Shown piece after piece: positions 1 through 64,000 of a stretch of DNA of 64,000 bases (position 1 is its first letter; every line of letters begins with the position of its first letter). The notes below the pieces were generated by a model. That model was given only the letters and a program-made list of their open reading frames with translations, was not told the DNA's origin and made no database searches. The DNA comes from Methanolobus sp. WCC4. GTDB lineage: Archaea; Halobacteriota; Methanosarcinia; Methanosarcinales; Methanosarcinaceae. Made by a program: the position numbers and the translations under genes. Location of the stretch: NCBI RefSeq assembly GCF_038022665.1, contig NZ_CP150629.1, positions 1,718,480 to 1,782,479 on the forward strand, in the 5' to 3' direction.

Positions 1-704
1 ACGTAGAATCCCCCCATTTCGTTTACTTTTCCAAATGTGAGAATTCGATTATCAACAATCAAGTCTTCTCTACTTACTACTTGAGTAGTCGGATTTCCAT
101 GCAGTAAATCTCTACAAACCAAATTTGTCTTCTGGTGAAATGGATCACTAACTGCAATTTTGTCAATATCGTTGAATATTTGATGATATGATGTATTAAA
201 TTGATACTTTTTGTCTATGTTAATTATAAACTCTTTTAAACTTCTGAAGTGATGTTTTCTATCAAAACCAATAATTTCATCATTTTCGTTCATATATGTG
301 TCAATACCTAAACCTAAATCTAATGCCTCTAAAAATTGATTTATTTTTGATAAATTATTGGAGTTTAAATCTCCATTGCCAATAGTGTGAAGTATTATCC
401 CTCCTTTGGAGAAAAATTCCTTTACAGTACTAGCTTCGATTTTTGAAAAATCACTTTGTGGTTGTGGAGTTCCTTCAATTATTAAAACATTATATTTATT
501 TTTTAAAAAATCATGTGTAGAAATGAGTTCATTTTTAAATTTACTATCTGGTAGTTTTTTATGTATATCATCATCTATAATAGCAAATTTACTATCAACA
601 ATAGATTCCTGTTTTAATATTGATATGAAATTTTTTAATTTTGTATATGATGATGTATGAGACCTAGGTTTGATATATAAGTGTATAATTTTTGTATTCA
701 TCAT
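1..704 (-). CDS. Partial AT-rich hypothetical protein, glutamine-amidotransferase-like fold
   Basis: An uninterrupted reading frame starts at the ATG at 704 (a second in-frame ATG is at 701) and runs leftward off the window, so the C-terminus is missing after about 234 codons. I do not recognise the gene. Residues 70-110 contain a stretch of the type YNVLIIEG...KEFFSKGGIIL, which resembles the beta-strand/helix pattern of class I glutamine amidotransferase-like or DUF4350 domains, in which a strand ending in G is followed by a helix and a GGxll strand. Lysine and asparagine codons are strongly A-rich and the region is clearly more AT-rich than the genes from 3 kb onward, which suggests acquired DNA. 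There is no strong ribosome binding site; a weak GAG lies upstream. The reading frame is well supported and the fold assignment is weak. Confidence 0.7.
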   Translation of the reverse strand, partial: MMNTKIIHLYIKPRSHTSSYTKLKNFISILKQESIVDSKFAIIDDDIHKKLPDSKFKNELISTHDFLKNKYNVLIIEGTPQPQSDFSKIEASTVKEFFSKGGIILHTIGNGDLNSNNLSKINQFLEALDLGLGIDTYMNENDEIIGFDRKHHFRSLKEFIINIDKKYQFNTSYHQIFNDIDKIAVSDPFHQKTNLVCRDLLHGNPTTQVVSREDLIVDNRILTFGKVNEMGGFY

Positions 705-959
705 TTCAACTCTACTATATTTGTTATATATATGTAAAATTGATTTATGAATTTATATTATTTGCTACTCGATAATAATGTCTAATTTTAACATTCCAAT
801 CAAATCTTCAGAACTATCAAATTAACGATGTACAATCTATATCGAACCTGACTGAAATGCACGTAAAACCGTCAAACCAAAGCAGACATATTAACAGAAT
901 CAAAAACAGAGACCAATATGTCTCCTGTCCGTGCCGTCCGTGACAAAAAAATGTGGAGA

Positions 960-992
960 AAAAAAGGAGGTGTGTTCCGTTATTAGCGGAAC
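960..992 (-). terminator. Hairpin plus T-run after the truncated corrinoid gene
   Basis: GTTCCG (974-979) and CGGAAC (987-992) form a six-base-pair stem with a seven-base loop. Read on the minus strand it is followed by CACACCTCC and a run of T residues. It lies 20 bases past the stop of the gene at 1013-1321, so it probably ends that transcript. Confidence 0.6.
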
Positions 993-1012
993 AATGAGTC
1001 TATTAGTAGCAC

Positions 1013-1321
1013 TTACATTCCGACAACGAGGTTGCCAAACCAGCAGACGTCGTCTTTGGAATTCATGATGGTTGGCTTGAGCACATTCATTCCTGATTCC
1101 ACGATGTGGGAGGCTTCGAATATCTGGGCGAGCTGTGACTTGCCTTCTTCAAAGAGGTCGCCTACGACTTTCATGCCTTCGATGAATCCCTGTTCTATAA
1201 GTTCCACAGGACTGATCCCTGCTTCAAGAGCTTCATGGGCTATTCTTTCGACGGCGCTTTCGTCGAGATCTATAACGGCATGCTTTGCCATATCGATGAT
1301 CTCTTCCTTTGTTGGGTTCAT
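1013..1321 (-). CDS. Truncated methyltransferase corrinoid protein (cap domain only)
   Basis: About 102 residues match the N-terminal helical cap domain (B12-binding-2) of methyltransferase corrinoid proteins such as MtbC, MttC and MtmC. The pattern TKEEI..A..AVIDLDE..VE.IA.EAL.AGI.P.ELIE.G...GM..VGDLFE.G is typical. Intact family members are near 210-220 residues and continue into a Rossmann domain with the cobalt-ligating DxHxxG motif. Here the frame stops at GNLVVGM, where that domain would begin, and no DxHxxG remnant follows before the terminator. I chose the ATG at 1321 because AAAGGTGA lies just upstream; a GTG at 1330 overlaps that site. It cannot hold a corrinoid in the usual base-off mode. 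It may be a decaying fragment or a repurposed helical domain. Confidence 0.75.
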   Translation of the reverse strand: MNPTKEEIIDMAKHAVIDLDESAVERIAHEALEAGISPVELIEQGFIEGMKVVGDLFEEGKSQLAQIFEASHIVESGMNVLKPTIMNSKDDVCWFGNLVVGM

Positions 1322-1398
1322 ATATCTCACCTTTATTTTGGTGTAATTCCTGTTGTTCTTATCTATATTATAGTGTTGATCGTTCTTTTATTCCTGCC

Positions 1399-1821
1399 CT
1401 ATACAATTCCCAGATCAAAAGCCAGCGACAATACGATAGCTATTATCGAGAAGACAAATATCACCAGGTAATTCAGGCGTTCCTTTGAGACTGACAGACT
1501 CCACATGATGTATTCCAATCCGCGATAGTCCTCTTCGCTCAAAGTTGTCCTGCTCACTATCTTCTCGAGCAGTTCCAGGTTCCTAAGAACGCCTACCCGG
1601 CGTGTTGCTATATGATACCTGTGTGCAAAGAACACCAGATACCCTATAACACCCAGGTAGAACAGAGCTTTCGCCAGTATCCCGTTATAATAATCAGCGA
1701 TTATTATCAGTCTCAGGAAGGCTGCGGAGATCAGTCCTATCCAGAAATAGAACTGCACCTTCCTCAGGCTGCTGCCCTCAGGGATATGTATGTTATTCAG
1801 ATTTGTGACTGTTTGAGTCAT
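1399..1821 (-). CDS. Small three-helix membrane protein, unknown
   Basis: A 140-residue protein with three predicted membrane helices: about residues 24-45, 50-68 and 115-139. The loop between the second and third helices is about 45 residues, charged, and rich in Leu/Glu (RNLELLEKIVSRTTLSEEDY). A good ribosome binding site (AGGTAG) precedes the ATG. I do not recognise a family. It lies upstream of the truncated corrinoid gene on the same strand with 77 bases between them, so cotranscription is possible. The helices and the start are clear from sequence; nothing indicates function. Confidence 0.65.
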   Translation of the reverse strand: MTQTVTNLNNIHIPEGSSLRKVQFYFWIGLISAAFLRLIIIADYYNGILAKALFYLGVIGYLVFFAHRYHIATRRVGVLRNLELLEKIVSRTTLSEEDYRGLEYIMWSLSVSKERLNYLVIFVFSIIAIVLSLAFDLGIV

Positions 1822-2228
1822 TTTTGATTCTACCTGTCTTTTTTGTTGTATCTGTTTCCAGCAGATCGTTTTTGGTTTCGTTTTTGCTGGAAGACAGAAT
1901 CTTGTTACCGCCTTAATATTATTTAAAGCTATTGCTTATTCACTTCTGTTAAGTTAAGGTTCATCTGTAAAGGTGGTCTGGTTGGATGTTCAGGGGAACG
2001 TAAAACAAAGTCATCATAGGTCAATTATGGTGAGGACATCTGGATAAGAGGGCCAGAAGGAGAGAGGGACGACCATCCACGTTATCTTTCCTATTGATAA
2101 CAATGATATCCCTTTGTTTGAGAATGATGAATATCCATATTCAAGTGCATATGGGGATAAATAAAACAAGCAAACTTTATGAGAAAGAATGAAGGAAAAA
2201 GATGTATAAAAAAGATATGATCAAGGAA
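1822..2228. other. Intergenic stretch, nothing recognised
   Basis: No open frame of useful length, no tRNA-like cloverleaf and no convincing hairpin was found. It must carry the promoter for the membrane-protein gene at 1399-1821. Confidence 0.5.
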
Positions 2229-2408
2229 TTAACATTCCAGACAGTCTACAGGTCTTTTGAAGAATGCCTTGACCATGCCATTATCATCGACTTCTTCTGA
2301 GAAACGTATGAGCTCCCAGCCGTCCATGCCAAGCTTGTTGAGATCTTCCTTCGTGCTGTTCCATTCTCCATAGTGTACAGACCTGATATCATATTCCCAT
2401 GGTGCCAT
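2229..2408 (-). CDS. DUF4177-like small protein
   Basis: Fifty-nine residues beginning MAPWEYD. The frame extends upstream, but AGAGGTTATAAAATG places the start at 2408. The sequence has the compact pattern of DUF4177 proteins: an N-terminal WEYxxxxV strand, then LNxLGxDGWELIRF, and a final MVKAFFKRP strand. These small alpha/beta proteins are common in bacteria and archaea and their function is unknown. The gene stands alone between weakly coding regions. Confidence 0.75.
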   Translation of the reverse strand: MAPWEYDIRSVHYGEWNSTKEDLNKLGMDGWELIRFSEEVDDNGMVKAFFKRPVDCLEC

Positions 2409-2637
2409 TTTATAACCTCTTTTTATTTGATATTGAATGTGATCATACTTGAGTATATAATAAGGTACAATTGCGTGATATAAATAACTTGTCAAAAAAC
2501 AAGCTTGTGCTCAAATCAATTAGATCTTACTTAGGTGAAGGATCAGGGATAGAATATTGTCATCTTCAGATAGAAAACAGATAGAAAAGAAAAAATGAGA
2601 TGACCCTATTGGGACAAAATAGATTAAGCTGGACAGC

Positions 2638-2901
2638 TCACTGACGTGAAAGCTTTTTAATGCTCTCAGGATCCCTCTTATTTTCTGAGATACCTTCAAA
2701 GAGCCTGCTCTTATCGATCCACATGTCTGATGCGCTCTGCAGACCCTGAGATTTATGAGGGGCATACTCAATTCCAAAAGCAGGAATGGGATTTTCGCCA
2801 ATTGATGGGCTCCTTAATGAATCCTGAAGCATCTCGCGGCCAGATATCCTTTTTGTCTTCTCTTCTGCTGATATCTGCTCTTCTGTCTTGTTCTCTGTCA
2901 T
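2638..2901 (-). CDS. Small charged hypothetical protein
   Basis: An 87-residue, highly charged protein (MTENKTEEQISAEEKTKR...) with no membrane segment and no recognised domain. It has low hydrophobic content and is probably disordered or helical. No clear ribosome binding site precedes the ATG. A TATA-like TTTAATAG lies about 30 bases upstream, so a short or leaderless transcript is possible. An overlapping frame at 2520-2801 on the same strand has unlikely composition and was discarded. Real expression is uncertain. Confidence 0.45.
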   Translation of the reverse strand: MTENKTEEQISAEEKTKRISGREMLQDSLRSPSIGENPIPAFGIEYAPHKSQGLQSASDMWIDKSRLFEGISENKRDPESIKKLSRQ

Positions 2902-3091
2902 ATGTTACTAGATTGATCTTATAGCTATTAAAGGATTCTGACAGGTGAAACGAATACATCAGGCATTCCGGATGCAATTTCATTCGAAAGGATGTGAAAA
3001 TACGGAGCATATATTTATTACAGAGTAACTCCAGTATTTTTATGGGGAACTTAGCGAGTGGTTTTCTTTAGTTCATTTTGAAGGAGTTCAC

Positions 3092-4477
3092 ATGAGGTTG
3101 GAAAGAGACACTCTGGGAGAAGTGGAAGTACCTGATGATGTTTATTATGGTCCGCAGACAGCAAGAGCTGTGGATAATTTCAGGGTCAGCGGCGAAAGGT
3201 TACCTGTCGAGTTCATTAAAGCCCAGGCAGCCATAAAGATGGCATCAGCAAAGGCTAATATGGAACTTGGAAAACTTGATCATGAGATAGGTGAGCCGAT
3301 AATAGAAGCTGCTTTTGAGATAAGGGATGGGAAACTGCTGGAACAGTTCGTTGTGGATGCATTCCAGTCCGGCGCAGGTACATCACAGAACATGAATGCC
3401 AATGAGGTCATTGCCAACCGGGCACTTGAGATCGTTGGATATGAAAGAGGACGATATGACATCATCCATCCCAATGATCACGTTAACATGTCACAGTCAT
3501 CCAATGACACCACACATACTGCCGTTCATATAGCTACAGTTGAAAGTATCCGCTCATCGTTGCTTCCTGTGGTCGATGGGTTTCTGGGGGTGCTCACCGA
3601 GCGGAAGAATGAGTTCATGCCGATAGTAAAACCCGGAAGGACACACTTGCAGGATGCAGTTCCCCTGACATTGGGACAGGAGTTCGGTGGATATGTCAGG
3701 ATGGTAGAACTTGACAGGAAGCGTCTGATGGAAGCGATTGATGGCCTTCTTGAACTCAATATGGGTGGGACTGCCATAGGGACCGGCCTGAACACACCTT
3801 CCGGTTTTTCGAAGATCGCCATCCGGGAAATGAGAACTACTACAGGTGTTGACTTCAGACTGGCTGCCGATCCATTCGAGGCAACCCAGGGTGCAGGTGC
3901 TATACTTGCCTGTTCTGCAGCGCTTCGGGGACTGGCGGTGAGCCTGATAAAGATCGCAAATGACCTGCGTCTGCTCTCCAGTGGTCCCAGGGCAGGCATG
4001 GGTGAGTTGAACCTTCCAGCAGTTCAGCCGGGTTCATCCATAATGCCTGGAAAGGTCAATCCTGTAATGGCGGAAATGCTCAACATGGCATGTTTTCAGG
4101 TGATCGGCAACGACACTGCCATCACGATGGCTGCGCAGGCCGGACAGCTTGAACTCAATGTATTCACACCGCTTCTGGCTCACAATATCCTTCGTTCTGT
4201 CAGGATACTCTCAGGGGCAATTTCCTCGTTCAACAGGAAATGTCTCTCCGGTCTGAGCGTCAATACCGAAAGGTGTGCTGAACTTGCCGTCTCCAGTCTT
4301 GCTCTTGCAACCTCACTTGCACCTGTGATCGGTTATGAAAGGGCGGCTGAAGTGGCTTACAGGGCACACAGGGAAGGCCGGAACATAAAGGACGTAGTAA
4401 TTGAGATGGGAATACTTGATGATGAGGAACTGGAGGACCTGCTTGATCCCATGGAACTAACAGGGGTTGACATATGA
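3092..4477 (+). CDS. Class II fumarase/aspartase-family lyase, probable fumarate hydratase
   Basis: A full-length 461-residue member of the fumarase/aspartase superfamily. It would interconvert fumarate and malate, or ammonia-lyse aspartate if it is the aspartase branch. Visible landmarks are [18 protein letters not shown] near residue 95, the [14 protein letters not shown] active-site block near 130, the [10 protein letters not shown] block near 185, and the signature loop [11 protein letters not shown] near 315. Fumarase is favoured because the gene overlaps by four bases (ATGA) with a fumarate reductase flavoprotein gene. A TATA-like tatatttatta at about 3009-3018 probably drives the operon, with a spacer of about 50 bases to the ATG. 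The ribosome binding site is GAAGGAG. Confidence 0.9.
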
Positions 4478-6147
4478 TAGACCATGATATTATCGTGATA
4501 GGTGGAGGACTTGCCGGGCTCAGGGCAGCGATCGAGGCTTACAAACTGGGAGCTGATGTTGCTGTGATCTCTAAGGTATATCCGGTTCGAAGTCATTCCG
4601 GTGCCGCACAGGGCGGTATCAACGCATCACTGGGTTCAGATGATAGCTGGGAATCACATGCCTTTGATACGGTGAAAGGTAGCGACTATCTTGCAGATCA
4701 GGATACTGTGGAAGTGCTTTGTAAAGAAGCTCCTGAAAGGGTGATCGAGATGGAGAACTGGGGATGCAATTTCTCACGACAGAAGGATGGTACAATAGCC
4801 CAGCGACCATTCGGAGGAGCAGGATTCCCGAGGACATGTTTTGCAGGTGACAGGACAGGTCACAATCTCCTGCATACCCTGTATGAGCAGGTTCTCAGGG
4901 CCGGGATCAAGGTGTACCACGAATGGCTTGTAATAAAACTAGATGTGGATAATGGAAGATGCACCGGTCTTATTGCCATGAACCTTGCTGATTCGGAGAT
5001 CGAGGCCTTCAGGGCAAAAGCCACCATTCTTGCAACCGGTGGTTATGGCAGGATATACCAGAGGTCCACGAATGCTATCATAAACAGAGGCTTCGGTATA
5101 AGTCTTGCATACAATGCAGGGGTTCCGCTGGAAGATATGGAATTCGTCCAGTTCCATCCGACAACCCTGTGGGGAACCAACATACTCATCACAGAAGGTG
5201 CCCGCGGAGAAGGAGGCTACCTTTACAACAAGGACCATGAGCGCTTCATGGAGAGATACGCAAAGGAGGCTATGGAACTGGCTCCCAGGGACATCGTTGC
5301 CAGGGCCATACAGAAAGAGATAGATGAAGGCAGGGGCTTCCCAGAAGGATATGTACATCTTGACCTGACCCATCTTGGAAAACAGAAGATAAACGAACGT
5401 CTTCCGGGTATCAGGCAGATCTCAATTGATTTTGCAGGTATCGACCCTGTGAAGGAACCAATACCTGTTCAGCCGGGACAGCATTATTCCATGGGTGGTG
5501 TGACATCCGATAAGGATGGAAGGACGCCGATGCAGGGTCTTTATGCTGTGGGTGAATGTGCCTGTATCAGTGTTCATGGCGCTAACCGGCTGGGTGGTAA
5601 TTCTCTTCTGGATACGGTCGTTTTCGGCCGAAGGGCTGGTATTAATGCTGCCGAAGACGTTCGCTCAAGATTATGGCCCGATGAGGATGGCCTGCTTGAG
5701 GCGTGCCGGCAGGAGGAGATCAGGATAAGCGGGATGATCGGTGGTGAAGGTGAGAACTTTGCTTCCATAAGGGATGAATTACAGTTGATAATGCAGGAAC
5801 ATGTCGGCGTGTTCAGGAACAAGAAGGGTCTGGAACATGCTCTTGACAGGATAAGGAAACTTAAGAAAAGGGCATCCGGGCTGAGGGTTCAGAGCAAGGC
5901 CACCGTCTTTAACTTTGAACTTATGAACGCCCTGGAACTGCAGGGAATGCTTGAACTGGGACATGTGATCGTACTCGGGGCACTTGCAAGGGAGGAAAGC
6001 AGAGGTGCACACTATCGTACTGACCATCTTGAAAGGGATGATGAGAACTGGTTGAAACATACCCTGGCATACAAAGGAGATGAACCACTGCTTGAGTATA
6101 AGGAAGTGAACATAGGTCGTTTCACTCCACAGAGGAGGGAATACTGA
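4474..6147 (+). CDS. Fumarate reductase/succinate dehydrogenase flavoprotein subunit
   Basis: A 557-residue FAD-binding subunit of the succinate dehydrogenase/fumarate reductase family. The dinucleotide-binding [10 protein letters not shown] motif is at residues 9-18, and the [12 protein letters not shown] segment near residue 40 contains the histidine position used for covalent flavin attachment in the family. HPTTLWG.....EGARGEGG near 225-240 and [10 protein letters not shown] near 270 carry the catalytic and substrate-binding residues, and GQHYSMGGV near 340 is also conserved. It is most like the soluble TfrA/FrdA type. It couples translationally to fumarase upstream (four-base overlap) and to the iron-sulfur subunit downstream (TGATG). 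No membrane anchor gene follows. Confidence 0.92.
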
Positions 6148-6896
6148 TGGTCAAGCTCACTATAAGGAGGCAGGATGAGAATGCCATATGGTATGATACT
6201 TTCGATGTCGAGGAAAGGCCGGGAATGACGGTACTTGAGGCATTGTTCCGGATACAGGAAAAGCAGGATGGCAGTCTCTGCTTCAGGTATTCCTGCAGAG
6301 GTGCGGTCTGTGGAAGTTGTGCTATGCTCATCAACAGGAAACCCGGACTTGCGTGCAGGACACAGTTGTCGGATGCCAGGACCGAAGTCGTCAGTGAATC
6401 CGAAAAGGAGGATGTCCTCCTTAAACACAGCAATAAGGACGAGGACAAATATGAGATCCTTGTGGAGCCACTTCCCAATCTGAAAGTTATAAGGGACCTC
6501 ATAGTTGATATGGACCATTTCTTCAGACTTGTTGACTCCATCGAACCCTGGATCGCTGCTCCTGAGGATGCAGGCGGTCAGCAGACACTGATGGAACCGG
6601 CATTGCAGATGCAGATAGAGAAGTACACTAACTGCATATTGTGTGCCACATGTCATGGAAGTTGTCCTGCGGCTGAAAGGGACGGGGAATATCTCGGACC
6701 TGCTGCACTGGCAAAGGCATGGCGTTTCTTCCTTGACCCTCGTAATGGTGAGGAAGGCGCTGAGAAGATCGTTTCCGGAGTTGATTCCGAAAAAGGTGTA
6801 TGGGGCTGTGATGTTGTTTACAGATGTGTGGCCGTCTGTCCGAAGAAAGTCCCGCCAACCTCTGCTATCCTTAAATTCAGGGATGAGCTGAAATAA
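6147..6896 (+). CDS. Fumarate reductase/succinate dehydrogenase iron-sulfur subunit
   Basis: A 249-residue SdhB/FrdB-type electron-transfer subunit. The N-terminal 2Fe-2S domain shows CRGAVCGSC and a fourth cysteine in LACRT (residues 50-72). The C-terminal domain has CILCATCHGSCP near residue 160 and a second cluster with CDVVYRCVAVCPKKVPP near 220, which matches the 4Fe-4S and 3Fe-4S arrangement. It ends where ordinary SdhB ends, so the HdrB-like CCG domain that gives methanogen TfrB its thiol (CoM-SH/CoB-SH) activity is absent. No SdhC/D-like gene follows; the next gene, 124 bases on, is a kinase. The electron donor is therefore unknown. Confidence 0.92.
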   Translation: MVKLTIRRQDENAIWYDTFDVEERPGMTVLEALFRIQEKQDGSLCFRYSCRGAVCGSCAMLINRKPGLACRTQLSDARTEVVSESEKEDVLLKHSNKDEDKYEILVEPLPNLKVIRDLIVDMDHFFRLVDSIEPWIAAPEDAGGQQTLMEPALQMQIEKYTNCILCATCHGSCPAAERDGEYLGPAALAKAWRFFLDPRNGEEGAEKIVSGVDSEKGVWGCDVVYRCVAVCPKKVPPTSAILKFRDELK

Positions 6897-7020
6897 GGGT
6901 CATGTATGGAATTGTTATGGTCTATAATTCAATACAACAAATTATATAGTAATAATGCAGTGGTTTTTAGTGCTATGGTCTGATTGTGGGATTTTTTGTG
7001 CAGGAAAGTGAGTTGATCAT

Positions 7021-8007
7021 TTGGATACAAATAAAGCAACGAACAGGGATCTGGTCATCGGAATTATTGGTGGCTTATTTGTACTTTATATGGCACACAA
7101 TTTTGACCTTTTCGAGTATGTGGTTTCCTATGTCACTTCACATGAGTCATGGGAAGCCGATGAGCTCTTCATCCTGTCTGTCTACCTGACTGTAGCATTG
7201 TCGGTCTTTTCTTTCAGGCGGTGGAAAGAGGCGCTGGAAGAGATTGACAAAAGAAAAGCACTTGAAAAAGATCTTATTATAGCAAAGAATGAAGCAGATA
7301 CTGCCAATCGTACAAAGGGAAAATTCCTTGCGGATATGAGTCATGAGTTGCGGACTCCCCTCAATTCTATTATAGGCTTCTCAGAGATGCTTCTTGATGA
7401 AGCATTCGGGACCCTTGATAAAAGGCAGAACCGTTACGTGAACAATATTCATAAAAGTGGTAACCATCTATTGAATCTGATCAACCAGTTGCTTGATCTC
7501 TCAAAGATAGAATCCGGGAAAGTAGAACTGCATCTCGAGGAATTTGAGATCGACATTCTTTTTGAAGAGATAAATGAAGTGCTTGACCCTCTTGCTAAAA
7601 GGAAATACATTGACCTGACATATGTTTCAGATCCCCAGATCCGTGTAGTGAACATGGATAAGATAAAGATGAAACAAATACTTTTTAACTTAGCCAGTAA
7701 TGCGCTCAAATTCACTCCTGAAGATGGATCTGTAGATATCGGGGTGCAAAAGAAAGGAGATCTCATGCAGATATGCATAACTGATTCAGGTCCGGGTATC
7801 GATGAACAGGGTCTCAAGAAGATATTTGAGCCCTTTGAACAGCTGGGGACGAACGAAGGATCAGAGTACAAAGGAACAGGGTTAGGACTGGCCATCGTGC
7901 GTGAACTGGTTGAAATGCAGAAAGGACATGTGTGGGCTGAAAGTGAACCGGGAAAAGGTACCAGTTTCTTTCTGGAATTGCCTATGAACATTTCTATAGA
8001 TGGCTAG
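7021..8007 (+). CDS. Membrane sensor histidine kinase with minimal sensor
   Basis: A 328-residue kinase starting at TTG (7021) behind GTGAG. Residues 10-32 and about 48-63 form two short membrane segments with no sizable external domain, and a linker coiled coil leads into the kinase core. The HisKA block [19 protein letters not shown] contains the phospho-acceptor histidine near residue 112. The N box (NLASNALKFTP), G1 (DSGPGI) and G2 (GTGLGL) follow, so the ATPase domain is complete. No response regulator gene is adjacent. The core closely resembles the kinases at 9785-11044 and 59114-61333. It may sense the membrane state or work through a partner protein. Confidence 0.9.
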   Translation: MDTNKATNRDLVIGIIGGLFVLYMAHNFDLFEYVVSYVTSHESWEADELFILSVYLTVALSVFSFRRWKEALEEIDKRKALEKDLIIAKNEADTANRTKGKFLADMSHELRTPLNSIIGFSEMLLDEAFGTLDKRQNRYVNNIHKSGNHLLNLINQLLDLSKIESGKVELHLEEFEIDILFEEINEVLDPLAKRKYIDLTYVSDPQIRVVNMDKIKMKQILFNLASNALKFTPEDGSVDIGVQKKGDLMQICITDSGPGIDEQGLKKIFEPFEQLGTNEGSEYKGTGLGLAIVRELVEMQKGHVWAESEPGKGTSFFLELPMNISIDG

Positions 8008-8116
8008 ATATTTTTAATATCTTTTTCATACAGCTTCATATATGCTTCTTATACGTTTTTGATTTCCAGTCTCTTCCTATAATATTTAAAAATATGATAG
8101 AGTTATTTTAAATATT

Positions 8117-8225
8117 ATTGAAGCGTGAAACTATTTGTGGGTGTCGGGTTACTGACACAGGGGACTTGTGGAAGATTTCCACATTGGGAAAGGCACCTGC
8201 AGATAGTTCATTCTATTTGCAGGTG
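8117..8225 (+). ncRNA. Candidate structured RNA with three consecutive hairpins
   Basis: The gap between two convergent genes holds three stems in a row: TGTC/GACA with a loop at about 8140-8158, TGTGGAA-gat-TTCCACA at 8167-8183, and a 13-base-pair stem with one G-T pair at 8194-8206/8213-8225. A TATA-like tttaaaaata lies at about 8085-8095 on the plus strand, which would place a start near 8117. No frame of value exists there. The last stem could instead be the shared terminator of the flanking convergent genes. Strand and limits are inferred. Confidence 0.35.
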
Positions 8226-8251
8226 TTACAATATCATATGCCTGTTACAAT

Positions 8252-8836
8252 TTACAGATGTGTCATCAACAGGAACGCGGCTTCTGCGAAGATCCCTGAA
8301 AATACAGGGATCGCAAGATTGTCGTCTATACTGATAAATGTCGTTTCAACATAGGTGGCTACAAATGCCATAAGAATGGCTACAAGCGGATCACCAAGTA
8401 AAAGAACGGCTATTATCAGGTCCACTGTGAACTCGGCTATGCAGCCTTCCAGACTTTTTCCATTGCCAAATATCCTTATTCTCCCAAACCTTTTTCCGAT
8501 GAGTGCAGCACTCATGTCACCAAAGGTTGTCATAAGGATGGCTGCAAAGGCAATATCCCTGCTGAATACCGAGACCGCCACAAGGGCACCAAGGGTGAAA
8601 TAAACGTGCGAACCCAGACCCATTTGCTCTTTTTGACGCAAGAGTATATTGAATACTGGAAGCTTGATACCTCTGTCAAGTCGGAAATGCTCGATGGTGA
8701 GTATGAGTACAAGGTAGACTATCAATAAGGTCTGTGTTTCCTGCTTCCCAAAAAATACATAGACAAGTATTATGAGTATCGATGTCAGGTGGATACCTTT
8801 TCTCATCAGTTCATTAGCAAAGGAAATAGAAGCCAT
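8252..8836 (-). CDS. Polyprenol/dolichol-type kinase or CDP-alcohol-family membrane protein
   Basis: A 194-residue membrane protein with about six helices. It has the N-terminal RKGIHL motif and the conserved GDMSAALIGKRFGR....GKSLEG segment (residues 115-145) that marks the dolichol kinase/phytol kinase/diacylglycerol kinase group of the phosphatidate cytidylyltransferase-like fold. Family members phosphorylate long-chain isoprenoid or lipid alcohols using a nucleoside triphosphate. In an archaeon a role in isoprenoid lipid or polyprenol salvage is plausible. The gene stands alone and converges with the kinase at 7021-8007. The ATG at 8836 is the first methionine. Confidence 0.75.
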   Translation of the reverse strand: MASISFANELMRKGIHLTSILIILVYVFFGKQETQTLLIVYLVLILTIEHFRLDRGIKLPVFNILLRQKEQMGLGSHVYFTLGALVAVSVFSRDIAFAAILMTTFGDMSAALIGKRFGRIRIFGNGKSLEGCIAEFTVDLIIAVLLLGDPLVAILMAFVATYVETTFISIDDNLAIPVFSGIFAEAAFLLMTHL

Positions 8837-8995
8837 TGACCACTTATTCTATCTATTTGTATATAAAGGCCCACTTTCATAGTAAAAATAAGATGGATGT
8901 CACTCTTGCCAATATCAGATTCTATAGTCTTACATACAAATGCAGCAAGTTAAAAAAGAAAAAGTAATTACCGGCTACTATAAGTTGCCGGGATC

Positions 8996-9169
8996 TTATT
9001 CCATTGCTATAGCTTCTACCGGACAAACATCTACACAGTCACCGCAGTCTACGCATTCGTCTGCATTAACGGCTGCTTTTTCTCCATTCATGGAAATTGC
9101 TTCTACCGGGCAGGAATCTACACACAGTTCGCATCCTGTACATGTATCTTTATCAACAACAGCTGGCAT
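8996..9169 (-). CDS. 2[4Fe-4S] ferredoxin
   Basis: A 57-residue clostridial-type ferredoxin beginning MPAVVDKDTC. It has two classical cluster motifs, CTGCELCVDSCP and CVDCGDCVDVCP, each followed by VEAI. The two halves are near repeats, as expected for the family. The start at 9169 follows GGGAG. It probably serves as a low-potential electron carrier in methanogenic metabolism. The gene is monocistronic, between the polyprenol-kinase-like gene and a divergent TfoX-like gene. Confidence 0.93.
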   Translation of the reverse strand: MPAVVDKDTCTGCELCVDSCPVEAISMNGEKAAVNADECVDCGDCVDVCPVEAIAME

Positions 9170-9377
9170 TTTATTTTACTCCCTATTCATCTTTTTAAAT
9201 GTAAACACAACCTTCTCTGGGATTATGAGATAAATACTTATCGTGACGTTGGAGAATTTACCTTTGAACAGGGTGAAAGATGTAATAGCTAGCACTATGA
9301 TCAGAATGGCAGATATAATATAGGGATACGCACAAAATATCTCCATTTAATTTGATCGGATATCGGGATGGTAATCT

Positions 9378-9749
9378 ATGGCATGGAAGAAAGCTTCTGA
9401 AGAACTGACACACCTGCTGGAAGAATATATGCCGGGTTTTGATGTGGAGTTCAGGAAAATGTTTGGAAGCCCTGTTTATTTTGTACGGGGGAATATGTTC
9501 GCAGGTGTCCACCAGGACAACATCATGCTTCGTCTGAAACCTGATGACCAGGAGATCCTTTTTGCCGAGCATGATGAAGCTGCACCTTTTGAACCAATGG
9601 GAAGACGGATGAAAGAATATGTTCTCCTCCCGCCCTCGGTATCTGATAATGATGAACAGATGCGGAAATGGCTTGACATATCCTATGATTATGTCAGTTC
9701 ACTTCCGCTGAAAGAAAAAAAGGAAAAGAAAGAAAAGAAGAAGCCATGA
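9378..9749 (+). CDS. TfoX N-terminal domain protein
   Basis: A 123-residue protein matching the TfoX N-terminal domain, with KMFGSPVYFVRGNMFAGVHQDNIMLRL near residues 27-55 and PFEPMGRRMKEYVLLP near 75-90. It ends in a lysine-rich tail (KEKKEKKEKKKP) that could bind nucleic acid. In bacteria the domain occurs in competence regulators, but stand-alone archaeal copies have no established role. It is divergent from the ferredoxin gene and convergent with the kinase gene at 9785. Confidence 0.85.
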   Translation: MAWKKASEELTHLLEEYMPGFDVEFRKMFGSPVYFVRGNMFAGVHQDNIMLRLKPDDQEILFAEHDEAAPFEPMGRRMKEYVLLPPSVSDNDEQMRKWLDISYDYVSSLPLKEKKEKKEKKKP

Positions 9750-9784
9750 AATGATCATCTCTTCAGTATCTGATCGGCCTGGTA

Positions 9785-11044
9785 TCAGTGTTTCAGGGGT
9801 AAGGACACTGTAAAGGTGCTACCTTTGCCAACCTCACTTTCAACTGATATTGTTCCGTTATGCATCTCTGTAAGTTTTCTCACAAGAGACAGTCCAAGTC
9901 CGGTTCCATCATATTTTCTGCTGAGGGCGGAGTCCAGTTGTTTGAAAGGCTCGAATAGTTTTTCCTGGTCTTCCGGCGAGATGCCTATTCCGGTATCATT
10001 GACACAAATATCTATCATATTCTCTCTTTGGGAAGAGTATATGGAGATATTTCCTTCGGCAGGTGTGAATTTGATAGAGTTTCCAACGAGGTTCAGGAAT
10101 ATCTGCCTGAGTTTCTTCCTGTCTGCCATAATGAAAGTTTCCTCTGTATTTGAAACATCAAGTGTCAGGTTGTTCCGGGATACCAATGGACCAAGGGTCA
10201 ATACAACATCATCTATAATGTCCTTCACAGATAACTCTTCTAAGTTGAGTTCCATTTCACCTGCTTCTATCTTTGACAGGTCGAGGATATCATTTATTAT
10301 TGCAAGCAAGTGTTTTCCACTATTTGATATATTACTGGCATAATGGTCTTGTTTCTCATTGAGCTCTCCTGCAACACCGTCTATCAGCATCTCAGAAAAA
10401 CCTATAATGGAATTAAGCGGAGTACGTAGCTCATGGCTCATTATTGCCAGGAACTCGCTTTTTGCGCGGTTCAGGGATTCCGCATGCATCCTTGCTTCAA
10501 ATTCCCTGTTCTTCTCCTCGATCTCCCACAATGCCCTTTTGTGAAGAAGGCAGGCTTCTATTGAGAACGCGAATTTAGATATCACCTTGCTCAACTGGCT
10601 GGCTATGGTATCAAGGTCTTTTACCTCATTCATCCAGTAGAGTTTCAACACTCCGAAATCCTTCAGAGGGAACAGGATACAGGATCCTCTTGTGAACTTT
10701 TCCTCTACAATATAGTCTTTGAGATCATCATTCCGTGAATCTATTATCAGTACGTTCTCACGCGAAACGGACGATATGATCGGATGGGAATGTGGAAGTC
10801 TCTTTTGAGTACTATAATACTCAGGATGTGCATATACAAGGCTTGCAGTATCTTTGTCCTGAAAGTCCAGATATTCGTCCTTAATCCAAACAGACACATA
10901 ATTGACCCTTTTCCTTGACATAAGCTTTTTCAGGAAAATGTCGCAGTTCTCCTGTATATCAAATGAATTCCCTATGGACAGTGATAGTTCATAGAGCAGG
11001 GCCACTTCATTGAAGATGTCCGTGTACTGTATCTGTTCATTCAT
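9785..11044 (-). CDS. GAF-type cytoplasmic sensor histidine kinase
   Basis: About 419 residues with no membrane segment. Residues 1-175 look like a GAF-type sensor (LSIGNSFD..., then [15 protein letters not shown]). A coiled linker precedes HisKA ([20 protein letters not shown]). The N box [12 protein letters not shown]1 DTGIGI and G2 GTGLGL are intact. I chose the ATG at 11044, which overlaps the stop of the FIST gene (ATGAATGA); an in-frame start at 11062 is possible. The coupling indicates that the kinase acts with the FIST protein, which may supply ligand sensing. No response regulator is nearby. Confidence 0.88.
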
Positions 11045-12158
11045 GGAATATCCCGATAACAACTGTTTTATTGAAGAATTCGACTGTGTCCTTGCCCATA
11101 GAAGCTATTTCTCCAACTGACAGAACACCTTCCGGTATTATCTGTATATCTCTGTTCTCTAATCTATTTTTGATCACTTGAAGTTCATCTTCAAAACCTT
11201 CCTGAAGGAATATGGACCTTGAGACGCAATCTATGATGAAACAACCTTCAATATCCTCTCTCTCTTCAACAAAACAGTCATCAATAGCTGTTTTTGCAGA
11301 CCGGAGAAGTGAGGTTTTATCACTGGTCAATATATTCAGGACCGCATTTTCCGGAATACCGCCCGCACATACTAATTCTCCTTCTTCGGTAATTTCCATT
11401 ACATCCCGAACGAGATCTTCGTGACCTTCCATGTATATGCCTAATGGATAATGCTTTAAGACCTCAAAATGGTCGTTCTCATCTATTGTTTTTCCTGTAA
11501 AGGCTTCAATTGTTTCTTTGTAAACCTCAAAAGCATTTTTCCAGTTAAGCTCTTTGATGACCTTTTCATCACATTTTGTTACAACAAGGGGGCCTGCTGC
11601 TTTTTTCCATCCATGGCGTACTCCAAGCCTGCATTCCATATCAATGAAGGAGATAATGGCTGCATCTTCAAAGATCCCCTGAGGGGTGAACATGGGTCCT
11701 GTTGACCCTCCTTCCAGGGATCCGGCACCGCACCCCAGGTACTCTATCGAATCAGCGAACATGTTAAAGAGAGAAGAAAGGAATTCAGGGATTTTCGAGG
11801 CCGTATAATCCACTATTATAAATGTGGTCAGCTTCTTACCATCAAGTGTCCTGAAAGAGTATGCAAGTTCTTCAAATTCAGCCGGTAATCTGCTGATATC
11901 CTTTATCAGAAATGGCTTTTCAATGATGGGAAGTGTGTTTATTATCGCTCCTGAGTGATGTCTTTCGGAACCGTGTATGATCCCCGGGAAAACAGCCCCA
12001 AAGAAATCTATTTTCCTTTTATTCAACTCGCTGATCAGAAGTGGTATGTCAGGCAGTTCCTGTTCGGCAAAAAGGATAATGACTGTTTCATTTTTCTGAA
12101 CTTCAAGCCTCTCAATGGCATCGACAATATCTGGTACATTTGGAGTGGATATGTACAT
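11037..12158 (-). CDS. FIST-domain sensory protein
   Basis: About 373 residues with FIST N and C domains. Landmarks are [12 protein letters not shown] near residue 55, [11 protein letters not shown]...P near 150, and the C-terminal half with PLGIYME....LVRDVMEI and [16 protein letters not shown] near 235-275. FIST domains are intracellular ligand-binding modules usually found with signal transducers, possibly for amino acids. The frame extends to 12209, but GGAGAAACTTATG places the start at 12158. The stop overlaps the start of the downstream kinase by eight bases, so the two form one operon and probably one signalling pair. Confidence 0.85.
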
Positions 12159-12410
12159 AAGTTTCTCCATGATCATTATCTGATTTGTTATTCTGATAGG
12201 TATCAACAATGATATTCAAGATCGGTCTGGAATGGTTAATGGTATATATTTGATTATAATTCAATTTTATATATAATATTGCATTATTAATAGTTGAAAA
12301 TTGAACGCAACGATGAAACCTGCCTGTTGTTCTATAATATCATTCATAAGTTGACCGTAGTGTTACCAAGTTGCACAAGATAATTATATAATTGAATTAT
12401 ATATTCTAGT

Positions 12411-12770
12411 GTGTTACGACCTAAAGAAAGAACAAAGGCCAACATATACGGTATCAAAGGGATGCACAATGTACATTCCTGGCAGGGACTTGCCATACAT
12501 TTCAAGAACAGTTCCCGTGTGGTGAAATGTGAGGGTTACCAGGATTGCAGCTCTGAGAAGAGATCACGTGCATGCTACTATTCTGTAAAACGACCTGATG
12601 CCATCTATATGCTCCAGTCCGAGTTCAATGTCAGTATCACTATTGCTGAAAAACTGATAGATACTCTGGTTGATATGGGTGTCACAAAGGCTCTTCGCTG
12701 CCGAAGGGCAGATTCCTCTGGTTTCTTTGATGAGGGTGCCCGCATGCTGGCGTTCGAAGAGGACCTTTGA
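12411..12770 (+). CDS. Conserved hypothetical protein, cysteine-containing
   Basis: A 119-residue protein starting at GTG (12411), with no ribosome binding site but a TATA-like tatataattgaattatatat just upstream, which would fit a leaderless message. An internal ATG at 12462 is the alternative. The middle holds a CEGYQDC...ACYYSVKRP segment with three cysteines. The second half (FNVSITIAEKLIDTLVDMGVTKALRCRRADSSGF) looks like a helix-turn-helix with a wing. I do not recognise the family. It lies immediately upstream of purA on the same strand. Confidence 0.6.
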   Translation: MLRPKERTKANIYGIKGMHNVHSWQGLAIHFKNSSRVVKCEGYQDCSSEKRSRACYYSVKRPDAIYMLQSEFNVSITIAEKLIDTLVDMGVTKALRCRRADSSGFFDEGARMLAFEEDL

Positions 12771-12815
12771 GGGCCAATCAAAACTTTATTAAGCCAACAG
12801 AATAATCCTGCACCC

Positions 12816-14087
12816 ATGTTTACGATAATCACAGGTGCGCAGTTTGGCGATGAAGGCAAAGGCAAGATAGTTGACCTCATGTCCGGTGAATATGATCTGG
12901 TAGTTCGTTTCCAGGGTGGGAACAATGCAGGACACACCGTAAAGGTAGGTGAGGACGTATACAAGCTCCACCTTATCCCTTCAGGTTTTCTTTTAGATTC
13001 AAGGGTACTGATAGGTCCGGGTACCGTTGTAGATCCGGGAGTACTGGCAGAAGAGATCGATATGCTGGCTGAGGGTGGTATCGAGCTTGATGCAAAGAGG
13101 GTTGGTGTCGATGCCAAGGCCAGTGTAATAATGCCATATCACATTGAACTGGATGGTCTGAGAGAGGCCAAGAGGACCGAGAAGATCGGTACGACAAAGC
13201 GTGGTATCGGATTCGCATATATCGATAAGGTTGCCAGGGATGAGATCCGCATGGCAGACATCACTGACAGGGAAAGGTTCCTGAAGAGACTTGAAGAGCT
13301 TGCACCTTCAAAGGAAGCGGCAATAAAGGAGCTTGGCGGCGACCCATCTATCGTCATGGATGAAGCACTGATAGACAAATATGTGAAGTTCGGTGAACGC
13401 TTTGCATCTTATATCACTGATGTATCATATGAAGTGAACAGGGCACTTGACGAGGGTAAGAACGTCCTTGCAGAAGGAGCTCAGGGAACACACCTTGATG
13501 TAATCCACGGGACACAGAAGTTCGTGACATCCTCCTGTACCATTGCAGGTTCAGCATGTGCTAATATCGGTGTAGGTCCTACAAGGGTCGACAGTGTGCT
13601 GGCGATTGTCAAGGCATATATCACACGTGTGGGAGAAGGCCCGCTTCCAACAGAGCTTTTCGATGATGTCGGAAAACAGATACAGGAAGTTGGTGGCGAG
13701 GTAGGTACGACCACAGGCAGGTCAAGAAGGTGTGGATGGTTCGATCTTCCGTTGCTCAGGAAAGCAATCTACCTTAATGGTTACACATCCATCGCGCTTA
13801 CAAAGATCGATGTCCTGTCCAATCTTGACCCTGTAAGGGTATGTGTGGCATACGAACTCGATGGCCAGACAATTGATTATCCTCCAGAGGACACATCCGC
13901 ACTTGCAAGGTGTAAACCGGTCTATGAGGACCTTCCCGGGTGGGATGATGACCTCACCGGTGTGAAAGAGTTCGATGATCTCCCTCAGGCAGCAAAGGAC
14001 TATATCACCTATCTTGAGGAAAAGATGGGTGTTCCTGTTGAATACGTCTCAGTTGGACCTGCAAGGGAACAGACCTTCAGGAAATAG
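12816..14087 (+). CDS. purA: Adenylosuccinate synthetase
   Basis: A 423-residue enzyme of purine synthesis, forming adenylosuccinate from IMP, aspartate and GTP. The N-terminal GAQFGDEGKGKIVD loop (residues 7-20) and FQGGNNAGHTV (33-43) contain the catalytic Asp and His. GTTKRGIGFAY near 128, NVLAEGAQGTHLD near 213 and TGRSRRCGWFD near 298 are the IMP- and GTP-binding blocks. Length and order fit the family. A TATA-like actttatta about 27 bases before the ATG suggests a leaderless transcript. Confidence 0.97.
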   Translation: MFTIITGAQFGDEGKGKIVDLMSGEYDLVVRFQGGNNAGHTVKVGEDVYKLHLIPSGFLLDSRVLIGPGTVVDPGVLAEEIDMLAEGGIELDAKRVGVDAKASVIMPYHIELDGLREAKRTEKIGTTKRGIGFAYIDKVARDEIRMADITDRERFLKRLEELAPSKEAAIKELGGDPSIVMDEALIDKYVKFGERFASYITDVSYEVNRALDEGKNVLAEGAQGTHLDVIHGTQKFVTSSCTIAGSACANIGVGPTRVDSVLAIVKAYITRVGEGPLPTELFDDVGKQIQEVGGEVGTTTGRSRRCGWFDLPLLRKAIYLNGYTSIALTKIDVLSNLDPVRVCVAYELDGQTIDYPPEDTSALARCKPVYEDLPGWDDDLTGVKEFDDLPQAAKDYITYLEEKMGVPVEYVSVGPAREQTFRK

Positions 14088-14246
14088 GGTGGATTACAGG
14101 GCAGATGAGCAAAAACTGCCGAAACACGTATATACTACTCAATAGTTTAAACATCACAAATCCAGCTGAACTAATCACCAGATGCAATTGAGTCCTGCAG
14201 ATGGTGGGTATCTTAACAGATATTGTAATTCAGGAGAATATTATTA

Positions 14247-14696
14247 ATGACAACTGTATATGACGTTCCTGCAGCCGAATTAATTGCAAAGGTCGCAGAA
14301 AAGTTGAAAGAGAATGATAAAGTCAACCCGCCTGAGTGGGCAACATATGTAAAGACTGGCGTACACAAGGAACTTCCACCTATCGAAAAGGACTGGTGGT
14401 ATACAAGATGTGCCGCAGTACTCAGAACAGTCTGCATGCAGGGCCCTATCGGTGTTGAGAGACTTAGATCCGTCTATGGCGGAAAGAAGGACAGAGGAGC
14501 AGCGCCTGGTGTAAAGGCAAAGGGCAGCGGAGCAATAGCAAGGACAGCCCTTCAGCAGCTTGAGGAAGCAGGTCTTGTACGTGCTCTTAAGAGCGGTCGT
14601 GTAGTGTCCCCACAGGGACAGTCCATGCTTGACAATGTTGCATACCAGGTAAAGCAGGATCTTGTGGAAACAATTCCAGGTCTTGCTAAGTACTGA
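14247..14696 (+). CDS. rps19e: 30S ribosomal protein S19e
   Basis: A 149-residue archaeal/eukaryotic ribosomal protein with the usual start [28 protein letters not shown] near residue 28, [13 protein letters not shown] near 47, and [17 protein letters not shown] near 90. The start follows AGGAG. It opens the conserved archaeal cluster S19e, PDCD5-like protein, PP-loop protein, L39e, L31e, aIF6, L18Ae, prefoldin alpha and FtsY, all on this strand. Confidence 0.97.
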
Positions 14697-14768
14697 GTAT
14701 AGATTCCGTGTTCGGTAACTCCTATAAGGGAACATTGCTTACACTTCTGTAAAGTACAGGTGATTTTC

Positions 14769-15131
14769 ATGGCTGATGACCTTGAAGAAATAAGAAGAAG
14801 ACGGCTTGCGCAAATGCAGCAGCAGCAACAGGCAGCTCAACAACAGATGGGCGGTGCCGATATGCAGGCAGCAATGCAGCAGGAACAGGCGCAGGCTGAG
14901 ATGGAAGCAAAGAAGCAGGCTCTGATGCGTCAGATCCTCACCCCGGAAGCACGTGAAAGGCTGACAAATCTACGTATGTCTCGCAAGGAACTCGTAGAGC
15001 AGCTTGAGGCTCAGTTGATCATGCTTGCACAAAGCGGCAGGCTCCAGACAAAGATCGATGATGAGAAACTCAAACAGCTTCTGGTGCAGATGCAACCTAA
15101 GAAGAGGGAGCCGACAATAAAGCGTATGTGA
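14769..15131 (+). CDS. PDCD5-family DNA-binding protein
   Basis: About 120 residues beginning MADDLEEIRRRRLAQMQ, followed by a glutamine-rich region (QQQQQAAQQQMGG), the conserved LTPEARERLTNLRMSRKELVEQLE helix pair near 58-80, and a basic end (KKREPTIKRM). This is the archaeal homologue of PDCD5/MTH1615. The start at 14769 follows AGGTGATTTTC; an upstream GTG at 14760 is less likely. Its last codons overlap the start of the PP-loop gene. Confidence 0.93.
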   Translation: MADDLEEIRRRRLAQMQQQQQAAQQQMGGADMQAAMQQEQAQAEMEAKKQALMRQILTPEARERLTNLRMSRKELVEQLEAQLIMLAQSGRLQTKIDDEKLKQLLVQMQPKKREPTIKRM

Positions 15132-15751
15132 GCACTCTCATGCAGGTGTCAGTCCTATTCAGCGGTGGAAAGGATAGTTCCCTTTCTGCGATATTGCTGG
15201 AGCCTTTCTTTGAGATCGAACTTGTGACATGCAGCTTTTCGTTACTTCCTGTAGGGGAGGTGGCATCTGGAGTTGCAGAATGTCTTGGTTTTCCACATCG
15301 TGTGGTAGAACCTGATATTTCGATCATTGAAAAGGCATATGACATGATCATGCAGGATGGTTTTCCGAAGAATGCTATCAACTTCATTCACAAAAGTGTG
15401 ATCGAGCATCTTGCTGCTGATGAGAAGGTAAGTTCTATTGCGGATGGTATCCGACGTGATGATCGGGTCCCTGTACTGGAACATTCTCAGATAAGGAGCA
15501 TAGAGGACCGTTTCGGGGTTCATTATATATGTCCCCTTAAAGGATTCGGGCGTGCTGCGGTCAATGAGCTTGTGAAGGAGCATCTGGTCATTGAGGAAGG
15601 CCTGAGCGAGAATGTCCTCAAAGCGGACTATGAGACCGAGCTTCGGGAGCTTATCACTCAACGCAACGGACCGGAAAAGGTCAGGGAGATCTTTCCCACA
15701 CATGTACAATCACATGTTATCGAACGCAGGAAAGTTCAAAATTCAATTTAA
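15128..15751 (+). CDS. PP-loop ATP pyrophosphatase-like protein
   Basis: A 207-residue protein with the adenylating PP-loop VLFSGGKDSSLSAILL near residues 9-24. This places it among asparagine-synthase/tRNA-thiolation-like ATP pyrophosphatases; such enzymes adenylate a carbonyl or carboxylate before nucleophilic attack. IADGIRRDDRVP near 103 and YICPLKGFGR near 137 are conserved-looking. The substrate is unknown, although genes of this type are regularly found at this position in archaeal ribosomal clusters. It starts at GTG 15128, overlapping the previous stop, or at ATG 15140. Confidence 0.8.
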   Translation: MSTLMQVSVLFSGGKDSSLSAILLEPFFEIELVTCSFSLLPVGEVASGVAECLGFPHRVVEPDISIIEKAYDMIMQDGFPKNAINFIHKSVIEHLAADEKVSSIADGIRRDDRVPVLEHSQIRSIEDRFGVHYICPLKGFGRAAVNELVKEHLVIEEGLSENVLKADYETELRELITQRNGPEKVREIFPTHVQSHVIERRKVQNSI

Positions 15752-15781
15752 CGATATCAATCATAGTATAAGGTGAGACAA

Positions 15782-15937
15782 GTGAGCCACAATACCAAAG
15801 GACAGAAAACAAGGCTGGCCAAGGCACACAGGCAGAACCACAGGGTTCCTACCTGGGTCATCATTAAAACTAACCGCAAGGTTACAAGCCATCCAAAGAG
15901 AAGACACTGGAGAAGAAGCAGTCTCGATGTGAAATAA
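15782..15937 (+). CDS. rpl39e: 50S ribosomal protein L39e
   Basis: A 51-residue very basic protein starting at GTG (15782) behind AAGGTGAG. It begins [19 protein letters not shown] and contains [13 protein letters not shown] and the [12 protein letters not shown] tail typical of L39e, which lines the peptide exit tunnel. It is 13 bases from the L31e start. Confidence 0.96.
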
Positions 15938-15950
15938 GCAGGTGATCATA

Positions 15951-16217
15951 ATGGCAGACGATATAGTAAAAGAGCAGATATATACGATTCCTCTCCGTGA
16001 AGTGAAGGAAGCTCCTCGCTGGAAGAGATCCAAGCACGCTCTGAAAGTTATCAGGTCATACCTTACAAAGCACATGAAGGCAGAACCTGATATGATCAAG
16101 ATAGACAAGACGATCAACGAAAAGATATGGGAACGCGGTGCAGAGAAGCCACCTTTGTCCATCCGTGTAAGGGCTGCAAAGTTCGATGATGGTGAAGTTC
16201 AGGCAGAGCTTGCATAA
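15951..16217 (+). CDS. rpl31e: 50S ribosomal protein L31e
   Basis: An 88-residue protein beginning [16 protein letters not shown], with [19 protein letters not shown] and [15 protein letters not shown]-type blocks characteristic of L31e. The ATG at 15951 follows AGGTGATCATA; an earlier in-frame methionine at 15942 overlaps that site and is rejected. It sits between L39e and aIF6. Confidence 0.96.
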
Positions 16218-16255
16218 GTTCCTGATCAAAGATCCAGTCTATAGATCGTAAAAAA

Positions 16256-16912
16256 ATGATACGAACTATCAATATCCAGGACAGCCCCATTATTGGGGCT
16301 TTCGCAACGTGCACTGAAGACTTAGCACTTGTACCGCTTGGCACTTCGGACAAGATCTGCAGGGATCTTGGGGAATGGTTACAGGTCAATGTAGTGAAGA
16401 CCCTCATCAATGGAAGTACTATTGTGGGTTCACTTTGTCGTGGGAATTCCAATGCATTGCTTGTTTCAATGGATTCAATTGTAAGGGGACAGGAAGATCT
16501 CGACATCCCTGTCGTAGAGGTTCCCGGAAAAATGAATGCCATGGGAAATATCATCCTCGCTAATGATTCAGCTGCGCTGGTACATCCTGATCTCAGTGAC
16601 AGGTCCATCGAAGTTGTCGAAAAGGCTTTGAAGGTCGATGTCATGCGTGGTACTATCGGAGGTGCCAAGACCGTTGGAATGGCAGGCGTTGCTACCAACA
16701 AAGGTCTGCTTGTAAACCCGAGAGCAACAGCTTCGGAGCTTGAGGCTCTTGAGTCACTGTTCGACCTTCCTGTGGACATAGGTACAACGAACTATGGTAC
16801 GCAGATGGTAGGTTCAGGTCTGCTGGCCAACTCCAAAGGTTACGTTGCAGGTTCACAGACAACAGGTCATGAACTGGGAAGAATAGAGGATGCACTGGAT
16901 CTGATATTATAA
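16256..16912 (+). CDS. eif6: Translation initiation factor 6 (aIF6)
   Basis: A 218-residue pentein-fold anti-association factor that binds the large ribosomal subunit. The fivefold repeat is visible as [16 protein letters not shown] near 12, [19 protein letters not shown] near 52, [19 protein letters not shown] near 92, [12 protein letters not shown] near 144 and [14 protein letters not shown] near 183. Length fits the archaeal family. The ribosome binding site is weak (A-run before the ATG). Confidence 0.95.
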
Positions 16913-16935
16913 TATAATAGTTACAGGTGATTCAA

Positions 16936-17112
16936 ATGAAGACATTTCAGGTCAAAGGCACATTCAAGGCCGGAATAGCATGGGAAAAGTTCACAAAGGT
17001 CATTGAGAGCCAGAACGAGAAGAATGCACTTGAAAAGGTGTACTCACTTATTGGCAGTCAGCATGCCCTTAAAAGGAACTTGATCAAGATCGACAGTATC
17101 ACAGAGGCATGA
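16936..17112 (+). CDS. rpl18a: 50S ribosomal protein L18Ae (LX)
   Basis: A 58-residue protein ([13 protein letters not shown]...) matching the half-size archaeal LX/L18Ae. [10 protein letters not shown] and [22 protein letters not shown]-type segments fit the family. The ATG at 16936 follows ACAGGTGATTCAA. It is followed after three bases by prefoldin alpha. Confidence 0.92.
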
Positions 17113-17115
17113 TCC

Positions 17116-17556
17116 ATGGCTGATATGAATGGACAGGACCCCCGGGTCCTTGCGAACCAGCACCGTGAGTTCCAGAAGCGCGCGGAGATGATACAGCAGC
17201 AGGTCGGCATGGTCCAGATCTCTATTGAGGATTGTAATCGTGCTCTGACCACCATTGAGGAGTTAAGCAATGTTTCTGAAGGCTCCGAGATGATGTTCCC
17301 GATCGGTTCCGGTTCATTTGTATATGCCAATATCAGCCACGCTGATAAGGTCGTGGTAGACGTCGGGGCCGGGATAAGTGTAGAAAGGCCGATCGCGGAT
17401 GCAAAGGAGATCCTTGAGCGCCGCAAGGCAAGGCTTACATCAGCCCTGGAAAACATGAATAACGGTCTACTTCAGATAAGCCAGCAGATGCAGGCTATCG
17501 AATCTTTCCTTGCTCAGCAGCAACAGCAGATGCAGGGAATGACAGGTTCCCAGTGA
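17116..17556 (+). CDS. pfdA: Prefoldin alpha subunit
   Basis: A 146-residue subunit of the hexameric jellyfish-shaped chaperone that holds unfolded proteins. Long N- and C-terminal coiled-coil helices (QHREFQKRAEMIQQQVGMV, and ERRKARLTSALENMNNGLLQ) flank a beta-hairpin core, MFPIGSGSFVYANIS...VVVDVGAGISVERP, that is diagnostic of the alpha class. The C-terminus is glutamine-rich. The gene is tightly spaced between L18Ae and FtsY. Confidence 0.95.
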   Translation: MADMNGQDPRVLANQHREFQKRAEMIQQQVGMVQISIEDCNRALTTIEELSNVSEGSEMMFPIGSGSFVYANISHADKVVVDVGAGISVERPIADAKEILERRKARLTSALENMNNGLLQISQQMQAIESFLAQQQQQMQGMTGSQ

Positions 17557-17618
17557 ACCTTTTTTTCTATTTTTAAATATCAATTCTCTATTTTCAACAA
17601 ATTCGCGGGTTGTATCAA

Positions 17619-18767
17619 GTGTTCAATAAGCTTAAGGCAAAATTAACTGGCTTCAAGGAGAAGATAGGCAGTAAGATCGATGAGAAAGCGGTTGCTATAG
17701 AACCTGAAGAGGTCATTGATGTTCCTCATGAAGATACGCAACCACTGGCATCCGTTCCATCTGATCAGGATAGTCCTGAGGACACGCCTGTTCAGGCAAA
17801 GACTGAAGAGGCTATGCATGTGTCCGAACCTGTCATTGAAGAGACAGCAGCTCAGACAGATTCCCCGGACAAAAAGAAATTCGGTTTTGCTCAGAAAGCA
17901 AAGGCCCTTGTTTTTGAAAGGGAGTTCATTCTGGAAGAGGATGACCTTGAAGAACCACTGTGGGAGCTCGAGATGGCACTTCTTGAAAGCGATATCGCAC
18001 TCTCTGTCTCAGAAGCTATCGTGGAGTCTGTCAAAAGCCAGCTTGTAGGTACAAGGCGTCGCATAGGCAGCAACACCGGGAATATCGTTGAAGATGCTTT
18101 GAAGAAAGCTATCTATGATGTAATGAGCGCCAATGTGTTCGATCTCGATGAATATGTGAAAGATGCTGAAAAACCGGTGCATATCGTTTTTATTGGTATC
18201 AATGGTACAGGCAAGACCACATCCATTGCCAAGCTCTCCAAGCGTTTCAAGGACCAGGGCATGTCCGTAGTGGTGGCTGCCGGTGACACATTCAGGGCAG
18301 GTGCAATAGATCAGCTTGCCATACATGCTGAAAAGATCGGTGTGAAGATCATCAAACATCAGGAGCAGGGTGATCCTGCTGCTGTGATATATGATGCTAT
18401 CCAGCACGCAAAGGCAAACAATGCCGATGTGGTACTTTCAGACACCGCCGGAAGGATGCATACGAATGTCAACCTGATGGAACAATTGAAGAAGGTATGT
18501 CGTGTAGCTCCGCCGGACCTTATAATCTTCGTCGATGAGGCAGTTGCAGGTAACGATGCGGTTGAAAGGGCAGCTCAGTTCAATGATGCTGTGGCGATCA
18601 ACGGATCGATACTGACAAAAACAGATGCTGATTCAAAGGGTGGTGCGGCAATATCAATTGCATACATCACAGGGAGACCTATCCTTTTCTTAGGAATGGG
18701 GCAGGGGTATGATGACCTGCGCAAGTTCGATCCACAATGGTTCGTGGACCAGTTATTCGCAGAATGA
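17619..18767 (+). CDS. ftsY: Signal recognition particle receptor FtsY
   Basis: About 382 residues. Residues 1-85 are an acidic, disordered A-type domain. An N domain follows (LEEPLWELEMALLESDIALSVSEAI), then the G domain with GINGTGKTTSIAKL (G1), DTAGRMHTN (G3) and TKTDADSKGG (G4) and the closing GQGYDDLRKFDPQWFVDQLF. It docks SRP-ribosome complexes at the membrane and hydrolyses GTP. I chose the GTG at 17619 (MFNKLKAKL); a TTG at 17610 is an alternative. It ends the ribosomal cluster and converges with trpA. Confidence 0.96.
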   Translation: MFNKLKAKLTGFKEKIGSKIDEKAVAIEPEEVIDVPHEDTQPLASVPSDQDSPEDTPVQAKTEEAMHVSEPVIEETAAQTDSPDKKKFGFAQKAKALVFEREFILEEDDLEEPLWELEMALLESDIALSVSEAIVESVKSQLVGTRRRIGSNTGNIVEDALKKAIYDVMSANVFDLDEYVKDAEKPVHIVFIGINGTGKTTSIAKLSKRFKDQGMSVVVAAGDTFRAGAIDQLAIHAEKIGVKIIKHQEQGDPAAVIYDAIQHAKANNADVVLSDTAGRMHTNVNLMEQLKKVCRVAPPDLIIFVDEAVAGNDAVERAAQFNDAVAINGSILTKTDADSKGGAAISIAYITGRPILFLGMGQGYDDLRKFDPQWFVDQLFAE

Positions 18768-18818
18768 ATCCCCAATCCTTTCTCTTTTAATTTTAATTTT
18801 TTTGTCTACTGAGCTCTC

Positions 18819-19598
18819 TTACTTGCAGCTCTCTTTAAGTTCGGATGCAAGCTTCTCGACCCTCTCATTGACATCCTCGTCTGAAGCAATGATGCTTACA
18901 AATGCAGAGCCGACAATTACCGCATCAGCACCTGCTTTGATGACCTCTGCAGCCTGCTTGCCATTGGATATTCCAAAACCGACGGCTTTTGGCACATCTG
19001 TGTGGATGCGGGAAAGTATCTTCTTTGTGGAATCAGCCACATCGACCCTCTCGCCTGTTACGCCAAGTCTTGATACGATGTAAACGAAACCTGATGTTCT
19101 GGAAAGGTTATTTTCCATTCTCGCATCTGTTGTAACAGGGGTGATGAGGAATATGAGATCGACACCGTTCTTCTGGCATGCGTCATACAGTTCATCAGAC
19201 TCCTCTGCAGGAAGGTCTGGAACAATGATCCCTGTAATCCCTGCTTCTGCACAGTCCTTTGCGAACTTCTCCGTACCTCTCTTGTAGATAAGGTTATAAT
19301 ATGTCATGCAGACGAGCGGAACATCTGTGTCTTTGCTGATGGATGCAGCCATCTCAAAATAGATGTCCGGGGTCATACCAGCTTCAAGCGCCCTGGTGGA
19401 TGCAGCCTCTATGGTGGGGCCGTCTGCAACAGGGTCTGAGAATGGAAGTCCCAGTTCTACTATATCTGCACCACCTTTCACAAGTGAATTGACTATATCC
19501 TTTGTAGCTTCTGCAGAAGGATCTCCTGCACATACGTACGCAATAAGTGCCTTCTCTTCCTTCAGTCCAAGTTCAGCGAATTTATCTGCTATTCTCAC
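18819..19598 (-). CDS. trpA: Tryptophan synthase alpha chain
   Basis: A 259-residue TIM-barrel enzyme that cleaves indole-3-glycerol phosphate to indole and glyceraldehyde phosphate. [19 protein letters not shown] near residues 46-64 holds the catalytic Glu and Asp. [19 protein letters not shown] and GFGISN.KQA mark the phosphate-binding side. It overlaps the trpB stop by four bases and is last in the trpCBA operon. Confidence 0.97.
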
Positions 19599-20809
19599 TG
19601 GCAGGCCTCCTTTTCTTTTTTTGTTTCTCCTTCTTCCTTCAATTTGAATACTGTCTCAAGGTCTTTGTCGCCTCTTCCTGAAATGTTGATGACTACAAGG
19701 TTTCCGAGTTCTCCTGTCTTTGCCATCTTCATTACATATGCTACAGCATGTGATGATTCAAGTGCAGGAATAATGCCTTCAAGGCGGCTTAGCTCATAGA
19801 ATGCTTCGAGTGCCTCTTCGTCATTTACGCTGCATGGTGTTATCCTGCCGATATCCGCAAGATGTGCCAGTTCCGGACCCACGCCTGAATAATCAAGGCC
19901 TGCAGAAACGGAACTTGATTCAAGTATCTGTCCGTACCTGTCCTGTAATATCATTGTGTGTGCACCCTGAAGTATGCCTTCTTCGCCAGCACAGAGTGAG
20001 GATGAGTGCAATGCTTCCTTTTCGGTTGTCTTCATCCCTTTGCCACCTGCTTCCACAGGGAAGAGCTTGACTTCCTTATCCTCGACGAAAGGATGGAATA
20101 TGCCCATTGCATTACTACCGCCACCTGCACAGGCGACAATAGAATCCGGATATCTTCCTTCCTTCTCTATGATCTGTTCCTTGACCTCCTTCCCAATCAC
20201 ACTCTGGAAGTCACGGACTATCATGGGGTATGGGTGTGGTCCTACAACAGAACCTATGAGGTAGTGAGTGTTCTCAACGTTGGTGACCCAGTCTCTCAGT
20301 GCTTCATTGATCGCATCTTTAAGGGTCCTTGAACCGGACTCGACCGCATTTACTTTTGAGCCCATGAGTTCCATTCTGTAGACGTTCATGTGCTGACGTT
20401 CCACATCCTTTGCTCCCATGTATACTTCGGAAATAAATCCCATATTGGCAGCAGCCATGGCAGTTGCTGTACCGTGTTGTCCCGCACCGGTCTCAGCAAT
20501 GAGGCGCTCTTTTCCCATGTATTTTGCCAGAAGTGCCTGTCCCAGGGTGTTGTTCAGTTTGTGGGCACCTCCGTGGACAAGGTCCTCTCTTTTAAGGTAG
20601 ATCTTAATTCCGTACTTCTTGCTCAGGTTCTTTGCAAAATAAAGTGGTGTCTCCCTTCCTGCGAATTCCTTCATGAAATAATCCAGTTCCTCAAGGAATT
20701 CCGGATCATTCTTGTATTTGTCGTAGGCTTCTTCAAGCTCTGTAAGTGCAGGCATCAGTACTTCAGGAACGAATTGCCCTCCGAACTTACCATACATCGA
20801 TCTTTTCAT
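19595..20809 (-). CDS. trpB: Tryptophan synthase beta chain
   Basis: A 404-residue PLP enzyme of the main TrpB1 type, condensing indole with serine. [17 protein letters not shown] near residue 80 contains the PLP lysine, [12 protein letters not shown] the substrate loop, and [11 protein letters not shown] the PLP phosphate-binding loop. The C-terminus is rich in Lys and Glu ([14 protein letters not shown]). It is followed by trpA with a four-base overlap and preceded by trpC with a 23-base gap that contains an AGGAGATGGAGGA-like ribosome binding site. Confidence 0.97.
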
Positions 20810-20832
20810 TATCTTCCTCCATCTCCTTAGTA

Positions 20833-21627
20833 TTATAATTGGTCAAGCGCATCAACCAGTTCTTTTGTCTTGGCGTATATCTCTCCGCTCTTGATTATCG
20901 AGGTGCCTACAAGCACAGCATCAGCACCTGCTTCTATCACCTTTCTTATATCATCTGTAGTATGCATACCACTTTCACTTATTATAATGTGTTCTGTTCC
21001 ATTATCATTGTCGAACTGTTTTATTCCTGGTATGAGTTCAATTGTGGTGTCAAGGTCTATCTCCAGAGTGCTGAGGTCCCTGTTATTGATACCTATCAGT
21101 CTTGCTTTTGTTACAAGGGCTTTTTCAAGTTCCTCTTTGTTGTGTACCTCAACAAGTGGTTCGAATCCTTTTGATATGGCCAGCTCTACCATTTCCTCAA
21201 GCCCCGTTCCAAGTATTCCGGCTATCAGTAAGATGAGGTCACTTTCGACTTCTTCGAACTGCAGTCTGTCAATGATGAAATCCTTGCGTAGTACGGGTAT
21301 AGAAATATTGTTCCTTGCAGCTTTCAGGTTATCTGTTGATCCATGGAAGAACTCTGGTTCAGTAAGTACGGATATTGCAATTGCACCTGCTCTCTCCATT
21401 TCACTTGCTATCATTGCAGCATCTTCAGGTGATATGTCCCTTAACTTCTTCCCCGGAGATGCCGGTTTAACCTCGGAGATAACAGCAACTTTGTTCCGGG
21501 ACCTTTTTGCCTTAATTGCAGCGAAGATGTCTCTTTTCTCAGTCTTTCTTTTCAGAGTGATCCCTGCCGGTATTTGCAGGACTCTCTTTTCAGTGGAATT
21601 GACTATATTATTTATAACTGAATGCAT
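20833..21627 (-). CDS. trpC: Indole-3-glycerol phosphate synthase
   Basis: A 264-residue TIM-barrel enzyme that closes CdRP to indole glycerol phosphate. [10 protein letters not shown] near residue 51, VLRKDFIID near 110 (catalytic Lys), [13 protein letters not shown] near 176, SESGM near 214 and DAVLVGTSI near 236 are the signature blocks. It is the first gene of trpCBA. The trpD, E, F and G genes are not in the window. A TRP-box promoter lies just upstream. Confidence 0.96.
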
Positions 21628-21651
21628 TTAATAACCACGTATGTTCTGTAA

Positions 21652-21691
21652 TGTACAAAAATGTACATAAATGTCAATGTATTTAAAAATA
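21652..21691 (-). promoter_or_regulatory. trpCBA promoter with tandem TGTACA boxes
   Basis: Two exact TGTACA palindromes lie at 21652-21657 and 21662-21667, ten bases apart start to start, or one helical turn. On the minus strand a TATA box, TATTTTTAAATA, lies at 21680-21691. An archaeal start site about 26 bases downstream of its centre would fall near 21659, between the boxes. TGTACA is the recognised TRP-box core of the TrpY repressor in Methanothermobacter, so repression by a TrpY-like protein in the presence of tryptophan is likely. No trpY gene is present in the window. Confidence 0.7.
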
Positions 21692-21727
21692 TCGGTGTGG
21701 TCCGGAGTGCTGCATATTTCGTTCCAC

Positions 21728-22555
21728 TCAGGACAAAGGCCTGAGTTCAAGATCAGGATCTTCACTCCTGTCCTTCAAAAATAGATCTATGTTATGGTCT
21801 ATGGTCTCAAGGTGGAGTCCTTTCATCTGTCCCTGGATGCCCAGTCTTTCCTGCACTGTGGTTGGTGGGAAGTAAGCAAGATATGCGAGTACCGTACCTA
21901 TGAGAACGAACAGTCGTGCAAACATCTGCATTGCATCCACTATTGCTATCATGTCTGTAAGCATGAAATCAAAGACAAAAGATATTGCTACAAGTGGAAG
22001 TGCGGTTCTGTAGCGTATCCTCTTTGGCATTCTTTGAAGGAATATGAGCAACAAAAGACCAAGTATCATTGAAGTGGGTATGACAAAGAGTCCCATAAGG
22101 TACAGGTTTATGGCAGCATCACTATTGATCATAAAGATGGATCCCCACTCTGTAACTATGGGTCCTACTATCCCGCTACTGTAAAGGAATGCAAGATATA
22201 GTCCTCCTACAAAAGTGAACACCAGTGAAGTATATTCTCCTATCTTCGTGCTTCCTGTGATCACATAGATTATAAAGAATACCAGTGGTACGGAAATAAA
22301 GGCAAATGGGACTGCTGCGATGAAGTATAATATAGCATCCATTTCCTGGTTACCTGAATAGGCGGCAAACATCCTGATCGTTGTAGGCAGGTAGGTCATG
22401 GCTACAATTATCCAGAAAACAATAAGTGAAAAAAGAGCAGGTCTGCTATTCTCTTTGTATCGATCCTTATTTCTGGATAGTACCCAGGCAAATGCTAGGG
22501 ATGATAGTGTGATTGCGAAACATATTGTGCCATTTAACAGGAGTCCTGGATTCAT
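21728..22555 (-). CDS. Seven-helix membrane protein, archaellin-linked paralogue 1
   Basis: A 275-residue integral membrane protein with about seven helices starting at residue 5, and a charged cytoplasmic tail of about 45 residues. The strongest blocks are YLPTTIRM near 57, SVPLVFFIIYVI near 95, SIFMINSDAAINLYLMGLFVIPTSMI near 142, and QRMPKRIRYRTALPLVAISFVFDFMLTDM near 175-203. I do not recognise the family. It is clearly paralogous to 25201-26001, and both copies are divergent from an archaellin gene, which implies a link with the archaellum. The tail differs between copies. Confidence 0.85.
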   Translation of the reverse strand: MNPGLLLNGTICFAITLSSLAFAWVLSRNKDRYKENSRPALFSLIVFWIIVAMTYLPTTIRMFAAYSGNQEMDAILYFIAAVPFAFISVPLVFFIIYVITGSTKIGEYTSLVFTFVGGLYLAFLYSSGIVGPIVTEWGSIFMINSDAAINLYLMGLFVIPTSMILGLLLLIFLQRMPKRIRYRTALPLVAISFVFDFMLTDMIAIVDAMQMFARLFVLIGTVLAYLAYFPPTTVQERLGIQGQMKGLHLETIDHNIDLFLKDRSEDPDLELRPLS

Positions 22556-22625
22556 CTATGTCCTTTTATCCTATTAGATCTATTTTATTTATATATTTTC
22601 ATTGTGTATTTGTTACTTGTTTGTT

Positions 22626-22658
22626 GTTTGACATTTCCAACCAAATGGTATATATATT
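22626..22658 (+). promoter_or_regulatory. Archaellin promoter, copy 1
   Basis: The element GTTTGACATTTCCAACCAA (22626-22644) directly precedes a TATA box (GGTATATATATT, 22647-22658). The same arrangement with one base change recurs before the third archaellin gene (26080-26111). Predicted initiation is near 22680, giving a leader of about 40 bases with a GAGGAGGA ribosome binding site. Confidence 0.65.
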
Positions 22659-22718
22659 ATTCATTACTATAATAGTAATATATCCAAAAATAGTAGGATA
22701 TAACGAGGAGGATCGTAC

Positions 22719-23525
22719 ATGAAAGCAAACAAAGTATTACACATGAAAAAAGACACCAGAGCTCAGGTGGGTATTGGTACTCTTATCATATTCATCGCAA
22801 TGGTTCTAGTCGCAGCAGTCGCTGCTGCCGTATTGATTCAGACTTCCGGTACCCTTCAGCAGAAGGCACAATCCACCGGTAAGCAGGCAACTCAGGAAGT
22901 TTCATCCAACCTGATGGTCAAGACCATCGAAGGTGTCCGTGCTAAGAACTCATCAACAGAGATGTCTGACACAGTTGACCTTCTTAAGCTCAAAGTAGGC
23001 CTTAATGTCGGCAGTTCTCCTGTAGATGTCAATCAGGTAGTTGTTTCTATTACTGATGGTACAACAGCAAACAACCTTGTTTATGCAGGTAACACAAAAT
23101 CCTATGCATCAGCTGGTGCTTCAAATGGAAGTATGGGTTACTTTGGAGACAGTGCATCAGATAATCTGGTGACTCTTTTGACAAACCAGACAACAATTGT
23201 TAGTGATACACTCGTAAACTCTCAGAAATATTATACAGTTGAGAAGATACGTGATGAAGATGCATCTTTCTCTCAGGCTAATCCTGTAATGAATACTGGT
23301 GATCTTATTACTTTGTATATTGCTACAACAGCAGACACAGCCGTAAATTATCAATCAGTAGGATCATCTAATGTTTCAGCAGGACTTGATGATTCCGGAC
23401 TTAATCTTGTTCCGAGGACAACAGTTAATATCGTCCTGACCCCTGAATCCGGTGCAGCAACCACTGCAGACTTCGTAGCTCCTTCATCCTATGGTGTAAA
23501 GGAGACTGTACAGCTATATCCATAA
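22719..23525 (+). CDS. arlB: Archaellin, copy 1
   Basis: A 268-residue archaellum filament subunit. A short basic leader ending in KKDTRA is followed by the class III processing site and the hydrophobic assembly helix QVGIGTLIIFIAMVLVAAV, then SGTLQQKAQSTGKQAT, which is typical of methanogen archaellins. The outer domain has several N-glycosylation sequons (NSS, NGS, NQT, NVS). The C-terminus ends in LYP, as in all four copies here. It differs from the copy at 26168-26974 at only about four residues. The ribosome binding site is GAGGAGGATC. A hairpin separates it from the second archaellin. Confidence 0.96.
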   Translation: MKANKVLHMKKDTRAQVGIGTLIIFIAMVLVAAVAAAVLIQTSGTLQQKAQSTGKQATQEVSSNLMVKTIEGVRAKNSSTEMSDTVDLLKLKVGLNVGSSPVDVNQVVVSITDGTTANNLVYAGNTKSYASAGASNGSMGYFGDSASDNLVTLLTNQTTIVSDTLVNSQKYYTVEKIRDEDASFSQANPVMNTGDLITLYIATTADTAVNYQSVGSSNVSAGLDDSGLNLVPRTTVNIVLTPESGAATTADFVAPSSYGVKETVQLYP

Positions 23526-23534
23526 TGAATCATT

Positions 23535-23558
23535 AATGTGCAATTCCATTTGCACATT
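23535..23558 (+). promoter_or_regulatory. Intercistronic hairpin between archaellins 1 and 2
   Basis: AATGTGCAA and TTGCACATT form a perfect nine-base-pair stem with the loop TTCCAT, followed by a short T-run. It lies ten bases past the first archaellin stop. An equivalent stem with different sequence lies at the same place in the second cassette, so it is probably a partial terminator or RNA-stability element setting the expression ratio. Confidence 0.6.
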
Positions 23559-23576
23559 TTTAAGAGGTGTTAATAT

Positions 23577-24359
23577 ATGAAAGCAAACAAAACTTCATTC
23601 AATATGGATACAAAAGCTCAGGTTGGTATCGGTACCCTTATTATTTTCATTGCAATGGTACTTGTTGCTGCTGTTGCTGCAGCGGTTCTTATACAGACTT
23701 CAGGAACACTTCAGCAGAAGGCACAGTCAACTGGTAAACAGGCAACCCAGGAAGTATCTTCCAATCTGATGGTAAAGTCGATAGAAGGTGTAAGGGCCAA
23801 AGATAATGCTACAAGTATGGCTGACAATGTTTCCCTTCTTAAGATGAAGGTTGGCCTTAATGTAGGTAGTTCTCCTGTAGATATGAATCAGGTGGTAATC
23901 TCCATTACTGATGGTACTACTACTAATAACCTGATCTATGCAAACAATGAACAGACCTATAGTTCTGCAATGGCGAACTTTAGTAGTAGCAATAATGCAT
24001 CAGCAAATCTGGATGAGCTTTTAACGGATACTCAGTCTACTCCTGGGGATAATGCAAAATATTTCTTTACTGTAGAGAAGATCCGTGATGAAGATGGTTC
24101 ATTCACGCAGGGCGAACCTGTTATGAACACTGGGGATCTTATTATCATCTATATATCTACTGTGACAACAGGTGATACTGCATATGATCTGGTAGGCTCT
24201 TTGGATGTCAGTGCTGCTATGAAGGAGACTGGTCTTTTAATAAGCCCAAGGACCTCTGTAAGTCTGGTGCTCACTCCAGAGGCTGGAGCAGCAACAAGTG
24301 CAGACTTTGTCACTCCATCTTCCTATGGAACAGTGGAAACAATACAGCTCTATCCATAA
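23577..24359 (+). CDS. arlB: Archaellin, copy 2
   Basis: A 260-residue archaellin with the same processing site (DTKAQVGIGTL), assembly helix and SGTLQQKAQ segment as its neighbour. The outer domain diverges between about residues 105 and 215, with NFSSSNNAS sequons. It ends ETIQLYP. It is the second gene of an archaellin pair and probably a minor or region-specific filament subunit. AGAGGTG precedes the ATG. A strong terminator overlaps its stop codon. Confidence 0.95.
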   Translation: MKANKTSFNMDTKAQVGIGTLIIFIAMVLVAAVAAAVLIQTSGTLQQKAQSTGKQATQEVSSNLMVKSIEGVRAKDNATSMADNVSLLKMKVGLNVGSSPVDMNQVVISITDGTTTNNLIYANNEQTYSSAMANFSSSNNASANLDELLTDTQSTPGDNAKYFFTVEKIRDEDGSFTQGEPVMNTGDLIIIYISTVTTGDTAYDLVGSLDVSAAMKETGLLISPRTSVSLVLTPEAGAATSADFVTPSSYGTVETIQLYP

Positions 24360-24386
24360 GGTGATTGATTCACCTTATCTTTTTTA
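24358..24386 (+). terminator. Terminator overlapping the stop of archaellin 2
   Basis: AAGGTGA (24358-24364) pairs with TCACCTT (24370-24376) over a five-base loop and is followed by ATCTTTTTT. The stem begins within the stop codon of archaellin 2. It closes the first cassette. Confidence 0.7.
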
Positions 24387-24845
24387 TTTATTCTGTGACT
24401 TTTTGTTCTATTCTAACTAATGCCACATCTTTTCATATATTGACCATTATAGTGTTGGTCATTGCTTACTTCAAAGCCAAACTTCCAATTGTTTACTGCT
24501 TTGTATTTTTGTGAAGTTTAAAAGTGGATTTGTCCTATAACATTCCTGCTACTGATCATTTCTCTTTAGGGGGCAGGGTATTATTCACTCAGAAATGTTA
24601 GTTATTACTTCGATAAGAGTTATCGTTCACCAATATGTTGTTTCGAGTAAGTATTTCTTCCAATGGCCTAATAAACTCTCTGAAACGTGACTGGCTATAT
24701 TGTTGCAGTCTAAAGATGTCTGGTTTATGCAGTTATTTCAGTGATGCCTCTTCTGGTTATCTTTCTTAGCACTTTAAAAAGGATATGTGTAGGGGGTAGT
24801 CTCACATATTGTGGGAAGTGAATGCTGGGTATAAAATAGGATTAT
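24387..24845. other. Non-coding spacer between archaellin cassettes
   Basis: No start-to-stop frame of note. On the minus strand a 44-codon open stretch (24598-24732) lacks a usable start and could be a gene remnant or chance. No terminal repeats were seen that would mark a mobile element. It is the junction between the two cassettes. Confidence 0.5.
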
Positions 24846-25208
24846 CTATGGCATTCTTTCGATAATCTCATCCATTCTCTTTGTCTTTTTATAGAATGCA
24901 TTGCTGTCCTTGAGGAAATTATATGCGGTCACTCCTTTGTCTGTGATAGCATATCCGCCTCGTTTGACCTTCTCTACAAGTCCTTCAAGCTGGAACACTG
25001 TTTTCATTTTGCTGCCAATGCTTCCTTTGTCAGCAAACTGGTCAGTGTACTTCCTGATCTCTGAGAATTCTGTGATCTTTCCTTCATTCTTCCCAAGTAC
25101 TCTCAGTATGATCCTGTATTGCATATCTCCTGGTCCCTGGTGTATTCCCAGGGATTGGTAGAACTCAGCAACCTTTTGCTCGTACTCTACATCAATATCT
25201 TCAGACAT
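24846..25208 (-). CDS. Winged-helix protein coupled to the seven-helix gene
   Basis: About 120 residues starting MSEDIDVEYEQ at 25208, overlapping the upstream seven-helix gene stop by eight bases. Residues 30-100 read as a winged helix-turn-helix: MQYRIILRVLGKNEGKI, SIGSKMKTVFQLEGLVEKVKR as recognition region, and GGYAITDKGVTAYNFL as wing and last helix. It may be a DNA-binding regulator or a cytoplasmic adaptor of the membrane protein. The first cassette lacks an equivalent gene, since trpC lies there instead. Confidence 0.75.
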   Translation of the reverse strand: MSEDIDVEYEQKVAEFYQSLGIHQGPGDMQYRIILRVLGKNEGKITEFSEIRKYTDQFADKGSIGSKMKTVFQLEGLVEKVKRGGYAITDKGVTAYNFLKDSNAFYKKTKRMDEIIERMP

Positions 25209-26001
25209 CGATATCATCCTCACTCTCGATATCGTCATCGATGTCATCTTCAAGTTCATATAATTCGTAAGAGTATTTTTTTATCCCCAATTTTTCCTGA
25301 AGGGTCAATGGTGGGAAGTAAGCAAGGAATGCCTGTACTGTCCCTATCAATACAAATATCCTTGCTGCAAGCTGCATGGCGTCCACCAGGGTTATCATGT
25401 CCGTGAGCATGAAATCAAAAACAAAGGAGATTGCTACAAGTGGTAATGCGGTTCTGTATCTCAATCGTTTAGGCATGCGTTGAAGGAATATGAGGAATAG
25501 GAGTCCTATTATCATTGCTGTAGGTATGACAAAGAGTCCTATCAGGTAGATATTAATTGCAACATCACTATTGATCATGAATATTGATGAGAATGTCGAT
25601 ACTTCCGGCCCTATCACTCCCTGTGTGTAAAGAAACACAAGGTATGAAACACCGAAGAGAACAAAGAGCATTGATGTATATGCGCTTATCTTTTTGTCGC
25701 CTACGATAACATACATTATAAAGAATACAAGTGGCACTGTCACAAATGAGAATGGTATGATAGAGAGGTTATACATCATAAAATCAAGTGTTGGCATATC
25801 CAAATATGCAGCGATCATTCTCACTGTTGTGGGGAGATATGTAAGCCCTACAAGTGACCATAGGATCACAAGTGCCCAGAGCGCAGGTTTACTTTTGTCT
25901 GAATGCTCATGCTCACTACGGGCAAGTACCCATGCAAAAGCAAATGATGATATTGTGATTGCAAAACATATGGTTGCATTCAGTAGTAATCCTGCTGTCA
26001 T
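25201..26001 (-). CDS. Seven-helix membrane protein, archaellin-linked paralogue 2
   Basis: A 266-residue paralogue of 21728-22555 with the same helix layout and the same blocks: TYLPTTVRM, VPLVFFIMYVI, SIFMINSDVAINIYLIGLFVIPTAMI, and QRMPKRLRYRTALPLVAISFVFDFMLTDM. The tail is much more acidic, ending DDIDDDIESEDDIDV. It is divergent from archaellin 3 and coupled to a winged-helix gene. The conserved helix interior suggests a receptor- or channel-like function, but no family is recognised. Confidence 0.85.
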   Translation of the reverse strand: MTAGLLLNATICFAITISSFAFAWVLARSEHEHSDKSKPALWALVILWSLVGLTYLPTTVRMIAAYLDMPTLDFMMYNLSIIPFSFVTVPLVFFIMYVIVGDKKISAYTSMLFVLFGVSYLVFLYTQGVIGPEVSTFSSIFMINSDVAINIYLIGLFVIPTAMIIGLLFLIFLQRMPKRLRYRTALPLVAISFVFDFMLTDMITLVDAMQLAARIFVLIGTVQAFLAYFPPLTLQEKLGIKKYSYELYELEDDIDDDIESEDDIDV

Positions 26002-26079
26002 CTAATCCCTCTCGTGCATATTTTATTTATACATTGTTAATATATAATACTTGCCGGTCTTTGGTTATCAAAGTTTGCT

Positions 26080-26111
26080 GTTTGATATTTCCAACCAATT
26101 ATTATATATAT
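26080..26111 (+). promoter_or_regulatory. Archaellin promoter, copy 2
   Basis: GTTTGATATTTCCAACCAA (26080-26098) precedes a TATA box (TTATATATAT, 26102-26111). It matches the upstream element of archaellin 1 at 18 of 19 positions, while most of the flanking DNA differs. That conservation suggests a regulator or extended BRE site. Confidence 0.65.
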
Positions 26112-26167
26112 CAGCACATGTTATATAAAAACATCCATATAATTTGGATTTTATAGGAGGATCTTAC

Positions 26168-26974
26168 ATGAAAGCAAACAAAGTCCTACATATGAAAAAA
26201 GACACCACGGCTCAGGTGGGTATTGGTACCCTTATCATATTCATCGCCATGGTTCTTGTTGCAGCAGTCGCTGCTGCCGTATTGATTCAGACTTCCGGTA
26301 CACTTCAGCAGAAGGCTCAGTCCACAGGTAAGCAGGCAACTCAGGAAGTATCATCCAACCTGATGGTAAAGACCATCGAAGGTGTCCGTGCTAAGAACTC
26401 ATCAACAGAGATGTCTGACACAGTTGACCTTCTTAAGCTTAAAGTTGGCCTTAATGTTGGCAGTTCTCCTGTAGATGTCAATCAGGTAGTTGTTTCTATT
26501 ACTGATGGTACAACTGCAAACAACCTCGTTTATGCAGGCAACACTAAATCCTATGCATCAGCTGGTGCTTCAAATGGAAGCATGGGTTACTTTGGAGACA
26601 GTGCAGCAGATAATCTGGTGACTCTTTTGACAAACCAGACTACAATTGTTACTGATACACTCACAAACTCTCAGAAATACTATACAGTAGAGAAGATACG
26701 TGATGAAGATGCCTCATTCTCTCAGGCTAATCCTGTTATGAACACTGGTGACCTTATTACATTGTATATTGCTACAACAGCCGATACAGCTGTAAATTAT
26801 CAGTCAGTAGGATCGTCCAACGTTTCTGCAGGACTTGATGATTCCGGACTTAATCTTGTTCCAAGGACAACAGTCAATATTGTCCTGACCCCAGAATCAG
26901 GTGCAGCAACAACAGCAGACTTCGTAGCTCCTTCATCTTATGGTGTAAAGGAGACCGTACAGCTATATCCATAA
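26168..26974 (+). CDS. arlB: Archaellin, copy 3 (near-identical to copy 1)
   Basis: A 268-residue archaellin almost identical to the product of 22719-23525; the visible changes are R to T, S to A, S to T and V to T. Many codons differ synonymously, so the protein is conserved although the DNA has diverged. The start at 26168 follows AGGAGGATCTTAC; the frame extending to 26144 is not used. It carries the same leader, assembly helix and glycosylation sequons. It is first of the second archaellin pair. Confidence 0.96.
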   Translation: MKANKVLHMKKDTTAQVGIGTLIIFIAMVLVAAVAAAVLIQTSGTLQQKAQSTGKQATQEVSSNLMVKTIEGVRAKNSSTEMSDTVDLLKLKVGLNVGSSPVDVNQVVVSITDGTTANNLVYAGNTKSYASAGASNGSMGYFGDSAADNLVTLLTNQTTIVTDTLTNSQKYYTVEKIRDEDASFSQANPVMNTGDLITLYIATTADTAVNYQSVGSSNVSAGLDDSGLNLVPRTTVNIVLTPESGAATTADFVAPSSYGVKETVQLYP

Positions 26975-26983
26975 GCATATCAT

Positions 26984-27003
26984 TGATGTGCTTTTGCACA
27001 TCA
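26984..27003 (+). promoter_or_regulatory. Intercistronic hairpin between archaellins 3 and 4
   Basis: TGATGTGC and GCACATCA form a perfect eight-base-pair stem closed by a TTTT loop. It occupies the position of the 23535-23558 hairpin in the first cassette and shares the ATGTGC/GCACAT core. Confidence 0.6.
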
Positions 27004-27026
27004 TTTGATATCTTCAGGAGATCTAT

Positions 27027-27806
27027 ATGATGTCTGTTCCTGATATCTTTTCAAAGAATGATGTAGCTCAGGTCGGCATAGGTACTCTTATCATATTCAT
27101 TGCCATGGTGCTGATCGCAGCAGTGGCGGCCTCTGTACTGATACAGACTTCCGGTACGCTTCAGCAGCAGGCACAATCCACAGGTAAACAGGCAACTCAG
27201 GAAGTTTCCTCAAACCTTGTGGTAAAAAGCATTGAAGGTGTTCGTGGAAAGACTTCGGGCAACCTTTCAGGCAACGTGTCCTTGCTAAAGATCAAAGTGG
27301 GCTTGAATGTTGGTAGTTCTGCGGTCGACCTGAATCAACTTGTTATCAGTATCACTGATGGGGTCAATACCAATGATCTTCTATACGGGTATAATGATAA
27401 GACCTATGGTAGTGCTATGGACAATTTCTCATCGTCCGCTTCCTATGATGTGAATCTCGCCTATCTCCTGAATGGTACTCAAAGTGATCCCGGGACAAAT
27501 GGCCAGTATTTCTTTACAGTTCAGAAGATACGTGATGAAGATGGTTCATTCTCTCAGGGCAATCCTATTATGACTACCGGTGACCTGGTGACTATCTATG
27601 TATCTGCTGTTTCAGATGGGGATCTTTCCTACAATGAGATCAATGGGATAAGTGTCAGTGGAGAGCAAAAGGATTCTAATCTGGATATAGGAACGCGTGC
27701 GACTGTTAGTATGGTCCTGACACCTGAAGCCGGGGCTACTACAATTGCAGAATTTGTAACACCATCATCATTTGGTACAAAGGAAACGATCGCATTATAT
27801 CCATGA
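27027..27806 (+). CDS. arlB: Archaellin, copy 4
   Basis: A 259-residue archaellin with a shorter, different leader (MMSVPDIFSKNDVAQ) before the assembly helix VGIGTLIIFIAMVLIAAV. It aligns along its whole length with archaellin 2 (YGSAMDNFSSS, LLNGTQSDPGTNGQYFFTV) and is the more diverged of the second pair. It ends ETIALYP. AGGAG precedes the ATG. A T-rich tract after the stop (GTTTTTTATTCTTTT) is a likely terminator. Confidence 0.95.
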   Translation: MMSVPDIFSKNDVAQVGIGTLIIFIAMVLIAAVAASVLIQTSGTLQQQAQSTGKQATQEVSSNLVVKSIEGVRGKTSGNLSGNVSLLKIKVGLNVGSSAVDLNQLVISITDGVNTNDLLYGYNDKTYGSAMDNFSSSASYDVNLAYLLNGTQSDPGTNGQYFFTVQKIRDEDGSFSQGNPIMTTGDLVTIYVSAVSDGDLSYNEINGISVSGEQKDSNLDIGTRATVSMVLTPEAGATTIAEFVTPSSFGTKETIALYP

Positions 27807-27870
27807 TGCGGTTGTTTTTTATTCTTTTATTTCTTATTTGTTTCTTACTTATTTCGCATGAGGGAATTAG

Positions 27871-28560
27871 ATGTCAAAAAGAAGTTTCTTTTTAATCGTT
27901 ATCTGTTTGCAGCTATGCTTTGTACTGACTGCATCAGGTGAAGCTACTTTTTCAAATGATGTAGTTATTTCTGATGATTCTGTGAACTTTATAATACTTG
28001 AGAATTACTCAGGTGTAGATGCTGAAGTACTCCGAAGTGGACTGGATGTAAATGGTGACGGATCAGTGAATTCATCAGAAGTTGATGATTTTGTTGATCT
28101 GTTCCTTGATGGCAGGAAGTATCAGTATCTGGGTTATATTTTGCTCGATAATGATGAAATGGCTTTATCGTTAGGTTCTTTCAATATGGAATTCAATGAT
28201 GCTGAAGGAAACGTTAATACTTCAGATATGTCAGTAAAGGTAAGTGTTGACTACAGAATGAACAATTCATTGACCAAAGGTGATCACAATCTTTGGGTTC
28301 TTGGTCATCCGTCCATTAGTGATATGAAAGTTACGCTTCCTGAGGGTGCACTGCTTCTTTCATATGATGGGATCGAAAGTCCGGTCATTGGTTCAGAGGG
28401 CAGAAAGGTTGTAATTGAAGGTTCAAGTGGTATTCGCTCTTTTATGGTAGATGATCGTCTTACATATGAGTATGCAGTTTCGATCGACTTCAGAATATCT
28501 CAATTTATCGCAGACCTGTCAGTCTTCGATAATTTCTTTTCTACACACCACTTTCTTTAA
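27871..28560 (+). CDS. Secreted protein with an EF-hand-like motif
   Basis: A 229-residue protein with a signal peptide (MSKRSFFLIVICLQLCFVLTASG). Near residue 60 the sequence DVNGDGSVNSSE matches the DxNxDGxxxxxE calcium-binding loop found in dockerins and EF-hands. No second loop is visible, so this is not a full dockerin. The rest is beta-rich and unrecognised. There is no lipobox and no C-terminal anchor. It lies 64 bases after the last archaellin with its own ribosome binding site (GAGGGAATTAG). Confidence 0.7.
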   Translation: MSKRSFFLIVICLQLCFVLTASGEATFSNDVVISDDSVNFIILENYSGVDAEVLRSGLDVNGDGSVNSSEVDDFVDLFLDGRKYQYLGYILLDNDEMALSLGSFNMEFNDAEGNVNTSDMSVKVSVDYRMNNSLTKGDHNLWVLGHPSISDMKVTLPEGALLLSYDGIESPVIGSEGRKVVIEGSSGIRSFMVDDRLTYEYAVSIDFRISQFIADLSVFDNFFSTHHFL

Positions 28561-28692
28561 ATTATAATCATTTTATACAATGGCAATGAATATAATTAAG
28601 TACTATTGTTGCATTATATAGCTTTATTAATATTAATTAAACATTACTTAATTACTATCTAGCCATAAACGCATTTCATTTCAGGTGTTCGA

Positions 28693-29646
28693 ATGACTTC
28701 CAGATATTCATCAATAGTTCTTATATTCATGGTCATAGTTTCTGTATTAGGCAGTGGTTGTTCCAGTAGCTCTCCTGAGGAAGGAGCATCTGATATGGTG
28801 GTGACCTTTTTGAATGCTATCAATGATGGTGATTTTAACACTGCATATTATCATTATCAGGGGAAGGATTTTCTTGCTGTGGCAAGCGTTGAGATGATCT
28901 TCGACAATAAAGGAATTGAACCCGGTGGGATAAAGGATATCGAGATAACTGCTTTGAATGTTTCCGGGAACCTTGCAGTAGCAACTGCTGAGTGCAGTGT
29001 TTCTGCTTTTGACCAGATGGGTAATCTGGCAGATACTACAACTACAATTCCTGTCTACTTCAGATTGCAGAACAGTGACCTGGGCTGGATCGTTACAAGG
29101 GTCGCTTTCAATGAACCATTGACTATCGATGAGGCTGATCTTGTGGATATTGAGGTTGCCTCTACTCCTATAGATTCTATAGCTGACAATGCGCCGGTCA
29201 TATCTGTGTTTGCATTTGCTCTGCTTGGTGCCGGTATCTACCTGGACCGTAAGGACAAGGCAAAGAAAAAGGAGGCCAGCAGAACAGTAGATGTTTCTGG
29301 TGCAACTCCGATACAGAAGGAGTCCATAGCTCAATACGTCAGGTTCGTTCCTGCTCAGGGTATAACTGTAGGAAAAGCTACGAGTGTTGATGTATGGGTC
29401 AAGAACTTTACCCAGGAGCCCTATGAGAACTTTGCGATAAAGGCAAAATTCGGTACTGCTCTTGAGGCAGATAAAGAGAACCTGTTCTTTGATACTATTG
29501 CTCCCGGTGAAACCGTGAAAAGGACATGGATAGTAAAGCCTAAAGTTGCTGGCTGGGCATCGATCGAAGAGCCTACTGTGGTTTTCGATTACATGGGTAC
29601 AAAGTATATTGGTGTGCTTGATCCTGTGTGGCTCCAGGTTCAATGA
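28693..29646 (+). CDS. Membrane-anchored lipoprotein with CARDB-like C-terminal domain
   Basis: A 317-residue protein. Residues 1-24 are a signal ending in the lipobox VLGSGC. Residues 30-150 (MVVTFLNAINDGDFNTAYYHY...) look like a small cone-fold, DUF4878-like domain. A hydrophobic segment near 168-186 (APVISVFAFALLGAGIYL) is followed by a KDKAKKKE stop-transfer. The last 110 residues (VRFVPAQGITVGKATSVDVWVKNF...PGETVKRTWIVKPKVAG) resemble a CARDB/Ig-like beta-sandwich. Its stop overlaps a micro-gene by four bases, which is followed directly by the deacetylase gene, so it appears to start that operon. Confidence 0.75.
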   Translation: MTSRYSSIVLIFMVIVSVLGSGCSSSSPEEGASDMVVTFLNAINDGDFNTAYYHYQGKDFLAVASVEMIFDNKGIEPGGIKDIEITALNVSGNLAVATAECSVSAFDQMGNLADTTTTIPVYFRLQNSDLGWIVTRVAFNEPLTIDEADLVDIEVASTPIDSIADNAPVISVFAFALLGAGIYLDRKDKAKKKEASRTVDVSGATPIQKESIAQYVRFVPAQGITVGKATSVDVWVKNFTQEPYENFAIKAKFGTALEADKENLFFDTIAPGETVKRTWIVKPKVAGWASIEEPTVVFDYMGTKYIGVLDPVWLQVQ

Positions 29647-29735
29647 ATTTTAAGACGATGAATGGTATTTACGGCATTTACGATATTTATGAAATTAGCA
29701 GTATTTACGATATTTGCAGTATTCAAGGGCGATAA
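29643..29735 (+). CDS. 30-residue tripeptide-repeat micro-gene
   Basis: The ATG at 29643 overlaps the previous stop (ATGA), and the frame ends at TAA 29733-29735, two bases before the deacetylase ATG. After MNFKTMN the product is seven tripeptides of the form x-I-Y/S/C/Q (GIY, GIY, DIY, EIS, SIY, DIC, SIQ), encoded by a nine-base period in the DNA. It has no signal sequence. It could be a real peptide, a translation-coupling spacer, or a simple repeat that happens to be open. The overlap on both sides favours translation. Confidence 0.4.
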   Translation: MNFKTMNGIYGIYDIYEISSIYDICSIQGR

Positions 29736-29737
29736 GG

Positions 29738-31759
29738 ATGTCATCGGAGAATAGCGACAAGGATCCCTCATCAAAACCCTCATCTTCTGATCTGATGAAA
29801 AAGCTGAATGATGCTTTTTCTTCTTATCTGGATGGAGATGGGTCAACTGCCGGGCCAGATAGCATATCTGAAAAAGAATCCCTCCTGGAGCTTGTACGTT
29901 CAGAGATAGCTGAAAAACAGGCTCATATGGAAGGGAATTCCGATGAGGATGTTGTCGCAGAGGATCCGGTCACTGCTATTGAAGGAGTTATTGATCCTGA
30001 AAATGATCGACCGGCCATTTCAGAGATAAAAGATACTGAAGCCATTGTAGATATTGAGACATCGGAGGTATTGGAAACACCTGTAGTTCCGGATGCTCTG
30101 TCAGGTGTCTTTGATGATGTTCAGTATCAATCTGTGGATATCGAAGTAACCGAAGATGAAGGTCCGACCGAAGATGAAGATGAAGGACGTTATTCCGAAG
30201 TCATATCCGATATTCTGAAAAAGAAACCTAAAACAACATCTGCTCCTGCTTCAGTTACTAAAAATGAGCATTTGTCTGATATTCTCTCCGGGACCGAGGA
30301 CGAACCATCGGTTGAAGAAAAGGTTCCCGATCCTGATATCAAATTGAAAGGAACTGGAAATGACTTTGTGCCTGTTGAGATGCCAGCAAAAGAAGATGAA
30401 GGAACACCTGTCATGATCAAACCTGAGTTCAGGAAAACTCTTTTGAAGGACGACAGTTCGAGACCTGTTCCATCTTTCGTAGATAATACTCCAAAAGATA
30501 AGCCAAAAGTATCTGTTGTCAAAAAAAGTGAACCTGCTGAAAAGGTCGAAAAGCCAGATATCCGCCGGCCTTCTTCAGTTCCTTCTTCTGAACCATTACC
30601 TGAACCTATTCAAAAGAAAGATGTTCGATCTGTTCAAACTTCTCAGGAGAAGGCCGAAGAAGTCGTATTTGATACACCTGATATTGCTTTCCTTTACAAC
30701 AAGGACCACACAAGCCATGATGCTGCTTCCCTTTCCATGAACACTCATGAGAAACCTGAACGTATTATCAAGGCCATGTGGTATCTGGAAAAGAGTAAGG
30801 TCTTTGAGGATGGTACATGCACGCTTCTCAATGACTTCGAGATGGCGGATGAATCCGATCTTTTGAGGGTGCATGATGAATCCTATATCTCTTTCGTTCG
30901 CAACTATGCGAGTTCAGGAGGGGGTTTCCTTGGTGACAGCACTTATATGACACCAACTTCCTATGATATTGCCAAGATGGCAGCGGGTGCAGCTATAAAG
31001 GCCGGCGATCTGCTGGTAGATAAGGAATATTCCCATGCATTCGTGCTGGCACGTCCGCCGGGGCACCATGCCAGTTCCCAGAAGTATGGAGGTTTCTGTC
31101 TTTTCAATAATGCAGCAGTTCTTGCAAGATACCTGCAAAAGTGCAGGAACGTCAGGAAAGTTTTGATACTTGACTGGGACGCCCATGCAGGCGATGGTAC
31201 GATGGAGATCTTCTATGAGGACCCTACAGTTATGTTCCTGTCAACTCACCGTGATCCTCACGGGTTCTATCCACGTAAAGGCTTCAGTACACAGATCGGG
31301 GAGAATGCAGGTAAAGGGTACACTCTGAATGTCGAGATGCCTGAAGGTTCCGGCAATGAGGAATACATGCTGGCCTTTGATGAGGCCATCATACCCATGA
31401 TACGTCATTTCTCACCTGATTTCCTGATAGTGAGCTGCGGTTTTGATGCATACTATAAAGAAAAGAACATCGGCCTGGCTCTTGATTCTGAAGGTTATCA
31501 TCAGTTGACCACAAAGGTGCGCTCGGTATTCGATGGTCCGATGGTCTTCCTTATGGAAGGTGGTTATCACGATTCCAATGGCCAGTTGTGCCATAGTGTC
31601 CTTAATTCCCTTCACGGCAAACCAAATCCTGTAAGTGACCGTCAGGAGATGTCAAGTTATAAGGTGACCCAGCAAAAACAGATATTCGAGCAAACGAAGA
31701 AAAAAGTAGAGGAATCGAAAAAGCATAGTCCGGTACTTTCTTCACAGGTGTCCCAATGA
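29738..31759 (+). CDS. Histone-deacetylase-family enzyme with long acidic N-terminal region
   Basis: About 673 residues. The first 310 or so are acidic, Ser/Pro/Lys-rich and low-complexity with no fold signature. The C-terminal 340 residues are a zinc-dependent class II/AcuC-type deacetylase: RPPGHHA near residue 438 (catalytic His pair), LDWDAHAGDG near 478 (zinc Asp and His), CGFDAY near 566 (second zinc Asp), and MEGGYHD near 605 (transition-state Tyr). All active residues are present. Substrates in this family include acetyl-lysine proteins and acetylpolyamines. The start at 29738 follows AAGG; a TTG at 29714 is less likely. It overlaps the next deacetylase gene by four bases. Confidence 0.9.
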   Translation: MSSENSDKDPSSKPSSSDLMKKLNDAFSSYLDGDGSTAGPDSISEKESLLELVRSEIAEKQAHMEGNSDEDVVAEDPVTAIEGVIDPENDRPAISEIKDTEAIVDIETSEVLETPVVPDALSGVFDDVQYQSVDIEVTEDEGPTEDEDEGRYSEVISDILKKKPKTTSAPASVTKNEHLSDILSGTEDEPSVEEKVPDPDIKLKGTGNDFVPVEMPAKEDEGTPVMIKPEFRKTLLKDDSSRPVPSFVDNTPKDKPKVSVVKKSEPAEKVEKPDIRRPSSVPSSEPLPEPIQKKDVRSVQTSQEKAEEVVFDTPDIAFLYNKDHTSHDAASLSMNTHEKPERIIKAMWYLEKSKVFEDGTCTLLNDFEMADESDLLRVHDESYISFVRNYASSGGGFLGDSTYMTPTSYDIAKMAAGAAIKAGDLLVDKEYSHAFVLARPPGHHASSQKYGGFCLFNNAAVLARYLQKCRNVRKVLILDWDAHAGDGTMEIFYEDPTVMFLSTHRDPHGFYPRKGFSTQIGENAGKGYTLNVEMPEGSGNEEYMLAFDEAIIPMIRHFSPDFLIVSCGFDAYYKEKNIGLALDSEGYHQLTTKVRSVFDGPMVFLMEGGYHDSNGQLCHSVLNSLHGKPNPVSDRQEMSSYKVTQQKQIFEQTKKKVEESKKHSPVLSSQVSQ

Positions 31760-32832
31760 TCAATGTTGGCCTTACGTTCAATGAGAATCACCATCTTCAT
31801 GATTCAAAGCTGAATGGTTTTCCATGTCCTGAGAATCCATCAAGGTTGAAGGGTATTCTGGACTATCTTGAAAGCAGTGATCTGGTCGATGGTGAAAGGT
31901 GTTGTTTCTATAGTTCTGAACCTGCTTCGTTAAAGGATATACTGCGTGTTCATGATGTAAGATATATCGATCATCTGAAAGCATGCACAAAGGATAGTGC
32001 GCTAAGCCCGGGAAATGATGTATACGTTTGTCCTTCATCGCTGGATGTAGCTTTACAGGCATTGGGATGCGTTCTGAATTCCGGGGATCTGGTAGCCAGG
32101 GGGAAGTGCACTCATTCTTTTGCGCTGGTGCGTCCGCCTGGTCATCATGCGGCTTCTGAGGCTTCAAGTGGATTCTGTCTTTTCAATAATTCCGGTATAC
32201 TTGCCAGATATCTCCAGAAGACATACGGGCTTGAGAGGATCGCAATATTCAATATCGATGCCCATGCATCAGATGGGACCTATTCGGTGTTCGAAGATGA
32301 TCCCGATGTGCTTTGCATATCTGTTCATCAGGATCAGTCGACCCTGTATCCTCATAAGGGTTTCATCCGTGATATTGGAGTAAGGCCTGCACTTGGTCTT
32401 TGCATCAATATGGAAATGCCACCTGAAGCAAGCAATCCTGAATATGGGATATTCTATGATGAGATTGTGGAAAAGGTTCTGGAGAAGTTCAATCCTCAAT
32501 TGGTCATACTTGAGTGTGGTTTTGATGCTTACCACAAGGAACCTTTGACCAGATTGAACCTGACAATTAATGGCTACTACAGAATAATATTTAAACTTGC
32601 AAGTAAATGGAACGTTGTATCGCTACTTGAAGGTGGCTATCATGATGACCTTGGTCTTCTGACATCCGTCGTCATTCGTGCATTGCTTGGAATGGATAAC
32701 GTTAAGGATGATGTTGACCTGATCGATCTGCTTGCTTCAAGGCATGCAGGCACAAGGAAGGATTTCGACAAAAATCTCTCAAACCTGAAGATGAGGCTGG
32801 AGTCCTACTGGGGACCGTGGAACCATATTTAA
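31756..32832 (+). CDS. Second histone-deacetylase-family enzyme
   Basis: A 358-residue stand-alone deacetylase paralogous to the domain just upstream. RPPGHHA near residue 125, NIDAHASDG near 166, CGFDAY near 253 and LEGGYHDD near 295 preserve the His pair, the zinc ligands and the Tyr. The N-terminus starts directly with the catalytic fold (MINVGLTFNENHHLHD). It is translationally coupled to the first enzyme (ATGA), which suggests equal amounts and perhaps a heterodimer. A GNAT acetyltransferase gene follows after 30 bases. Confidence 0.92.
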   Translation: MINVGLTFNENHHLHDSKLNGFPCPENPSRLKGILDYLESSDLVDGERCCFYSSEPASLKDILRVHDVRYIDHLKACTKDSALSPGNDVYVCPSSLDVALQALGCVLNSGDLVARGKCTHSFALVRPPGHHAASEASSGFCLFNNSGILARYLQKTYGLERIAIFNIDAHASDGTYSVFEDDPDVLCISVHQDQSTLYPHKGFIRDIGVRPALGLCINMEMPPEASNPEYGIFYDEIVEKVLEKFNPQLVILECGFDAYHKEPLTRLNLTINGYYRIIFKLASKWNVVSLLEGGYHDDLGLLTSVVIRALLGMDNVKDDVDLIDLLASRHAGTRKDFDKNLSNLKMRLESYWGPWNHI

Positions 32833-32862
32833 GGTACTGCACTTTGATGAATAGATGGTAAT

Positions 32863-33765
32863 ATGTTCGAGCTTGGAAAAACAGAAGATGGGATAACTTT
32901 CTATAAACTTGAGCATGCCTTTGAGCTTGACAAGTTGAAGATAGGTGAGTTCAGCTATTTCAGAAAATATCTGGGCATGTCCGACTATCTGGCGAATTTC
33001 AGAAGCTGGCTTAAAAGACCTACGGTTGCTCTGGTTCTTGCTATGTCCGGGAACACGGTTGTAGGATGGTCCATGAATGAGAAATGGAGCTCTCCCTCAA
33101 AGGACGGCAGACCTGTCTATGTTCTTCGCGGTATCGAGGTCTCTCCGCAACTTGCCAGAAAGGGTATGGGTAAGTGCATGTTCTTCCTTATCTCAAAGGT
33201 CCTTATAGGTCATATTATAACCAAACCTGTGAACAGTACCGCAAAACTGTTCTTCGAATCCATGAATTTCGAAGAACCTGCGTACAGTTCTCCTGTACAT
33301 CTCACTGACCATCCGGGTTATCTGATCCTTGAGGAAGGCAATAAGGGTTCAGTGTTCTGTGATAATGTTTCTTTGTTCAATGAGAATATCATGGCATGCA
33401 GGCAGAAGATGTTCCCAAAGGAGATGTGTGTTGAAGCTGCAAAGAATGATCTCGATCCAGTGGCATCAACAGCGAAATGTGACCTCGTGGATAATCCCGG
33501 AGATTCTGCAGGTGAAGTTACTGAAGAGGTAGGAGAGATCCTGCCTGAAACCCCTGAAGTCGAACCAGCTCCTGAAGATCCGGAGGAAGAGTTCATATTC
33601 GATGGTAAGTTCATCGGTGAACAGAAGATGATGTCCCCATGCAAGTGCGGTCATGCTGTGGTGAACAAATACCAGGTGACAGGTAAGAGGTCAGGTACTG
33701 CTTTTATCTGTACCGAATGTCATGTTGAGAGATATTTCCTGCCGCTGAAGCAAAAGAAGAAATGA
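32863..33765 (+). CDS. GNAT acetyltransferase with C-terminal zinc ribbon
   Basis: A 300-residue protein. Residues 1-155 are a GNAT acetyltransferase with motif A LRGIEVSPQLARKGMGKCMFF near 88-108, where the acetyl-CoA pyrophosphate loop R..GMG is intact, and NSTAKLFFESMNF near 125. An acidic linker of about 50 residues leads to a C-terminal ribbon with CKCG...C..C (residues 260-288) that probably binds zinc. It is paralogous to the GNAT at 39638-40399. Placed right behind two deacetylases it could install the marks they remove. A T-rich terminator (CTTTTTTGTTTT) follows. Confidence 0.85.
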   Translation: MFELGKTEDGITFYKLEHAFELDKLKIGEFSYFRKYLGMSDYLANFRSWLKRPTVALVLAMSGNTVVGWSMNEKWSSPSKDGRPVYVLRGIEVSPQLARKGMGKCMFFLISKVLIGHIITKPVNSTAKLFFESMNFEEPAYSSPVHLTDHPGYLILEEGNKGSVFCDNVSLFNENIMACRQKMFPKEMCVEAAKNDLDPVASTAKCDLVDNPGDSAGEVTEEVGEILPETPEVEPAPEDPEEEFIFDGKFIGEQKMMSPCKCGHAVVNKYQVTGKRSGTAFICTECHVERYFLPLKQKKK

Positions 33766-33946
33766 AGTAGAGTTTCCTATCTTTTTTGTTTTATATCATT
33801 CATTTTTAATTTTAATTATATTTTCTGTATTTCAATCTGTTAATATTTTTGTACATGTTTTGCTTACGCAAAAGTTGCTAAAATCCTCTGATCAACAGAA
33901 GATTATTAATAGAGCCAATACAATATATGTCATAATTATAATACTT

Positions 33947-33957
33947 AATATATAATT
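33947..33957 (+). promoter_or_regulatory. TATA box for the CheF-like operon
   Basis: AATATATAATT lies about 27-30 bases before the ATG at 33980, so the message would have a very short leader. It shows that the 33980-41004 genes have their own promoter, separate from the deacetylase operon. Confidence 0.5.
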
Positions 33958-33979
33958 TATTTGTACGGGGTCCTTCCAT

Positions 33980-34567
33980 ATGGCTCAAGAGCAGGGAATT
34001 GCAAAAGTAGATCTGACTTACATTTATAAAGCAGTAATGATGGGAACCTCCCTTTATTCAGATAACTGGGAGAAGGGTGTCCTCTATCTTACCAACCTCA
34101 ACCTGTGGTTCTCAGAGGGTGGTGGATGGTTGACCATTCCATTGAAAAACGTCACGATGGTAGGGAGGGAAGTGACCGACCCGATCCGCATGAAAGCCCA
34201 GCGGACAATTGGTACTTCACACATCCTGTTGATAGACTATCTCCAGCCATCATCGGTAGTAGAAGGAGCAACAGCATCAGCCACAGCATTACTGGCAGGT
34301 AACGAAGCGATAATAAGCACGCTCAAAGCCTATCTGCAGCCTATGTGCGGCACACCACCTAAGAAACAATCCCTTTCTGACGTTGACAAGAAGCTCCTTT
34401 ACATGCTGTCCACAGGAGTTAACGACCTGCAAAAGCTCGTTTTCTTCATCGGTGTAGATAACGAGACACTGGCAAACAGTTTCAAGAATCTGAGGGAACA
34501 GGGCCTGTGCGACACTTCAGGAACGCTTACAGAACAGGGTCACAAACAGATCAGGGAGATGATGTGA
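33980..34567 (+). CDS. CheF-like PH/winged-helix protein
   Basis: A 195-residue protein. Residues 15-115 have a PH/GRAM-like pattern (EKGVLYLTNLNLWFSEGGGWLTIPLKNVTMVGREV), and residues 130-195 form a winged helix (KKLLYMLSTGVNDLQKLVFFIGVDNETLANSFKNLREQGLC). This layout matches the CheF family (DUF439), which links the chemotaxis machinery to the archaellum motor in Euryarchaeota. Context downstream of archaellins supports that. No CheA, CheY or receptor genes are in the window, so it might act in a different signalling chain. Confidence 0.65.
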   Translation: MAQEQGIAKVDLTYIYKAVMMGTSLYSDNWEKGVLYLTNLNLWFSEGGGWLTIPLKNVTMVGREVTDPIRMKAQRTIGTSHILLIDYLQPSSVVEGATASATALLAGNEAIISTLKAYLQPMCGTPPKKQSLSDVDKKLLYMLSTGVNDLQKLVFFIGVDNETLANSFKNLREQGLCDTSGTLTEQGHKQIREMM

Positions 34568-34600
34568 AATGGATATGATCATAAAGATGGAGGTATACGA

Positions 34601-35518
34601 ATGACCGACCCGGGCCTTCCTCCATTTATGCAGAATTCAGGCGGTGGCGGACCACCTTCAATGTCCGAAGGTAGTTTCGGTCAGTCAATGGGTGCCTTTG
34701 GTGCTTTGCTGAAATTACAGCAGAACATCAGCGAAAGGTTCCCACGGTCCAAAGTACCGTGGAGCGAGACCAGAAAGTTCCTCAAAGCTATCAGCATCGA
34801 TGGGATCAGGTCAACTTCTCTTTATAAATTCCACATGGACTTCTTCAAGGAGATCGGTCTTGGCAGCATGCAGCTGATCTCATATGCGCCGATGCATTAC
34901 ATCTACGCTGTTCCCAATAATCCGGTATGTAACTTCTATCCTGCACTCAACAACCAGAAGGTCTGTGTTGCCACTACGGATGCGCTTCACCGTTTCTTCA
35001 GGGAAGAACTCGAGCTTGAATGTTCGGTCGAGGAAACAGAGTGTATCAAGAACGGGGACCCTGTGTGCAAGTTCAAGGTCGACCTTCAGCCGATCTCTGC
35101 ATATCAGGTAATGCTGGATAAGAATGACAAGATGATCCTTTCCGGTGTAAGACCACCTGTGGAGCAGGACGAGCTCATGGAACGTGTGAAGGCACTTACC
35201 GTTTACAAGCTTCTGGAAAAGGGTAAGCTCTCTGAGATAGGCAGTGCTTACATGCAGTTCGCAAGCAGTATGAATGTAGAGGAAAAGGTATTCGATCCGC
35301 CATGGAAGCTCAAGGAGGAACTATCCTCCATCGCTGAGACCCATAATACATTTGGTGGTGCTTTTGGTGAGATGGCCAATAAGATACAGGCAGAACAGTC
35401 TCCTGCACCGGCGGCCCCGAAACCAGCTGTCTCCGAAGAAACTAAGAAACTGCAGGAAGAGGCTAAAAAGACAGACAGCTTTGCCGAACTCCTTGCTAAA
35501 ATGAAAAAGAATGAGTAG
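34601..35518 (+). CDS. V4R-domain protein
   Basis: A 305-residue protein. A Gly/Pro/Ser-rich N-terminus of about 35 residues is followed by a V4R (vinyl-4-reductase-like) small-molecule-binding domain at about 55-185, with the typical VEETECIKNGDPVCKFKV cysteine-containing end. The last 110 residues are helical and end in an Ala/Lys/Glu-rich coiled segment. V4R domains act as ligand sensors or assembly modules. The ribosome binding site is GGAGG. It lies 33 bases after the CheF-like gene in the same operon. Confidence 0.75.
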   Translation: MTDPGLPPFMQNSGGGGPPSMSEGSFGQSMGAFGALLKLQQNISERFPRSKVPWSETRKFLKAISIDGIRSTSLYKFHMDFFKEIGLGSMQLISYAPMHYIYAVPNNPVCNFYPALNNQKVCVATTDALHRFFREELELECSVEETECIKNGDPVCKFKVDLQPISAYQVMLDKNDKMILSGVRPPVEQDELMERVKALTVYKLLEKGKLSEIGSAYMQFASSMNVEEKVFDPPWKLKEELSSIAETHNTFGGAFGEMANKIQAEQSPAPAAPKPAVSEETKKLQEEAKKTDSFAELLAKMKKNE

Positions 35519-35526
35519 TGATACAA

Positions 35527-35892
35527 ATGGCAGGTTACAGATCAGCTTCACACAATGATCATCTGGGAGAATTTATTGGTGAGTTCATAAGGGTGATCAC
35601 ATACAACTCTCATTACAGGGGCGAGTGCGTAAGGATCGATCCCAATAACAACAATGTGCTCTTAAAAGGTGTCGTTAAGAAGAACGAGACCGGATGGATG
35701 GATATCAGTGAAAGCATGGTAATAATGGGACATTCCATAGAATCAGTATACATAGAGAAGAGTTTTCCTTTTGACAGTAATGAATCCCTTGTGCTCTCTA
35801 TCGAGGATGGTTCACTTCATCCAGGCTCAGAGCCGGAGATGCAGGGATCTGATATCATGGGTGACATGGAATTTCCGGAGGAATTTAAATGA
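35527..35892 (+). CDS. LSm-like small protein
   Basis: About 121 residues. GEFIGEFIRVITYNSHYRGECVRIDPNNNNVLLKGVVKKNE (residues 12-52, shown only as pattern) has the strand order of an Sm/LSm SH3-like barrel: a Gly-containing second strand, xIDxxxNNVxL, then further strands through MVIMGHSIESVYIEK. The C-terminal 35 residues are acidic. Its role could be RNA binding or protein scaffolding. The start is ATG 35527 or GTG 35518, the latter overlapping the previous stop. Its stop overlaps the KaiC-like gene by four bases. Confidence 0.65.
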   Translation: MAGYRSASHNDHLGEFIGEFIRVITYNSHYRGECVRIDPNNNNVLLKGVVKKNETGWMDISESMVIMGHSIESVYIEKSFPFDSNESLVLSIEDGSLHPGSEPEMQGSDIMGDMEFPEEFK

Positions 35893-36986
35893 GCGGCGAA
35901 AAAAGGATACCAACCGGCATTGCAGGTCTTGACAGGGTAATTGAAGGTGGTGTACGTGATAATACGACACTTCTTGTCGTAGGATCAAGTGGTACCGGTA
36001 AATCTACTTTTGCAATGCAATATCTTAATTATGGTCTTGAACACGGGGAGAATGGTCTGTACATTAGTATGGAAGAGCCTCCTGAACAGATCATGCGTGA
36101 AGCAAAGATGTTAGGATTCAATCTTGATAAATACTATAATAAAGAGTTATTCTTCTTTCACTCAAAGGGTAAGGATTTTGTAAAGCTCGTAGATGAGCAG
36201 TTGCCTGCACTTGTGGAAGCGAACAAGAACTATTCGGTGAAGACCCGTGTCATCATCGACCCGCTGACACCTCTGATATGGGCCATACAGGACAAACAGG
36301 AACAGCGTGAGATCATCACAAAGCTTTTCTATACATTGAAGCAGCTTGGGCCTGTTCTGATCACAACGGAAGAACATGCAGCTCCGGGTGAGACCATTGG
36401 TGAGGATGTACTCATCCCTATCTACATGTCAGATGGTGCGGTCCACCTGACATACAGGCCGATCGGAGGTGCGTTTAACAGGGCGCTTGAGATCGTTAAG
36501 ATGCGTGCCACAAGACATGGTGAAGAGGTCTATCCTTACATATTCGTCCGTGGTGTGGGTGTTGTTGTTAGGACGACCCCGCTGGTATCTGCTGAGGATC
36601 TGCGCAAGTATGATGATGTGTTCGATAAGGCCATCAGGACCGCTGCAGATATCGGAGCCAGCGAGCGGATGCTGGAACGCCTTGTCTATGTCAAGGAGAA
36701 CTGGTCCTATCCGTTCTCTCCAAAGGAAACCCTTCAGATATTCTTCGAATCCCAGGGTCTCAATGATGCTGTGACCAGAGAGGAGCTTGCGAAGAGAAGA
36801 GAGATCGAAGCTAGCTCTCCGGAGACCAATCTTGATATAGCTGAAATTACCGGTGGGACATTACAGGTAGAAGACGAAGTTGTCATGCCGGATTTCCAGG
36901 ATGATGCGGTTGTTTCTGATCCGGAAGGCGAAGAAGGTCTTATTGAGATAGACAGCCTGAGCGAGCTGGAAGAACTGGTCCAATGA
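35889..36986 (+). CDS. KaiC/RAD55-like RecA-fold ATPase
   Basis: A 365-residue ATPase. IPTGIAGLDRVIEGGV opens the fold. Walker A is VVGSSGTGKSTF (residues 31-42), ISMEEPPEQIM near 62 resembles the KaiC catalytic-glutamate region, and Walker B is RVIIDPLTPL near 122. A C-terminal extension of about 110 residues is helical and then acidic (QDDAVVSDPEGEEG). It has a single RecA domain, unlike cyanobacterial KaiC. It is coupled to the LSm-like gene and 18 bases from the Roadblock gene. It is not ArlH, being longer and different in sequence. Confidence 0.85.
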   Translation: MSGEKRIPTGIAGLDRVIEGGVRDNTTLLVVGSSGTGKSTFAMQYLNYGLEHGENGLYISMEEPPEQIMREAKMLGFNLDKYYNKELFFFHSKGKDFVKLVDEQLPALVEANKNYSVKTRVIIDPLTPLIWAIQDKQEQREIITKLFYTLKQLGPVLITTEEHAAPGETIGEDVLIPIYMSDGAVHLTYRPIGGAFNRALEIVKMRATRHGEEVYPYIFVRGVGVVVRTTPLVSAEDLRKYDDVFDKAIRTAADIGASERMLERLVYVKENWSYPFSPKETLQIFFESQGLNDAVTREELAKRREIEASSPETNLDIAEITGGTLQVEDEVVMPDFQDDAVVSDPEGEEGLIEIDSLSELEELVQ

Positions 36987-37004
36987 TGCAAGAGGTGGAT
37001 TGAC

Positions 37005-37775
37005 GTGTCAGTTAAAAAAACAAAAGATGACCTTGAGGACGTTTCACTTTTGAAGTTCGCCCTGGTCGCACAACTGAAAAGGACACACCAATCCAGTGAT
37101 GTGGATGTACTTCTGTTCGCGGGTGCTGACGGAAGGATCTACGCATCCTACATACCGGATAGTATAGGCCCTAAGATATTCGAACTTACAAATCTTATAA
37201 GCCACAACCTCCTGCATGTGAGCCAGCAGCTTGCAATGGGACTGAAACAGTCTGTGATCGAGTATGACTTTGGTACTGTTATCTTCTCTTCAGTTGGTCG
37301 TGGAGCACTTTTGATCTCTCTCTTTACAGGGGCTCCTGATCTTGCAGCTAACATGCACAGGATCGAAGTGACCCGGGATGTGGTGCAGCATATCTTCGAA
37401 CAGAGGCCTATGTCGGCAGAGCAGCTTGCTGCTTACCCTGAGGATGTAGCTAAAGAACTGCGAATCCTTGCCAAGATAGTGTTCGATGAGATGTACACTC
37501 AGTCATCAGAATACAAGAAGAATATGGAGATCCTTGCGGATATCAAGGAAAAGATAACAAGTGTCATGGGCAGAGGTGAGGTCGAACAGGTGCTTGCAAT
37601 GGCATTCAATGAGATCGCTTCGTCCCCCAAGTGGATGACAGAGGATCTGTGGCCACTTCTTCTTGAGATGATAATCAATGACCAGATCAGGCCATTGCAT
37701 GGAGATTATGTAGCCGAGATATGTGAGTCCGAATGGATACCGGATATAAAACACAAACTTGAATCATTCGTATGA
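37005..37775 (+). CDS. Roadblock/LC7-domain protein
   Basis: A 256-residue protein. Residues 30-125 show the Roadblock/LC7 pattern: VDVLLFAGADGRIYASYIP, a long helix, then FGTVIFSSVGRGALLISLFTGAPDLA. Bacterial MglB, an activator of the polarity GTPase MglA, belongs to this fold. The C-terminal 130 residues are helical and unrecognised. No MglA-like GTPase gene is in the operon, but a KaiC-like ATPase is adjacent, and a ParA/MinD-like gene lies 4.5 kb downstream. The start is GTG behind AGAGGTGG. Confidence 0.75.
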   Translation: MSVKKTKDDLEDVSLLKFALVAQLKRTHQSSDVDVLLFAGADGRIYASYIPDSIGPKIFELTNLISHNLLHVSQQLAMGLKQSVIEYDFGTVIFSSVGRGALLISLFTGAPDLAANMHRIEVTRDVVQHIFEQRPMSAEQLAAYPEDVAKELRILAKIVFDEMYTQSSEYKKNMEILADIKEKITSVMGRGEVEQVLAMAFNEIASSPKWMTEDLWPLLLEMIINDQIRPLHGDYVAEICESEWIPDIKHKLESFV

Positions 37776-37787
37776 AGGTGATATGGA

Positions 37788-39620
37788 ATGGATGATGAGA
37801 TACAGGACCTGGGAACCATAGAACCGGAAGACCACATTGCATTTACAGAAGAAGCTCAACTCGAGGAGGCTGAGCCAGCGATCATCAATGATCAAGGCCA
37901 TGATGTTCCTGGTAGTGAGCATGGGTATGATGCTGACATTGAAGGAGAGTATGGGCATGCTGATGATATTGAAGGTGAGTATGAGTCTGATATTGCCATC
38001 TCCGTTGACAATGATGATGCTGATCCCGGGGACGTAAAGGCCCTTGTACCTGTCACTGATGATCACTCGGGACCCGATAATTTTGAAGATAAGGCTCCAG
38101 AAGTAACAGATGGTATTATTTTGGTGGATGAAGATACTGACCTCTCATCCATTCAAGAAGAAGATGAGAAACTGGCCATTGAACTTGAATCTCGTGTAGT
38201 TGCCTTTGAGGAACGTCTCAATGAGATGAAGTCATGGGTGGAATCCAGCTTAGATGTGAATGGGAATCTGATATCTTCATTGGGCAATGAGATACAGGCA
38301 CGTGCGGATGATACTGAATTCAGGCAACTGAAGACGGACTTCGATCATTTCTCCAAAAAACTGAGGCGTGTGGTCCAGGCAGAGGATTCCGTGAATGCCG
38401 AAGCCCTTGATGCGACAAAAGTACCGCCTGATGTTCTTGAGATAACCTATGCAAAGACACTGAACGATCTGTACAGCGCCATGCTTGAGATCTACGGGGA
38501 CAGGGAATCATGTGATATGGTGGAGGATGCCCGGGAGAGCGTACGCCAGTTCAGTGCCGGAGTGGATTTCTTCAGGTTCGAGGACGAGACATTCATAGTA
38601 AAGGGACTTTCGGAGGCCATTGCAGCTAAGATAGTCTCTGTGAAACAGATACATGGTACATATATCGAGTTATTCAAAATGCTGTACCAGCATGTTCCTA
38701 ATTACAATTCCCAGGATTTCCGTGCTTTTGTAGAAACAGGAAGCAGGGAATACACTATCGAGAAAGTGGTATCACACGAACATTGTCTTGACCAGATAAG
38801 ATCCGATGTCGTTGAGTTCAGGGACGAGCTGTCCCATATAACAGAAAATGTCAGTTTCATGGCTGAACTGCAGAACAACCATATTGAGGATTTGGCAGGC
38901 AAAGGTGAGGAGCTCGATGAGGTAAGGGAACAGATGAAAGCAATAGCAAAGGCTGTTAACCTTCATACGAAGGCTATAAACAAGCTCAACAGGACACTCA
39001 TGGAGCTTAAGGACCTTCCGGTTTCCGCAAATGCCCTCTCTGCCCCATCTGAGCCTGTGGAGGCCCCTGATATCTCAAAGATAGAGGAGATGGTTGGTTC
39101 CAGGGCAAGCAGGGAAGACCTGTCGGCAATCTCCGGTGAGATGGAATCCTTTAAGGCCAGCGTGGAAGAAATGTTCATTTCCATGCAGCAACAGCTTGAA
39201 GAGAGCATGCTCAATTCTCAGAAGCTGAAAGGACTTGAGGAGGAGATATCAGGTGTTCATGAGGAGATCCAGCATCTGCATGTCGCAGAAAAGTCCCAGT
39301 CCGTAAGGCCTGTTGATGTCCCTGTCGAAGATGGGATATCAGGTGTTCATGAAGATATGCCGCCTCTCTATGTGGCAGAAGAGACCCGGCCTGTAAAACT
39401 TACAGATGCCCCTATAGAGGATGTTATCACAGGTCAGCTTTCAGTACTTGGTTCTGCAACCCTTAAGCAACTTGAGAAACAGATAAATGAGCAGGGTTTC
39501 CCGATCGATCATGAAAAGCTCTCCCTTGTGATGTCATATCTGGAACAGGAACATCTTGTTAATACCACAAAGAAGGGCAGATACACTTTCTATTCAGTAA
39601 CGGAACCTGTGAACGCTTAA
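37788..39620 (+). CDS. Long coiled-coil protein with C-terminal winged helix
   Basis: A 610-residue acidic protein. Residues 40-75 contain short DIEGEY-type repeats. Coiled coil is likely at about 120-190, 320-410 and 430-490. A roughly 35-residue segment is repeated near 485 and 520 (ISGVHE....L.VAE....V). The last 65 residues (LGSATLKQLEKQINEQGFPIDHEKLSLVMSYLEQEHLVNTTKKGRYTFY) form a winged helix. It recalls archaellum ArlC/D/E coiled-coil proteins in shape but lacks their recognised C-terminal block. It is probably a scaffold for the other operon products. Confidence 0.7.
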   Translation: MDDEIQDLGTIEPEDHIAFTEEAQLEEAEPAIINDQGHDVPGSEHGYDADIEGEYGHADDIEGEYESDIAISVDNDDADPGDVKALVPVTDDHSGPDNFEDKAPEVTDGIILVDEDTDLSSIQEEDEKLAIELESRVVAFEERLNEMKSWVESSLDVNGNLISSLGNEIQARADDTEFRQLKTDFDHFSKKLRRVVQAEDSVNAEALDATKVPPDVLEITYAKTLNDLYSAMLEIYGDRESCDMVEDARESVRQFSAGVDFFRFEDETFIVKGLSEAIAAKIVSVKQIHGTYIELFKMLYQHVPNYNSQDFRAFVETGSREYTIEKVVSHEHCLDQIRSDVVEFRDELSHITENVSFMAELQNNHIEDLAGKGEELDEVREQMKAIAKAVNLHTKAINKLNRTLMELKDLPVSANALSAPSEPVEAPDISKIEEMVGSRASREDLSAISGEMESFKASVEEMFISMQQQLEESMLNSQKLKGLEEEISGVHEEIQHLHVAEKSQSVRPVDVPVEDGISGVHEDMPPLYVAEETRPVKLTDAPIEDVITGQLSVLGSATLKQLEKQINEQGFPIDHEKLSLVMSYLEQEHLVNTTKKGRYTFYSVTEPVNA

Positions 39621-39637
39621 GGTCCAGATGATAAATA

Positions 39638-40399
39638 ATGTCAGTTGAAGGTTTGGATGTATTACACATGGCCGGAGCGATCAGTTATGGCGTTCTGGAA
39701 ACAGATTCATCGGTGGACGATCTTAGTATTGATATTGGACGATCCAGCAATGTAGGATTCAATTATTTCCATAACAAGTTCGGCATGCCTTATGATTTCC
39801 TGCTTAAGAGCAGTATAAGTTCGGGTCATCATCTTTTCGTTGCGGTGAACGATACAAAACTTGTTGGTTTTGCAAGGTTCGAGAAGATATCTGATGCCAC
39901 CGAGAGGACCTACAGGGGAAAAACGAATGTGGTTCATCATTCGGTTCACCTGTTAAGGAGCATAGAGGTTCATCCTTCCCACAGGCATGTAGGTATAGGA
40001 CGCCTGTTATTTGCTATAGCTGTAAGGCATCTGAAGACCAATGTGATAACTATGCCGGATAACTCCGGAGCTGCACGTTTCTTTAAGGAGAAACTGAAGT
40101 TCACAGGACTGAATTCCGGTAGTAGTAATCTTTCTTCCAGATACAGGGGCCATCTGATCCTGCCGTATCCGCGTGCAAGGAATATGTTAAAGACGATGGC
40201 TGGCAGTTACCCGCGTATGGTGATGCCTGAGCTGATAGGCAGATACGAATCACTGAAATTCAAGACCAATATGGGTAAGTCGATAACAGAGAAAGATATC
40301 AGTGAGTTCCAGCTGTTATTTGATAACTCAAGGGAGTTGCTGGATAACAAATTGATAGATGAGATGGATTCGTTCCTCAAAGGATTTGAGTACAGGTAA
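39638..40399 (+). CDS. Second GNAT acetyltransferase
   Basis: A 253-residue GNAT protein paralogous to 32863-33765 but without the zinc ribbon. Motif A is LRSIEVHPSHRHVGIGRLLFAIAV near residues 107-130, followed by NSGAARFFKEKLKFTG near 147. The C-terminal 60 residues are helical. It carries the full acetyl-CoA-binding signature. It sits between the coiled-coil gene and a helical-protein gene in the same transcription direction with short gaps. Confidence 0.82.
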   Translation: MSVEGLDVLHMAGAISYGVLETDSSVDDLSIDIGRSSNVGFNYFHNKFGMPYDFLLKSSISSGHHLFVAVNDTKLVGFARFEKISDATERTYRGKTNVVHHSVHLLRSIEVHPSHRHVGIGRLLFAIAVRHLKTNVITMPDNSGAARFFKEKLKFTGLNSGSSNLSSRYRGHLILPYPRARNMLKTMAGSYPRMVMPELIGRYESLKFKTNMGKSITEKDISEFQLLFDNSRELLDNKLIDEMDSFLKGFEYR

Positions 40400-40422
40400 T
40401 TTATGATGATTCAGGTGATATC

Positions 40423-41004
40423 TTGGCAAATATGGATGTTCAACGGTTGCGTAAGGATCTATTGAAATATTACGGCAAGTACAATACGATGCCGGTGAGT
40501 ACGTATGAGCTATCAGCGGATATGGATGCCGGTAATTGTGCCTCTGTGATAGATGATATTACTAGCTATCTTCTAAAGCCCATGGAAAAGAACATACGTC
40601 TTGAGCTGTCCCAGCTATTCAAGGAGTGTGAGAATCCCGAGATACCATATTTTGAGGTTGTGATGGATATCATGCAGTTCATGAACGAGTTCGTAGGTGA
40701 TCCTCATACTGTTGAGCTTATCTTTGCAAGAGTGAACAACGAGGTTGCAAGAAAAAAGCTGGAGATCGAGGATAAGGTCTATTATTCGAACACGGACTGG
40801 ACCTCGGATGTGGCGGAAGCAGCAATGCAGAAGCTCAGGGATTCAGGTACAGAACGTGATTACCAGTTCATGATCGATCAGCTTACAGAGGTCCTTTCTC
40901 ATTTCACCAGTGAGGCAGGTACCAAGAATGTGCGTATGAAACTGAACAATATCATAAAGGTCCACAGCCAGCGTGAACTGAATTCACTGGACCTGCATCT
41001 TTGA
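40423..41004 (+). CDS. Helical hypothetical protein, last gene of the operon
   Basis: A 193-residue protein starting at TTG (40423) behind CAGGTGATATC. It appears almost wholly helical, with no catalytic motif, membrane segment or cysteines pattern. I do not recognise it. HEAT-like or four-helix bundle structure is possible. A further ribosome binding site and ATG follow (41012-41029) but lead only to a 15-codon frame. Confidence 0.6.
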   Translation: MANMDVQRLRKDLLKYYGKYNTMPVSTYELSADMDAGNCASVIDDITSYLLKPMEKNIRLELSQLFKECENPEIPYFEVVMDIMQFMNEFVGDPHTVELIFARVNNEVARKKLEIEDKVYYSNTDWTSDVAEAAMQKLRDSGTERDYQFMIDQLTEVLSHFTSEAGTKNVRMKLNNIIKVHSQRELNSLDLHL

Positions 41005-41026
41005 GTATGTTCAGAAGGTGGTAAAG

Positions 41027-41074
41027 ATGGGTGTTCTGAGTTTCACAGGACAATGCCATCCTCAGTTATCCTGA
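41027..41074 (+). other. Orphan translation start, 15-codon frame
   Basis: AGAAGGTGGTAAAG precedes an ATG at 41027. The frame ends after 15 codons, within the 3' end of the opposite-strand ATPase gene. It looks like the start of an operon gene whose body has been lost, or it is chance. Confidence 0.25.
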
Positions 41075-41729
41075 ACTTGTGCTTACCCATAGTAAAATCG
41101 CTTCCTCTCTCTTTCAAGATCTCAAGATATCTGTAAGGTGTGTTGTCATGTTCTTCTGTGCCCAGCAGGATAACAGTGTCGAACATATAGGGCCAGAGGC
41201 TGGAGTCTATGTCAGAAGCAGGTATCTCACAGGTAGCCATCAGGAGTATGTCCTTTTCATCGAATTCCTGAAGCAGGTTCTGGACAAAGGATCTTAGCTC
41301 GGATCTGTGGAAAGGTCGCTCATCAAAGGTACTTTCGATGTCTTCCAATATGTTCATCGTATCTATAACAACCCTCGAGTATCTCTTTTTCAGGATATTC
41401 TCGTTCAGGTATTCAAATATGGCAAAATCTCCTTTTGCAACTATGTCAGAACTGATGGAATAGAGGTCCAGATTCTCCTTTACCTGTTCTTCATTGTAGA
41501 ATGAGAAGGTTGACAAAGCCCTGATCATCTTATCCTCTGATTCAGAGAGCATTGAAATGTAAGCACATCTCTCTCCGTTTTTAGCAGCATTGAACAATGA
41601 TTGCATGCAAAGATTGGTTTTGCCTGCTCCGCATGAGCCAGCTATCAGGACAGAAGATGGTTTTAAAAAACCTCCGTGGAGAAGATGGTCAAACTTTGCA
41701 ACATATGATGGTGTTCTCATATCTTCCAC
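41043..41729 (-). CDS. KaiC/RAD55-like ATPase
   Basis: A 228-residue single-domain RecA-fold ATPase. FDHLLHGGFLKPSSVLIAG leads into Walker A GSCGAGKTN (residues 31-39), AYISMLSES near 55 is the strand before the catalytic region, and Walker B is RVVIDTMN near 118. It is close in size to ArlH and archaeal RadA-like regulators. It is transcribed against the acetylation operon and divergent from the winged-helix/ParA pair, so it may share a control region with the latter. Confidence 0.82.
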   Translation of the reverse strand: MEDMRTPSYVAKFDHLLHGGFLKPSSVLIAGSCGAGKTNLCMQSLFNAAKNGERCAYISMLSESEDKMIRALSTFSFYNEEQVKENLDLYSISSDIVAKGDFAIFEYLNENILKKRYSRVVIDTMNILEDIESTFDERPFHRSELRSFVQNLLQEFDEKDILLMATCEIPASDIDSSLWPYMFDTVILLGTEEHDNTPYRYLEILKERGSDFTMGKHKFRITEDGIVL

Positions 41730-41880
41730 TCTCTTTATCTACGTATTGATCTTTTATAAGTTTGTCGTGGATCAGAAAATATCGTGGAACTAAATTCATT
41801 CTATGCCGGATGAATTTAAGCAACCTTATATATTATCAGTTCAATTTAATTGATTATAATATCTAAAAACACTTTCCTGT

Positions 41881-42306
41881 ATGTTGATGATCATGTCTGA
41901 CCTGCATAATAATAGTAACAATGAGATATTGGAGTATCTGCGTGATATGAACGACCGGTTGAGATCACTGGAGTTACGCGTTATCGAACTTGAATCCCGT
42001 AATTCTCCCGATGTCAACGATAAGATGGCTGCTTTTCTGACAGTCCCTGATTCTATCCGCAAGTCCCTGTTCGCTGTATCCAAACTTACATCATGTACAG
42101 CGGACGAGGTGAGTGAGATAACAGGAAGGCATCGCTCTATCGAGAACAAGTACCTTAATGAACTTTACAGGGCCGGATGGCTTGAGAGGGAAAGGAGAGG
42201 TAAGAAGATCTATTACTCTCTGAGCAAAAAAGCGGATAATAAGAACAATGAGTATTGGTCCGCAGTTGAAGAGGTCGAGAACAAACTTGACCAGCTACTT
42301 GGGTGA
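41881..42306 (+). CDS. Coiled-coil winged-helix protein
   Basis: About 141 residues. Residues 12-40 form a short coiled coil (EYLRDMNDRLRSLELRVIELE), and residues 55-120 a winged helix (LTSCTADEVSEITGRHRSIENKYLNELYRAGWLERERRGKKIYYSL). It may be a transcription regulator. The start could be any of ATG 41881 to 41893; no strong ribosome binding site is seen and a TATA-like ttataatat lies about 25 bases upstream of 41881. It is six bases from the ParA gene, so the two are cotranscribed. Confidence 0.72.
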   Translation: MLMIMSDLHNNSNNEILEYLRDMNDRLRSLELRVIELESRNSPDVNDKMAAFLTVPDSIRKSLFAVSKLTSCTADEVSEITGRHRSIENKYLNELYRAGWLERERRGKKIYYSLSKKADNKNNEYWSAVEEVENKLDQLLG

Positions 42307-42311
42307 GTTAA

Positions 42312-43037
42312 ATGCTTCTGAGTTTCCATTCATATAAAGGTGGTACTGGCAAGACGACATTTGTCGGTAACCTCGGTGTCATGCTTTCGCAACAGGGCAA
42401 GAAGGTATGTATAATAGATACTGATGTCAACGGTCCGGGTCTTCACTCACTGTTCGATATCAGGTACGATATGACACTCATAGACTTCCTTCAGGGCCTG
42501 TGCAGTGCCGATGAGGTTGTTTACAGGTATGAGGGCTCTGATGTCTACATAATTCCTTCAAAGGCATGTGAGGAGGACATATCCGCCCTGTTCACAACTC
42601 CCGGTGAGGCGAAGGATAAGCTTCTGGACCTTATTAAAAAGACAGGAGAAAGACTTGACATCGATCACTTCCTGTTCGATTGCAGTCCCGGTATCAATAA
42701 GTCAAGCCTTCTTACAATGAACATAGCTGACAAGGCAACCATAGTGTCGACCATCGATATTCAGGATATAAGGGGAACCTATGTCCTGTCGAACATGGCC
42801 ACAAAACTTGGAACTCATGCATCCCTCCTTTTCAACAGGATACCTCTTGACAAGAAGGATGAGATCAATGAGGTAGTTCTTGATTTCAGTGACAAGCTCG
42901 GTACGGAGCTTCTTGGACTTATCACTTATGATGAATCAGTTGCAAGGTCCTGGTCAAGGAAGATCCCTATGAAGGATGAACCTGACTGCAGCTACTGTAC
43001 TCAATTGAAAGCAATAGCAGAATTACTGATAGGATAA
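42312..43037 (+). CDS. ParA/MinD-family ATPase
   Basis: A 241-residue deviant-Walker ATPase with HSYKGGTGKTTFVGNL (residues 6-21), VCIIDTDVNGPG near 33 (switch I), and DHFLFDCSPGI near 115 (Walker B). FNRIP near 176 is the base-recognition region. A membrane-targeting helix is not evident at the C-terminus. Such proteins position chromosomes, chemosensory arrays or motility complexes. Its partner here is the winged-helix protein upstream. GGTGAG precedes the ATG. Confidence 0.9.
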   Translation: MLLSFHSYKGGTGKTTFVGNLGVMLSQQGKKVCIIDTDVNGPGLHSLFDIRYDMTLIDFLQGLCSADEVVYRYEGSDVYIIPSKACEEDISALFTTPGEAKDKLLDLIKKTGERLDIDHFLFDCSPGINKSSLLTMNIADKATIVSTIDIQDIRGTYVLSNMATKLGTHASLLFNRIPLDKKDEINEVVLDFSDKLGTELLGLITYDESVARSWSRKIPMKDEPDCSYCTQLKAIAELLIG

Positions 43038-43072
43038 TCCTTGTCGAAGGACCGGATATGGACCTGATGACC

Positions 43073-43753
43073 TTACATTGAGGTCCTGTATTCTTCGAGG
43101 CTCTGGCCAACTATCCTGTCAAGTTCTTTTTTCTCTTCAGGTGTCAGGCTGAATATCTCTTTTATTTTGTTCATATCACTTTGCATGTAAGGCTCAAGGA
43201 CCAGCCTGTCCTCATCGATGGTATATCTCAGGTCAATAGCCCCATCTTTTGCTTCTTTTATCCTCTTGCCTTTCTCAAGCATGAACAGGTTATTGAAAAA
43301 TGGTATGAGATCGGTCCTTACAGACATGCATGTATATTCATCATTCATCGTTGTCAGCACCGTACTTTCGTACTTTTCACATTTGCGAAGCAGGACAGAA
43401 AGAAAATGAATGTACGGCCTGTTGTTCTCTAACTGCTCAAGGCTGGAGAGGTCAGAAAGGACCACAAGATGTTTTTCGCCGGATAACAATTTCCCGATCC
43501 TGATCATTGTAGTGGTGAAGTTCTTGAACAGGTGGAACGAGGTGACATTTCCTGTACCATCTTCATCCGGCAATTCATTTTCATTCCATATGATCTTGAT
43601 AACAGGTACTGCATCTCTCTTTTCTATTTCTCTGGAGAGTGATCTGAGAAGGTCAGGTACTTCGGAGCCTTCAGTATAGGAAAGAACGGAACTTTCCCTG
43701 TCAAGTATATTGAGAAATTCCATAAGTGTCTGATCCTGGTCGTTGGGTGCCAT
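43073..43753 (-). CDS. Degenerate RecA/KaiC-fold protein without Walker A
   Basis: A 226-residue soluble protein. VPVIKIIWNE, KHLVVLSDLSSLEQL and STVLTTMNDEYTC have the spacing of the central strands of a KaiC/RadA-type domain, with VVLSDLS at the Walker B position, but no P-loop precedes them. Some haloarchaeal DUF7504-type proteins show this kind of decay. It converges with the ParA gene. It could be a regulatory partner of the active ATPases nearby. The fold call is inference. Confidence 0.6.
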   Translation of the reverse strand: MAPNDQDQTLMEFLNILDRESSVLSYTEGSEVPDLLRSLSREIEKRDAVPVIKIIWNENELPDEDGTGNVTSFHLFKNFTTTMIRIGKLLSGEKHLVVLSDLSSLEQLENNRPYIHFLSVLLRKCEKYESTVLTTMNDEYTCMSVRTDLIPFFNNLFMLEKGKRIKEAKDGAIDLRYTIDEDRLVLEPYMQSDMNKIKEIFSLTPEEKKELDRIVGQSLEEYRTSM

Positions 43754-43963
43754 TTTTATCTCTGCCGGATGAACTTATTATTTTTAATGTATTATAATAT
43801 TAGTGTCTTGAATAGGATTTATATTTTTCTAAATAATCACGACCCGTGGCAAAGAGCATCAATGGTCTATGGGCGATAACGCTGTGCCTGTCAGTCTCAT
43901 ATTCCAATTTCCCGAAAAGGTTAATAACTATCGCAGCAGATTTTATTCGAGGTGTTTTTGTAT

Positions 43964-44089
43964 ATGTCAAAGTTCCATAAAAGAGACTACGAACGTAAGG
44001 GCGAAAAGAAACACGAAGAACTCGATGCAAAACTATTGCAGGAAAACCTCGAAGATCTCAAATCCATGGAAGGTGAGATCACAGATTGA
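43964..44089 (+). CDS. 41-residue charged protein upstream of a ThiS/MoaD-like gene
   Basis: MSKFHKRDYERKGEKKHEEL and the following DAKLLQENLEDLKSMEGEITD form a very charged, probably helical peptide. GAGGTG lies upstream of the ATG at 43964. Its stop (TGA 44087-44089) overlaps the TTG start of the next gene, so translation is coupled. I do not recognise a family. Coupling to a ubiquitin-like sulfur carrier suggests a related function. Confidence 0.6.
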   Translation: MSKFHKRDYERKGEKKHEELDAKLLQENLEDLKSMEGEITD

Positions 44090-44298
44090 CCGTAAGTATC
44101 AATGTTGAACTTATCAATTCGGAGACGCCTGGTCAGAAACTGGACGTTCCGGATGGAAGCACTTATGAAAATGTACTGGACATTCTTGGTATCAACCAGG
44201 AAACTGTCCTTATTTTAAAAGAGAAAAAAGCTGTTCCAATAGATGGAATTGCGGTGCCCGGCAACTTGACTATCATGTACATAGCGTCACAGGGATAG
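44086..44298 (+). CDS. ThiS/MoaD-like ubiquitin-fold protein
   Basis: A 70-residue beta-grasp protein (SINVELINSE...LDVPDGSTYENVLDILGINQETVLILKEKKAVPIDG) with the ThiS/MoaD strand-helix order. It starts at TTG 44086, with AAGGTGAG eight bases before it inside the previous gene. It ends IASQG, so the usual Gly-Gly end needed for adenylation and thiocarboxylate formation is replaced by Gln-Gly. It could still accept sulfur at the last Gly or serve another role. No ThiF/MoeB E1 gene is in the window. Confidence 0.8.
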   Translation: MTVSINVELINSETPGQKLDVPDGSTYENVLDILGINQETVLILKEKKAVPIDGIAVPGNLTIMYIASQG

Positions 44299-44323
44299 GT
44301 ACAGACCGGACACACTTAAATAC

Positions 44324-44704
44324 TTACATCTTTTTTGTAATGTCTTTAAGCTTGGTGATGGCATCCATCGTAGTCTTGGTGTCTTCTATGATCTTCTGTT
44401 CATAGTGTTTGATGATGTCTTCAACAGGTGCTGAGAGCTTGTAGATCTTTGTAGGTCTGCCTTTGCCTACTGCCTTCTTGTTGTGGATATCGATCCAGCT
44501 TCTTTCACGCATGTGCCTCATGGCAACGCTGACCTCTGGCTGTCTCAGACCGGTACTCATCTCAATCTCCTGGGAAGAAGCTTCATCCACATTTGAAAGG
44601 TAGGTAAGTGTGGTTGCAACGTTCCTGGACATTCCAAGGCTCTTAAGTGCCTCAATGAACTTATAGTCTGTATCGTCTAGTATTTTTACTTCAAAGTCTT
44701 TCAT
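44324..44704 (-). CDS. Winged-helix transcription regulator
   Basis: About 126 residues starting MKDFEVKIL at 44704 behind AAGGGG. Residues 25-95 form an ArsR/TrmB-like winged helix (NVATTLTYLSNVDEASSQEIEMSTGLRQPEVSVAMRHM..., with wing GKGRPTKIYKL). The last 30 residues are a helix for dimerisation. It resembles the small TrmB/ArsR-like regulators known in Methanosarcina, including the type of MreA, but I cannot say it is that protein. Monocistronic. Confidence 0.8.
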   Translation of the reverse strand: MKDFEVKILDDTDYKFIEALKSLGMSRNVATTLTYLSNVDEASSQEIEMSTGLRQPEVSVAMRHMRERSWIDIHNKKAVGKGRPTKIYKLSAPVEDIIKHYEQKIIEDTKTTMDAITKLKDITKKM

Positions 44705-44811
44705 AATCAAATAACCCCTTGATTTTGACAATAGCTCTTTCGAACTACAATTCATACTATGACATTATTATATTTAAAGTTATATATGCGCAAAATTAAA
44801 GCACTTAATAA

Positions 44812-45972
44812 TTAATAATCTGTTCTAAATAATGTGTATTTTTTCGCTATAGTGAAAATTTTGTTCCTGAGAATGTCGAACGAATCTAGATAAACAGAAG
44901 ACTTCCCATCAAATAGTTGCTCTCGTATCTCTTTTCCAATAACATCATCGGTTTCAGGTCTCAATCTTATCACAGTTGAGCCGGGGTATATGTGCTTCAT
45001 ATGTGAGAACCCGTCGATATCCCCATCTGTTATGCCAATGATGGGTATGCTCAGCCGATAAAGTATATCGCCTGCAATCTCAGTAGTATCATCACCGATC
45101 GTCACTGCAGCCTGTGCACCTTCCACAAGTTCGAAAGATCTCTCGGCCTCATGGTCGATAATTACAACCTTTATCCTGCCATCAGCATCAGGATGATGGT
45201 CATCTTCATCTGATGTATGCTTAAAAGCAGTATCCTTATTGCGAACAGAGAACTGATTCCCTCTTAATGGTCCGCTCTTCACCCAGCAGGTACGCAGGTC
45301 GACAGGTACCCGCCTTTCATAACCATGCAGTTTCTCAAGACCATGTTCCTTGACCCTTGCACCTTCTATATCCGTGATGAAGCCGTCCTTACTTATTATA
45401 CGGATATCCTCCGACCTTGCGAATCCGACAATGATGCCGTTGATCATTATCTTCTCTCCCTGGTGCACTCCATAGACCTGTCGTATGACCCGGTGTCCAT
45501 GGTCCTCAACGCTTATTGGTGTCACAAGTTCAGGTATGTCCGTTATCTCAAGTTCAAGTTTGTCGGCAAGGGTCTTTGCAAATTCAAGGGAATCGGTGTT
45601 CCATGGGATTATCCTGCCATCAGGCATCCCGGGTCTTTCTATATGTATAAGTGGTTTCACAGTGCGGCTATGGATCCTTGAGATCACTATATTGGCAAAA
45701 AGGACTCCGTTCTCTGTGGTCTTTCCATGGTTCAGTAGTATTACAGCATCCTTTGTCCTGAAGAACTCCTCTATGCAAATACTTGGTTTCAGGTTTTTTC
45801 TTATGTCTATGACATCCTCGAGGTGGGCATCAAGAACAGCTGTCTTACCAATGGTGCCTGCCATTACAGAATCGACATTTCCGGATTCTTCAAGTATTCC
45901 AATGACCTTTTTTGCCATGCCTGAGTCCACGATCTCAGGGCCATGGACGACCACACCTATTTCCATATTCAA
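44812..45972 (-). CDS. DUF2117 family protein
   Basis: A 386-residue protein typical of methanogen DUF2117 proteins. It begins MEIGVVVHGPEIVDSG, continues with VMAGTIGKTAVLDAHLEDVID, and has a middle HGHRVIRQVYGVHQGEKIMINGIIVG segment and a C-terminal IIGITDGDIDGFSH...GSTVIRLRPETDD region. The N-terminal part looks like a Rossmann-like domain. Function is unknown. The start is TTG 45972 (AAGGA nine bases upstream) or ATG 45966. Confidence 0.82.
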   Translation of the reverse strand: MNMEIGVVVHGPEIVDSGMAKKVIGILEESGNVDSVMAGTIGKTAVLDAHLEDVIDIRKNLKPSICIEEFFRTKDAVILLNHGKTTENGVLFANIVISRIHSRTVKPLIHIERPGMPDGRIIPWNTDSLEFAKTLADKLELEITDIPELVTPISVEDHGHRVIRQVYGVHQGEKIMINGIIVGFARSEDIRIISKDGFITDIEGARVKEHGLEKLHGYERRVPVDLRTCWVKSGPLRGNQFSVRNKDTAFKHTSDEDDHHPDADGRIKVVIIDHEAERSFELVEGAQAAVTIGDDTTEIAGDILYRLSIPIIGITDGDIDGFSHMKHIYPGSTVIRLRPETDDVIGKEIREQLFDGKSSVYLDSFDILRNKIFTIAKKYTLFRTDY

Positions 45973-46038
45973 CTTTTAAGGTCCTTTTACAATTATATCT
46001 GCCGATAGACTATTATTTTGCAGATACAATTGAGCTGT

Positions 46039-46734
46039 ATGGAAAAGGTCGAACTGACATGGCTGGGTCATTCCTGTTTTCAGATAGAGTTCTCTGGGAT
46101 AACGGTCCTTATTGATCCGTTCATCACGGATAACCCGAAAGCAGAGGTCAAAGCCGATGAACTGGAACCGGATATTATCGCAGTCACACATGGGCACAGT
46201 GACCACTTCGGTGATACTGTAAGCATAGCGCAGAGGACGGGTTGTACTGTGGTCTGCATCCATGAGATCTCACAGTATCTCAGGCAGAAGGGAATAGTCA
46301 CTTCCGGTATGAATATCGGAGGGAATATAGAGGTTGACGGTATCCGTTTCATCATGACCGATGCCAGACATTCGTCTTCTATCGATGAATCAGGCTGGAG
46401 TTTTGATGGTGGCAGAGCAGCAGGGTTCATTGTGAAGGCAGGGGACATTTCCATCTATCATGCAGGAGATACCGGTCTTTTTGGTGATATGGAACTCATC
46501 TCCCGTCTTTATAGTCCTGATGTTGCCATACTTCCGATCGGTGGAAGATATACCATGGATGCAAAGGATGCCGCACTTGCGGTTCAGATGTTGCGCCCTA
46601 AGATCGCAATACCCATGCATTACAATACATTTGATGTGATAGCCCAGGACCCACATATTTTTGCAGAGTGTACAAAATCAGTGCCTGACACTAATGTAAT
46701 GATTCCGGAAATCGGGGACTCAATTATTTTATAA
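46039..46734 (+). CDS. UPF0173-type metal-dependent hydrolase
   Basis: About 231 residues of the metallo-beta-lactamase fold, UPF0173/YtkL type. WLGHSCFQIE near residue 6, IDPFITDNP near 22, VTHGHSDHFGD near 47 (metal ligands HxHxDH), YHAGDTGLFGDM near 143 and MHYNTFDV near 192 supply the dinuclear metal site. The substrate is unknown. It is divergent from the DUF2117 gene with a 66-base spacer. The ATG at 46039 is chosen over an upstream TTG at 46018. Confidence 0.9.
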   Translation: MEKVELTWLGHSCFQIEFSGITVLIDPFITDNPKAEVKADELEPDIIAVTHGHSDHFGDTVSIAQRTGCTVVCIHEISQYLRQKGIVTSGMNIGGNIEVDGIRFIMTDARHSSSIDESGWSFDGGRAAGFIVKAGDISIYHAGDTGLFGDMELISRLYSPDVAILPIGGRYTMDAKDAALAVQMLRPKIAIPMHYNTFDVIAQDPHIFAECTKSVPDTNVMIPEIGDSIIL

Positions 46735-47178
46735 GGATTCGTATATAAAATAATTTCATCTTTATTTATATACAACGGATAGGTTTATATTTGATTATGT
46801 CGAACTTATCATAGGCAAAAGTCGAGTTATAATTATTTATCACATATATCCCCTCTTAGTTCTCGTCATACGGCTTTTGCCAGCTCTTAATACATCTTAT
46901 AATTCATCGGTTTTGAGCTTTGCATCTATGTCCTTATTCCTGTTGTCCGAAGCCCGATATTATATAAAACTTTCTGTAATTATAACAAAATAATCTTATT
47001 GTTCATACTAATTTTTGTAGACACTTCCTTATTTTTATACCTGCTTACTTTTTTAATTAAGTGTGTAACTTAGTTTCTTATACCTTTTTATATTATGATG
47101 TTGTGTAGTCAGCAAAATAAATTGTAATTTAATAGTAGCTTTTTTATTGAAGAGTTTGCTATTCGTAAGGAGTCAGGC
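46735..47178. other. Long AT-rich intergenic region
   Basis: No gene is supported. It contains several TATA-like tracts (for example ggtttatatttga near 46792) and one widely spaced eight-base inverted repeat, GGCAAAAG (46814-46821) and CTTTTGCC (46874-46881). It may hold a long leader for the kinase at 47179, whose ribosome binding site AAGGAG is strong. Confidence 0.5.
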
Positions 47179-48480
47179 ATGGAACACAGATCTTATGATA
47201 TATTCAACGTCAATGAACTTCATGAGATACTGGACCGTTTCGATGGCGGTTTTGATCTGCCTTTCTCTTTTGTGGATCCGAATGGTGATGTATTCACATC
47301 GTCCGGATGGAGTGATATGGTCTCTATATTCCATTGTATTGAACGGATGAGAAAGGATACCAGTCTTAATGTCCATGCACGAAGCGCTCATTTCCCCGAG
47401 TATGGAAATGAATGCTCTGCATTCGAATTTAAAAATGGGCTTGTTGCTGCTGACCTTTTTCTTCCTGTTGAAGGCTCATATTTAACTGCAAGATTTGTAT
47501 TCTTCTCTTTTGAGAATTCTGAGGAATGGTCATCGTTCACTCCGGATGAAATGATCCCTGTCACCCCTGATGTCTTTAATTATTCTTCTGAAAGGATACC
47601 CTGTTTCAGTAAAGATGATGCCAGTAAGAAGATAGGTCTTTTCAGGTGTCTTGCTGAACTCCTGATACATATGGGTTCACAGGATAGGAAACTGAATGAA
47701 CAGGAGGCTCGCATGATCCTCTATGAAAAAGAGCTTGCTTCAAATAAGGAAGAAATGATGTCCCTTGAGAAGATGAAGGCCGATATTCTGTCAAGGTTCA
47801 GTCATGAGCTTAAAACCCCTCTGTCTATAATTAAAGGCTACAATGAACTTCTTTATGATGGATGTCTGGGTCAGACAACGGAGTCTCAGAAAAATGCCCT
47901 TGATACTTCGATCTTCAATATCAACAAGCTTGAAAGGATAATTGATTCACTTGTGTATGTCGGAATGGAACATTCCGATGGGCATTTCTATGAATACAAT
48001 CCACTTAATATACTGGATGTTATTGAGGCAGCCAGTGTGAATATGGAAAGGTCGCTTGCGATAATGGATCAGATCCTTGAGATCGATGTCCCGGAGATCG
48101 TTCCTTTCATACACGGAGATAGTAAGAAATTATTACAGGCGCTGGTCCATTTGCTTGATAACGCTATCAAATTCTCTCCTGCGGGAAGTACTATCACGAT
48201 CTCTGTGGCCGAATCAGATGACCGTTTATTGTTGAGTGTTCAGGACAGGGGTATAGGAATATTCGAGGACAAGATATGCCACATATTCGATGATTTCTAT
48301 CAGGGAGATGGTACCCTTACAAGGAAATATCCCGGTGTTGGTCTCGGACTAAATATCTGCCAGCGTATCATCCAGCGTCATGATGGTAATATCCGTGTTG
48401 AGAGCAAGGTGGACGAAGGCTCGACGTTCCACATCGACCTGCCGATAAAAGAGCGTCTAACTGATAGTATGTACTCCTGA
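47179..48480 (+). CDS. PocR-domain sensor histidine kinase
   Basis: A 433-residue soluble kinase. Residues 10-165 resemble the PocR ligand-binding domain (DLPFSFVDPNGDVFTSSGWSDMVSIFHCIE, then YLTARFVFFSFE), which is common in methanogen and bacterial sensors. A coiled linker leads to HisKA FSHELKTPLSIIKGYNELL (His near residue 212). HLLDNAIKFSP, DRGIGI and GVGLGL complete the ATPase. The core is of a different subtype from the other three kinases here (HELKTPLSI in place of HELRTPLNS). No response regulator gene is adjacent. Confidence 0.85.
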   Translation: MEHRSYDIFNVNELHEILDRFDGGFDLPFSFVDPNGDVFTSSGWSDMVSIFHCIERMRKDTSLNVHARSAHFPEYGNECSAFEFKNGLVAADLFLPVEGSYLTARFVFFSFENSEEWSSFTPDEMIPVTPDVFNYSSERIPCFSKDDASKKIGLFRCLAELLIHMGSQDRKLNEQEARMILYEKELASNKEEMMSLEKMKADILSRFSHELKTPLSIIKGYNELLYDGCLGQTTESQKNALDTSIFNINKLERIIDSLVYVGMEHSDGHFYEYNPLNILDVIEAASVNMERSLAIMDQILEIDVPEIVPFIHGDSKKLLQALVHLLDNAIKFSPAGSTITISVAESDDRLLLSVQDRGIGIFEDKICHIFDDFYQGDGTLTRKYPGVGLGLNICQRIIQRHDGNIRVESKVDEGSTFHIDLPIKERLTDSMYS

Positions 48481-48512
48481 TCTCCCGGTATAAATGGAGT
48501 ACCTCAAAAGCA

Positions 48513-48543
48513 AAAAAATAGTTTCCGGGTATCGGATACCCGG
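48513..48543 (-). terminator. Terminator of symporter operon 1
   Basis: CCGGGTAT (48525-48532) pairs with ATACCCGG (48536-48543) over a three-base loop. On the minus strand it is followed by AAACTATTTTTTT. It lies between convergent genes and may serve both. Confidence 0.7.
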
Positions 48544-48566
48544 TTGTTCTAAAGTAAATATATTAC

Positions 48567-50153
48567 CTATTTCTTGAAACAGACATCAAGGTGTTCCTGA
48601 GGCGTTGGTTTCGTTGCAAGACTTACGACTATGGCAACCACGAATGCAAGTGGTGTGGCTACAAGTATCGGGTCCACAACGGTCCAGGTTCCTGTGAGGA
48701 TGGTGTCAACACCAAAGATCGCCTTGCTTATTCCAAGTGGTACAGCTTCTGATTTGTGTACGAATGCAAGCCAGAACAGACTGCTGAATGTCCCGACAAG
48801 AAGACTTGCGATAGCACCTTCCTTTGTCATGCGTTTCCAGAACAGTGCACCGGTGTACATTGGCAGGAATGCTGCTGCACAGAGTCCGAAGAAGATCGCT
48901 GTTGCACGGGCAATGATACTGATAGGCAGTATGTACGCCAGTATTACACTTGCAAGGATGGTGAATGCGATAGCCGCTCTGGTAATGTTGATGGTCTGTC
49001 CGAGTTCTCCCTTCTTGATGAACTCACGATATAGATCGTGGCCTATGGATGTTCCCATTGTGTGGAACTGGGAGCTCAGGGTCGACATAGCTGCTGCAAG
49101 CAGTGTCAGCATGAACAGGATGACAAAGGTCTCAGGCATGGCGCTGTTGATGAACTCAGGCATGATAAGGTCGGTATTTCCTCCTGCAACCACGACTGAT
49201 ATCTGGCCCAGTGTTTCGTAGAAGTATGCGTTTGAGAGTGCACCTACCGTGAAGGCAACTCCTGTCATCATGAGGATGAATGGTCCGCCGACAAGTACTG
49301 CCCTGTTGAGTGCTGTGTCGTTCTTTACTGTCATGAACCTGACAGCAAGCTGAGGCTGAGCGACAACTCCTATTCCCACACCAAGGACCAGCGTTGATAC
49401 CAGTGTCCACCATATGGGTGAGCCGAATGCAGGCATGGATGTCCAGCCCATATGTCCTCCAGCTACAAGACTATCCGGTACAAGGTCGTTCATGGCTGTG
49501 AGTGCCGAGTGGGCGGCGGAAACTCCTCCAAGTTTGATATAGGTGAACACGAGCAGGAAAGCCATTCCAATGAACATGAGGGTTCCTTGCAGAGCGTCAG
49601 TGTACATAACAGCGATAAGTCCGCCTGTGATAACATAAGCGGCTACAATAACTGTGAGAATAAGAACTGCAATGTCATAGTTTATATTGAGGGTAGATTC
49701 AAGGAACCTTGCTCCTCCGATAAGTACGATACCTGCATAAAGTGGCATGAATATGCCTATGAGTGCTCCTGAGAATCCCTGTATGAACCTTGACTGGAAA
49801 CGCCTTCCAAGTAGTTCAGGGAATGTGACGGCATTTAGGTTAAGTCCCATACGGCGTGTCTTTGAACCGAATAAGACGAATGCGATGAATATCCCTACGA
49901 AGATGTTCATGAATGCAAGCCATAAAAGTCCCATACCAAGGGCACCGGCAGCACCGCCAAAACCGATTATGGCTGAGGTACTGATGAAGGTCGCACCGTA
50001 GGACAGTGCAAGGATATAAGGATGTATCTGCCTTCCGGCTACCATGTAGTCTTCGGTCTGTTTGGTTTTCTTGTATCCGAGCCATCCGAGATAGAAGATA
50101 ACCATGAGATACACAAGTATTATTACTCCAAGAACAGGTGTGCTCAGTGCCAT
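48567..50153 (-). CDS. Sodium:solute symporter, copy 1
   Basis: A 528-residue SSF-family permease with about 13 membrane helices. YMVAGRQIHPYILALSYGATFISTSAIIGFGG near the N-terminus and GRRFQSRFIQGFSG in the middle are typical, as is the MSTLSSQFHTMGTSIGHDLYRE segment near 355. The family takes up acetate, other organic acids, amino acids or osmolytes with Na+. The substrate cannot be read from sequence. It is coupled to a tiny upstream membrane-peptide gene (TGATG) and has a close paralogue at 51119-52708. Confidence 0.92.
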   Translation of the reverse strand: MALSTPVLGVIILVYLMVIFYLGWLGYKKTKQTEDYMVAGRQIHPYILALSYGATFISTSAIIGFGGAAGALGMGLLWLAFMNIFVGIFIAFVLFGSKTRRMGLNLNAVTFPELLGRRFQSRFIQGFSGALIGIFMPLYAGIVLIGGARFLESTLNINYDIAVLILTVIVAAYVITGGLIAVMYTDALQGTLMFIGMAFLLVFTYIKLGGVSAAHSALTAMNDLVPDSLVAGGHMGWTSMPAFGSPIWWTLVSTLVLGVGIGVVAQPQLAVRFMTVKNDTALNRAVLVGGPFILMMTGVAFTVGALSNAYFYETLGQISVVVAGGNTDLIMPEFINSAMPETFVILFMLTLLAAAMSTLSSQFHTMGTSIGHDLYREFIKKGELGQTINITRAAIAFTILASVILAYILPISIIARATAIFFGLCAAAFLPMYTGALFWKRMTKEGAIASLLVGTFSSLFWLAFVHKSEAVPLGISKAIFGVDTILTGTWTVVDPILVATPLAFVVAIVVSLATKPTPQEHLDVCFKK

Positions 50154-50278
50154 CAGTCCATCTCCTCTCCGTCGGAGTCACCGTTCCATTTAAGGGCTCC
50201 ATATATTATGCAGCCAATGGCGCTTACGAAACACAGGATGTAAGCCAGCCATATCTGCGGGTCATCTATTCCAAGCAT
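50153..50278 (-). CDS. Symporter small accessory protein, copy 1
   Basis: A 41-residue single-span membrane peptide: MLGIDDPQIWLAYILCFVSA, continuing with a IGCIIYGALKW helix end and an acidic tail (NGDSDGEEMD). A strong ribosome binding site (GGAAGGAG) precedes the ATG at 50278, and its stop overlaps the symporter start by one base. It matches the small accessory proteins seen with archaeal and bacterial SSF symporters, probably a stabilising subunit. Its paralogue is at 52708-52824. Confidence 0.88.
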   Translation of the reverse strand: MLGIDDPQIWLAYILCFVSAIGCIIYGALKWNGDSDGEEMD

Positions 50279-50321
50279 GTTTTCTCCTTCCTTTCAATCT
50301 TTACAATAAATAATGATAAAA

Positions 50322-50361
50322 GCTAACATGTCATTTGTTAGCATAACACTCTATTTAAAGT
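50322..50361 (-). promoter_or_regulatory. Promoter and palindrome of symporter operon 1
   Basis: GCTAACA (50322-50328) and TGTTAGC (50336-50342) form an operator-like palindrome. On the minus strand TTTAAATAG (about 50350-50358) is the probable TATA box, so initiation would fall within the palindrome. The paralogous operon has only a CTAACA half-site at the corresponding place (near 52855). Confidence 0.5.
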
Positions 50362-50473
50362 TTAGTAAATAAAACTGCATGCCTGTGGCTGGTATGTTGC
50401 CGGGGCTATTAAAAAAGGACAGTGTGTTTAAGTATCTATCAAAAAAATAAGACCAGTAAATGTTAGTTTCCCT

Positions 50474-50962
50474 TCATTTTACCGGCATGCATATATCGAC
50501 TATATGATGCTTTAGAGGATGTTCCTCCGGATCATTCAAGTATACCTCATAACTTGCCCGAGACAGGTCCATCTCAAGTTTACTCTGCAGCACCCAGTCA
50601 ACAACTTTCTCCCATACAGGGCCATACTCCTCAGCTCCCGTAAGTTCAGCACGCATTGTCACATACTTTCCACCGGGAAGCATTTTCTTTTTGATCTCTC
50701 CTTCAACTTCAACGTCATCTCCAATGGTCATGCATGCGTCCAGCTTCAACTCTTCAGGAGGTGTAACGCCCGGGTCATCATAATAGGCAGACATCCAGAG
50801 TGTATCCGGTCCCATCAATTGTTTTGGCCCTGCCCAGTTACCAAGTTTGCCAAACAGACCCGCAAACACTTCTGCATTTCCTATGTAGTTCCCGACAAAT
50901 GATACATAGGCCACTGTTCGTTCTTCTAAATCCGTTATCGAAGGTTCTTTAATGATCTCCAC
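50474..50962 (-). CDS. GyrI-like small-molecule-binding protein
   Basis: About 162 residues of the GyrI/AraC effector-binding fold: ERTVAYVSFVGNYIGNAEVFAGLFGKLGNWAG near 15-45, a YYDDPGVTPPEELKLDACMTI block near 65, LPGGKYVTMRAELTGAEEYGPVWEKVVDWV near 100, and YEVYLNDPEEHPLKHHIVDICMPV at the end. All characteristic strands are present. Such proteins bind hydrophobic ligands or DNA gyrase inhibitors. GTG 50962 fits a GGTGATAG site; the frame opens at 50974. It lies between the two symporter operons. Confidence 0.88.
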   Translation of the reverse strand: MEIIKEPSITDLEERTVAYVSFVGNYIGNAEVFAGLFGKLGNWAGPKQLMGPDTLWMSAYYDDPGVTPPEELKLDACMTIGDDVEVEGEIKKKMLPGGKYVTMRAELTGAEEYGPVWEKVVDWVLQSKLEMDLSRASYEVYLNDPEEHPLKHHIVDICMPVK

Positions 50963-51060
50963 ACCTATCACCAATATTTATTCTCAAATCCTTTTTTGTC
51001 GTGTTTAGTATAAAGGTTCGTGGTATGTTGGGTGAAAGTAATGGGTATTTCTGATGAGAA

Positions 51061-51100
51061 AATAAAAAACCGGTCAATTGGTCTAAGTTGCCAATGACCG
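51061..51100 (-). terminator. Terminator of symporter operon 2
   Basis: CGGTCA-A-TTGG (51071-51081) pairs with CCAATGACCG (51091-51100), leaving one bulged base, and is followed on the minus strand by TTTTTTATT. It lies 19 bases past the symporter stop. Confidence 0.65.
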
Positions 51101-51118
51101 CTTCGAAAAGAATAGATA

Positions 51119-52708
51119 TCAATTTCTCTTAAAACACTGTTCTATATGCTCCTTTGAAGCAGGTTCTGTCATCAGGCTCACGACTATCGCCACTACAAAT
51201 GCAATTGGTGTAGCTACAAGTATCGGGTCCACGACGGTCCATGTTCCTGTGAGCAGGGTATCGACACCGAAGAGTGCCTGGCTGATTCCCAGTGCAGTTG
51301 CTTCCTTTGCATGAACGAATGTGAGCCAGAACAGACTTGCGAAGGTTCCAACTATCAAGCTTGCAGTTGCTCCCTGCCTTGTCATGCGTTTCCAGAAGAT
51401 AGCTCCGGTGTACATTGGGAGGAATGCTGCTGCACAGAGTCCAAAGAATATCGCTGTTGCCCTTGCGATGATACCTGGCGGGAGAATATATGCCAGGACC
51501 ACGCTTATCATGATAGTTGTTGCGATACCTGCCCTTGTGACACTGATCGTCTGTCCTATCTTTCCATTCATGACTCCCTGGCGGTAGAAGTCATGTCCAA
51601 AGGCGGTACCCATAGCATGGAACTGTGAGCTGAGCGTTGACATGGCTGCTGCCAGTAGTGTTAGCAGGAAGAACACAACGAAGTAATCCGGCATTGCACT
51701 GTTTATGTACTCGGGCATGATCTTGTCTATATTTCCACCTGCAACATCAAGGGAGATCATTCCCTGAGTGTCGAAGAAATAGACATTTGACAACGCACCT
51801 ACGAGATATGCAACACCTGCCATCATGAAGATGAAAGGACCGCCTGAGAGAACCGCTCTCTTCAATGAGCGTGTGTTCTTCACTGTCATGAAGCGCACTG
51901 CAAGCTGTGGCTGTGCAAGAACCCCTACGCCAACTCCCAGTATTATAGTAGATACGAGCGTCCACCATACTGGTGAGCCGAATGCCGGCATTGTTGTCCA
52001 TCCGGTATGTCCGATAGCTGCAAAGTTATCCGGGACAAGATATGCCATATTTGTGAGTGCCTGGTGGGCTTCTGTGACACCGCCAAGCTTTGAGTATGTC
52101 AGTACAAGAAGAATGCCCATTCCGATGAACATCAGTACTCCCTGCAATGCGTCAGTGTACATGACTGCAATAAGTCCGCCTGTTATCACATAGGCTGCAA
52201 CTATCACTGCAAGTATGAGGATAGCGATATTGTATTCGATGTTCAGGGCTGTTTCCATGAAACGAGCTCCCCCTATCAGGACACTGCCTGCATAGAGTGG
52301 CATGAAAATGGTTATCAAAGCACCTGAGAATCCCTGAATGAACCTTGACTGGAACCTCCTTCCTATCAGTTCCGGGAATGTCACAGCCTTGAGGTTCACG
52401 CCCATACGCCTCGTCCTTGAACCAAATATGACAAAAGCGATGAAGATGCCTACAGCGATGTTCATGAATACGAGCCACAGTATCCCGAGACCAAAGGCCC
52501 CGGCATATCCTCCGAACCCGATGATCGCTGATGTACTGATAAATGCCGCACCATAGGAGAAGGCAAGTACGAAAGGATTGACCTTCCTTCCAGCCAGCAT
52601 ATAATCGTCATTATCCTTTGTCTGTTTATATCCCAGCCAGCCCAGGTAGAAGACCACCATCATATATGCCAGGACAGATATTCCAAGAAGTGGGGTGCTG
52701 ACTGCCAT
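51119..52708 (-). CDS. Sodium:solute symporter, copy 2
   Basis: A 529-residue SSF permease very similar over its whole length to 48567-50153, with the same YMLAGRKVNPFVLAFSYGAAFISTSAIIGFGG and MSTLSSQFHAMGTAFGHDFYR segments. The two copies differ mainly in loops and at the C-terminus (EHIEQCFKRN against EHLDVCFKK). Divergence between copies suggests different affinity or substrate. It is coupled to its own small accessory peptide by a one-base overlap. Confidence 0.92.
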   Translation of the reverse strand: MAVSTPLLGISVLAYMMVVFYLGWLGYKQTKDNDDYMLAGRKVNPFVLAFSYGAAFISTSAIIGFGGYAGAFGLGILWLVFMNIAVGIFIAFVIFGSRTRRMGVNLKAVTFPELIGRRFQSRFIQGFSGALITIFMPLYAGSVLIGGARFMETALNIEYNIAILILAVIVAAYVITGGLIAVMYTDALQGVLMFIGMGILLVLTYSKLGGVTEAHQALTNMAYLVPDNFAAIGHTGWTTMPAFGSPVWWTLVSTIILGVGVGVLAQPQLAVRFMTVKNTRSLKRAVLSGGPFIFMMAGVAYLVGALSNVYFFDTQGMISLDVAGGNIDKIMPEYINSAMPDYFVVFFLLTLLAAAMSTLSSQFHAMGTAFGHDFYRQGVMNGKIGQTISVTRAGIATTIMISVVLAYILPPGIIARATAIFFGLCAAAFLPMYTGAIFWKRMTRQGATASLIVGTFASLFWLTFVHAKEATALGISQALFGVDTLLTGTWTVVDPILVATPIAFVVAIVVSLMTEPASKEHIEQCFKRN

Positions 52709-52824
52709 CAGACATCCTCCTCGTCATCGTTCCAGTGTATAATGCCGTAGATGATACATCCTATGGCACTTACAAAACATAACACGTAAGCGACCCATAT
52801 CTGTGGGTCTGTAATACCTAACAT
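52708..52824 (-). CDS. Symporter small accessory protein, copy 2
   Basis: A 38-residue paralogue of the peptide at 50153-50278: MLGITDPQIWVAYVLCFVSA, then an IGCIIYGIIHW helix end and a DDEEDV tail. The shared core DPQIW.AY.LCFVSAIGCIIYG is almost unchanged between copies, which implies strong constraint. The ribosome binding site is GAGAGGAAG. Confidence 0.88.
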   Translation of the reverse strand: MLGITDPQIWVAYVLCFVSAIGCIIYGIIHWNDDEEDV

Positions 52825-53121
52825 TTCTTCCTCTCCAGTAATTGATAAAGCCATCTGTTAGTTCAGTTCATAGATTAACTTTTCGATATTATTAAGGATC
52901 AGAAGCTTACTCTGGCTGCCATAAGTTATAAATAAAACAAATTCATAGTAGATTTAGTGTTAAAAACAATATATGTTTGTAACACTAATGTGCGAACGAA
53001 AAAGATAGGTAATTATCCAGACAGTTTACCACTCTGGAAAAGAGGACACAGCACATCTATTTTTATCGCGGGTGCGGACACACCCGCTCCTCCACTTTAT
53101 TATCGTCTTTTGTTCAGATAT

Positions 53122-53985
53122 TCAGTTAGGTCTTGCTGTTATGAAGACCGCACGGCTTATCTGCTGTGTCTCCACAGAGAATCCGGCATTCTCGAAGTGG
53201 TCTATCCAGTCCTGAATACCTCTTTCGATCCCATGATTGTGGTCAAGTGGTTCGACCGCAAGGACCTTCCCTGTGCCAGGTATCATTCTTCTGGCTTCTG
53301 AGAGTGCCTTTGGTATGTCATCAAGGTGATGTAGCATGAAGAAACATGTCACTGTATCAAAGCTCTCATCTTCGAAAGGCAGTTCATAGATGCTTGCAGC
53401 CTTGAACGATGTGTTCTCTATATCATAGGATATCGCATTCAATCGGCATTGCTCCATTGTCCTTTCAAGAAGGTCGATGCCCGTTACCTTTGCTTCCGGA
53501 TTCATCCTTGCCATCTGTAGTGTCAGGCTGCCAACCCCGCATCCTGCATCGAGTATGGTACTGCCGTCTACATGTGGTAGTGCTACATCCATTGTCTGCT
53601 TCTTGAGGATCTCCATTCCGGCAGGAGGGAACTCAGCTTCTTTGCTGTCAAAGGATGTGTAAGGCATTACACCATAGACAGGTGCCCTGTTCTTTGCAAA
53701 GAGTCCCTTGAAGTAGATCTTGTTACCGTCGACCTTTATCAGTTCGACCACGGAGACACCTGTGTGCCTGCAGAACCTTTTGTTCCATTCATCTCTCTTC
53801 TCAGGGAATTCCATTTCCAGTGGGTCATGGACCACGATGTAATGTGAGTATTCCTCGAAAAGAAGTTCTTTGGGATCGACCTCATCAAGCTCGACTATGC
53901 TCACACTCTCCTTCCAGAGTGCAAGGAGCTGCATGGTCTCTTCATCTGCAAAATTGGATACCTTTCCGATGGGTTTGAATGACAT
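53122..53985 (-). CDS. SAM-dependent methyltransferase with N-terminal domain
   Basis: A 287-residue protein. The first 120 residues form a distinct unrecognised domain (MSFKPIGKVSNFADEETMQLL...). The class I methyltransferase fold follows: ILDAGCGVGSLTLQMA near residue 140 (SAM-binding motif I), VTGIDLLERTMEQC (motif II, acidic residue), FEDESFDTVTCFFMLHHLDD (post II and III), and GTGKVLAVEPLDH. It is related to UbiE/Methyltransf_11-type enzymes. The substrate is unknown. It is divergent from the permease operon. Confidence 0.88.
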   Translation of the reverse strand: MSFKPIGKVSNFADEETMQLLALWKESVSIVELDEVDPKELLFEEYSHYIVVHDPLEMEFPEKRDEWNKRFCRHTGVSVVELIKVDGNKIYFKGLFAKNRAPVYGVMPYTSFDSKEAEFPPAGMEILKKQTMDVALPHVDGSTILDAGCGVGSLTLQMARMNPEAKVTGIDLLERTMEQCRLNAISYDIENTSFKAASIYELPFEDESFDTVTCFFMLHHLDDIPKALSEARRMIPGTGKVLAVEPLDHNHGIERGIQDWIDHFENAGFSVETQQISRAVFITARPN

Positions 53986-54060
53986 ACGCTGAAAATTGTA
54001 CTTTTCAGATAAACCTTTACTGGTTTACTGCTGTTACAACGATAATTTAGAAGCACCGTA

Positions 54061-54115
54061 TTTCAAAATCATTTGAAACCATAATGTATATATAGCATTT
54101 CAACATATTTTGAAA
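54061..54115 (+). promoter_or_regulatory. Permease operon promoter with two palindromic operators
   Basis: Palindrome 1 is TTTCAAAATCATTTGAAA (54061-54078) and palindrome 2 is TTTCAACATATTTTGAAA (54098-54115). Both fit TTTCAA-N6-TTGAAA. The TATA box GTATATATAG (54086-54095) lies between them. Predicted initiation is near 54117, at the ATG (54118), so the message is probably leaderless. One site covers the BRE side and the other the start site, 37 bases apart, which is a classic repression layout. ArsR-family repressors use palindromes of this kind; none is encoded in the window. Confidence 0.75.
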
Positions 54116-54117
54116 CA

Positions 54118-55155
54118 ATGACCTCTTACCTTGTTGATCTGGCTTACATAGGTATTGCATCAGTTCAGGAGTATCTTGCACTTCACGTACTCCTGTGCCT
54201 GATACCTGCCTTTTTCCTGGCAGGCGCAATAGCATCGCTCTTCTCAAAAGAGTCTGTCCTGAAGTTCTTCGGGGCTGACGCACCAAAATATGTTTCCTAT
54301 ACAGTTGCCGCTGTCTCCGGCTGTCTTCTGGCCGTATGCAGTTGTACCGTACTGCCTCTCTTTGCAGGAATCTACAAAAGGGGAGCAGGTATCGGTCCTG
54401 CAACAACGTTCCTGTTCTCGGCCCCGGCCATAAACATACTGGCCATAGTCTACACCGCCAAGATACTTGGTTATGATCTTGGTGTTGCAAGGGCAGTGAT
54501 CGCCATAACCCTTTCAATTGTCATTGGTCTTGTAATGGCCTCAATATACGAAAGGAACAACGGTGAAAGAAAGAGCATTAAAACGTTCGGCGAGGAGAAA
54601 CATGCACACACAGTATGGCTATTCCTTCTGCTCCTGGCGATCCTCGTAACACCTGAGATCTTCCCGACATGGAATCCCATGCTCTTCATAGAGATCCCGC
54701 TGATACTTATCACAATATATGTTTCCCTCAAGTGGTTCGACAGGGATGAGCTGGAAAGCTGGATGGGAGAGACATGGTTCCTTGTAAAGCAGATCACACC
54801 CCTGCTTCTGATAGGTGTGTTCTTTGCAGGCATCATTGTGGAACTCCTTCCGGCAGAATACGTTGTGGAATATGTAGGAGGTGCCACAGCAGGTTCCTAC
54901 GTGATCGCATCCGTATCAGCAGCCCTGATGTACTTCTCCACACTCACAGAGGTTCCGATAATAAGTGCACTCACCCTTCTGGGTATGGGAAAAGGTCCGG
55001 CACTTGCAATGCTCCTTGCAGGTCCTGCTCTCAGTCTGCCAAATATGATCGTAATAAGCAGGATAATGGGTGTGCAGAAAGGTATGACATACATCTCACT
55101 GGTAGTTGTGATATCTGCCATATCAGGATATATCTTTGGTATGTATATTATCTGA
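54118..55155 (+). CDS. DUF318/SO_0444-type permease
   Basis: A 345-residue membrane protein with about eight to nine helices in two halves. Each half carries a conserved block: AAVSGCLLAVCSCTVLPLFAGIYKRGAG with Cys-Ser-Cys near residue 68, and in the second half MYFSTLTEVPIISALTLLGMGKGPALAMLLAGPALSLPN near 282. Family members are linked to metal or metalloid export (arsenic, copper/zinc) or thiol chemistry. It heads an operon with redox proteins. The ATG is at or one base from the predicted start of transcription. Confidence 0.87.
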   Translation: MTSYLVDLAYIGIASVQEYLALHVLLCLIPAFFLAGAIASLFSKESVLKFFGADAPKYVSYTVAAVSGCLLAVCSCTVLPLFAGIYKRGAGIGPATTFLFSAPAINILAIVYTAKILGYDLGVARAVIAITLSIVIGLVMASIYERNNGERKSIKTFGEEKHAHTVWLFLLLLAILVTPEIFPTWNPMLFIEIPLILITIYVSLKWFDRDELESWMGETWFLVKQITPLLLIGVFFAGIIVELLPAEYVVEYVGGATAGSYVIASVSAALMYFSTLTEVPIISALTLLGMGKGPALAMLLAGPALSLPNMIVISRIMGVQKGMTYISLVVVISAISGYIFGMYII

Positions 55156-55188
55156 TAACAGATCACATAAAAAAGGTTCAACGATAAC

Positions 55189-55878
55189 ATGAAAATACTG
55201 CTGATATCCGATATTCATGGTAATAAGGAAGCACTGGATACGGTGCTTCAAGTCCCGCATGACATGGTCATCTGTCTCGGTGACCTTGCTGACTACGGTC
55301 CCTCTCCATCCGAGTGTATAGACCACATAATACAACAGGGTATCGAGACCGTTCTCGGTAACCATGATGCTGCCGTAGGCTCCGGTATCGATTGCGGGTG
55401 CGGCTACAAGTACAAGCACCTTTCGCAATCCACAAGGGATTACACCTGGGAGAACACCACAGAGGAGCAGATGGCTTTCCTTCGTCAGCTTCCATTCAAT
55501 ATCGAGAAAGAGATCGACGGCCTGAAGTTGTACTTCACCCACGGAAGTCCGCGTTCCAATTTTGAGTACATAAGGCCTGAGACAACAGAGGAAGAACTTG
55601 AGGAAATGGTATCGGATATCGATGCCGATGTGCTGTTCATAGGGCATTCTCATGTTCCCTTCGTAAGGACACATAAGGACATGCTGGTAATAAATCCCGG
55701 TTCGGTGGGTCAGCCAAGGGACGGGGACTGGCATGCGAGTTGTGCCGTGTTCGATACTACCAGCAAAGAGACCGAACTTTTACGTCTTGAATATGACATG
55801 TATCGTACCTGTACGAAGATCGAGATCAACATGCCCAATGCAGATGAACTGACAGCAATATTAAAGAGAGGGTACTGA
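55189..55878 (+). CDS. YfcE/MJ0936-type metallophosphoesterase
   Basis: A 229-residue calcineurin-like phosphoesterase. ILLISDIHGN (metal Asp and His), VICLGDLADYGP (bridging Asp), VLGNHDAAV (NHD), FTHGSPR and FIGHSHVPF supply the full dinuclear metal site. LVINPGSVGQPRDG near 170 is typical of the archaeal MJ0936-like group. The substrate is unknown; the family hydrolyses phosphodiesters. It lies 33 bases behind the permease and has a more distant relative at 56794-57282. Confidence 0.9.
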   Translation: MKILLISDIHGNKEALDTVLQVPHDMVICLGDLADYGPSPSECIDHIIQQGIETVLGNHDAAVGSGIDCGCGYKYKHLSQSTRDYTWENTTEEQMAFLRQLPFNIEKEIDGLKLYFTHGSPRSNFEYIRPETTEEELEEMVSDIDADVLFIGHSHVPFVRTHKDMLVINPGSVGQPRDGDWHASCAVFDTTSKETELLRLEYDMYRTCTKIEINMPNADELTAILKRGY

Positions 55879-55922
55879 TATCATTCTGTATGATCAGTTT
55901 AAAGATCAGGAGTTTTTAGAAA

Positions 55923-56105
55923 ATGGTATTTGTTGCAGTCTATGAGAAGAATTGTACAGGATGCGGTTCATGTGTTGATGCATGCCCTAATGATATACTT
56001 GAGCTTAAGGACGGGGTAACTTTCCCTGCAAGGATGGACTCATGTCAGTATTGTATGACCTGTGTCGGGTCATGTGATCACGGTGCTATAAAGGTATTCC
56101 CATAA
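55923..56105 (+). CDS. Small 2[4Fe-4S] ferredoxin
   Basis: A 60-residue ferredoxin-like protein. CTGCGSCVDACP near residue 11 and CQYCMTCVGSCDHGAI near 41 give two CxxCxxC...C sets. The second has Ser-Cys-Asp where Cys-Pro is usual. It probably passes electrons to the thioredoxin-like protein or to another operon partner. The gap to the phosphoesterase is 44 bases. Confidence 0.9.
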   Translation: MVFVAVYEKNCTGCGSCVDACPNDILELKDGVTFPARMDSCQYCMTCVGSCDHGAIKVFP

Positions 56106-56145
56106 AAGTATCAATTTGACATTGATCGATAAAGAGATGAACATA

Positions 56146-56379
56146 ATGAAGATAGAGATATTAGGTACAGGTTGTGCTAAGTGCAACAAGGCAAAGAAGT
56201 TCGTAGAAGAGGCAGTTGCTCAGGCAGGTGTCGATGCTGAAATAGTGAAGGTAGAGGATATGGATTCCATTCTTTCATATGGCGTGCTTATCACTCCTGC
56301 TGTTGTCGTTGACGGTGATGTTAAGATAGTCGGCAGGGTACCGAAGGTCGATGAAGTCATTGAATGGATCACGCAATAA
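56146..56379 (+). CDS. Thioredoxin-like redox-active disulfide protein
   Basis: A 77-residue thioredoxin-fold protein of the MTH895/redox-active disulfide protein 2 type. The active site is GTGCAKCNKAKKF (CxxC near residue 10), and the cis-proline region is GVLITPAVVVDG near 45. The frame opens at 56116, but GAGATGAACATAATG places the start at 56146. It commonly occurs next to DUF318 permeases, as here. Confidence 0.92.
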   Translation: MKIEILGTGCAKCNKAKKFVEEAVAQAGVDAEIVKVEDMDSILSYGVLITPAVVVDGDVKIVGRVPKVDEVIEWITQ

Positions 56380-56408
56380 GGTCTTGAGGTCTTTCAGGAG
56401 TTCTATCC

Positions 56409-56783
56409 ATGTCTGATAATGTAAAGTGTTCATGCGGTTCTGACGTTGTGGGAATATTCCCATGTGCCGGTGCCTCTAACGTAGGTCAGTTGAGCAATGC
56501 CATTGCAGTGGAATTACACAAGCAGGGTGTTGGTAATATGATGTGCACCGTGGGTATTGGTGGCAAAAGGACAGGTCTTCTCAGATCAGCAGAGGGCTGT
56601 GAGTCCATCATAGTCATCGACGGATGCCCTGTCAACTGTGCGAAAGCAACAATGGAGGAAGCAGGTATACCGATAGGGAAACACATACTTCTCACAGACC
56701 TGGATATCAAAAAGAACAAAGACCTTGATCTTGACCCAGAGCAGGTCAAGGAAGTCCTTTCAAAAGTAGAAGGGATGCTTTAA
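56409..56783 (+). CDS. DGC-domain putative zinc-binding protein
   Basis: A 124-residue protein of the DGC family, named for a conserved Asp-Gly-Cys seen here in VIDGCPVNCAKATMEEAG near 75. Other conserved cysteines lie in VKCSCGSDVVGIFPCAGASNVGQLSN (residues 5-30) and MMCTVGIGG near 46. These probably bind zinc or another soft metal. It is the last gene of the permease operon. Its role is unproven; soft-metal or persulfide handling is a reasonable guess. Confidence 0.88.
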   Translation: MSDNVKCSCGSDVVGIFPCAGASNVGQLSNAIAVELHKQGVGNMMCTVGIGGKRTGLLRSAEGCESIIVIDGCPVNCAKATMEEAGIPIGKHILLTDLDIKKNKDLDLDPEQVKEVLSKVEGML

Positions 56784-56793
56784 GCATCTTTGC

Positions 56794-57282
56794 TCATATT
56801 TCTACAATCTCTACACCAATTTCGGGATCAAGGAGTGCCACGGTTCGTTTACCTGTGAGAACTCCTGCGGTCTCACCCGGATTTATAAGCAGCGTTTCGT
56901 TAATCTTGGTTACACCTGCGTGATGCGTGTGTCCTCTGACTACTATATCAAAGTCTCCTGATTCTGCCAGTGCTTGCACCGGAGGTTCATAGATTCCATG
57001 GATAAGCGCAATTCTTTTCCCGTCTATTTCCAGGTCGCCAAAGTCACCACAGCATTCTGCACCTATCTCATCGAACTTCTGCTTCAACAGCAGCCTGTCA
57101 CCATCATTGTTCCCGAATACGAAGTACATGTCAGCGGTCAGTTTGCTGAAAGCCGCTGCGGTAAATGGTGAGATTATATCTCCCGCATGAAGGACAGTTG
57201 TTACCTGTTTCTTATTGAAGAGTTCCACTGCAGCCTTTATTGCATCCATGTTGTCATGGGAGTCCGACATAATTCCTATCAT
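56794..57282 (-). CDS. YfcE-family phosphodiesterase
   Basis: A 162-residue single-domain metallophosphoesterase close to MJ0936 in size. IGIMSDSHDN, VLHAGDIISP, FGNNDGD, LIHGIYEP and VRGHTHHAG give the complete metal site, and LINPGETAGVLTGKRTVALLD closes the fold. It converges with the DGC gene with a ten-base gap. GGAGAGATGGAACAATG marks the start. Confidence 0.93.
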   Translation of the reverse strand: MIGIMSDSHDNMDAIKAAVELFNKKQVTTVLHAGDIISPFTAAAFSKLTADMYFVFGNNDGDRLLLKQKFDEIGAECCGDFGDLEIDGKRIALIHGIYEPPVQALAESGDFDIVVRGHTHHAGVTKINETLLINPGETAGVLTGKRTVALLDPEIGVEIVEI

Positions 57283-57351
57283 TGTTCCATCTCTCCACTT
57301 TAAAGAAGGAGGGGACAGGATTTATTCTTTTTCAAGAGTCCTGTCCAGTGC

Positions 57352-57386
57352 TGTAATTGTAATTGTAATTGTAATTGTAATTGTAA
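57352..57386. repeat. Hexanucleotide tandem repeat (TGTAAT)
   Basis: TGTAAT is repeated almost six times without error in 35 bases. It lies between the start of the YfcE gene (57282) and the stop of the surface-protein gene (57408), so it is in the 3' end of one and upstream of the other, both on the minus strand. Copy number could vary between strains. Confidence 0.9.
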
Positions 57387-57407
57387 CCTGATCTGTCGGA
57401 CCGTGTA

Positions 57408-58676
57408 TCAGATAATGTTCCTGCGTCTGCAAAGTAAAAGGATGGACATGGAGACTAAAAGGTAAAGTGAACTGTTCTGTGCGAGTTTTAGTTCAGAAGT
57501 TTCAGTGGAGTTTGTTCCTGCTTCCTCAACTTCAGCTACTTCTTCCTCAGTTTTGATAGGTGCGTCTGTGTCCTCATTGACAGGTTCAGTTTCCTCTTCA
57601 TCAATGACCGGAACATCGGCTGTGATCGCAAAGGGTGAGAATCCCGGAGTCTTTGCTTCGAATATGAAAAAGTCCTGATCCTCGCCTGTCAGTTCCGTCT
57701 CGAGAATATTCCACTTTCCGTCATGATACCTGTTCAGGTGGATGTTCCCTGTCCCAACGTCATTGGCCTGCATCCATTGTTTGAGCACGGTGAACGATAT
57801 CCTTGTATCCTCCACGTTGCTCTCAGTGGCATATCCTTCTTTGCCAACCCAGATATTGATGTTGCGATATATGATCCCATCAGGTTTTTCGGAAACCGTG
57901 GTGGAGACATCATTGAGCACTTCGACCGTGCTTGTAATGAATCCGGAGTTCTTCAGTGATGTGTAACTGATGGATGCGATGGGATTAGAGCTGTCAGAAA
58001 AGTTATAAACAGCTCTTGTGTTTGCAGTCACATATATCTTTGATACTTCCTTGTGGGCGATGTTCTCGGCTTTCTCATCGGTGTCACCACCGCCTCCTCC
58101 TCCGCCACCACTGCTGGTGGATTCAGTAATTTCTTCGGTTGAATTGGAGGATTCCCTGTTCTGGACAGTGACCTGTGCATCGTTGACGGTTATAGCTATG
58201 GGATTTCCTGAACAGTCACTCAGTATCACATTTGAAAGTCCGATCGTACAGTCTCCCATGTCTTCCTGAGCTGTGAATGAGACGATGGCAAAATTTCCCG
58301 CAGTGCTTATCTCGGCCTTTCCCAGGGTCACTGCAAAAAGGCCATTGATCGTCCCCACTGAATTATCAACGGTCCCACCAATGAAAATAGATGACGCCCC
58401 TTCCTGCTCGAAGAACTCACTTCCATCAACAATGTCTGCCTGGACAAGTTCGCTGTCGTAGGATATGTCCAGCTGTGCGCCAGCTACCGGACATTCCGGT
58501 TCTACATATATGTAGATATCGAATTCTTCGCCGGGACATACTTCCTGACTTGAAGGAAGTACACTTACCTCTGAAACCGCTGCTGTAACCGGAATACAGG
58601 AATATATCAGTGCCAGAAGCACTAATAGCAGTAAACCTTTCTTTCCTTTATCTGAAAAAATCCTAACTTCGCACAT
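57408..58676 (-). CDS. Cohesin-domain surface protein with PGF-pre-PGF-like domain
   Basis: About 422 residues. A signal peptide (residues 12-33) is followed by a cohesin-type domain at about 36-168 (VLPSSQEVCPGEEFDIYIYVEP...LDISYDSELVQADIV). A Ser/Thr linker with nine consecutive glycines lies near 190. A second beta-rich domain (residues 205-345, with GKWNILETELTGEDQDFFIFEAKTPGFSPFAI) matches the PGF-pre-PGF domain of archaeosortase substrates. An acidic tail of about 40 residues, a C-terminal hydrophobic helix and RRRN follow. The tripartite C-terminal anchor resembles sorting signals, although a clear PGF motif is absent. Confidence 0.8.
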   Translation of the reverse strand: MCEVRIFSDKGKKGLLLLVLLALIYSCIPVTAAVSEVSVLPSSQEVCPGEEFDIYIYVEPECPVAGAQLDISYDSELVQADIVDGSEFFEQEGASSIFIGGTVDNSVGTINGLFAVTLGKAEISTAGNFAIVSFTAQEDMGDCTIGLSNVILSDCSGNPIAITVNDAQVTVQNRESSNSTEEITESTSSGGGGGGGGDTDEKAENIAHKEVSKIYVTANTRAVYNFSDSSNPIASISYTSLKNSGFITSTVEVLNDVSTTVSEKPDGIIYRNINIWVGKEGYATESNVEDTRISFTVLKQWMQANDVGTGNIHLNRYHDGKWNILETELTGEDQDFFIFEAKTPGFSPFAITADVPVIDEEETEPVNEDTDAPIKTEEEVAEVEEAGTNSTETSELKLAQNSSLYLLVSMSILLLCRRRNII

Positions 58677-59113
58677 CCACACACCTGATAATTATTTATT
58701 TCAAAATAGTATATACTCATATATATTTATATTTTATTATTTTAATTGATGGAACTATACGAAGGTACCTGCTTATTCCGATCATCCCTTTCCAGATTTA
58801 CAATGGGTCCGGAAGTGACTTCAAAAATGACGTCATCAAAATCTGATAAGTTATATAGTTCTGCAGGCAGAAGTAACTTTGATACATGGGTTTGTTGTAT
58901 CACATCATTCCTGTTTAAATTGAATATCCTATGTCTTCATTAACTGCCTGCACACGTTGTTTTTTATACTAACAGGCACATAGGGATATTTATAAAAAAC
59001 ACAGGTATATTATCACGCGTAAATGCTTATGCGGATTTGGTATGGAGTGATCCATATATCAGTTGGTCAGAGCTGGATAAAACTGATCCTGAAAACGGCT
59101 GAGAATTTTGATC
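58677..59113. other. Intergenic region between divergent surface-protein and kinase genes
   Basis: Contains AT-rich promoter-like tracts at about 58700-58745 for the minus-strand gene and near 58985-59000 for the kinase. A 65-codon plus-strand frame at 58746-58943 has no ribosome binding site and unlikely composition. No structured RNA was recognised. Confidence 0.5.
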
Positions 59114-61333
59114 ATGGATAAAAATGCTATCAATAAGAAAACAGAGAATATTTCGTCAATTTCCGGTAAACACGGATCAACGAATCTTATTCTGTGGAAA
59201 TTGTTGATCCCACTATTATTAACGGCAGTTATTCTGATAAGTTCTTTTTCTATGATACTCTGGTGGCAGCAAAGCCAGCAAATGGAAAACTCCATCCATG
59301 ATACGCTTTCTTTTGTTTCAGAAGAGTATAACCGTTCACTGGATGCACAATCTGTTAATCTGGGTAAAGAGATCGACTGGATACTCTTAACAGGAAAATA
59401 TGAGGAAGGATTGACAGAGAAAGATCCTCAGAAATTACTCTTAACCTATCATAGTCAGTATGATCGATTGAATTCAGTCTACAAGATAACACATTTTTAT
59501 TTCCATGACGAGAACCGTGTGAACATTTTACGTCTCCACAGTCCTGAGAAGAGTGGAGGTATCATTGAACGCTTTACTATCCTTGAGGCTGAAAGGACCG
59601 GAGAATCCTCCAGTGGAGTTGAGCTTGGTACGCTTGGCACTTTTACATTACGCACGGTTGAGCCTATATACAACAATGGGACTCTGATCGGCTATATAGA
59701 ATTAGGCAAGGAAATAGAAGATGTCCTTGAATCGATATCATATCGTTCTGGAGCGGAAATTGCTGTTTTCATATACAAGGACGAACTGGATCAGGATGGC
59801 TGGGAACATGGAATGGAAATGCTTGGGAGGGATGGTGATCAGGAACATTATTCCTGGGAACACTATCATGACCAGGTTCTGATCTATAGTACATCAGACT
59901 TACCTGCTGAAGTTGATGACCTGATCCATGATCCATTGGCTTTGAACGAAAAAAGTATGCAGCATTTGCATAGTAAAGTTAGGACTGACAGCAAAGTATG
60001 GAGTGCTACATCTTTCCCGTTGAATGATGTTTCTGGTAGTGAAGTAGGCTTTATGCTTGTGATGGAGGATATCACTGATGAAACAAATATCCTGACCACA
60101 AGTCTGAAACTCATAATTGGTTTTTCACTTCTGATATTCGGTATCCTTTTCGTATTTTATTATTATATCCTGGATAAGACTGACAGGGAAATACTTGCAA
60201 ATGAGAAAAAGATCCTGAACAGCGAGGAAAAGTTCAGGAATATATTCGAAGGTGCTATCGAAGGGATAAGTGTTTCTGATATCGATACTGGAAGGTTCAA
60301 GCATGTGAACTCATCTTTCTGCAACATGCTGGGCTACACAGAGGAAGAATTGACCGAAATGAGAACCCATGATATACACCCGGATACCGATCTAAGATCG
60401 ATCCTGTCAAAACAGTGGCTGGTAACAGAGGATGAAAGTATCCTTTTATCGAACATCCCCTGTTTCAGGAAGGATGGATCGACAATGTATGTGGATCTGA
60501 GTATCTTTAATGCTAATATTGACGGCAGGAAGAGTATTGTAGGTTTCTATACCGACATCACAGTCCTTAAGAAAATAGATAATGAGGTGCGGAATGCCAA
60601 CCTTGCAAGGCTCGCAGCAGAGGAGGCTAACCGTGTGAAAAGTGAATTCCTCGCAAATATGAGTCATGAATTGAGGACACCCCTGAACTCCATAATTGGT
60701 TTTTCCAGTATGCTTGATACAGAGACCTTTGGAGAGCTCAATGAGAAGCAATCCAGATACGTTAAAAATATCAATGCCAGTGGCAACCACCTTCTTAAAA
60801 TTATCAATGATATACTTGATATTTCCAGAGTGGAGGCAGGGGAAATGGAACTGCACTATGAGGATGTGGATATAGTTTCTTTATTCGATGAAGTTAAGGA
60901 TACGTTGATACCACAGGCTTCTGAAAAGAACATTATGCTGGAATATGGTGTTGATGAACATGTTTCGAGTATCTATGCTGACAAACTAAAAATAAAGCAG
61001 ATCCTCTATAATCTTGTTAACAATGCTATCAAGTTCACAAGCAGTGGAGGAAAAGTCAATTTTGATGCTGCTATCAGGGGCGACCGTATATGTGTTTCTG
61101 TGACCGACACAGGAATCGGTATATCTGAAGATGATCAAAGAGAACTGTTCAAACCTTTCAGACAACTTGACTCTTTTTCAATAAAGGAACATGGTGGTAC
61201 AGGCCTTGGACTCTTCCTGGTGAAAAAGTTCGTTGAACTTCACAAGGGTGAGGTTTTGGTTACCAGTGAATTAGGTAAAGGAAGCGTATTCACTTTCTGC
61301 ATCCCACTCGAAAAGACAGTTATTCTGAAGTAA
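59114..61333 (+). CDS. Membrane PAS sensor histidine kinase with extracellular domain
   Basis: About 739 residues. Membrane helix 1 is at about 22-46. An extracellular domain of about 270 residues follows, with Cache-like features (THFYFHDENRVNILRLH, then FTLRTVEPIYNNGTLIGYIELGKEIEDVL). Helix 2 is at about 330-352, then a PAS domain at about 370-490 (FRNIFEGAIEGISVSD...NMLGYTEEELTEM). The HisKA block [20 protein letters not shown] is near 517, followed by the N box NLVNNAIKFTS, G1 DTGIGI and G2 GTGLGL. It is the only kinase here with a large external sensor. The start is ATG 59114. Confidence 0.9.
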   Translation: MDKNAINKKTENISSISGKHGSTNLILWKLLIPLLLTAVILISSFSMILWWQQSQQMENSIHDTLSFVSEEYNRSLDAQSVNLGKEIDWILLTGKYEEGLTEKDPQKLLLTYHSQYDRLNSVYKITHFYFHDENRVNILRLHSPEKSGGIIERFTILEAERTGESSSGVELGTLGTFTLRTVEPIYNNGTLIGYIELGKEIEDVLESISYRSGAEIAVFIYKDELDQDGWEHGMEMLGRDGDQEHYSWEHYHDQVLIYSTSDLPAEVDDLIHDPLALNEKSMQHLHSKVRTDSKVWSATSFPLNDVSGSEVGFMLVMEDITDETNILTTSLKLIIGFSLLIFGILFVFYYYILDKTDREILANEKKILNSEEKFRNIFEGAIEGISVSDIDTGRFKHVNSSFCNMLGYTEEELTEMRTHDIHPDTDLRSILSKQWLVTEDESILLSNIPCFRKDGSTMYVDLSIFNANIDGRKSIVGFYTDITVLKKIDNEVRNANLARLAAEEANRVKSEFLANMSHELRTPLNSIIGFSSMLDTETFGELNEKQSRYVKNINASGNHLLKIINDILDISRVEAGEMELHYEDVDIVSLFDEVKDTLIPQASEKNIMLEYGVDEHVSSIYADKLKIKQILYNLVNNAIKFTSSGGKVNFDAAIRGDRICVSVTDTGIGISEDDQRELFKPFRQLDSFSIKEHGGTGLGLFLVKKFVELHKGEVLVTSELGKGSVFTFCIPLEKTVILK

Positions 61334-61400
61334 CAGATTGCACAGGACAGGAATAACCGAAGATAGTGATCTATCAGTTTTGCTGCCTTGCACTTCTTGA

Positions 61401-61541
61401 TCATATGCAGGCACTAAAATCCAGGCTACTCGTATCGAGTTCTTCCTTGCATGATCCAGTGAAACATTCCCTGCAGAGATCTTTACCCTTTAAGCGTATG
61501 AGCTTATCGCTTTCCTTTTTGCAAATATCACATTTTTGCAT
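61401..61541 (-). CDS. 46-residue zinc-ribbon microprotein
   Basis: MQKCDICKKESDKLIRLKGK, then DLCRECFTGSCKEEL and a short tail. Two pairs (CDIC and CREC) 16 residues apart form a likely zinc knuckle, with extra cysteines at SCK and ACI. GGGGATTTATAATG gives a well-placed ribosome binding site at 61541. It lies downstream of, and opposite to, the kinase gene. Family not recognised; protein or nucleic-acid binding is plausible. Confidence 0.7.
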   Translation of the reverse strand: MQKCDICKKESDKLIRLKGKDLCRECFTGSCKEELDTSSLDFSACI

Positions 61542-61739
61542 TATAAATCCCCATATGAGTGGATACTTACAGACTTAAAAAGTTATTGAAGGAAACTAAA
61601 GACGTTCTCCTTCAATATTTCCATAGACAATGTTGTTCTACAAAGAATATCTAAGTTAAGTGATTCACCAAAGAGGAAGATCTCCCTGGTGTTCCACACT
61701 ACTCTGATCCCGGGGCCCTGATCATTGAGCACTCCGGAA

Positions 61740-62192
61740 TTACATTACTGCCTTTACATCCACCTTTGTCTTGAACTCATCAAGGGTTATAGTCTCATCC
61801 AGGTAATCCTGAATATCAGATGTTTGCACAGTAACCTCGAAAAGCTCTTCCGTTCCATCGTACATTTCGATGATGACCTCATCAGTATCAGGTGCTGTCT
61901 CGGCTGCAACTCCCATGATATAGAACCAGATAAAGAGTGCATCGGTATCTGATCTCACTGGTGGCTGGTCATATTTGACAAGTACATGCTCTTCAGTTAC
62001 TTCCACCACAGCATCATCTATCCCCTGGAATGCAAGGGATTCGTAGATCGACATGCTTGCAGCCCTGTCAACATCATAACTATCTGATACCATTGAATCC
62101 CATTCATCAGTAGATGAGCTGTCATCGTCCCCGCCTGAGAACAGGAGGAACAACAATACTATTCCTATTATTGCGATCGTTCTTTTTTTCAT
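61740..62192 (-). CDS. Secreted or membrane-anchored acidic protein
   Basis: A 150-residue protein with an N-terminal signal or anchor (KKRTIAIIGIVLLFLLFSGG) followed by an Asp/Ser-rich stretch and an alpha/beta domain. No lipobox cysteine is present. It overlaps the preceding large gene by four bases (ATGA), so it is made in step with it. I do not recognise the fold. Very high Asp/Glu content suits an external, saline-exposed protein. Confidence 0.7.
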   Translation of the reverse strand: MKKRTIAIIGIVLLFLLFSGGDDDSSSTDEWDSMVSDSYDVDRAASMSIYESLAFQGIDDAVVEVTEEHVLVKYDQPPVRSDTDALFIWFYIMGVAAETAPDTDEVIIEMYDGTEELFEVTVQTSDIQDYLDETITLDEFKTKVDVKAVM

Positions 62193-64000
62193 AGGTCGTA
62201 TTCCTCCCCGTTATTGTAGGTTATTTTAGGATTGCTACGCTTGACCACCTGGCAGTTGTCCCATTTCCATGGTTTCCAGCTGCTTCCGGAGTCTTTCAGG
62301 GCAATATCACCAACAGGATTCTCGTCTTCATCCATTGGTACGTAATAGGTTCCACTTTTTGTTGTGACCTTCTTCCAGTGGTCCGGGCTGATCTCATGCT
62401 CTTTTCCATTTTCATCGGTATAAGGCAAAGAATAAGATGGTCCATCCTGGGTTTGTGTCATTTTTCCATAAGAATCCAGGAATGCGTTAGGTGTGGAAGT
62501 TCCGATCGGACCGTTCGTTATAACTCCCTGTCTTGCATCGCTGTTCTTTATAGCATCATCAAGTTCAGGCATGACCATGACCGTCTTTTCAGCTACTTCT
62601 AATCCGGTTTTTATAAGGCTGCCAACCACAGGTATTTTGTCTGCAACTTCCTGACCAACCTTTACAGTTCCATACAAAGCTTTTGCAGCGGTACCTGATG
62701 ATCCTTTCATTTCACTGAGCTTCTTTGTATCTTTGTAGGCACCAACGTACTTGTCCACTTCTTCTTTTATACTATTGACCTTGTCTGCTTTCTCAAAGTA
62801 CTTTGATATCTTTGAGTCTCCATAAGTCTCTGAAAAGAAAGAAGCTGCTTCGTGTCCGGTCTTCAGTGTCTCCATGCTTTCCTTTCTGCTCTTGTCAAAT
62901 GCATCGAGATATGGTGTTTCACTGAGTTTTTCAGCGACCTTTTCCTTTCCCTCATAATCAGGTCCGCTACCTACAGTTACTGAGCCGTCGTCTTCAAAGT
63001 TAAAACCATCTCTGAAGACCTCTTTGATAATAGCTTTATTAGCTTCGACGTCCTGCTCTTCGCTTGTATCTATTTCATCAAGTTTGTCTATGTCTTCGGA
63101 GCTTTCATCCCTTAACATATCGAGGATCACAGCTTCCTGCTCCATCAGTTCCACGAATTCCTCGGGAAGGATATAGTTCATCTGTATGTTCTGGATATCT
63201 TCAATATCCTGCCTGTCAATGTCCTCAACATCGAGTTCTCCTTCATATTCGATAAGACCTTCTTCAAAGAGTTGATCATACTTTGCGAAGAGTCCATCGA
63301 TCTCAGCAAGTACTTCTTCAAATTCATTGTCGTTGAACTCATCATCCCATTCGGTGGATTCAGTTCCATCTGATCCTGCTTCATCATCCGTAACTATTGG
63401 AATGTCATCAGAAACAGTGTCCTGCTGGGAATCGCTTTCGATATCTCCTATTGAAGTTCCTGTAGGAGTATCCTGTGTGCCTGTATCCGCTGTTACCCCG
63501 TCACCAATGGCACCACTTGCTTCTGACTGTTCCACAAGAGTGGTAAATATGACTTCAGCTACCGGTTGTATATCAGAGAGACCAATATTGTAACCATCTA
63601 TAGTTACCAGCACCACGTTCCCATATGGTGTCGGAGCACTGAAAGTGATATCACTGCTGACAGTCCAGTCCGGATTTTCGGACATTATCATCATCTTATC
63701 CATGTCCCAATAGTCAATGCTCTGCATTTCAGGTTCCAGGTCTGTCTCTGAAAAATAGATAAGACCAAGATGCTCACTATCACCGACATACCAGACCCCG
63801 TCATCATTGATATCAGCATTTACCTCTCTTGCAGCACCAAGGACCACTTCATAGATGTCTGCCTCGCTGTGTTCTATGACCTCAGGAACCGTATTGCTTG
63901 CAGTTTCAGAAAAAACTCCGCTGGCTTCCGCTTCTTCTACAAGTCTGATAAAGATGTTATCAACTACCGGTTCGATCTCAGACAGAGGAAGTTCATAGCC
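62189..64000 (-). CDS. Large acidic repeat protein, N-terminus outside the window
   Basis: The frame continues without a stop through position 64000, so the apparent start at 63847 is internal and 603 residues are seen. A unit near the visible start (GYELPLSEIEPVVDNIFIRL...EEAEASG) recurs about 135 residues later (GYNIGLSDIQPVAEVIFTTL...EQSEASG), showing internal duplication. A long acidic helical region (residues 200-400) and a basic/aromatic end (WKPWKWDNCQVVKRSNPKITYNN) follow. There is no recognised family or visible enzyme motif. It is probably extracellular, with the coupled 150-residue protein as partner. Confidence 0.7.
   Translation of the reverse strand, partial: GYELPLSEIEPVVDNIFIRLVEEAEASGVFSETASNTVPEVIEHSEADIYEVVLGAAREVNADINDDGVWYVGDSEHLGLIYFSETDLEPEMQSIDYWDMDKMMIMSENPDWTVSSDITFSAPTPYGNVVLVTIDGYNIGLSDIQPVAEVIFTTLVEQSEASGAIGDGVTADTGTQDTPTGTSIGDIESDSQQDTVSDDIPIVTDDEAGSDGTESTEWDDEFNDNEFEEVLAEIDGLFAKYDQLFEEGLIEYEGELDVEDIDRQDIEDIQNIQMNYILPEEFVELMEQEAVILDMLRDESSEDIDKLDEIDTSEEQDVEANKAIIKEVFRDGFNFEDDGSVTVGSGPDYEGKEKVAEKLSETPYLDAFDKSRKESMETLKTGHEAASFFSETYGDSKISKYFEKADKVNSIKEEVDKYVGAYKDTKKLSEMKGSSGTAAKALYGTVKVGQEVADKIPVVGSLIKTGLEVAEKTVMVMPELDDAIKNSDARQGVITNGPIGTSTPNAFLDSYGKMTQTQDGPSYSLPYTDENGKEHEISPDHWKKVTTKSGTYYVPMDEDENPVGDIALKDSGSSWKPWKWDNCQVVKRSNPKITYNNGEEYDL

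Follow-up and report, generated by a model that had tools for sequence, protein, structure and literature searches.

Little is known of how methanogens of the order Methanosarcinales and their relatives decide whether to make archaella, since most of what has been learned about the regulators of this filament comes from Methanococcus, Pyrococcus, Haloferax, and Sulfolobus. In Methanolobus sp. WCC4 two related genes for membrane proteins stand next to archaellin genes, which arrangement raises the question of whether they take part in that decision; an earlier note had considered either a membrane sensor controlling archaellin expression or an assembly factor. The features of the window, i.e., the whole stretch of 64,000 nucleotides that was analysed, with the names used below for the membrane proteins (TM_A and TM_B) and for the winged-helix protein (wHTH), are the following:

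21728-22555, minus strand: TM_A, seven-helix membrane protein of 275 aa, a paralogue of TM_B with no wHTH gene of its own
22619-22642, plus strand: element A, GTTTG (22619-22623) and GTTTGACATTTCCAACC (22626-22642), ahead of a TATA box at 22649-22656
22719-23525, plus strand: archaellin, gene 1 of the pair divergent from TM_A
23577-24359, plus strand: archaellin, gene 2 of the pair divergent from TM_A
24846-25208, minus strand: wHTH, winged-helix protein of 120 aa, the proposed archaellin regulator
25201-26001, minus strand: TM_B, seven-helix membrane protein of 266 aa, the proposed sensor or receptor
26073-26096, plus strand: element B, GTTTG (26073-26077) and GTTTGATATTTCCAACC (26080-26096), ahead of a TATA box at 26103-26110
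26168-26974, plus strand: archaellin, gene 1 of the pair divergent from TM_B, start ATGAAAGC at 26168
27027-27806, plus strand: archaellin, gene 2 of the pair divergent from TM_B

Both TM genes are, as the earlier note had it, divergent from an archaellin gene (22719-23525 and 26168-26974, each with an Arch_flagellin match at an E of about 1e-29), and the long conserved blocks reported as common to the two proteins (SIFMINSD... and QRMPKR...) are present in both. TM_A and TM_B, 65% identical over 241 aa (E 4e-119), lie inside a tandem duplication of about 2.35 kb with a DNA identity of 76.6%, each copy of which contains two archaellin genes; the genome (2.85 Mb) holds no further TM copy and a single wHTH gene. 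The ORF finder had placed the start of the 26168-26974 archaellin at a TTG at 26144, and had listed the wHTH as 24846-25259, for which ORF the likelier start is 25208 (MSEDIDV...); with that start the beginning of the wHTH gene overlaps the stop of TM_B by 8 nt (ATGTCTGA). The motor genes arlF, G, H, I, and J are elsewhere on the contig, at about 26-31 kb, away from the archaellins, so that the filament and motor genes are split.

The surroundings of the archaellins contain other conserved genes. Downstream, at 27871-29646, two proteins of 229 and 317 aa without family assignment, the longer of which is lipoprotein-like, follow the archaellins in an order kept across the Methanosarcinaceae, and a filament-associated role is possible for both. 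Two adjacent genes judged by eye to be histone-deacetylase-like are situated 3' of the archaellins at 29714-32832, also in an order kept in related genomes, and a conserved cluster of a V4R-domain protein, a wHTH-containing protein, and a KaiC-like ATPase lies beside the archaellin locus at 33980-36986.

Across the 238 genomes of the class, Arch_flagellin genes were present in 139 and TM in 71, all 71 of the latter being among the former. The homologues of TM did not prove to occur mostly away from archaellin genes: an archaellin was found within 1.5 kb in 73 of the 79 distinct assessable copies, these and all other counts being drawn from related species and therefore not independent. The six remaining copies comprised four in family f4, one in family f6, and one in the locus L027, where two TM-wHTH units stand in tandem and the TM of the second is the exception. 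In f4 the TM-wHTH pair stands beside a gene judged by eye to be GlpX-like with no archaellin nearby, and in f6 it has no visible archaellin neighbour, in both of which families the wHTH still comes next to the unlinked TM.

The pairing itself was close to strict. The wHTH directly followed TM in 67 of the 79 copies, and the other 12 were all second copies; within an even, phylum-wide sample of 393 genomes, 38 had a strong TM match and 37 a strong wHTH match, the two sets differing in a single genome (G139, where only a TM_A-type copy was present and the contig ends beside it). The sole extra strong wHTH match belonged to G149, itself a TM genome, in which a wHTH gene without an adjacent TM is flanked on one side by trp genes and on the other by an archaellin-like gene divergent from it (L188:2301-4095), in what looks like the ancestral location; any wHTH match outside the TM genomes was disregarded as too weak. 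Because TM_A and TM_B formed two separate clades in the tree, with the same species in both, their duplication is older than the divergence of these Methanolobus species. This tree, the pairing in 67 of 79, and the restriction of the exceptions to second copies together indicate that the ancestral unit was most likely TM followed by wHTH, and the wHTH-less copy a duplicate; thus the coupling of one copy to a winged-helix protein described in the earlier note is real for TM_B, but was understated there.

The AlphaFold2 model of TM agreed with the earlier prediction of seven helices (pLDDT 86.2, pTM 0.82) and contained a hairpin between helices 4 and 5 as well as a disordered C-terminal tail, acidic by charge count. 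The charge distribution predicts an N-out/C-in topology, the third inner loop being the most basic (mean 3.7 K+R) and the tail the most acidic (7.3 D+E), while conservation was highest in helices 5 and 6. The sequence comparisons with Pfam, NCBIfam, and PDB returned chance-level matches only. The best structural neighbours were GPCRs and microbial rhodopsins (Foldseek E 3e-3; top Z 15.3 with an rmsd of 3.6 over 213 residues, a Z of 15 being close to the stated noise level near 14 and within the chance range of helical bundles). TM is predicted to be a GPCR/rhodopsin-like seven-helix bundle, which likeness is a common arrangement and not evidence for descent. We considered two more specific identities. 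A microbial rhodopsin, which we rejected, would need a retinal-binding lysine in helix 7, which neither TM_A nor TM_B has, a lysine in that stretch being limited to three distant f3 members. A relationship to HisKA_7TM had been suggested by eye from the hairpin before helix 5 and a likeness of motifs, but gained no support when profiles were compared: hhalign gave a probability of 0.1%, no better than that of reversed or rotated controls, with a profile from just 7 sequences.

For its part, the wHTH had no significant match in Pfam or NCBIfam. Its AlphaFold2 model (pLDDT 92.5) was a winged helix in which the wing is followed by one long C-terminal helix (residues 93-121), the nearest structure being that of Archaeoglobus AF1382 (Z 10.7, rmsd 1.9 over 86 residues), with MarR proteins at a Z of about 10. 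As modelled, the protein thus has the features of a MarR/PadR-type winged helix extended by a long C-terminal helix.

When 65 TM-archaellin gaps were aligned, strong conservation appeared upstream of the archaellin TATA box, where a 24-bp element, GTTTGnnGTTTGAnATTTCCAACC, is followed by 6 bp and then by TATATATA. The 17-bp core of the element was exact in 42 of the 65 gaps and present with up to 3 mismatches in 61, against 5 of 1,300 shuffled gaps at the same threshold. This core forms an imperfect palindrome of 16 bp, GTTTGANA|TTTCCAAC, which symmetry fits the expectation for a dimeric winged helix, and a third half-site, GTTTG, precedes it by 7 bp. In the 2.85 Mb of the Methanolobus genome the exact core occurs twice only, at 22626-22642 and 26080-26096, both within TM-archaellin gaps, and we found no copy with one mismatch elsewhere in that genome, nor the element at its three other archaellin-family genes or at the motor operon arlF-J (L102:2207-7303; order arlJ, I, H, G, F). 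As this operon, which occupies a part of the chromosome far from the archaellins, does not carry the element, the filament and motor genes appear to be regulated separately.

The element also remained with the archaellins when the genes were rearranged. In the 238 genomes we counted 58 exact copies, spread over 40 genomes, and every one of them immediately precedes an archaellin gene and is oriented toward it. TM was present in 38 of these 40, the other two being fragmentary f4 genomes whose sister genomes have TM; among archaellin-bearing genomes the exact element was thus found in 38 of the 71 with TM versus 2 of the 68 without, the p-value of 4e-12 for this association overstating the independence of what are related genomes. 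Six f4 genomes have an exact copy, and in each of them the element precedes the archaellin operon, though the TM-wHTH pair is elsewhere; in L120, a locus from outside the class where archaellin and wHTH are convergent, it is still at the archaellin promoter; and in most f5 genomes, where TM, wHTH, and archaellin run in the same direction, a variant, GTTAAGAATTT(A/G)CAACC, is found at the archaellin's own promoter and is absent before TM. This persistence at archaellin promoters argues that the element is not a mere mark of a shared divergent gap. The f4 operons (L131-L136) themselves consist of up to four tandem archaellin genes after the single exact element, which genes, at about 310-410 aa, are above the usual size.

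In genomes without TM, the archaellin promoters that we examined did not contain the element, the best candidates having 5-8 mismatches (G008, G043, G049, G074, G150, G095, and others); those of G008, G043, G049, and G074 belong to the same archaellin subtype. The archaellin promoters of G049 (family f5; L156 and L171) have another block, TTTTTCACACCTTTTTCACAACTT, repeated upstream of their TATA boxes, which may be the site of another regulator. In the genus Methanosarcina we found neither TM nor an element linked to archaellins. Two further Methanolobus genomes that seemed to have archaellins and neither TM nor element (G133 and G128) were uninformative, their archaellin operons starting at contig ends. 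In turn, TM and wHTH are present in genus g12 (G147 and G149) with a diverged site (GTTAAAnnAATCAAACC), and in the f6 genomes with no site within one mismatch.

The idea of a membrane sensor controlling archaellin expression hence receives good, though indirect, support from the conserved linkage, from the strict TM-wHTH pairing, and from an operator-like element that is unique in the genome to archaellin promoters and is kept there when the pair is elsewhere. We consider it fairly probable that TM is a sensor by which the wHTH is controlled, and that the latter binds the element and switches, probably activating, archaellin transcription. The wHTH, probably as a dimer, would bind the palindrome plus the GTTTG half-site just ahead of the archaellin BRE/TATA, at the spot where archaeal activators such as EarA aid the recruitment of TFB, and its effect there would most likely be activation, as that of EarA is in Methanococcus. 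TM, in its predicted N-out/C-in orientation, would sense a signal, perhaps a ligand, outside the cell or in the membrane, and through its inner loops or tail might contact the wHTH so as to hold, release, or modify it. Given a site at each of the two promoters and a single wHTH gene in the genome, TM_A would be a second receptor copy, probably acting on the same wHTH as TM_B; and the orphan wHTH beside the archaellin-like gene of G149 fits the wHTH as the DNA-facing part. The f4 pair, not being beside archaellins, suggests that TM-wHTH may have other targets as well.

With the sign reversed, the wHTH would repress archaellin transcription and TM would relieve that repression, which variant we hold to be somewhat doubtful. 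Many MarR/PadR proteins repress, and a protein occupying a site that abuts the BRE could block TFB; that position immediately before the BRE, though, is one from which archaeal activators act (EarA, PMC5512572; the CsmR model, PMC13286277). A different reading would keep the wHTH as regulator of the archaellins and make TM a co-expressed accessory of the archaellum, involved in assembly, archaellin insertion, or filament anchoring rather than in sensing. The adjacency of 73 of the 79 copies to archaellins, the TM_A copies without wHTH, and the lone wHTH of G149 would all suit it, but the wHTH is nearly always present in TM genomes and still follows TM in f4 and f6, where no archaellin is linked; moreover, 68 of the 139 archaellin-bearing genomes of the class have no TM, and TM is therefore not generally required for assembly. 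The assembly factor of the earlier note gained no specific support. We regard this accessory role as unlikely.

We judge it quite unlikely that the element is the site of an unlinked, EarA-like archaellum regulator or an extended BRE, with TM-wHTH doing something else. The element does abut the BRE/TATA, and EarA, known here by its description only, works from just ahead of the BRE in Methanococcus (PMC5512572). The absence of the element from other promoters of the same genome, however, speaks against a general BRE, and its distribution follows that of TM-wHTH, down to its absence from the examined promoters of TM-less relatives; the EarA sites, in addition, are described as four 6-bp sequences, versus a 24-bp dyad element here. 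Another factor with the same distribution as the pair could likewise own the site.

Returning to the sensor and regulator, we think it fairly likely that the two genes together work as a sensory switch for the genes of the archaellum filament in the Methanosarcinales and some related lineages. We advance more tentatively, at rather less than even odds, a full path from a GPCR/rhodopsin-like receptor to a dedicated wHTH and on to the filament promoters, with TM_A and TM_B feeding one regulator and neither kinase nor second messenger involved; if true, it would add a simple, kinase-free signalling layout to the archaea. A specific candidate regulator, DNA site, and receptor can in any event now be named for a lineage important in methane cycling, and we found no description of the TM-wHTH pair in the open-access literature.

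Known systems resemble the pair in part. EarA of Methanococcus and Pyrococcus, also a winged-helix protein, regulates the archaellum from immediately before the BRE (PMC5512572, PMC10665913), which position the wHTH would share; as described, however, EarA is a single soluble protein for which no membrane partner is reported, and its sites in M. maripaludis are four separate 6-bp sequences upstream of the BRE (PMC5512572), in contrast to one dyad element plus half-site. CsmR of Haloferax volcanii, which controls archaellation, is likewise a small wHTH protein encoded beside archaellin genes (PMC13286277), but it is Lrp/AsnC-like with a C-terminal beta-sandwich dimer domain, whereas our model has only a long helix after the wing. 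The HisKA_7TM histidine kinases (PF16927, present in this genome) have a prokaryotic seven-helix sensor domain as well, though fused to a kinase and with no profile similarity to TM detectable by a profile from 7 sequences.

The closest parallels in mode of action combine a membrane part with a DNA-binding one. ArnR and ArnR1 of Sulfolobus acidocaldarius are membrane-bound one-component archaellum activators at the archaellin (flaB) promoter (PMC6396743), and so share membrane-linked HTH control aimed at that promoter; there the HTH and the membrane part form one polypeptide, whereas here TM and a soluble wHTH are separate ORFs. The LytTR Regulatory Systems of Streptococcus mutans (HdrRM and BrsRM) join a regulator to a membrane inhibitor and have repeats placed shortly ahead of the promoter (PMC6193735), being thus a comparable two-gene unit, if TM does control the wHTH; their regulator is of the LytTR family, no LytTR domain matching any of 32 wHTH members in a Pfam scan, and their sites are at the promoter of their own operon, for autoregulation, instead of at that of the archaellins. 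One defining feature of each of these two systems was thus looked for and found to be absent, for which reason we propose that TM-wHTH may work like ArnR or the LytTR Regulatory Systems while being a member of neither.
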